Below are positions 1 to 64,000 of a stretch of DNA of 64,000 nt, one piece after another. Location of the stretch: positions 102,388,064-102,452,063 of the forward strand of contig JAVIAB010000092.1 in assembly GCA_032433765.1 (NCBI GenBank). The letters run 5' to 3'. The stretch is from Megaustenia siamemsis. Lineage: Eukaryota; Mollusca; Gastropoda; Stylommatophora; Ariophantidae. The stretch's first letter is position 1. Each line of letters opens with the position of its first letter. Made by a program: the position numbers and the translations under genes. The notes under the pieces were generated by a model that worked only from the letters and a program-made list of their open reading frames with translations, had not been told where the DNA came from and did no database searches.

Positions 1-39
1 GTTTATCATTGGCTTAAGAAAAATCAGCAATGTTTCCGT

Positions 40-760
40 AATAGACACAATAAGAAATAATTATATCTGAAAGTTTGCTGAAACTACACTTTGTATCAAA
101 CAGTTATAAATTTAAAAAAGGTGTTGTTCAGTATCTCATGTTCAGTCATCAAAAAAAAGAAATAATCCTTGTGGTAAAATTGGCATCTTATAACAAAATG
201 TTCATTTCAACTTTGTACTACCATTGCAAGACCTGGGCACTAGACTCAAAAGTTTATGCTGAAGACAGATGTGTTGAGAAGAAAGAAACAGATATCACAG
301 CCTTGCTGTAAACTAGTGACACAACGCATCCATGTCCACTCAATAGATGAAGGCTGAAGGAGATGAAGAGACTCAAAAACAATAAGAAAAATAATCACTA
401 CCAAAATGAAATGCCTTAAATGCATGACAGGAAACAGCTTGAGAAATAATATCAGAGGAAGAACTAAAAAAAAAAAAGGCGTAGGAATAATTCCTGCCTT
501 TGATTATACAAAGAAACAAATGGTTAGGCCACCTGATGTGACAAAAAGATCAAAATAAGATACAACAAGCCTTCAACAAATGCAAAATGAACTCCAGACT
601 GACCATGAAAAAGGTGGATTGGTGGAATATTAGAAACACAAGAAATTATAACAGCCAGAGAGGTCAACAGAAGAGCAAAAGACTATATACATCTCATCAG
701 TGCTGAAAAGCAGATGAGGAGGAAAAAAAGTCATCTTATAAGAATGGCAATCATTTTACA
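40..760 (+). mobile_element. Degenerate LINE fragment (family C)
   Basis: Broken frames read as the 3' part of a non-LTR retrotransposon ORF2: a Y-L-Y-H-CKTWALDSK-like stretch, then WLGHLM, QQAFNKC and VDWWNIRNTR with several stops. Related fragments occur at 13050, 18860, 31650, 38450 and 52440. Confidence 0.6.
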
Positions 761-1600
761 CATACAGTTTTTGTAATTTGGCTTCTGAGATAGAGGAAAA
801 CTAATGTCAGATTGGCAGACATAAAAATATAAAGAAAGAATGCTATCATGCTCTGTAGACTGTAGGGAATGTGGTGTTAATATCCATACATTTTTATTTA
901 AACGATTCAAACATTTTTGAATAATGGAGTAGTTGGTTAGACATTTCTATAAGAATGCTGCAAAGGGGTAAAGGCATCAGGATGCAAAGAGAAGTGAAAT
1001 TGCTGTAAAGCTGATGGTAATAATGACAGTGTAAAAAAAAATTTTTAAGTGGTATGGTAACAGTTTTATGTAGATGAGAAATAAAACAAAAGTCAAACAA
1101 TGTTTTTGCCAAAAAGGCCTTCAGCTAGAACAATACAAAAATATATATGGATATACACAGAAATCTAACTACATGATGATAATACGCTAGATTCTCAAGA
1201 AAGGGAAAGTCACTACCAAAGCTTGGTCAGGCACTGACTGAATTAAAATTGGGAAGCGAGCTGACTAGGCAGTCAGGTGAGAAATAAGTGGGAAGAGTTC
1301 TAAAAATATGGGGAGGTGGGTACAAGATACATATAAAACTGTATATCTAACTATGGCAGTGCTGCAGCAGTACTGGATAACAAGAACCAGTGCAACACAC
1401 TTGACCCATATGAAATATCATACAACTTCTCACAATGCAAAGTGACATACATATATAGAACACATACAAAGGAAACAAAACAAAACACAGAAAACTTTTA
1501 ACACTTACAATAAACTAAGGTAAAGAAAATGTTAAATTCTACACGATTCAGCCTTGGATTCTGACAGTAGTTATTAAAAGGTTAATTAAATTTTAATTAC
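761..1600. other. AT-rich stretch, nothing recognised
   Basis: Both strands were read for the next PHM exon and for repeat families seen elsewhere; neither was found. It is probably intron 9 of PHM. Confidence 0.4.
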
Positions 1601-27881
<26,281 letters not shown>

Positions 27882-29336
27882 CTATTTTCCTGCAAATTAA
27901 AATTAATGTTACATAAAAAATATATAAATGGAATATTAAACAAATATCATATAGACAATTCGGTGAACAGGCTAGTGAAGTAACCGGCTTATCAGGTAGA
28001 TAAACATTTAAAGTGGGGGTTGGATAGACAAGCACGTTCATTGATTGATGCAGAGAATAAAGGCCGGTAGACGAAGAGGTATTTAGATTAGTTTAGATTA
28101 GATTTGAGCAGATTAGATTAGCAGACAGACACATAGAAAGAGATTGAAAGAGATAAGGCAGACATATCGATTTGTGAGTCAATAAGTTAGGTAGGTAAGT
28201 AGGCAGATTGGTGAGTGAGTGTATTTGGTATAGTGATATGTAGGTGAATAGATATGTATTTACATATTTTTCTATCAAATATACACACTCACATACCGAA
28301 CTACCTTCAAAATAAGCATGGTATGAAAGAAAATTACTGTCAACACGTATAGGCACAGAAAGACAGATAAAACAATAACACAGCAATCAACAAAATCAAT
28401 GAAATATTCATCCACTGATTGTCGATTAGACGGAACAGTCGAGCTTGCATGCCACGATTATATCCTCCACAGTGACTGAAAACTTGTAGTTGAAGTCACT
28501 CCAACAACCGGAGTGAATTCTTTTTAATGTACAGATCTCAAAAGGAACAAATGCTGCATAAATTATATATATATTCCACCGTGAAGAAAGTAGATAAGTA
28601 TTCTGAATGACAGGGTAAAATCTTAATAGATTTTGTTGATTTTGAAAGGGTCTTTGACAATTACAAATAAAAACAGCTTGTAGAAGATACTGAATGCATA
28701 TGGAATGCCAAATCAAATAATTACAGTAGGCCTAATCGAAAGCTGTAAACTAAATTCACGAGCAGTGTTAATCACAGTCAGTTCTTTGAAGCTAAAGCGA
28801 TTGTAAGACAATTGTGTCTTATCAACCTTTGTGATTTTTGTTTCTCTCATATTGACTGGGTAATGAGAGATAATAATAAACTATATATAAAAGCGAAATA
28901 ACTGACACTGGTTAAAACCGTTTTAGCACGGAAAAAACGAGGAACGGGGGTTAGAAAGAACCAGACAAAAGACAGAAACAATGTAAACAACGGTAAACGA
29001 GTTGGATTGACCATAAACATTTCAAGAAACGTCATAAGTGCTAACTTTAAATAACCATACGGCATGATACGGCGATCAAGATGTATCATGCTGCAGCAGG
29101 CACATTCGCGTGCCAAGGAAGCATAATACACTACAGGGATGGTAAGGTCCACAAACCTTGTGCCAAAGATAGGATAAAGAAGGACAGTCAGTTCGGGTTC
29201 CTCTCGGGTCGAAGAGGAGATAGTCATAGTGCAAGACAGACAACTACAACTCTTCATAACTGACGATTCACTTGTAGATTTTTGATCACTTTTATTCTTC
29301 AACCCTTTCTATTATTTGTTCTTCTTTGTGTGTGCG

Positions 29337-29367
<31 letters not shown>

Positions 29368-29720
29368 TGCTGTGGTCTTTCTTATTTTCTTTTGCTATCC
29401 GATGTTTACTTGAAGGACTGACGCTGGAGTCTTCTTTTTTTTGTTTATTCAGAGCATGTAACGTGATGTAACTGATGTACTTCCAGCGTCTTCTCCGTAT
29501 ATAGCTTGATTCGTATTCTTGTTTGATTTCTTCTCTTGTAGTTTCATTTTGTGTTATGTCTCTCCAATGTATGTTTTATTCATCGGAGATAGGATAACGT
29601 AATATGGCAACGGTTGAGGCTTCCAGAAGAACAAAAGCTAGAACCTTGACTTTCCCTCAACTCGACACCGAAAGTGGCTAAAAGGAAATAAAGAAACATA
29701 GGGAGAAACATTTGTTTCAT
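27882..29720. other. Region upstream of PHM exon 1
   Basis: Expected to hold the PHM leader exon and promoter, but no exon or TATA-type promoter could be fixed. A GATTAGATTAG-rich patch (28080-28125) and a (TG)n plus T run (29330-29369) are present. A 151-codon open frame at 28847-29302 (-) has no recognised motif and is probably chance. Confidence 0.35.
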
Positions 29721-30772
29721 AGCGCAAGCAATTAGCGACGGATCACTGATTATAGCGCAAGCAATTAGCGACGGATCACTGATTATAGCGCAAGCAATTA
29801 GCGACGGATCACTGATTATAGCGCAAGCAATTAGCGACGGATCTCTGATTATAGCGCAAGCTATTAGCGACGGATCACTGATTATAGCGCAAGCAATTAG
29901 CAACGGATCACTGATTATAGCGCAAGCAATTAGCGACGGATCACTGATTATAGCACAAGCAATTAGCAACGGATCACTGATTATAGCGCAAGCAATTAGC
30001 GACGGATCACTGATTATAGCGCAAGCAATTAGCAACGGATCACTGATTATAGCGCAAGCATTTAGCAACGGATCACTGATTATAGCGCAATCAATTAGCG
30101 ACGGATCACTAATTATAGCGCAAGCAATTAGCGACGGATCACTGATCATACCGCAAGCAATTAGCGATGGATCACTGATAAAAGCGCAAGCAGTTAACGA
30201 TGGATCACTGATAAAAGCGCAAGCAATTAGCGATGGATCACTGATCATAGTGCAAGCAAGTAGCGACGGATCACTGATAAAAGCGCAAGCAATTAGCGAT
30301 GGATCACTGATCATAGTGCAAGCAAGTAGCGACGGATCACTGATAAAAGCGCAAGCAATTAGCGATGGATCACTGATAAAAGCGCAAGCAATTAGCGACG
30401 GATCACTGATAAAAGCGCAAGCAGTTAGCGATGGATCACTGATCATAGTGCAAACAAGTAGCGACGGATCACTGATCATAGCGCAAGCAATTAGCGACGG
30501 ATCACTGATCACAGTGCAAGCAGTTAGCGACGGATAACTGATCATAGCGCAAGCAGTTAGCAACTGGATCACTGATCATAGCGCAAGCAGTTAGCGACGG
30601 ATCACTGATCATAGCGCAAGCAGTTAGCGACGGATCACTGATCACAGTGCAAGCAGTTAGCGACGGATCACTGATCACAGTGCAAGCAGTTAGCGACGGA
30701 TCACTGATCACAGTGCAAGCAGTTAGCGACGGATCACTGATAAAAGCGCAGAAATTAGCGACGGATCACTAA
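29721..30772. repeat. 33-bp minisatellite, about 32 units
   Basis: Units AGCGCAAGCAATTAGCGACG plus GATCACTGATTAT, 33 bp. Variants fall in blocks: TTATAGCGC units up to about 30150, then alternating ATAAAAGCGC and ATCATAGTGC units, then ATCACAGTGC units. Since 33 is a multiple of three, an 11-residue repeat stays open on both strands (minus SDPSLIACAII, plus ISDGSLIIAQA). Not called a gene. Confidence 0.95.
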
Positions 30773-30827
30773 TCAACGTGAATACAATTGTTTGAGGTAT
30801 TGGCTCCCCGCTTGGGAATTCACCTGG

Positions 30828-30872
30828 CACATAACAAACAAACAAACAAACAAATAAACAAACAAACAAAAT
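30828..30872. repeat. (CAAA)n microsatellite
   Basis: AACAAACAAACAAACAAATA-type run, about 40 bp. Confidence 0.9.
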
Positions 30873-30924
30873 TAGAAAGAAGACTTGAAAGAATGGCATT
30901 ATTTAGTACGACTTGACCTGTCAG

Positions 30925-31110
30925 AACATTTCGATCAGAGTATTGACAACAAAAGTGTGTGGTAGGTAGGGGCGCTCACAGTGATAAGCTGGAGCTGGAT
31001 AGGGCATGTCCTCTGAACGGATCCAGAAATAGTCACAAGTACTTCCATGAAATGACCCCAAAGAAAAGACAATAAAGAAGCAGCTCAAGGACATCCATGG
31101 AGAAAACAAT
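30925..31110 (+). mobile_element. LINE 3' fragment
   Basis: Broken frames give WSWIGHVL and related residues of the non-LTR ORF2 C-terminus, with a PQRKD-type basic segment. Family not assigned. Confidence 0.45.
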
Positions 31111-31649
31111 AGTAATGAATATTAAATGTGAGGGGCAGAAATTACCACACTCTGGAGGGATGGCTTCGGAGCGCAAAAACTATGGAAGAACTGTGTTGTT
31201 TCCCTCCAATACACTATGTGAGATAATAGACTGAATTGTCGCTCACAGTTCAAAGAAAAGATGGAGAAAAATAAACGTTTTCTAGACCAGTAATGTAACG
31301 AGAGCGAGGAACATGGGACAACCATGTCGGATGCAGAAAGCAAAAGTTAAAGAAGCTGTCGCAAACACCAATTAAAGAGGCGGTAACCTGTTCGTATGTA
31401 GTACTTAGAGAGAAATCGTTTTTAAAAAATAAAATAAAGGCTGTGTATCGCAAAAGTAACCAATGTGTAAGGGGTAACTTGTTTGTAAGTTTGTAGTAAT
31501 GGAATTACTTTCATTGCATTGATTTTATTTTTAAAATAATTCTTCCTTTTAGTTCATATAAATCCTTATGTTATGACTATCGTTACTTATGCTCGATTAC
31601 GCTGTAATTTTAAAACTGTATCTATAAATCTAATACATAGTCCGAGAGA

Positions 31650-31918
31650 TAGGATCAAAATGAGGAACTAAGAAAACAGCTAGGAACTATTCCTACCATT
31701 GAATACATAAAGAAACAACAGATAAAATGGTTTGGCCAAGTGATAAGACAGATATATTAAAACACAACACAACGAGCCTTCAATAAAAGCTATAACACAA
31801 GACACGGGGCAACCACGAAAAAGATGAATTGGTGGAATATTAAAGACACTAGGAAACATAATAACAGCAGAAGCTAACAGAAGAGCAAAAGATTGCAAAC
31901 TATATCTCGTTTAAACGT
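31650..31918 (+). mobile_element. LINE fragment (family C)
   Basis: Reads EELRKQLGTIPTIEYIKKQQ, IKWFGQVIRQ, then NTTQRAFNK and NWWNIKDTRK, corresponding to 19150-18900 on the other strand. Confidence 0.65.
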
Positions 31919-32029
31919 TGAAAGAAAAATATATAATGCATGCATACAAACATAGTCGTACAAGAATTATAGTCAGGATTATCTGTTGAAGGTCGTTAAC
32001 TGTAAAATCGAACTGTGTCTTGTGTTGTC

Positions 32030-32030
32030 A

Positions 32031-32066
<36 letters not shown>
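32030..32066. repeat. (GAT)n microsatellite
   Basis: About eleven GAT triplets; probably the tail of a lost LINE copy. Confidence 0.9.
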
Positions 32067-32067
<1 letters not shown>

Positions 32068-32104
32068 CGGTCGCCCGATGATTTGAGGTATTCTAGCGGA
32101 TACG

Positions 32105-32430
32105 AACCGTAGACTTCCTCCTCGTCATCCGCCCTTAAAAGGACGTTAAGTGGACGTAGTTACGTTGTGTTGAAGTTTGCAGTGTAACACTGTGATATCT
32201 GCGCCTTTCGGCCCAACACATCCGACTTCAGTCGACATTTTTGAGTACCGGGTTTGTCTTCCCTCTTCGATCCCTGCTCGCTTGGCCAGACTAGACAGGT
32301 TAGTCTGTTTCTGGAGGCACCGCGGAGAGGTGTAGCAGGGTCTGGATGGTTCTGGTTCACCGATCCTGGCACAAGCCATCAGTTATGAGTCACTGACGAC
32401 TTCCAGCTCTGGTGCTGGGTGGGGCGCGCC
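32105..32430 (+). repeat. Dispersed repeat family D
   Basis: Blocks AAGGACGTTAAGTGGACGTA, GCGCCTTTCGGCCCAACACA, TTCGATCCCTGCTCGCTTGG and GACTTCCAGCTCTG recur in order at 41495-41795. The TTCGATCCC block resembles a tRNA B box but no A box was found. Confidence 0.7.
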
Positions 32431-32499
32431 TTCGCCTCCGTGTTGTCATTTTATAAGTGACATTGAAAACATTCTATTAAAATAATCCATATCGCTACA

Positions 32500-33795
32500 A
32501 ATAGCTGCTTTTCATTATTATTTTTGTTATTATTATTATTAGCATATACCAAAACAGTATAAAATAAAGATTAAAATATGCCAAAGTAACTGTTGGGTAT
32601 GAGAACTCTACACACATTGATATAAAAAGAGGAGTAAGACAGGGATGCATCCTATCATTTTTAGTTAGCTGAGTGGCAGTGTTCCCTAGCGTTTGGCTTT
32701 TTCGTGGCAAGGCGCTGTGCCACTGAGTACGGGTTCGATCCTTCCTTGGTCCATATTTTTTTCTGTTGTTGATTATTTGTCATTTTTTCAGAGTGCTGTA
32801 AACTGTAAACATACCTCTTCCTCTGAATTGATTCACTGATTATCGCCTCGGAAGTTTCCCTCTATAATAATATTCATTTATTATTATTTGTCTCCATGTA
32901 TCCTATCACCAAGCTTGTTCAATCTATACACTGAGAAAATCTTTAAAAACATCACAGAGATGCCACGCGTAAACATTATTGGAAAGATAATCAAATACCT
33001 CAGATATGCTGATGATATTGTACTACTAGCAGAAAATCCTAAAGATCTACAATTACTTAATGAAAAAAGAAGATGACAAGCAAAAATATTGACTAGATAT
33101 GAATATCAAAAAGTCTAAAACTATGATCACAAACAAAGAAAATACTCAAAACCCACAAGTGGATATCAAAATTCAAAGAATAGACCTGGAGACAGTTCAG
33201 AACTACAACTACCTTGGACATACTATAACCAGTGATGGAAAATGTACAACTGAAATAAACAAAATATTAGGAATGGCAAAAAGTTATTTTAATGTCCTTA
33301 AAAATTTACTAACATCAAACCAAATAACACCAGGGCTAAAACTAAGAACAGCAAAATGCTACATCTTCTCAGTATTCCTATATGGTGCAGAAACATGGAA
33401 ATAAGACAAGAAAACATAACAAAGAATTGAAGCCTTTGAAATGTGGATTTATAGAAGAATAGGTAGAATTGGGTGGAAGGAAAAGAAAACAAATGATGAA
33501 GTCTTAAAACAACTAAAAATGAAAAGAGAACTATGCTTACACAATTTAAACAAGACAAATGCGATTTTTTGGGCCATGTTAAATGACACAACAACATACT
33601 ACAAGTAATCTTTGGTGGGGAAAATACAAGGTAAAAGAGGCAGAGTCAGACCAAGACTAACATGGACGAGTAACATCAAAAGATGAACAAATCAGCCTAT
33701 GACAACCTGCACCATCAAAGCAAGTGACAGAGCAGAATGACGCTCATGGTAGCCAACCTTCGTTGCGGAGATGGCACTTGATGATGATGAAATAT
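32500..33795 (+). mobile_element. LINE RT (family D) interrupted by a SINE
   Basis: RGVRQGCILS (to 32657) continues after the SINE as PSLFNLYTEKIFKNI, LRYADDIVLLAE (catalytic YADD, about 33005), then NYNYLGHTITSDGKCTTEIN and KLRTAKCYIFSVFLYGAETW to about 33404. The 3' end carries an ATGATGATG tail near 33780. Frameshifts near 33075 and 33404. Confidence 0.82.
32658..32896 (+). mobile_element. SINE B, complete, with target-site duplication
   Basis: tRNA-like head (TTAGCTGAGTGGCAG A box, GGGTTCGATCC B box), body and TTATTATT tail, 239 bp. Flanked by TGCATCCTATCA (32646-32657) and TGTATCCTATCA (32897-32908), an 11-of-12 target-site duplication inside the LINE frame. Other parts of the family are at 59200-59347 (-) and 59750-59860 (+). 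Confidence 0.9.
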
Positions 33796-34540
33796 TGGGT
33801 GGATGTCACCAGGGCACCGATTTCTGCAGTCAGCAATTTTCATCTCATCTCTATCATACTCAGCTGCTTGAGAGTCGCGAAACGGAGACAGGTCCGGCAT
33901 TTTATACTTTCCGACCTCTTCCTTTTATCTTTTCTTTTTCCAACTCTGACGGTGTCTGCTTCCTCAAACTAATAGTCATGTTCTTGGTAGTCCTTTATCT
34001 AGTCCCTTTTCTGCCGTTAAAAAACATCTTCCCGTTGTTTAGCATACTCACGTGCTTGTTTGTCAGATGTTAAGAGTATCAAGGGATCAATACCGGGCTA
34101 GTAGCTCTTGAATCAGAATTACTGTGACAGGTTGAAAGGATTTTGTTTGTTTATCTCTGGGTTCCTGGTGAAAAATGTACAGCTTGTTCGTCCTAGCGGA
34201 TAGTTCTATGAGAAGATCATGACGATGAAGATCACGTTAGCCAGTGAGGCATGTATTTGTATGCTGACGAGGTAAAATGATGTTTGGATGAGTTTTTGGT
34301 CGTTGGCCCTGCAACGGTGGCGCAAAGTGGATTGTCAGTTCCAGGGGCAGAGTTGCGCCCTTTAACCTGATATTTGCTTATGTGCCATCTTTTTCTTTCG
34401 AAATTTTGCGCCTCTAAGAATTTTGCGCTCGATCTCTGACCTCCACCTCCCCCCACCACACGCTATGTCACAGATTAACAGGTTATTCTGTGGCCGATTA
34501 GTTCCTGCCCCCCCTCCCCCAGTGCTATGGTTCCATAATA
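33796..34540. other. Nothing recognised
   Basis: Mixed sequence without a motif or a repeat of this window; several short open frames are not convincing. Confidence 0.4.
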
Positions 34541-34815
34541 AATAATGCTACTGTATGTATTATTAAACTGTTGTGTAAACGTTATACTGTCGCGTGATGT
34601 GTACTGTTGTGTAATGTTGTGCTGTTGTGTATTGTTGTGTTATGTTGTACTGTTGTGTAATTGTATACTGTTATCCATAATGTTATTCTACCCTATGTTT
34701 TGTTATATTGTGTGTTTTATGTTACATTATTGCGTGTTATATTATACTATTGCGTGTTATATTATAATATTGTGTGTTATATTATACTATTGTGTGTTAT
34801 ATTATACTATTGGCA
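34541..34815. repeat. Degenerate low-complexity repeat (TTGTGT/TATATTATACTAT)
   Basis: First half has GTTGTGTAATGTTGTGCTG-type units, second half four units of GTGTTATATTATACTATT, about 25 bp. Confidence 0.8.
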
Positions 34816-35545
34816 AAAAAAAAATTATGTGCATTATTTTGGTTAAATATAACACTGCAATTTGTCTGCTTGGACAAACAAGTCACAAAAGTTAACACCA
34901 AAATTAGACTTTGTATCTCTCATTTGTAATTTAAAACGGTTCACACTCTCTAAATCTCCCTACATGATAGTTGAAGGAAATAAATATAATTACATACGAA
35001 TTATAGAGAGAGATTACTATTGATAATAATTTTAGTGGAAAAGGGATCTGGTCGATCCGGAGATCTTAGTGGGGAAAAGCAGAATCATCTATAATCAACA
35101 CCTTACAGGAACAATCACTCTGTTTACGCTTCAAGAATTGTTTGGTAAGGCGTTGGAGCGGATATGGGGATGCCCGGACTGCAGTGAAACTAATTTCATG
35201 AGTAGAATAGAGAAGATTAATTTTAGAAACCCCGAATTATTTAAAGATTCCTTTTTGTTCTCGCTATAGATTCAAACCATGAAAGATTTCTTTAATTATC
35301 TTTAGAAAATCTTAGTTTCAAACAGTATTTTCAATGGCGTCTTCCCATCCATTAACGAGTACCACAACAACGTTTTGCAGACATTCGATTAACACTGACA
35401 TTTCCGTTATCGATGTATCGATTTTGCTGCCACCTGTTTTGGTTTTCTTTAAACTTCATCACTTGTACTTTATAGTGATACATAGTTATCCATTAGTAAA
35501 ATTTAGTTTTCATAAAAAAATAATTACTTATATGATTACAAAAAC

Positions 35546-35606
<61 letters not shown>

Positions 35607-36555
35607 TTGCATCGTGCATATGTCTGTCTGTCCATGCAGTCAATAACCACCTTCGGTTTGTCTGTCTGTACACTAAGTATTCCTTCATTCTTCTGTCTAC
35701 TTGTCTGCGGGTACGTCTGTCGTCTTGACTAAATGTTTAACAATTTCTGTTGCTCTATATTTCTAGACAGATGAAGCAAATATATGCACTCATATATTTG
35801 AGTTCCTTTATTTATACGTGTTCATATATTCAAATGAACATGACCTTCTGAATTGTTGGGTATATATATATATATATATACTTAATCAACGGCACTCCTG
35901 GCAGCACATCTGTTAGTCTTTTTGTCTGCTTGCCTGTCAGACTACCTGCATGTCTCTGTAAGTCTGTTTTTTTTTTAATCTGTTTTATGTTTGCCTGTAT
36001 CTTTCCTATCTGTCTTGCTACCTAGTAACTGCATAACTTCCCATTTAATTGTCATGAGACTATCAACGAATATGTGTCTGTTTTCTGTCTGCATGTGTAT
36101 ATATGTCACTCTGTGTTTCATGTTTCACACTGATTGTTATAGAGTATTGCTGATTATGATGCTATTTGTAGATGGCAGTAACACATTCATATGTTAACAT
36201 ATTGTGATGGTAACATAAACAACATCAATAAAATAATTCAAGTGGGGTATTCAAAATACACACTATATTATTGAATAGTGATACCACCTCCTTTAATTGT
36301 TTAGACTACGATACAAACCACTAAGTAAGATCCCCTCTGCAAGTTTACAAGTTAGAGATTGTATGTATATCATTAATATTTGTGAACATAAATGGAGATT
36401 AAGAATTAATTACAAAAATTTAAAAAAAAATGATTAAAACAGCTGAAGTGGAATACGGGCTGATGACCGTTGTACTGGACCAGATGGTGTAAAAACAGTG
36501 CAATGCAATCTGCTAATAAGCTTGCGCAACACACGAGAATTATATAAAACAAACA
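34816..36555. other. AT-rich stretch with TA microsatellites
   Basis: (TA)n runs at 35549-35603 and 35863-35880 and tetranucleotide-rich (CTGT) text around 35620-36010. No gene recognised. Confidence 0.5.
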
Positions 36556-36559
36556 CTTG

Positions 36560-37170
36560 TTCTAGGAGCTACAGGAAGTGATAGACAGAACAGTGAGTGG
36601 AAACAACATGAAAAGTATCTGCCTCAACAGTAAGGAAACAGAAGTAACGGTCATATCGAAGAGACAGCCACCACCAACATGTAGTAAACAAGTTAAAAGT
36701 AAGCTGGACTTATCTGAAACAAGTACAGAACCTCAAATACTTGGGCACAATAATAACGTCAGACCGAAAATGCACCACAGAAATACAAAGTAGAGTAGCT
36801 CAGGCCAAAATAGCATTTCAAAACATAAAAAACATCTTGTGCAACAAGTCTATGACAATGGAAGTGAGAAAGAGAGTTCATTGGTGCTATATATAGAGCC
36901 AGTTGTAACCTATATGTGAATCATGGACAGTAGACAAGCAATTGAATATATAATTACAGGCCACAGAGATGATATTTCTAAGAAGAATGTTGAAAACTAC
37001 ATGTCCTGTACAATCAAAAAGGTCAGCAAGGAAATTCTCAACGAACAGTAAGAAGCATCCTGTCGCATGAACAGTCAATAACAGATTTCATACAATGTAC
37101 CGAATACGTAGAATTAAGGAAGGACATGGACCGTCTACCAACCGATCCGGTATGAAGCATTATGAATGAT
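36560..37170 (+). mobile_element. LINE fragment (family B)
   Basis: Parallels 63110-63840: ILGHNN-type Y-LGTI segment, CTTEI-like CTCCAG region, and a final ATGATGATGAT tail. Frame destroyed. Confidence 0.7.
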
Positions 37171-37779
37171 GATGATAATCACTTGTTCTGAAACAAACTT
37201 TCCTAAATAAAACGATAAGCACAATTATATAGGTCAGCGAGTTGAACTGCAGAAATATGAGGAAACTATAATGTAAATTGCACAATATAATTTATTCTTT
37301 TTGTTGTAATTTGATTTTAAAAAATTAATCATCAGTTTAAAAAAGAAAATAATCACATAATGTAATATTAATTATATATCTTTCACAAACAAAATATTTC
37401 AGTTACTAGTTACAAGATTTGTGCAAACAACGAATACAGATATATTCTCACGTTTTGTGCTTTAATTGTGTATGTTACTTTCAAATCCAAGTAACCCCTC
37501 AATATGACAGAACATCTACAACTGATGTTAATAAACCCCTGCTGTCGTTACAATGTCCACCGAACGCCCACGTCAGGTCTGGTTTTAGTGACGTCATTGG
37601 TGCCAGAGTTAAACAAGCAAGGTCGGATGTTAATACTCTTACTCCTGTTTTTTTTTTCCCCACTTTTCTATGGAACACCATGAGGACATAGATTCTAAAA
37701 TACAAACATTTTACTAAACTTAATCTCCAAAGCTGAAGATTGTGGATTTTAAGTAACTACTAACTCCGCAGATGCTGGT

Positions 37780-39030
37780 CCCATGCCTGGATGTTAAAAA
37801 GGAGGGTTCGACGTAGGGCAACCTAACCAACTCTATATACAAATAAACAGTTTAGTTATGGACGTTTCTGATACAACTCAAGATAAAGGACTAGTATGGA
37901 AAACATGTGACGAAACCTTGAGACAAATATCACAAAGAGATGGTACCTGGAGAAGACTATATGGAGAAACAGAAAGTAGCGCAAAGCTCTTGTTGTTGAC
38001 GGTTAAAAGACAAGAATAGAATAAATTAGATCGTTATTGGATAACGTCGGAGAATTGGGTCAAGCATTGTAAGCGATGATGTAAATGACGGAAAATCTAA
38101 TCTGGGGTAAGGGAATTAACAGCCGGTATGAGACAGGGTTGAGTACCAAAGTACTCAGTGTTGAATGTATTAATCGACGGTAACATCATAAAATAACAAT
38201 GAAGATAAGTTATTTTAGGAGCTGAATCGAACCTATTGATGAATCTGGCTCAGAACATAACTCCCATGGAATAACCCAACCTTCCCTCCCCTCCGCCAAC
38301 CTAGTTTTAACACTTGATAACATAAAGGTATTTCATAGCTACGCTGCCATTAAGTTAAAATAAAAGGTGTAAGGTATTTGCTTCTCTTAGATACATATTT
38401 TAGAGGAATGCTATTAGTACTAATGCAACTGGAAAATCAACATGAATAAAAGAGAAATTATGAACATCGCAAAGATATATCAAAATAACTATAGACTGTA
38501 GACAATTAAAGCTGATGGACGAGTTCGAATACCTAGGCAGTCTAGTAACATATGATAGTACAAAAACAGAATAAATTGAAGATGAAACAGTTCTTGCCAA
38601 ATTGCCGGACAAATGTCACCACTACTAAGAAAGAAATAACCCTAGAGCCATTCTACAAGACAATCTTCATTCATACATTGTGCTACCAAAGACAGATCTG
38701 TACGCTAGACTCAAGAACAATTAGGAAAATAACCATCACCTAAATAAAATGTTAGACGCATGACGGGAAACAGTCTGAGTGAATGTTTGAGGGAAAAAAA
38801 GAAGCTAGAAATAATGCCAGCAATATAACAGAAGGAGCCATCAACAAACATTATCAGAACACCAGATCCAAAGATGGACAGCGAAAAAGATGGATTGATG
38901 GAATATTAGAAACACTAGGAAACATACATGTTAGAGAGACCAAGATAAGAACAAAATAGGGCATACTATATTTCCCATGGGCTCTTAAGCAGAATTGATG
39001 AAATACAGAAGAAAAAAAGAAGAAAACAAG
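37780..39030 (+). mobile_element. Degenerate LINE remnant (family C and related)
   Basis: Pieces such as the AGACAGGGTTGAGTACC RT motif region (about 38130), FEYLGSLVT-like (about 38525) and MTGNSLSECL, KDGLMEY (about 38760-38910) in many frames. Ends in an A-rich tail. Confidence 0.55.
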
Positions 39031-39890
39031 AAGGAAAAAAAAAGAAAAATAAGCTGTTAGTATTTTCTTTCTCTGAAAGTCTTCCTTTCATGGTCTCACG
39101 ACAGGTATTCATACTTTTGAATTGTTTTTGTAGCTTGTGTCAATTGCCCGTGTCCCTTCTTACATAAGGCACCTTTTTAGGCAGCTATATAAAGTGCATG
39201 TACAGTTATTTTATTCCTGCAATAATCATTCTATATTTGTTTCTACTTTCTGAACCTTAGTGTTCGACACGAGGAGTTAGTCTTTGTGTATGATCAATTT
39301 TAAATATATTTTACGTGAGGACACATAAAAAAAAAAATACGCACACATTTCCATTAAAATCTGTGGAGAGATCTCGATATGAGTGGTGAAATGTTTAACA
39401 AGAAAAAAACTTTAAAATCAGCAGAAGAATTAAAATCAGAAATGATGTTAGCACTAATTTTATAGCTGTATCTTGTAACAAACACGAAGAGTGGTGTCTT
39501 GAGAAAGAAAGATAACTAGCCACCTTTAGGTGTCATGGGACGTCATGGGACGCACCAAAATGGCAGCTTATTTATATTCGAGCTATGGACCAAGCAATGT
39601 TTGCATTGAACAACACGATAAATGTTATTGCTGCGAGTTGGCAGATTTTTGAAACTGTTTTCAAGGGTTTGAACATAAATATTTGTTCATAGTTCGTTGA
39701 CCTTCGCTGTAGATAAAGTCGTTAATTGGATGGCATCGTTTGAGACGTTGGTAGCTAGGGACCTAACTTGTGCAAGCGGATGGCATTGGCAAGGATCATT
39801 TTGAATCTATGAAGTGGGCTCATTGTGTGTTTAACTCAAACGCATGTGTGCTTTTTAACCAAAGACTTTTTTTTGGGGGGACTCAATGCA
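39031..39890. other. Upstream flank of the Cys-rich open segment
   Basis: May contain earlier exons of the gene that follows. An ATG at 39571 opens a 30-codon Cys-containing frame but has no clear donor, so no exon is called. Confidence 0.35.
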
Positions 39891-39891
39891 G

Positions 39892-40561
39892 ATATCCCCG
39901 ATGGAAGAATGAATTGTACTGTTGGTCCCATAAATGATTCGCTTCCAGAGGTTTATGATGTAAACAAAGCAGTTTTGTCATTGCAAGTGAATGATGTCCA
40001 CACCTATAATTGGTCAGGATTGTGTAGCAGCAGCAGCTTTATAGCGAACACAGAAAACATCACAGGATTGTGCTGTTCTGAAACAGCTATGCCATGCTAC
40101 CCTAGAATTGCCTTTAATGGGATTACTGTGACCACAAACCACTCTCCATGTGTGTGCCACATATTTACACCCCAGAAAGAAATACTGAATATAACAACAC
40201 CATGTGCCGTCTGTGATATTAATGACTACAGACCAGGAGCCTCCAGTATGATTGATACAACTGTTGCACCAAGCACTTCATCAGCAGAGCCATATCTATG
40301 GAATGTTAATCTGACATTGTTCTTGAATGATGTCCAAGTTAATGAGACATCAAAATCGTGTGGCGGCAGCTACAAGAAGGGAGCGGAGAACATCAAGTTC
40401 TGCTGCTATAAAGGAGACTTGCCTTGCTATCCCAGAATTGCCTTAAATGGAATCACTGTAGTTGAAAACGTCTCCTCTTGTGTAAACTACACATTCACAT
40501 CTAAGAGTGAATCAGTGAAGGTCACAAAATCATATTCTCTCTGTGGTTTTACTAACTACAG
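39892..40561 (+). CDS. Unrecognised secreted-type protein exon: two tandem Cys-rich domains
   Basis: An open stretch runs through to a stop at 40694. Two copies of an about 90-residue domain (nt 39966-40232 and 40296-40562) share the pattern NDV...C...NI..CC....PCYPRIA.NGITV....SC...FT...C....YR; the PCYPRIA motifs are exactly 110 residues apart. Six cysteines are shared; two more occur only in the first domain. Ten N-glycosylation sequons (e.g. NCT, NWS, NIT, NLT, NYT) point to an extracellular or lumenal protein. A Thr/Ser-rich linker (TTVAPSTSSAEP) separates the domains. No signal peptide precedes it, and AATGCAG at 39885-39891 and ACAG|GTCATG at 40561 look like splice sites, so it is probably an internal exon. 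Function unknown; I recognise no family. Exon edges are uncertain. Confidence 0.55.
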
Positions 40562-40694
40562 GTCATGTGGCTTCTGTTGGATTGGAAATGACAAATTACC
40601 ACCACTGTGTGTCTATATGTTTGGAATTGGAGTCATCAATGACGGCCTAACATCATCAAGTGCTATGACGATCATCATTTTCGGGAGGACGTGA

Positions 40695-41155
40695 ACTCCC
40701 ATGGTATATGGTGGATAGGCGGCAGGAACCATTGAAGGCTATGTCTGAAAAGTGTTCCTTCTTGCAGTTTCCTCATATTCCAAGTCCGGCTTGTTGCAGG
40801 AGCTACTGAGTTAAGTGCTCTGTGCACACCGTGAGCTGTGTGTCTCATCCGTTTTGATCCTGCTTCGATATCCCGCTTGTTTACGATGAATGATGATATC
40901 GTATGACAGGGAACAGTTGGCTGTGTTCACTTTCTGCGCGGTTTCGCCTTATGTCTTTTGGCGTGTGCTGAGACTGCTACGATGGGGACTACAGTTACCT
41001 TTCTTTGTTTGGGAGATGAGTTGGTAATTCGGATGATTCCACTGGCACGGGCGGTTGAGCAATTATGGATTTTAATTCGTTTGCTGTGATGCCGAGGCCT
41101 TCCATAACCAATAACCAATAACCAATAGGTGTCAAAAGCTGCTACAAACTGATTT
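40695..41155. other. Nothing recognised
   Basis: GC-richer than its surroundings; contains ATAACCAATAACCAATAACC triplication at about 41106-41125. Further exons of the gene upstream could be here but none can be supported. Confidence 0.4.
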
Positions 41156-41164
41156 GAAGGCGCG

Positions 41165-41432
41165 AAAAAAATCAGACAGCTCTGATTGTAATGTTTAACC
41201 AAAAAGACAAGAGTTATTATAAAATCAGACAGCTCTGATTGTAATGTTTAACCAACGAGACAAGAGTTATTATAAAATCAGACAACTCTGATTGTAATGT
41301 TTAACCAACGAGACAAGAGTTATAAAATCAGACAGCTCTGATTGTAATGTTTAACCAACGAGACAAGAGTTATTATAAAATCAGACAGCTCTGATTGTAA
41401 TGTTTAACCCACGAGACAAGAGTTATAATAAA
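41165..41432. repeat. 53-bp minisatellite, five units
   Basis: Units AAATCAGACAGCTCTGATTG plus TAATGTTTAACCAACGAGAC plus AAGAGTTATTAT; one unit is 3 bp shorter (AGTTAT for AGTTATTAT). Changes between units are few, so it is young. Confidence 0.93.
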
Positions 41433-41494
41433 CTAAACAACCCACGTTCTTGCTCTGTCTTCCTGGCGTTTACTCGAACACTACTAAAGAAATT

Positions 41495-41795
41495 GATAGA
41501 TCTTCTTCATCATCCGTTCTTAACAGGATGTTAAGTGCGCGCATATGCGTTATGATGTGTTTATTTGCGCCTTTTGGCCCAACACATCCGACTACAGCAC
41601 CGCATTTTATGAGTACCGAGTTACCTTCGCTCTTCGATCTCTACTCACTTGGTCATACTAAACTGGTTAATCTGCCATTTTAGAGGTACCACGAAGAGGT
41701 GGAGTAGGGTCTGGATGAATCTAGTTTACCGATCATTGCACAAGACCATCATCTATAGCTATAGGTCGCTTCCAGCTCTGTTTCTGCCAGATACT
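41495..41795 (+). repeat. Dispersed repeat family D, second copy
   Basis: Same block order as 32105-32430 (GCGCCTTTTGGCCCAACACA, CTTCGATCTCTACTCACTTGG, GGGTCTGGATGAATCT), diverged. Confidence 0.68.
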
Positions 41796-42250
41796 ACTTC
41801 CAATAATCCACATTAGTATTCAATATAAGTTTTCTGAAAATTCATGAATCCATCTGATGCATCTTAAAATAAAGCATCTATTTATTTAGGTACAATTAAA
41901 AAATCAAAATATGCTTTAAAAATATGTCATTACATTGAAAGAATTGATGATCATTATTTTATTTGATTCGATAAACTTCATAAAATAAAAGATTACAGGC
42001 AGTCAAGGAACTCAATGTACTCATAATTGTTGTTTGTGACGATTCTTTTTAAAAAAATATATATTTCCTTAGTTACAATATATTGCAACATGCAAGTAAT
42101 TTATGAAGCTCACTTCAACCTCTGTAAATTATGTAGTTTCAGGTAAGGATTAGTATATTAAAATTATAACAATTGTTAATTGTTAAATAATAACTTTGAT
42201 ATCCACTTGTAGATTTTGAGTATTATCTTTGTGTATGACCATAGTTTTAG
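41796..42250. other. AT-rich stretch, nothing recognised
   Basis: No motif seen. Confidence 0.4.
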
Positions 42251-42252
42251 TG

Positions 42253-42400
42253 TGAGCCGCGATATTTCAGTGGTTAGTGAACTGGACTACAAAGGACAAG
42301 AGGTCGGGTTCGGTCCTGATTTACGGCTTCTGGGTTCACCCAGCCTTAAATAGGTACCGGTTTAAAAAAAAACTGGGAAAGTAAAGCGCAACTGGCTTTG
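42253..42400 (+). mobile_element. SINE A, 3'-truncated
   Basis: GAGCCGCGATATTTCAGTGG head and GGGTTCGGTCCTG B box with CACCCAGCCTTAAATAGG, stopping at the GGGAAAGTAAAG block. B box mutated. Confidence 0.75.
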
Positions 42401-42419
42401 GCAACAATGTTTAGGCCTG

Positions 42420-43080
42420 GAACCTCAGTGATGATTTTCAAAGATTTGCTCAGTGTATATATTGAAGAAGCTTGGTGATAGGATGCATCACTGACTAATT
42501 CTTATTTTTATATCAATGGGTGTAAAGTTCTCTTTATCGTATTTTATTATTACTCTTTGCTCCCAGTATAGGTTACATATTAGTCGTATGTCCATGTCAT
42601 CTAGATGTATATTTTTTAGGCAGTCTATTAGTTGTTTATGGTGAATCCTATCAAAAGCTTTGGTGTAGTCTATGAAGCAGGCATATATTGGTTTGTTTAC
42701 TTATGTGTACTTTTCGATTATCATCTTCATCCAGAATATGACTTCTTTTGTATCACTGTTTTTCCTTGTTGTCTTGCAGATAGGAATCATAAAATATGTC
42801 TCGTGCTCAAGTCTGGCACCTCAAAGAATTCCAGGGAATTGAAAATCTAAGGGATCTGCTATCTGCCAAGGCTATATCTTTAAAATGATATTTGAAACCT
42901 CCAGACATCTTTGACATTAGATTAGCCACCATATTTAATATAGACCATCTTGGATGTTGACGTGTATGCGCACTTTGCCAAGATCGTTCTGTGCTTTCAG
43001 GGAAATATCTGAGTATGATTTTGTTCGAGTACACTAACGATGGTTTTGTATCCATGGACAAGAATATACCTGAGATTCTT
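42420..43080 (-). mobile_element. LINE RT fragment (family D)
   Basis: The minus strand reads ACFIDYTKAFDRIHHKQLID (about 42640-42690) and then a segment preceding the GCILSPS site, i.e. RT fingers. The part right of 42790 has no motif. Confidence 0.65.
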
Positions 43081-43189
43081 CATTTGTGCTCTTTAAGCAA
43101 ACTGAGACCTCCTATTGTACTTCTATACCATTTGATAGATGTTTATAATTAACTTACATCACACAGTGAGGGAGGTATCATTAAACTAT

Positions 43190-44455
43190 CGCTCACTTCT
43201 TCCCTTGTTCGCCTGGCTGAACAAGTCCTAACCATCAACTAATTTAAAAATCTACGGTCGATTCTTCAGCCAGACCAGTAGGGTTTCTATGGACAATAAG
43301 ATAGACTCTAGCTATGCCTGCCTGTTCATGGACTACCTAGAACACCAAATTCTTTCCTTCTTCAGTGGTCACTTTCCTATCATGTATTACCGGTACACTG
43401 ACGATGGGTTTGGGATATCTGATCTTTAAAAATCTGATTTGACCATTTTTTTTGTTTTTGAACTTTGCTTATTTCACTCCTCCATTCTGATTTCGTAATC
43501 TATCTCTATCACCTAAGTTACCTATTTAGATATCTCGGTATTTCTTCATCCATCAGGTTTACATACCTCCGTATTTTATAAACCTAATTATCCCCATTCC
43601 TACATCCTTTATTCCTCTTTGCGCCCTCACACCTATCGTAATTCTATACTTTTTTTTCAACTCCTAATCCTCAGACGCTCTGCGACTAAGACGACGATTT
43701 TCTCCATCAGACCCACCTGATGTTGAAATTCTCTCATCGCCGTCGTGACCCTGAATCTGTTCTGCAATCTTCTCACCAAAAATTTCTCCCTATTACCCGC
43801 ACCCTAACCTTTAACCCCACCGCCCGCTCTCCTTCTAATAGAACTATTTTCTCAATTATTCATCACCTTCAAAATCTGGCTGCACTCCAGATCCTGAAAC
43901 GACACTTACTTATTCTCCACCATGATAATCGTCTTCTATTTTCAGACCAATCATGCTGGCTTTTAAATACGATAGGAACCTTCGGGACATTTTGGTTAGG
44001 AGCCGCCTCCGTAACGCTAGTCAAAACATGCTGGGTACGACCCGCTACAACAGATCATGGAGTACGTGCCCTTTCGTACTAGAGACTCACAAAGTCTTCT
44101 TCCCGAATGGTCCTTTTCATATCCAGAAAGGCTCTACGTGCATTTCTCGGAATCTGATAAGCACCATCATCTGCCAACGTTGTCTCAAAATATATATATT
44201 GGTAAAACAGGTAGACGGTTGGGTTATAAATTATATGTGAACACTTATATAACACCAAACATGATTCTGGCACTCCTGTCTTCCCCCCCCCCCCAACCAC
44301 CCCATTTCAGATTGCCAGGACATACTACCTCTGATGATTTCCGTGTTACTGGCATCATCTTGTGTTCCTCTGATACCCATAGCCGGCTCACCTTGGAGAA
44401 CCGAATCATAGCCCGTCTTGGTACTCTCCAACCTGTCTGTTATTTAGATGTTTAA
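43190..44455 (+). pseudogene. Penelope-like element remnant, plus strand
   Basis: Diverged relative of the 5-12 kb elements. Broken frames give CLFMDYLEHQIL, a YYRYTDDGFGISDL site (about 43385; first position of IDD changed to TDD), FLHPSG and SVFYKPN segments, KYDRNLRDILVRSRL (about 43960), CQRCLKIYI-type GIY-YIG start and SRLTLENRIIARLG (about 44380). Many stops; the N-terminal half is missing. Confidence 0.8.
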
Positions 44456-44764
44456 TATTATTTTCTTTTCTTTTCTCTTTTTCTTTTTATTTCATTCTAT
44501 AGTTTAAAAAAATATTTTTCCGTGTTTAATATGCTAAAAATAGGTCTTATATTTTTTTTCCATTTCATTTGTTTCATTGAAGTATTGTATACACTTTTGC
44601 ACTAGCATGTGTTGGGAAAGAAAAAATCGAATCAATCACATCATACATCGCCCGTGCGCTGCCGGGGCCTGGATGGGATGTAAAGAATTGTAGTGCTGTT
44701 CCCTACCAGGTATGTTCGTAAGAGGCGACTAAGGAGATTTGGGCATGGGACTGACTAATCTGTG

Positions 44765-45180
44765 CTGTAAAAAAAAAAAATAAGCCGCAAAAACTTCACA
44801 AACAAGGACAAGTCAAAGAAAAGAAGTCATTAATGGATGCTTGCGCTGAATAAAAGGATGGAAATGGCAGGACAAAATCATTAACATAGATGACCAGTGG
44901 ATAAAGAGATACAGCAAAGACGCTGGCGGATAGGACACATATTGCAGAAGCCAACTGAGAATATTACATAACATGCCCTTTTTTTGGAACCCCCAAGGAA
45001 AAAGACAAAGAGGAAGACCAAAATATTCTTGGAGATGACAGATGGAATCAGAGATGAAGATGATGGGGAATACAAGGGATGATCTTAAAATTATGGCAAG
45101 AAACAGAACGGCTTGGAAAGTGGTTGTTGAAGACCAATGTTCCACAGGGGTTGAAAGAAAGAGGAAGATGAAGAATCACA
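44765..45180 (+). mobile_element. LINE 3' fragment (family F)
   Basis: Frames give IQRYSKDAG, then GKRQRGRPKYSW and MMGNTRDDLKIMARNRTAWK, the usual end of non-LTR ORF2. Preceded by a poly-A run at 44768. Confidence 0.6.
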
Positions 45181-45584
45181 CACACATACGACGAACTGTT
45201 GGGCCCAAGATTATAAAGCTATTTTGTCCAAACACACAATTATAACTCTTCTATCCATGACTATGTCATGTAATTGCTCAATTAACAACACGTTTCTGTG
45301 GACATGTAATCATTATTCCTCTCACTGGTGGATGTGTTAACAGTCTATTTGAAGCAAAATAATTATACCACTTACCGACTCGGTCGTAGACTGCCACAGC
45401 AGTGTGTTGTTATGTGAAACTAATAATTCAGAGCGTCAACGAAATTTATATGGCTTTTAATGTCTTGACAGACGATTGGTTTCAAGTAATCATGATTTGT
45501 CAGTAGTTTGGTAATATATGTGTGTCTTATACTGGATGCTGTTTTACTGAGCAGCATTTCTCGTGACTGAATTTGCAAATATTG

Positions 45585-47205
45585 GATCTATCTATTGGCC
45601 TTTCGAGCCGTAGCTGGCCCATAGGGCGTAGACCAAGATATTCCTTCATCTGAATTTTTGTTCTAGCAGTTTTCAATTCTTTTAAATATATATTATCAAA
45701 TCTCGCCATTTGTCTCTGTTCTCTGCAAGCAGCTCTATTTCATTGAGGGAGCCGATTCCTGCTGCTCCCGCCACTCTCATCAATGTTCTTCTCAGCGTCT
45801 CTCAGCGTCTTCATCTTTTCCTTTTACCTGTTGCTTCCCACATGAGGGCTTGCTTTGCTATTCGGTTATTATCTCTTCTCATCACATGTCCAACCATCGT
45901 CTTTTCTTTATTACTGAAGATATTAGTGGTTGATTGGCGATTTCTCTAATTTCCTCGTTTGTTTTGAATTCGTTCCACGCTATACCAAGTTTCTTTCCTT
46001 AGACATTTATTTTCGAATGCGTTCAACTTTGTTTCTACATCTCTTGTTTTTTTTTCCCCAGCTTTCACACGCATACGTAAGGGTTGATAGTACATTCGAA
46101 TAGAATAGTCTAAGTTTTGTGTTTGTGCTGATGAGTTTTGATTTCCACAACTTTTCAAGGCTTCTGAAAGACATTGCTGCTTTAGCTATTCTGATTCTAA
46201 TTTCTTTGCTTGTATCCCCTTCTCTATCAATGTGACTTCCAAGATAGATAAAGTGATCGATCTCTTCCACTGGTTTGTTTTCCATGTATATTTTGTCGTC
46301 TGTTGGAATTAAGCTTTTCATGACTTTAGTCTTTTCATGATTGATCTCAAACCCAATTTTGCTGGCTATTGATGATAGTTCATTTGTGTTTTCCTGCATA
46401 GTTTTTATCTGACTGCTGATGAGAACTATGTCGTCAGCAAAGTCGAGGTCCTCCAAATGGTCTCCTTGTATACATTCGATGCCTTTATTACCAGTGCAGC
46501 ATTTCTTCATTATGAAGTCCATAACAATTCCAAATAACAAGGGCGATAAAATACATCCTTGTTTAACCCCAGTTTCTATTGGGAAACATTCGCTCAGTCC
46601 TTCCTCTGTTCGAACTGCACATGTGAAACCATCATACATGTCTTTAATAATATTTATGATTTTTGATGGTAAGCCATATTGCTTCAGAATTTTCCACAAT
46701 GAATCTCGATGAATACTGTCAAATGCTTTTTTGAAGTCGATGAAGTTAAGTACAAAATGTTTTTGCTTTTCAATGTGTTCCTCCAATATAAGTCATAGAG
46801 TAAAAATGTGGTCAAGACAGCTTCTCCCTTTTCTAAACCCAGCCTGTTCTTCACGCATTACTGTATCTATTGAATCCTTTATTCTATTTAGGATGGTTTT
46901 GCAGAATAACTCTGAGGCAACTGACAAAAGTGTCACGCCTCTCCAGTTGTTACAATCTCTAAAATTGCCCTTTTTTGGAATCTTAACAATGATTCCTTTT
47001 TTTCCATTTATGAGGCGTCTTCTCTGCTTTCCAAATGATGTTGAACATTTTCTGGAGATGTATTAAATTATGGCTATCAATTGCCTTGAGGATCTCAGCT
47101 TGTTTCGTCGGTGCGGCCACTTTTCGTACATTCCAGAATCCTATTTTTGTTGTTGTTTTAGAGCCGAAAAAACTATCACTATTATCTACTGCTAATTTAC
47201 ACATT
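45585..47205 (-). mobile_element. LINE (family A), RT largely open
   Basis: On the minus strand an endonuclease start KIGFWNVRKVA (about 47140) is joined by deletion to RT: FVLNFIDFKKAFDSIHRDSL (about 46740), GVKQGCILSPLLFGIV (about 46570), LDFADDIVLISS (catalytic FADD, about 46440), YLGSHIDREGD (about 46230). The frame is open over 46007-46786, then frameshifted; 3' end has the GATAGATAGATCC tail at 45585. Most intact LINE in the window. Confidence 0.87.
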
Positions 47206-47882
47206 CTGTACCAGGTCTACGTTTCATTAACAAAAGCGTTTTTACGATAGCGGCTTGTTAAACCTCTGATCAACGGTTTTATACCAAGCCGGAGAAAAAT
47301 AATTCCTCCATCTTGGATACAACCGGAGACATTGGATAGACAGACCAAATATTTGATAGACAGATCAAATCACAGAATAGACAAAACGTATTTGTGTTGC
47401 TGGCTTCATCTTTTTTCTCCTGTGCCTTAAGTCTTCTTAATTTGACGACACTTCTTCCTCGAATATTAATGTGCAGTTTATCATTTTTGTTCGTATTTGG
47501 TACGATTTGTGTTTTCAGGTGACACATCTTAGTCTCCGACTCATATGTGTTGAGACTCATGGGAGTTTAGCTCGTTCGTTGTAAGACATTAGAGTTGGTT
47601 ACTTTGTCCTGCCATTTGATGTTCATTATCTTACGAGGGAAACACATACAAAAGTTGTTTAACCTTCTCGCTTACCCTGCACGAGCAGTCCAAGTTTCTG
47701 AACAAAAACAAAAGTATCTTATGAAAAACCGAACACCTCATATAAGAGAAATCATTAGGTAACGTGTTGTTGTGGCACGCGGGCCATTGTGACTTGTTGA
47801 TAACATGGTTGTGATTCTTCTGATGCAGCATTTACCTTTTTATCCTCATAAAAGACATTCGTACATGTACATGTACATATAC

Positions 47883-47922
<40 letters not shown>

Positions 47923-48930
47923 GTCGATAATGATCTTGCTACTCACTGTACACACATTCCATGTACACATATTGTTTATTCCAACGCGACATCTTAACTC
48001 ATCCAAGAAAGAAACTAATACAAGACTCGATGAATTGGTGAAGACATTAACAACGAAACAACACACTAGCGCCTGACTGCTGAATACTGTGACCTAGTAT
48101 TGTAAAGTGTCATACTTGCTACTTTATATATCACGGGACATTATTTATACTTGTACGATAAGTATATTTGTGATCATTACATTTTATGGGGAACAAAAAT
48201 ACGAACTTGAAATGCATAACATCACGTCCACTGTTATTGACTTCATTAACTTTACAAACCAGAGCCGTCGTCTATAACTCGACTGTAATAAAAATTATTC
48301 AAAGTCTAGATACGTCAAACAAGGAGCATTAAGTCTGCTGCTGAAAAAAAGATCCCTTTTCTTTTCTTTCTTTATGTCTTTATATAATAAAATGGACGTC
48401 ATAATAACAGTGTAGAAAGACAGTACTAATTAATATAAGTATGAAGTAGTGCACAATAAAATGTTAGTCCAACAACAAAGAAGACAAAACAGATTAAAAA
48501 ATCAATAAAAGATTATTTTACGTCGACACGATTCCCATAACGAGTGAGTCTATTGTCGTCATAAACAATGAATCATTTAAAACTAATCCGATTTTCAGTC
48601 TGAGAAACAACACTAAAGCTATTTTTGTAAGAGTTTCACTTTTGGCAATTTTGATTAAGCTGGTTCTGTTTGAGAGGATACGGATGATATATAAACAGAG
48701 GTAACCATAAGGTTAGGGATTACATCATAGGATCAATAGTCCATCTATTCGCGTCAACTAAAATAAATGAACACGTTACGAAAACAACAATGGGGGAACT
48801 CAATCCCTACTGAGTAGACATTCTGACTGTGAGACTTGCATGACTGACAACGGTGACAGTCGTAACAGTCTCATGACTGTCGTAAGGAAACCAATGTTAT
48901 GAGAAAGGATATCCTAACTGCAAAACATGA
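47206..48930. other. Nothing recognised, apart from a (GA)n run
   Basis: A pure (GA)n run at 47886-47920 follows an ATGTACATGTACAT stretch. No gene motif seen. Confidence 0.45.
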
Positions 48931-49205
48931 GAGGGGACTTCGTTTCTAGAATGTAAGACCATAGCGAAGTTGGGAAACTGATGCGGATATCACATGAAAT
49001 AAGGAACTACACATTTAACATTGTAGGAGTAAGTGAAAATGGATGGACCATGAAAAGATTAAAGCATTCACTGCAGAAAGTATACACTGCTTTGGAAGAG
49101 AATATGAGCTATAAAGAAAATGAGTTGTTGAGAATATGATAGCTACCATATGTATCAGGAAACAAATGCATATGTAACAATAACAGATTGATAGGAACAT
49201 TCACA
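48930..49205 (+). mobile_element. LINE endonuclease fragment
   Basis: Reads, in broken frames, a WNVRP-W-type start and IRNYTFNIVGVSENGWT, the APE-type endonuclease start (I-G-SE-RW) of non-LTR elements. Confidence 0.6.
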
Positions 49206-49990
49206 GGTATTACCATTAACATAACACAATATTTTATTTTTACGTGCTCAACGTGAACACGGGTTCTTCGTTTTATCGTATGTCTACGATAAAACTAGAC
49301 ACGATTTTACTTACCTTAAGATCGAGGTTATTGGAATCGCTGATGGACAACTACGTAAGAGCTGGGAAGTTGGTTTTTTTTTTACACTTGAAGTGAGCAC
49401 CATAACATCAAAGCTACAGTTGTCCACAGGACAAGCTCTATTCTGTCGTATTACCATCATCACCATCATCATCGTCACTATCATAATACAAATCTGGGTT
49501 AATAAAGCAGCTAAATGATCTAACAGGTTGCCATAGAGTGTGCAGACTTGCAATAACTCGTTGTCATGACGACGGCGAGGATTTAGACAAACGCGTTAGG
49601 CTGAGTTCTAATTTGAGAATATCGACAAGTTCTGGTCCCCAGGAACGGCACGCGAAGACGGAGACAAGTATTGATCTGTCGACCCTGACAAAGAGAATTG
49701 ATAAGGCTAGCTCGATATAGCACGAGCTTCAGGTTGAAGTGCACAATGCGCGATCAGCTGCAGCTAACACATCAAATACCAGGGCTTCCTATCTTTGCCA
49801 ATGGTCATTCCACTGTTCATAAAAGAAATGGGCTATATTTGATTCGTCAGAGTAATCAGTATTAAGAGACAGTAAATGTCCTTTTTTTCGCTGTTTTATA
49901 TTCTTGTTCTCTCAAATGAGGTACACATTTACGTTTTGATTGGACATGTGAACTGAATCATTTTCATGTAGGGCCTACTGGACCTGCCGG
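49206..49990. other. Nothing firmly recognised
   Basis: A 60-codon polar open frame at 49538-49720 (+) has no known motif. A GAT/ATC-rich patch is at 49452-49482. Confidence 0.4.
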
Positions 49991-49994
49991 TGTA

Positions 49995-50380
49995 GGTGAT
50001 CATGTCTCTCCACAACTTACGAACTCGACAGTTATTTATAATTTCTGTTGTTGACCCTCTGCCAATCCATTCTCTTAAGCTGTCTGGTATTGCTTCCCTC
50101 TATCACTTCGTCCATCAATTATTCCAGTTGTTACAATATATCCCAGTTGTTCTCTTCTCATTACATGGCCAAAAAATGATGATTGTTTCTTCCTAATATT
50201 GGAAATTAGCTCTCTTTTTGCGTTGACCTCTTTCAGAACAATTTCAATACTCATGGAATTCTCAACATTCTTCTGTAAAACCACATTTCTACAGACTCCA
50301 TTGATTTTCTTGTCTGTTGTTCTATTGTCCATGATTCACATCCATATGTTAATAGTGGCTCTACATAACATTTAAGATCT
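49995..50380 (-). mobile_element. LINE 3' end (family B)
   Basis: Minus-strand residues ISNIRKKQSSFFGHVMRREQ and the end block GATCATGTCTCTCCACAAC match 51960-52285 on the other strand. Confidence 0.72.
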
Positions 50381-50549
50381 ACTTAAATTAGTCCATTTTT
50401 GGCTAATTTGAATAATAGTGGTAAAAACAATATTGCTACCAAAAATATTTATTTTTTTAATAAGTATTAAAAGAGGCAGAGGGCAGACCAATACTAACAT
50501 GGACTAGCAACATTAAAAGATGGACAAGTCAGTCACAAGTTGCTACTTG

Positions 50550-51955
50550 ACAAATACAAACATATACAAACATATATATACATATACAAAGAGTTGACAA
50601 ATTGAAATACTTAGGATCAATTGTCAACTATGAAGGCTCAAAATCATAAATTGGCGAGAATAGCGCCAACCAAAGCAGCAAAGCTAAAACATTATTTGGA
50701 AAGATTTTTTAAAAATCACTCTTGGTTCAAAATCCAGGCTGACGACACTCTTATTATATCAATTTTTGCTATGTGGTTGCTCAACATAGATCTTTACAGA
50801 AGTGCTGCAAAAGAGAAAAGAAGCTGTAGAGATGAAATCTTATCGTAACATTTTTGACATCTCTTACGTAGAAATCAAATCAGAAATGAAAAAGGTCGCA
50901 AAAGAATACGAAAAGCAATAAGAGTACATTATTATCTTTTTTTCTCCACTATTATTTCATATTATTCCATTGGACAGAAAGAAATTACCCCAATTTTGTT
51001 GTTTTCAGCTTTATGAGTAGGGACGGTTGTGTGTAGAATGTGTACATGACCTATAGCTTACATAGCTGAAGACAGAGTCGTCAAGATTGTTGGGTGAGGG
51101 GGGTTTCTAGGATTTCACTCTATGTCCACAAACATTACTGCTATAGATGGCTGTGAATTTCTTTTAGTGTTGCTTCATTTAGAGTATTTTGTTTCCAGTG
51201 TATGTTTAAGAGTCTTTGGTAATTGTTGTGTCAAAGTCAATGGACTTCCGGCTGGGCTGTCGATTCGTTTGTAAGCACTGGGAACACACAAATAATTTGT
51301 TGACAAATGGCTCCAAATATATCTAATCACTAAACTCACTTATAACCAAACTCCATTCCGATATTATTTGCACTTGGATATTTTATTAATTTTAAAGTAG
51401 ATAAATTGGTAGTTTAAATTATTTATTTTGTAGAGAAAAGGAGAAAATGTTTATGGTTTTTTTTTTTTTTTTTTTTGTGAATTAAGAGATTATGCCGAAA
51501 ATGATATCTCAAGTGAAATAACCTATTCAACAGGACAGTGTCGATGCTAGACTTCTTTATTTTGTGTGAACATTTTGGTATTTACACAGTAAGCTTGAAG
51601 TAAATGTGATGGTTGTTTCTTGCCTCTTTTTGGTTGCAAGCAGCTTCTATAACGATGTTTATTTGTTTACGCTAATGCATTTATTTAGCTGGTGACATCT
51701 GTTATAAAACTGTGGTATATTTATCTTACTGGTTTTCGCACAAGGCCCAACGAAAGTCGCCTCCCATCTTTCTCTGTTTGTGGTTCATTAACCTTGTTCA
51801 TGGTTTATGCCTAGCAGTGAGATCTTGTGGCACACCAATACCTTAACAATCTTTTTTTCTGATTTAAGAAGCTGTTTGTTTTGACGTATGTTACTGGTGA
51901 TGGTTTTACTAATTTTCTTGTGTGCTATAGGGTAGCTTGTACCATGTAAAGGAGT
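50550..51955. other. Mostly unrecognised AT-rich sequence
   Basis: A small family D LINE piece lies just left (50460-50545: a GGACTAGCAACATTAAAAGA block as in 33665). A T run at 51460-51476. No gene seen. Confidence 0.4.
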
Positions 51956-51959
51956 ACCT

Positions 51960-52285
51960 CGAACAGCTAAGAAAGGAGAGTAATGAAGATGTTTTGAGAG
52001 AGGTCAAAGCAAAAAAGAGAGCTAATTTCCAATATTAGGAAGAAACAATCATCATTTTTTGGCCATGTAATGAGAAGAGAACAACTGGAATATATTGTAA
52101 CAACTGGAAAAATTGAGGGACGAAGAGATAGAGGGAAGCAAAGAGAAAAAAAATAACAGACAGCTTAAGAGAATGGCTTGGCAGAAGGTCAACAACAGAA
52201 ATGATAAATAGCTGCCGAGATCGAAAGTTGTGGAGAGACATGATCACCTACGCCAGTAGGCCAGGCACTTGATGATGATGATGAT
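51960..52285 (+). mobile_element. LINE 3' end (family B) with (ATG)n tail
   Basis: Near-identical in opposite orientation to 50000-50270; ends with GATGATGATGATGATG at 52272-52288. Confidence 0.75.
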
Positions 52286-52439
52286 GATAGGATAGCTTAT
52301 TAATATGTCTATGATTTTTCGTTAATAACTCATTTTCATAGTTTGTATTTTCACGTATAAATCTGAATTTGAGGTCCACGTTTCGCAATCATACAAGAAT
52401 ATTGATAATACCAGCACGTGGATTAACTTTTTTTTTAAA

Positions 52440-52690
52440 GTTATGTTATTAATTCATTCAATTCATTACAGTTTAAATAGTTTGGCCACGTGACGAGGCA
52501 GAGTGATCAAAACACAACACAACAAAGCTTTCAATAAACGTTGCGAGAACACCAGACCCAAAGGTCGACCGCGAAAAAGATGCATTAGAAGCACTAGGAA
52601 ACATAACAGCAGCAGAGGCGAACAAAAAAGCAAAAGACTGCAAATTATATCTCTCCCCAGCGCTGAAAGGCAAATGAGGAAGAAAAGAAG
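52440..52690 (+). mobile_element. LINE fragment (family C)
   Basis: Reads FGHVTRQSDQNTTQQ, then a RSTAKKMH-type block and KKQKTANYIS, matching 19100-18860 reversed. Confidence 0.68.
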
Positions 52691-53700
52691 AATAATATTT
52701 TTCCTCACATTTTTAATCGATTTGTACAAATGTAATGTATTGGTCACTATGTGTACAACCCGTTTTGCCCGTGTGATCACATCGCCCAGATCACAACTAG
52801 GGAAAAACACCGTTATTCATCTGCCACGCATACCGTAAGAGGTAGCTAAGAAGATCGAGGAGTCAAGGTCCTCGCCCGTGAATTCATGCATCTGAGCCGA
52901 AGCTATCTTCAGTGCTTTCGCTATTGTGTGGAGGGAATGCTTCAAACTGGGAAACATGATGAGGATAGGATCTAAAAACTATGGACTTGTCCGTTGTGCA
53001 ATGAAGATGATCTGTCGACCAAGGAAATATAAGCCCGTCTAGCTAAGGAATCGAATACAAAAAAGTAATAAGAGAACATGCATAAGTTTGTTCATTTCTG
53101 TACGAGAAATTAAGTTTTAACATAAGCACCCCAGTACCTAGTTGTACTGTCTTCGCTAGGAGATTCAGGAAGATTCGGTCCTAGTTTGAGACGTTCCTAT
53201 GGCAACGGTGAGTGATTTGGGTAGGGTAGTGACGATTGAACGCTTGCGAAATCTCCACTCTTAAAGAGCTAGTTTGGTGTTTCTGGCACGTTCTATGGAG
53301 CTACATATTATAGCATTGTTTGTCGAAATAGGAATAATTGGCCTTTTTTATAAAGCATTTGCAGTACTTCTGCTAGTGAAGTCGCGGCTCCGTGGTAGTA
53401 ATATTTTTGCTGTATGCAGTAAGTAATAAATAAAAATGTATGATATAAATAGACTGGTAGAAAGGCACCATTTGTCCGACTTTTGAAGATAAACTTTAGT
53501 GATGTCACTGACATTTCTGACAAGATTACTATCAACAGCTAGTAAATATTGACGAGAATCCTCTTATCATCTTTAGTAACTCGTTGGCTGTCTATAGTGA
53601 TATAGGATTCAAGTTACCGTTTCTCTAGCAGCCTTAACCATTGTCATAGATGCTTTCATTGGTCTTGTTACCATACAGTTTTAAACCATCATCGTTATAG
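52691..53700. other. Nothing recognised
   Basis: CGTAAGAGGTAGCTAAGAAGA at 52831 resembles CGTAAGAGGCGACTAAGGAGA at 44712, so an undefined dispersed repeat may be present; otherwise blank. Confidence 0.4.
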
Positions 53701-53704
53701 AATA

Positions 53705-54050
53705 ATATAGTGTCCCTGTTGTCATAGATGATCATGTCTCTCCACAACTTTATATTTCTTGGTCTGTTTATAATTTGTTTTGCTGACTTCCTACCAAATA
53801 ATTCGGTTAAGCTGTTTTGTATTTTTTCCACTTTTTTCCCTCAATCTTTTCTATTCCTCGATTTTTTCCACTTGTCACAATATATTCCAATTGTTCCAAT
53901 CTCATTACAGGACCAAAGAAACTATCACAGTTCCCTTCTGATATTGCTAAAAAGCTTTTTAGCTTACGTCTCTTTCAGAACATTCTTATTACTCTTATTT
54001 TAACCGCCCGTAGTATGCCCAGAATTCTCATGTAATGCCATATATCTGTG
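53705..54050 (-). mobile_element. LINE 3' end (family B), diverged
   Basis: Starts at GATCATGTCTCTCCACAAC and follows the order of 3530-3850; more diverged than the other copies. Confidence 0.65.
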
Positions 54051-54169
54051 ACCTCCGGTGATTTTCTGGCTTAATGTTAAATAGATGGTGATATTTGGGG
54101 TGACGTTTCTGACCTAGAACTCGACCTGGTTATTAGCCAGCAGAGATATTAGGATCGCCGAGTGATCTA

Positions 54170-54420
54170 CGTATCATCATCATCATCAAATAACAAGCCT
54201 TCATGGGTGATCATGTCTCTCCACAACTTTCGATCTCGACAGTTATTTATCATTTCTGTTGTTGACCTTCTGCCAAGCCATTCTCTTAAGCTGTCTGCTA
54301 TCTTTTCCTCTTTGCTTCCTTCTATCTCTTCGTCCCTCAATTTTCCCAGTTGTTACAATATATTCCAGCTGTTCACTTCTTATTACATGGCCACAAAATG
54401 GTGATTGTATTCATGAATGT
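54170..54420 (-). mobile_element. LINE 3' end (family B)
   Basis: Has the CATCATCATCATC tail, GATCATGTCTCTCCACAAC and CTGCCAAGCCATTCTCTTAA, close to 3490-3720. Confidence 0.72.
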
Positions 54421-54866
54421 ACAAAGAAGTTACGACGGTGGTTTTCTATTGCCTTCCGTCGGTTTGTTTACGGTTGGTTCCGTTAGCCTTTGACTAAAAA
54501 GTCTCACCCACAAGACAGTTGGGTATCTACGTATAATAGTTTTTATTTCATCCCCGATAGATAAAGTCTGTTTATTTCTATATTTAATGGATTAGTTTGA
54601 AGGATAGGTGGATGGATGTGAAAAATTAATGGATAAGCGAATGAATTGATAATTTAAATTGATGATTTAGATGTTAAATAATGTTCCGGTTGTGTTTTTC
54701 ATTGTATGTGTGTGTGTTTACGTTCACGTGTGTGTGTGTATGTGTAACATATATATTTACTGAAACATACGAAATATTGTTTTAAATAAATTTAATTTGT
54801 AACATAGAAAATAGCAATAAACATTACATAAATAGCTCAGGGGAGCAAATACAAAAATCTGAGGCT
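54421..54866. other. 3' flank of the SLC23 gene
   Basis: Contains the SLC23 3' UTR at its right side and (GT)n-like stretches at 54705-54740; nothing else seen. Confidence 0.45.
54791..54796 (-). terminator. Candidate ATTAAA poly(A) signal of SLC23
   Basis: ATTAAA on the minus strand, about 70 nt after the stop codon. An AATAAA also overlaps the stop codon itself (54866-54871) but would leave almost no 3' UTR. Confidence 0.35.
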
Positions 54867-55081
54867 TTATTTTGACGAAACATTTTCCTTGGTATTCTCC
54901 CCCTTTATGTTCCACTCGTGTGATGTTTTTACTCTGGGAAGAAATGGAACGTAACGAAGGAAAGGGCAAACTCTCACGAGACGAGGGTAGATGGTCCAAC
55001 TATAAACATCTTCATCTTCATCACAGTTAGCGGACTCTTCGTCTTCATCCGCATGACCAGATGCACGTGATTTGCTGGTAT
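54867..55081 (-). CDS. SLC23A: SLC23 terminal exon, acidic tail and stop
   Basis: Begins after GCCACAG, in phase; encodes DTSKSRASGHADEDEES, a second DEDED run, then VYSWTIYPRLVRVCPFLRYV, and stops TAA at 54867-54869. The Y-P and P-F-RY pattern resembles the cytosolic tail of SLC23A1/2 (Y-FP...F-KYIPICP). Confidence 0.9.
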
Positions 55082-58000
55082 CTGTGGCAAGAAAAGACAA
55101 TTTTAAAAGATAAATTAAGTGACATAAAGATGGCATCACAGTGCACATACTTCATAGCACCGGTGATGATTCATTAGGAACACAATTGTAAATCATATGA
55201 TTAAATAATTTCAATTATTGTGGCAGTTCTATTTTCAAAATGCTTTCTGTGTAAAGATTGTAAATATACACCGGATTCACGTTTTATCGTCCGCATCCGA
55301 TATGGCAATGCACATAATGTCTCAACTTTAGATCAGAGGATGCTGAAAAAAAACATTTCGCTCATTCGATGTGGGATTCGAATCAAGTATTTTCTATTGT
55401 GTGGCGAATACCTAACCCTCGTTTCTTCCTAATTGAGTGTCTTAATACTCCAAACAAATTTAAAAATGAATTAAATTAAGAAAATTAATATAAAAATAGT
55501 ACAATTGAAAACTTAATTCATGTGGTGTGACTTGTGGTGTCATGGCGGCTGTGAGTTGATAGTTTTTCTGACTCGGCTCTTGCTGATGAATTAAAATGAT
55601 TTGCTCGACAGCCTTTTTTGTGAAATAATGTTACTGCTATTCCCCGTTATAGTTATGTTTACTTATGACGAGTGGATGAACTATAAACTTTATAGATATT
55701 TCGGTGGAATATTATTGATTCTTCTTTTGTCAATGTGTTTGACCTATCGTCTAAAGGACAACGTATGTTCGCAGTTCCACAGGTTCAATCTACTTTGACA
55801 ACAATGGCGCCTACCGGGAATGTCCGTCTCGAATGTACAAAATCTATGGCGGTAAATGGGGCGGAAGAATAAAAAATGATCAACGGCTCAGAAAGTGGAA
55901 ATAGAAAATCGTGCGGTACACAAGAGGCATATTCAGGACACGGAATACGAGTATGACTGACCACCGGGAAAAAGATTGGAGCCTCATCACGTACTATTCC
56001 AAAGAAAGCTTTGGAGAGAAATTCTAACTTATGTCAGAAGAAAGATCTACGAAATGTAATTTTGGATGGGAAAATTCAAGGTAAAAGATTCAGAAGCAAA
56101 CCAAGACTATCATGAACGAGCAACATCAAAGATGGACAAATCAGCCTTTGACAACCTGCACTATTATAGCAAGAGACAGAGCGGAATAGTGGTCCATGGT
56201 AGTCAACCTTCAATGCCGTGACGACACTCGATGATGATGAATTCATGCCGTGTTACTCATGAATTCTTTGTGGTTCTAGGTCACATATCAACGAAGCGGT
56301 CATTGACCGACCCGACATGTGAAGTCTTGTTGGCCAGCAGTCAAATCTTCCAACAATTCGCTGGATACCCTCCAATGACTCTGGCCCACATGGCACGTCA
56401 GCCTCCAGCATCCCTTGCTATAGCTAACAATGTCATTGATATGTTGCACTTTTGCTGTCTCCCTTGTGTGTGATATGTGCAGGTCCTTGAGAGAGCTTCT
56501 AAATTCGCTTATCAACAAATGACCTTTAACGTTTCAGTCACTGCCTGTTATCTTCGCCTTGGGAGTCTCCCCTGAGAGTACATGTTAACTTATAATCGTT
56601 GGCTTTTCTTCTGCATATATTATAAGAATTCTCCTTAAGAAGGTTTAATGGAATGATGACAGTTATATATTGTAGCCTAGATTATAAGCTGTGGATTAGA
56701 AGGTGAGGCGGAGCAGGTAAATGTATGACTGATTTCTCTATTTCATTCCTTCTATATTTCAATTTCAGCGTCTAGAGTAGATGTAAATTAGTGTCTTTTG
56801 TCACTTGGTTAGCTTCCTCTGCTGTTTCCGAGGGTTTCTAGTATTTCGTCCATGGCTTTGTTTTTTTTTTTTTTTTTTTTAACAGTCGAAACGTCCCGAG
56901 ATGTGTAAGTTAAAAGATTTTAAAATGTCATTGAACTTCACATCTCACTGCCTGAACATTTGATAAATGTGGTATAAATATAAATAATATAACAATAATA
57001 TAATTTGATAATATAATATCCATTTGATAAATCTAAGAAATGAGGGTTTCAGATGCCTAATATATTATGATTTTCCTGTTTTACGGAATGATTGATAGTT
57101 CCGGTAAGCTTTTGTTGTTAATAAAAAAAAGCGATGATTCCGTCCATGGATTTTGTTCGCGCGGCCTGTTTTCTTATCGTTTGTTAATTGCTGATTAATC
57201 ATATCACTCAGCTTTCGATTACATTTTTTTACATTTCGTTTACTTTGTTACTTCAGAAATTCTTTTACATTTCAGTATTAATTCAGCACCTCCTTTAATA
57301 ATGTTACCATAACATTGTAAGTACAGCATAAGTGCACGAACTCCGTTATATTATCTTAGTTGAGCATTTCAACTACATTAGTGAATCAAGTATTACTTTA
57401 TATCAGTTCCTCTGTACGACTTTAACATTACTGCTTCAACAATTCCACAACAAAAGCTCTCACGTTTTTGTAAAATATCGATCACACTTAATCGTTAACA
57501 TTTTCCTCATATTAAATTATCTAATTCAACAATTATGACAAGAGGACATGATTTATAAGATTGTTTCTACCAGTGAGCAGAATCATTGTGAAAAATGTGT
57601 CCCTCCTAGCTTACGTGTGAAATTGTATGGAAGACTGAAAACACAAAACACAGCTACTTAATTTTCATTTCAAGTTCGCTTTTTCTAATAAAAGATCGTA
57701 AAGATCTTCTAAAGTTAAGGGAACGAATAAAATCTTTCCAGTTCTTTAATAGCTCAATAAAATATAATGCACTTCTTTTGACAAAGTTACTGAACATGCA
57801 GGTTGCTGAATTGACGAATTAATGCTTTGGCGGACAAACTAATGAAAACAGCGAATACCGATTGTTTTCCTTCTGAAAATACGCTACAACTAATGATTAA
57901 TTTTATTCATGTTCTAAAGCAATGGAAAAAGAATGATCTATTAAAACTTTGAATAAACATTACATAGTTATATCAATCATTGGGACATCCGCGAAAAAGC

Positions 58001-61000
58001 ACCAATATCATGATTTACAAAATAAATACAATTCTAGATACACAAGAGAGAAACAAATTAGAACTAATTATTGTTTTATATTAGATTGTAAACCAGTTTT
58101 GAAGCGAAATTATAAAGTTTAAATTCTTCACTCAAATCGAGTTCAAAATATGTACAAAGTAACACATGATAAGTGTCGACAACCTGAATCATTAACATTT
58201 ATTTATATTCGAGTGAATTATGGGTAAAACAGATCTTACTCGGTGCATGGGTTTGCCCACAATTTGGATTGTTGTTAAATGGGTCTTAGGTATTTTTCTT
58301 TCTCGCAGTTATTACCTTCCCTACTTTGTTTTAGTCATGCACCCACTTTGCAGTTGATGACTTTTGTGCTGCTTGTCTGTTCGTAAACGTTCACAACCTT
58401 TCAGTGTGCAACCAATTTAATTATAAGTTCAGGTGAATACGATAAAACGTCAATAAAATCACAAAGCAAAGAACTAAATAAAACGTAAAATAATGAAACA
58501 ATATTACCTGGTACTGTTGTATCAAGAATCAAGGCCATTAATCCTCCAAAAAACATGGGTGTCCCCAAAATCACATTAATCACTCTGTCTGCCTCCTCGT
58601 TACCTAAATAATACAGGAAATATAACCATAATTCATTCAGGAATAATCAACAATGTAACTAAAATACTGGATCTCTAGGGCTGATATTTCAAAAGACATT
58701 TTGCACGTTCAAATTCTTATTCATATGGGAAACAACAGGTAAGAGAAAAAGAGGAAAACCCAGAGAGACGCTGAGAAGAACACTGATGAGAGAGGCAAGA
58801 GCAGCAGGGTTCGGCTCCCTCAATGAGATAGAGCTGATTGTACAGAACAGAGACAAATGGCGAGATTTGATAAAATATCTTTAAAAGAAATGAAAACTGC
58901 TAGAACAAAAATTCAGATAAGAGAAGGATTATCTTGGTCGTCGGCTACGGCTCGAAAGGTCAATAGATAGATAGAATTCTTATTTTAAAAGAAATCATTT
59001 TCATCTGATGCGTTCTGTGTGATTTTGTTTGAATTGTCGGCTTGTTTTATGAAAGAACATAGAACCACAGACAGACAATGTTTGACTCGTAGTTGACTAT
59101 TGTGTCGGCGCACCAGAATAGATCACATTCATACTCCTCCTTCAGCGGTGAACCTGAAAACGGGCTAACATGTTTTGAGCGAATCATGTCAGATGTGAAT
59201 GTATGTTTACAGCACTCCAAAAAAATTACAAATAATTAACAGAAAAACAAAACTAAGAAAAATATGAGGTCCGAAGTAGGATCGAACCCGTATTCCTTGG
59301 CACGAGTAGCAAACGCTAGAGCACACGGTCAACTAAGCTATCTAAAAAATAAAATAGCTATCATTGACGATTTCTTTCACGCAGTTGTACACATGATCAT
59401 AGCATAAGGTTACGATCACAACTTGGGAATAAATTGTGTATCTGTATTTTTCTATTTAAAAAAAAAAGTAAAGTACCCCCTTCACGCCAAGTGGCGTATA
59501 GGGAAATATGGTGTTAGTGACCCTATATTTTACAGACCTTCAGCACATGATTTTTGGGGTAATGTGGTCAGTATTACGCCCGTGCTACTTTACTTTCCCA
59601 GAAAAAAATCCGGTGCCCATTTAAGGCTGGGTGAACCCGGAAGCCGTCGGTTGGGATCGAACCCTACCCCTTGTCCGTGGTAGTCCAGTTCACTAACCAC
59701 TGAGCTATCGCGGCTCCCATATTTTCCTATAAGGACAAGTATCTCCCGGATAGGGTAAACATACCTCATACTCTGAATTGATTCGCTGATTTATCGCCTC
59801 GGAAGTTTCACTCTATAATAATATTCATTTATTATTATTTGTATCCACCTCCTCTTAACATGTTTGACCAGGCCAGTAGAACACTATAAAAAAAAAAATA
59901 TGTACCTTCTCTCAATATCTCATTAATAATTTTATAGATTTTAGTTACAGTTGTGACCACACAGATTACCTGTTTTGATAAGATCAGGAAACGTGTCCAG
60001 ACACGCAGGAATGACAATCCCGGACATGAACGGAACTCCAAACACCAGGAGATTCCTAGAAGACGTCATGTCCACATGCTTCAAATTAGCCAGGCCAATG
60101 GAGAGAAGGCTACTACATATCACCATCATCACCCCGCCTGAAATCAAGTGAACACAGCTGCTTGTTTCAGAGCAGAATTTATTTTGTAGTTCTAACCCTT
60201 ATATTCGGTTTTAAATGGAGTGTTTAGTGAACTAATTTGTGTAGTAGTACGGTTGGGAGTGGAATGTTTAGTGAACTAATGTAATGTAGTAGTGCGGTTG
60301 TGAGTGGAGTGTTTAGTGAACTAATGTAATGTAGTAGTGCGGTTGTGAGTGGAGTGTTTAGTGAACTAATCTAATGTAGTAGTGCTGTTGGGAGTGGAGT
60401 GTTTAGTGAACTAATCTAATGTAGTAGTGCGGTTGGGAGTGGAATGTTTAGTGAACTAATCTGTGTAGTAGTGCGGTTGGGAGTGGAATGTTTAGTGAAC
60501 TAATCTAGTGTAGTAGTACGGTTGGGAGTGGAGTGTTTAGTGAACTAATCTGTGTAGTAGTGCGGTTGGGAGTGGAATGTTTAGTGAACTAATCTGTGTA
60601 GTAGTGCGGTTGGGAGTGGAATGTTTAGTGAACTAATCTAGTGTAGTAGTACGGTTGGGAGTTGAGTGTTTAGTGAACTAATCTAGTGTAGTAGTACGGT
60701 TGGGAGTGGAATGTTTAGTGAACTAATCTGTGTAGTAGTGCGGTTGGGAGTGGAATGTTTAGTGAACTAATCTAGTGTAGTAGTACGGTTGGGAGTGGAG
60801 TGTTTAGTGAACTAATCTAATGAGAACAAGAATTTAGATTCGATTCTTCGACCGATATGTTTCAATGTTCATCAAGTTTTAAATGGGTGCTGCAGATTCC
60901 TACAGGAGAAAAAAGGACGCTACCGTTGTAGTGCTAACGTTGCTAACAAACAAATATGTCTTCTGTAAATAAATATGTACTAACACCATCTTCCCTATGT

Positions 61001-62790
61001 TTAACAATGTACTTGTTGGCACATATCTCTAAGTTTTCATCTTTATGTCTTACGTCTTGTGCATATTTAATTGCTCTTGTTAGAATTATGCTTAACAGTT
61101 CTTTATTAGTTGCCTATCCTAGCAAAACTGTTATTTCTTTTGTAATCGTGTCCCAATTTGTAAAAAAAAATAAATGTGCATGTCATATTTGTAAAGCATT
61201 TAGTTGAAAAATTTTTAACTCGGGTTAAGGAAAACAAAGGTGTGTGTGTTGGTAGTATCGTCAGTGCGGGTCGATTAATTAATTCTTCTAAATTTCAGCA
61301 ACTTTATGTAAGGTATTGTTAAACTATTTTACGATACAATATAAATTGCTTTGTATCTTACTCACCCAATACAGGATTTGGAATAGTTGTCAGCGCGGCT
61401 CCAGCCTTACCCAGTAAGGAGACAAGAAGCAGAATGACTGCGGCTGCATACATAATCACTCGACTTGCAGTCTGAATGTACATAAATACAGAATAGCGTG
61501 TTTACATTATTGTTTCACAATTAATATAAAGTAAACTTTTTTCGGATTATTTGTGTACTTATCCGCTGAACGAAAAGAAGTATGTGATCGATAGAACATG
61601 TGATGTGACGTTTTATATAGCAGCAACAAACTCTGCATCTTGATCTGTCCATCTGTGTCTCTCTGCCTCCACTGTTGTCCGTCAGGTTCTCTCTGATTTA
61701 TTCTTCTGTAGGTTTAAGGTCGTTTGCCGTTTGTAATCCAAAACATGATTTGAAGTCCGTTACAGTTTTGATAATTATTATTATGGTGTCTCTTCTGAAT
61801 TATTATTACATCCTACACCAGCATATGTTCGTTTTTAACAGTGCTCATTTAAACAGTCAACAAATTAACTTGAAAATCAACACTAATAAAACGTGAATAA
61901 TTAACAAAGAAATTATGTTAAGTTATCTGTTTTATAGCAAGACGTTATGTCTTTTTGCGGTTCACCGACGTCTAACGACGTCTTTCCGGCTTGAATGCAG
62001 GCAATTGATATTTAGATGTTCCTTATTTCTTTTGGTACTCTTCAAGACAGTTTTCATCATCAAGTAGTTCACTGATGGTTTGACACAAGCTTTTTTTTTT
62101 TTATAACATGGATCTTTACAATGGATGTATAGACCACATTTCTGAAACCTGGGTGCATTTAAATGTTATATTATTATAACAAATGACAAAGCCATGCCAT
62201 TTATTCATAAGTAAAATAGAATGACAGGCGTCTCAAAATACATCTAAGATAAACTTTAAACATAAAGACCTCTTAAAACATACTTATGTGAAAGATAAAG
62301 TTTTAATATCAGTTAAATGGCCTCTTAAAACATACTTGTGTCAAAGATAAATCTTTAAGATCAGTTAAAGTGCTTCTTAAAACAGACCTGTGTCAAATAT
62401 AAATATTTAAGATCAGTTAAGGTACTTCTTAAAACAGACCTGTGTCAAATATAAATATTTAAGATCAGTTAAGGTATTTCTTAAAACAGACCTGTGTGAA
62501 AGATGAAGCTGCAGTTAAAAGACCTCCAAAACATACCTGTGTTAATGATAAAACAGCGATGTTACCGCTGTACGATGTGGTAGCGTGCCCTACCCCAACA
62601 GAGGCTGATATGATACTTCCAATCCCTTCTATAAGAATGCCTCTTGATATGGCGTGGTCAGGAATCTTTGTCGTCTGACAGACTCTTTGAGCTGCATAGT
62701 AGTCCCCAACTGATTCAATGACCGACGAGAAACAGGCGACCAGAAAACCAAGGGTCAATGCAAAGTTCATCCGCGGATGTCCAAATTGAC
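54867..62790 (-). CDS. SLC23A: SLC23 nucleobase/ascorbate transporter, 3' five exons
   Basis: SLC23 proteins are sodium-coupled membrane carriers of ascorbate or nucleobases in the NAT/NCS2 family. Exons 62537-62790, 61366-61471, 59970-60137, 58508-58603 and 54867-55081 join in phase to 839 nt (279 codons and stop). Seen in order: VIESVGDYYAAQR, matching the ES-GDYYA motif of the core; HAISRGILIEGIGSI; the NAT-signature region SGNIAVLSLTQTASR; PNPVLGGVM; GLANLKHVDMTSSRNLLVFG (SSRN motif); and FFGGLMALILDTTVPD before a soluble, acidic C-terminal tail (DEDEES, DEDED). Several hydrophobic segments fit transmembrane helices. The 5' half lies off the right edge. The substrate cannot be told; the G to A change in the NAT motif is notable. 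Confidence 0.93.
55082..55984. other. SLC23 intron, nothing firm
   Basis: On the minus strand TGATTCGAATCCCAC at about 55371-55385 resembles a tRNA B box and could mark another SINE, but its A box is poor. Confidence 0.35.
55985..56245 (+). mobile_element. LINE 3' end (family D)
   Basis: Matches 33600-33790: GGGAAAATTCAAGGTAAAAG, CAGCCTTTGACAACCTGCAC and a final GATGATGATG. Confidence 0.72.
56246..58507. other. SLC23 intron, nothing recognised
   Basis: Contains a T run at 56862-56880. The open frame at 56231-56473 has no known motif. Otherwise AT-rich without repeats of this window. Confidence 0.4.
58508..58603 (-). CDS. SLC23A: SLC23 exon with last core helix
   Basis: Ninety-six nt between ATTTAG and GTAATA encode NEEADRVINVILGTPMFFGG and LMALILDTTVP, matching the F-GG--AFILDNTVPG end of the family core. 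Confidence 0.94.
58722..58976 (+). mobile_element. LINE 3' end (family A) with GATA tail
   Basis: Near-identical to 24950-25205; ends AAAGGTCAATAGATAGATAG. Strong 5' truncation. Confidence 0.82.
59200..59347 (-). mobile_element. SINE B, 3'-diverged copy
   Basis: The minus strand gives TAGCTTAGTTGACC (A-box-like), GGGTTCGATCCTA (B box) and the TTTTTCTGTTAATTATTTGT stretch seen in 32755-32785. Confidence 0.75.
59457..59717 (-). mobile_element. SINE A, complete head and body
   Basis: Reverse complement starts GAGCCGCGATAGCTCAGTGG with B box GGTTCGATCCC and ends in GTACTTTACTTTTTTTT; about as intact as 25294-25553 but in the opposite orientation, in an SLC23 intron in sense with the gene. Confidence 0.88.
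59750..59860 (+). mobile_element. SINE B 3' part
   Basis: Matches 32800-32896 (TCTGAATTGATTCGCTGATT, CGCCTCGGAAGTTTCACTCT, TTATTATTATTTGT). Headless copy. Confidence 0.75.
59970..60137 (-). CDS. SLC23A: SLC23 exon with SSRN motif
   Basis: One hundred and sixty-eight nt between TTTCAG and GTAATC encode GVMMVICSSLLSIGLANLKH, then DMTSSRNLLVFG and PFMSGIVIPACL, matching the SLC23 LQFVDMNSSRNLFVLG region. Confidence 0.95.
60205..60830. repeat. 44-46-bp minisatellite, about 14 units
   Basis: Units GTAGTAGTGCGGTTGGGAGT plus GGAATGTTTAGTGAACTAATC; length differs by TGTG against TAATGTAG at the junction, and the unit types alternate in blocks. In an SLC23 intron, starting about 70 bp from an exon. 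Confidence 0.93.
60831..61365. other. SLC23 intron, nothing recognised
   Basis: No motif seen. Confidence 0.4.
61366..61471 (-). CDS. SLC23A: SLC23 exon with helix after NAT motif
   Basis: One hundred and six nt between TTCAG and GTGAGT encode TASRVIMYAAAVILLLVSLL and then AALTTIPNPVL, a membrane helix and the conserved P-PVLGG turn. Confidence 0.94.
61472..62225. other. SLC23 intron, nothing recognised
   Basis: No coding or repeat match; a T run at 62092-62102. Confidence 0.4.
62226..62536. repeat. 52-bp minisatellite carrying donor-like sites
   Basis: About six units of AAAACAGACCTGTGTCAAAT plus ATAAATATTTAAGATCAGTT plus AAGGTACTTCTT. On the minus strand each carries ACACAG|GTCTGT or a variant, like the real donor ACACAG|GTATGT at 62537. 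Confidence 0.9.
62537..62790 (-). CDS. SLC23A: SLC23 exon (first in window) with ES-GDYYA motif
   Basis: Two hundred and fifty-four nt from TTGCTAG to a GTATGT donor; needs one base (G) from the upstream exon, giving GQFGHP, which fits the family. Ends in phase 0 at SLTQ. A repeat array carrying donor-like sites follows. Confidence 0.94.
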
Positions 62791-62929
62791 CTAGCAATAT
62801 ACAGCCAACACAGGTGTCAAATAATTTACTCAAATATTTTTTTTATTTGTAAAGAAGTATGATATTTATTTATAATTTTCAATATGTGTTCTCTGCGAAA
62901 TAAGAACATACCTGCTGAAGTTATGATGT

Positions 62930-63848
62930 TCTGATATGAAATTACAAGGAGTCAGACAAGGCTGTGTTCTGTCGCCGGATTTGTTTTCACTTTACATCGA
63001 ACATATTATGAGATCAATAGTAGATAAACAAGCAATTGAAGTCAACGGTCACAACGTAAATAATTTGCGATATGCGGATGACACAGTCTTAATAGCAGAG
63101 ACAGAAAATGAACTACAAGAACTGATAGACATAATAGTAAAAGAAAGCAACAAAAAAGGTCTCAGTCTGAATAGTAAGAAAATAGAAGTAATAGTCATAA
63201 CAAAGAAACAATTATCACCATCAAGCAGCATAAATATAAACAGGACAAATCTGAAGCAAGTGCAACGTGTCAAATACTTGGGCACAATAATAATATCAGA
63301 TGAAAGATGCACCACAGAAATAAAAGGCAGAATAGCTCAGGCCAAAATAACATTTCAGAAAATAAAAAATATTTTATGCAACAAATCTATGTAAATAGAA
63401 GTGAGAAAGAGAGTTCATCGGTGCTATATAGAACCAATTCTGACCTCTGGAAGCGAATCATGGACAGTAGACAAACAAATGAAAAGCCGATCAGAGGTCA
63501 CAGAGATGGGATTTCTCAGAAGAATGTTGAAAGTTCCCTGGACAGCTAAAAAGACCAATGAAGAAATTCTCAAAGAGACCAACACTGAACTCATAAAAAC
63601 ATCAGAAAAAAAAACAATCAACATTTTTCGGACACATCACGAGAAGAGGAAAGTTGGAATACTTGGTTACAACTGGCAAAATAAAAGGAAAGTGATATCG
63701 CGGACGACTAAGAGACAAAATATTGAATAGCTTGGTGTCATGGCATGGAAAACAGTCAACAACAGAACTCATACGATGTATTGTAGATAGAAGATTGTGG
63801 AAGGACAGGACGCCTACTCCAACCGGTATGGCACATGATGATGATGAT
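62930..63848 (+). mobile_element. LINE RT 3' half (family B), partly open, (ATG)n tail
   Basis: Open 62936-63394: GVRQGCVLSPDLFSLYIEHI, LRYADDTVLIAE (catalytic YADD, about 63072), LKQVQRVKYLGTIIISDERC and FQKIKNILCNKSM, then a frame break; WTVDKQMKSRSEVTEMGFLR and later residues follow in another frame. Ends ATGATGATGATGAT at 63833-63848. 5'-truncated. Lies upstream of the first SLC23 exon seen, in the opposite orientation. Confidence 0.85.
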
Positions 63849-64000
63849 ATGAAATTAAATAATGATGTGCCCAAATAATCTGGATTAAACAAAATCGCAA
63901 GTTATGCAGGTCACAAATGAGATGGACTTGGCTTCGCACGCCAGATGAACGTCTAGTAACAAATATTTTAAGGTAAAAGATCTGAAGGTCAAATGGTGGA
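63849..64000. other. Right edge, nothing recognised
   Basis: The next upstream SLC23 exon was looked for on the minus strand and not found. Confidence 0.4.

Follow-up and report, generated by a model that had tools for sequence, protein, structure and literature searches.

SVA and the other composite retroposons of apes are built from unlike parts, carry no reverse transcriptase of their own and are spread in trans by LINEs, at least as outlined in the two accounts drawn on here (PMC7353768, PMC4432496). Octopod repeats are rich in SINEs and LINEs, and tRNA-Core and tRNA-Deu families are named as the dominant SINEs in an octopod survey (PMC8967140). We analysed a stretch of 64,000 nucleotides (the window) from the gastropod Megaustenia siamemsis, which contains a copy of a dispersed element that resembles the ape composites in its lack of a reverse transcriptase, its probable spread in trans by a LINE and, perhaps, its assembly from unlike parts; its leader is common with a second family and its cargo is not. 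It differs from SVA, as outlined in those accounts, in a body that is an ectodomain-type coding frame once under selection, in its (AACCAAT)n tail and in the two cargo types found under one leader. Like the octopod SINEs of that survey, it is young, abundant and bears LINE-type insertion marks, which we take those SINEs to share; unlike them, it is 1.6 kb long, carries a protein frame and has no tRNA or Rfam match in the window.

Processed pseudogenes and retrogenes are coding sequences that have been copied via RNA and are flanked by target-site duplications. Set against these, the element has thousands of copies, its 5' end is uniform and its tail differs from poly(A), which together indicate that the copies themselves propagate. 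The best reading is a large non-autonomous retroposon with an ectodomain-type coding cargo of probably cellular origin; a homologous leader heads a second family with another cargo. The cysteine-rich double domain of the window is very probably the cargo of such a retroposon, spread by LINE-type machinery. A narrow literature search found no description of a retroposon family of this kind. In a genome like this one, gene annotation or a proteome search could list thousands of 'novel secreted glycoproteins' whose true nature is retroposon cargo. Should the two cargo families reflect a general habit, they would show retroposons of an animal multiplying ectodomain coding sequence behind a single leader.

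The genome searched was the assembly from which the window comes (2.59 Gb, 155 contigs). A protein search with 223 residues returned 8,435 first-look candidates; the best 150, which were those scored, all have at least 95% identity and lie on 31 contigs. Only four of these 150 have a stop-containing frame, in a list picked by protein score. The genome contains 2,770 perfect matches to a 32-base probe from domain 2 (reversed control, 0) and 20,864 matches, with up to three mismatches, to a 25-base probe from the 3' end (control, 0). Comparison of the first eight loci defines a sharp-ended unit (39539-41126), with 97-98% identity within but not beyond it in most of L002-L008; in L004 and L006 the 5' end begins later than in the other loci. 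Relatives of the family at 84-89% identity, covering the 3' part, were found at two loci (L033 and L034). It is close to certain that the element is mobile: a young, high-copy retroposon with thousands of copies. The sequence-only reading had taken the frame for a gene standing out from dead repeats and had named a transposon match as an observation that would count against it. The whole unit is itself a dispersed repeat, and copy number together with insertion anatomy amounts in substance to such a match, reached without similarity to a known transposon protein.

Table 1. Parts of the retroposon copy and its insertion site, in positions of the window
Feature	Position	Strand	Basis
Left target-site duplication, TAGGTGTCA	39527..39535	.	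sequence, repeat family D6
Retroposon copy, ~1.59 kb, full length at the 5' end	39539..41126	+	identity span and ends mapped in 28 and 60 copies
5' leader common with the sister family; starts GACGTCATGGGACGC, then CAAAATGGC	39539..39783	+	homology
Short leader frame, MDQAMFALNNTINVIAASW..., one stop in the window copy, doubtful coding	39585..39708	+	
T/G homopolymer tract, length varies among copies	39867..39880	+	
Cys-rich domain 1 of the cargo frame	39894..40229	+	frame and domain alignment
Cys-rich domain 2 of the cargo frame	40230..40562	+	frame and domain alignment
Remainder of the open frame, SCGFCWIGNDKLPPLCVYMFGIGV...FGRT	40563..40691	+	
3' non-coding region of the retroposon	40695..41105	+	copy comparison; 84-89% relatives at L033 and L034
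(AACCAAT)3 tail	41106..41126	+	sequence; reached by 27/28 and 58/60 copies
Right target-site duplication, TAGGTGTCA, first T common to the tail	41126..41134	.	sequence

The ends of the element were mapped in two sets of copies. The first comprises 28 copies (the eight top protein hits, the window's included, and 20 picked from the list) and is biased to intact frames. Because of this bias, a second set was drawn of 60 copies out of 100 listed places of the 32-base probe, 40 on contig C1 and 20 on contig C8. Nineteen of the 28 copies in the first set begin within 8 nt of the element start and the other nine further in, at scattered points, while 27 reach the same 3' end with AACCAAT repeats. 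In the second set, 23 of 60 begin within 8 nt and 37 at positions 9-873, where some starts near 9-32 may be alignment edges and the 32-base probe hides deeper truncation; 58 of the 60 reach the 3' end. In 23 of 58 copies the insertion is bracketed by direct repeats of 8-15 nt, compared with none of 58 when the flanks were exchanged between copies. Automatic detection found no flanking repeat of 8 nt in the other 35, which may have imprecise ends or no repeat. The copy in the window has a 9-nt duplication on both sides (Table 1). A fixed tail, 5' truncation and target-site duplications are together the marks of LINE-type retroposition.

There is no reverse-transcriptase frame in the element and no second long frame in 39539-41126. 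In the window, ARAGORN found no tRNA and no Rfam family reached its gathering score, so the small-RNA head under Pol III expected of a SINE was not found. On these grounds we place the element among non-autonomous retroposons and apart from ordinary SINEs. LINE-type machinery would have acted in trans on its RNA and inserted copies at many places in the chromosomes through target-primed reverse transcription. This process fixes the 3' end with its tail of short repeats, often truncates the 5' end and creates short target-site duplications. We infer a LINE partner from these marks; a partner LINE with an (AACCAAT)n tail was not found, and three further 3' ends that we read belong to 5'-truncated copies of the same family. 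The start of the leader (GACGTCATGGGACGC, CAAAATGGC) is CRE-like and YY1-like by motif only. Elsewhere in the window are frames of other retroelements. Frames for a reverse transcriptase and a GIY-YIG domain lie on the minus strand at 6288-7771, presumably from a Penelope-like element, and pieces of LINE-type reverse-transcriptase frames occur at 46007-46792, 24288-24755 and 62927-63394, the first two with DUF6451.

The cargo lies in an open frame of 293 codons on the plus strand (39813-40694). Among 100 copies of the window simulated with a first-order Markov model no open frame exceeds 209 codons, and the real window also holds other long frames derived from tandem repeats and retroelements. 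One such region, a 33-bp tandem repeat in 32 copies (29580-30775), has open frames of 281 codons (plus strand) and 331 codons (minus strand) which, judged by their make-up, are a repeat artefact. The core motifs of the two cargo domains, PCYPRIAFNGITV starting at 40092 and PCYPRIALNGITV starting at 40422, are 110 codons apart. The domains share 39% identity over 108 columns (E 1e-20 as a single comparison), and six of the nine cysteine-bearing columns are common to both. The frame contains ten sequons, where 5000 shuffles average 3.8 (P 0.0006). A third domain copy after domain 2 is not indicated, the alignment of the remainder of the frame with either domain being within shuffles. The two-domain architecture described by the sequence-only reading is thus real in its spacing, shared cysteines, sequons and open frame, and its interpretation as coding sequence of secreted type is supported as a reading; the protein would be a secreted one. 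The likeliest origin of the cargo is a cellular gene that encodes a secreted or surface cysteine-rich protein. The search for this source gene did not find it: the one repeat-avoiding pattern used matched two mutated repeat copies.

Comparison of domain 1 with domain 2 (NG86) gives dN 0.47 and dS 0.94, with a bootstrap pN/pS of 0.48-0.90. Their BLOSUM score (226) was reached in none of 5000 neutral simulations at equal DNA divergence, the best of which scored 222. The plain identity of 44 was reached by some of the simulations (mean 35, best 49). Only 2.3% of the 5000 runs remained without a stop. These comparisons indicate that the domain duplication carries the trace of past protein-level selection, with a domain-to-domain dN/dS of 0.5; this selection is older than the recent amplification.

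The earlier observation that the domains match no known family is borne out for Pfam at its cut-off, for the PDB by sequence and for the protein database within the length limits of the search. In the latter, the full frame had 82 candidates of 0.55-1.75x its length, none at E 1 or better, and a two-domain profile had 13 candidates, with no relative within the limits. This database includes animal proteins (46 DUF4590 proteins were found), and much longer proteins lay outside the length limits. The best PDB match (E 0.1) is to antibody light chains and is chance-like, and the two-domain profile had none. Scans of viral sequences and genome contigs found no relative of the domains, and a literature search with a piece of the core peptide found unrelated work only. 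AlphaFold2 models had mean pLDDT of 43 and 29 and gave no usable structure.

In Pfam no family was above cut-off, and the only lead was DUF4590 (PF15257, ERICH3), which matched domain 2 at E 0.044-0.06 and did not match domain 1. A profile of the two domains scores 30.3 against DUF4590 (maximum over 300 shuffles each: 19.7 with the columns shuffled, 18.3 with the template shuffled) and 29.7 against 21 real members of the family (maximum 18.3 in 200 shuffles). Domain 2 alone scores 36.1 and 33.7, values that have no shuffle null of their own, and domain 1 alone scores 15.4 and 16.1, within shuffles. The DUF4590 profile ranks the cargo frame first among the open stretches of the window (E 0.12). 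The family had been singled out beforehand as the best of 24,736 at E 0.05. The likeness lies in the weak match of domain 2, at 13.8-14.1 bits, whereas the gathering cut-off is 27. The same genome has an ordinary two-part DUF4590 match (L101 and L102, contig C41 58872504-58877313), probably the host ERICH3 gene. Against the domains, this gene has a Smith-Waterman score of 28, equalled by 127 of 1000 shuffles for domain 1 and 176 of 1000 for domain 2. We did not file the domain under DUF4590 because the genome's own member does not align with it beyond shuffles; the match is also below cut-off and was the best of 24,736 families.

A second family has a related leader. At one locus (L035, minus strand, 9527 downwards) the 5' end is 72% identical over 230 nt, with the first 20 bases the same, and after the leader follows a different cysteine-rich coding sequence, also of secreted type. 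At another (L103, positions 31-200) the leader is 72% identical to window 39614-39783 (E 1.7e-26). The sister cargo has 9,421 first-look candidates in the genome, and the 150 scored are all at least 93% identical. Its open frames often have 519 codons and at most 646. In L103 a frame of 519 codons (54-1610) runs from the leader region through EGF-like and possibly galactose-binding-like sequence, names that were assigned by eye, and in its last third is out of frame with the cysteine-rich sequence that follows. Pfam gives DUF7402 only for this cargo (E 0.02-0.04). The 3' part that the sister family has on contig C98 is matched by two minisatellite-rich stretches of the window (13383-14682 and 23724-24062).

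The homologous leader raises the question of whether the two cargoes are related as well. The domains of the window could be a distant branch of the galactose-binding/EGF-type domain of the sister family, both families having come from transcripts of one cellular gene family, which we regard as possible rather than probable. Beside the leader, YPRIAFNGITV resembles YPNLSVNTIVV and CAVCDI resembles LTVCEV, with their order kept, and the summed global score is matched by 34 of 2000 shuffles, for a stretch chosen after the match had been seen. Taken singly, however, the global scores are equalled by 51 of 2000 shuffles for domain 1 and 182 of 2000 for domain 2, the local scores by 64 and 127 of 1000, and the profile comparison has a P-value of 0.071, its score being under the 95th percentile of 150 shuffles. 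Still speculatively, and with some doubt, one may envisage a retroposon superfamily whose vehicle is the common 5' leader and which has, more than once, acquired or diversified sequence coding for secreted cysteine-rich receptors. It would comprise at least two cargo families with thousands of copies, and its full-length sources may make protein or donate ectodomain sequence to host genes at new sites.

We also considered a two-exon gene in which the leader frame is joined to the domains across a supposed intron (39709-39891). Its GT is kept in all 34 copies that could be read there and its AG in all 33, and the phase is compatible. At the place of the MDQAMFALNNTINVIAASW leader frame the sister family has MLILNIALSVVTASW, signal-peptide-like by eye. 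This gene structure is unproven, the copies being too young for conserved GT and AG to mean much. It is weakened by a leader frame that, in 29 of 34 copies, is interrupted when read from its first ATG, by the absence of coding bias in the differences between the leader frame and the sister (11/42, 9/41 and 10/39 at codon positions 1-3) and by the homology of part of the supposed intron to open-frame sequence of L103.

Whether the cargo frame is alive can be read from the drift among copies. Of the 60 copies in the second set, 42 span the frame and 11 of these are open. Their private substitutions (N147:S51:stop14) are close to the neutral expectation of 139.7:48.1:10.3, which was taken from the substitution spectrum of the non-coding parts. 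Variants found in two to three copies (N26:S10:stop3) and in at least four (N13:S4) are also at the neutral ratio, and divergence is alike at codon positions 1-3 (1.6, 1.9 and 1.6%). Pointing the other way, the frame diverges from the majority by only 1.7%, less than the 5' leader (3.1%), though not less than the 3' region (1.6%). A silent excess among the private substitutions of the first 28 copies (N14:S21:stop1) was set aside as a bias from their choice by protein score. No protein-level selection is thus visible during the amplification, and the simplest reading is that the cargo is a passenger in recent copies. Mild selection on source elements may have acted, variants in at least four copies numbering only 17. 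The claim of selection made from the sequence alone thus survives in part: the domain-to-domain ratio argues for selection at some past time, and the idea of a unique gene under selection gives way to copies drifting at the neutral ratio. Purifying selection would have acted on the cargo until the recent burst, after which it drifted as a passenger.

These data also bear on a different role for the frame, as a working protein of the element (ORF1-like or accessory) that full-length sources would express and that transposition would require. The domains diverged under selection, the per-site majority of the frame has no stop, and short indels divisible by three are in surplus (13 of 38 within the frame, 0 of 18 in the 3' region), some of them 3-nt changes in an AGC run. 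The long open frames of the sister family, such as that of L103, point in the same direction. Against this role stand the neutral ratios of the shared variants and the even divergence of the codon positions. The majority of the first 28 copies has ATA at 39909, where the window has an early ATG. Upstream of the domains the copies differ in frame (27 of 28 readable) and share no in-frame start, because the T/G tract varies in length between them. The sole junction to a LINE endonuclease-reverse transcriptase frame is a nested insertion. We consider a working protein unlikely, and favor cargo of a non-autonomous retroposon.

The weakest alternative, hardly credible here, is an exon of a host gene for a secreted protein that carries or adjoins a repeat: AG precedes 39892, GT follows 40561 and TACAG ends both domain units, but AG (39890-39891) and GT (40562-40563) are only fair splice sites (83rd and 90th percentile among all AG and GT of the window, by a simple weight matrix), the 670 nt between them are not divisible by three, the exon-like stretch is itself part of the repeat and recurs with it in the copies, and at the window locus insertion anatomy and copy number in effect refute this reading.

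The junction mentioned above is on contig C98, where one copy runs into a frame for endonuclease, reverse transcriptase and RNase H (EN-RT-RNase H). The corresponding interpretation of the cargo as a LINE ORF1 was rejected, because this LINE ends in a (GATA)n tail, is bounded on both sides by a ACGATCTACCA duplication and is absent from two other tandem copies, which identifies a nested insertion. The three copies (L029-L031, ~18.524-18.554 Mb) lie in an array of 6-10-kb units; all pass into foreign sequence at element position 1135, and one of them has the nested LINE. In the window, a 53-bp tandem repeat of five copies (41168-41432) begins just past the right target-site duplication, and each of its units contains a 19-nt stretch that is 79% identical to 39847-39865 inside the element.
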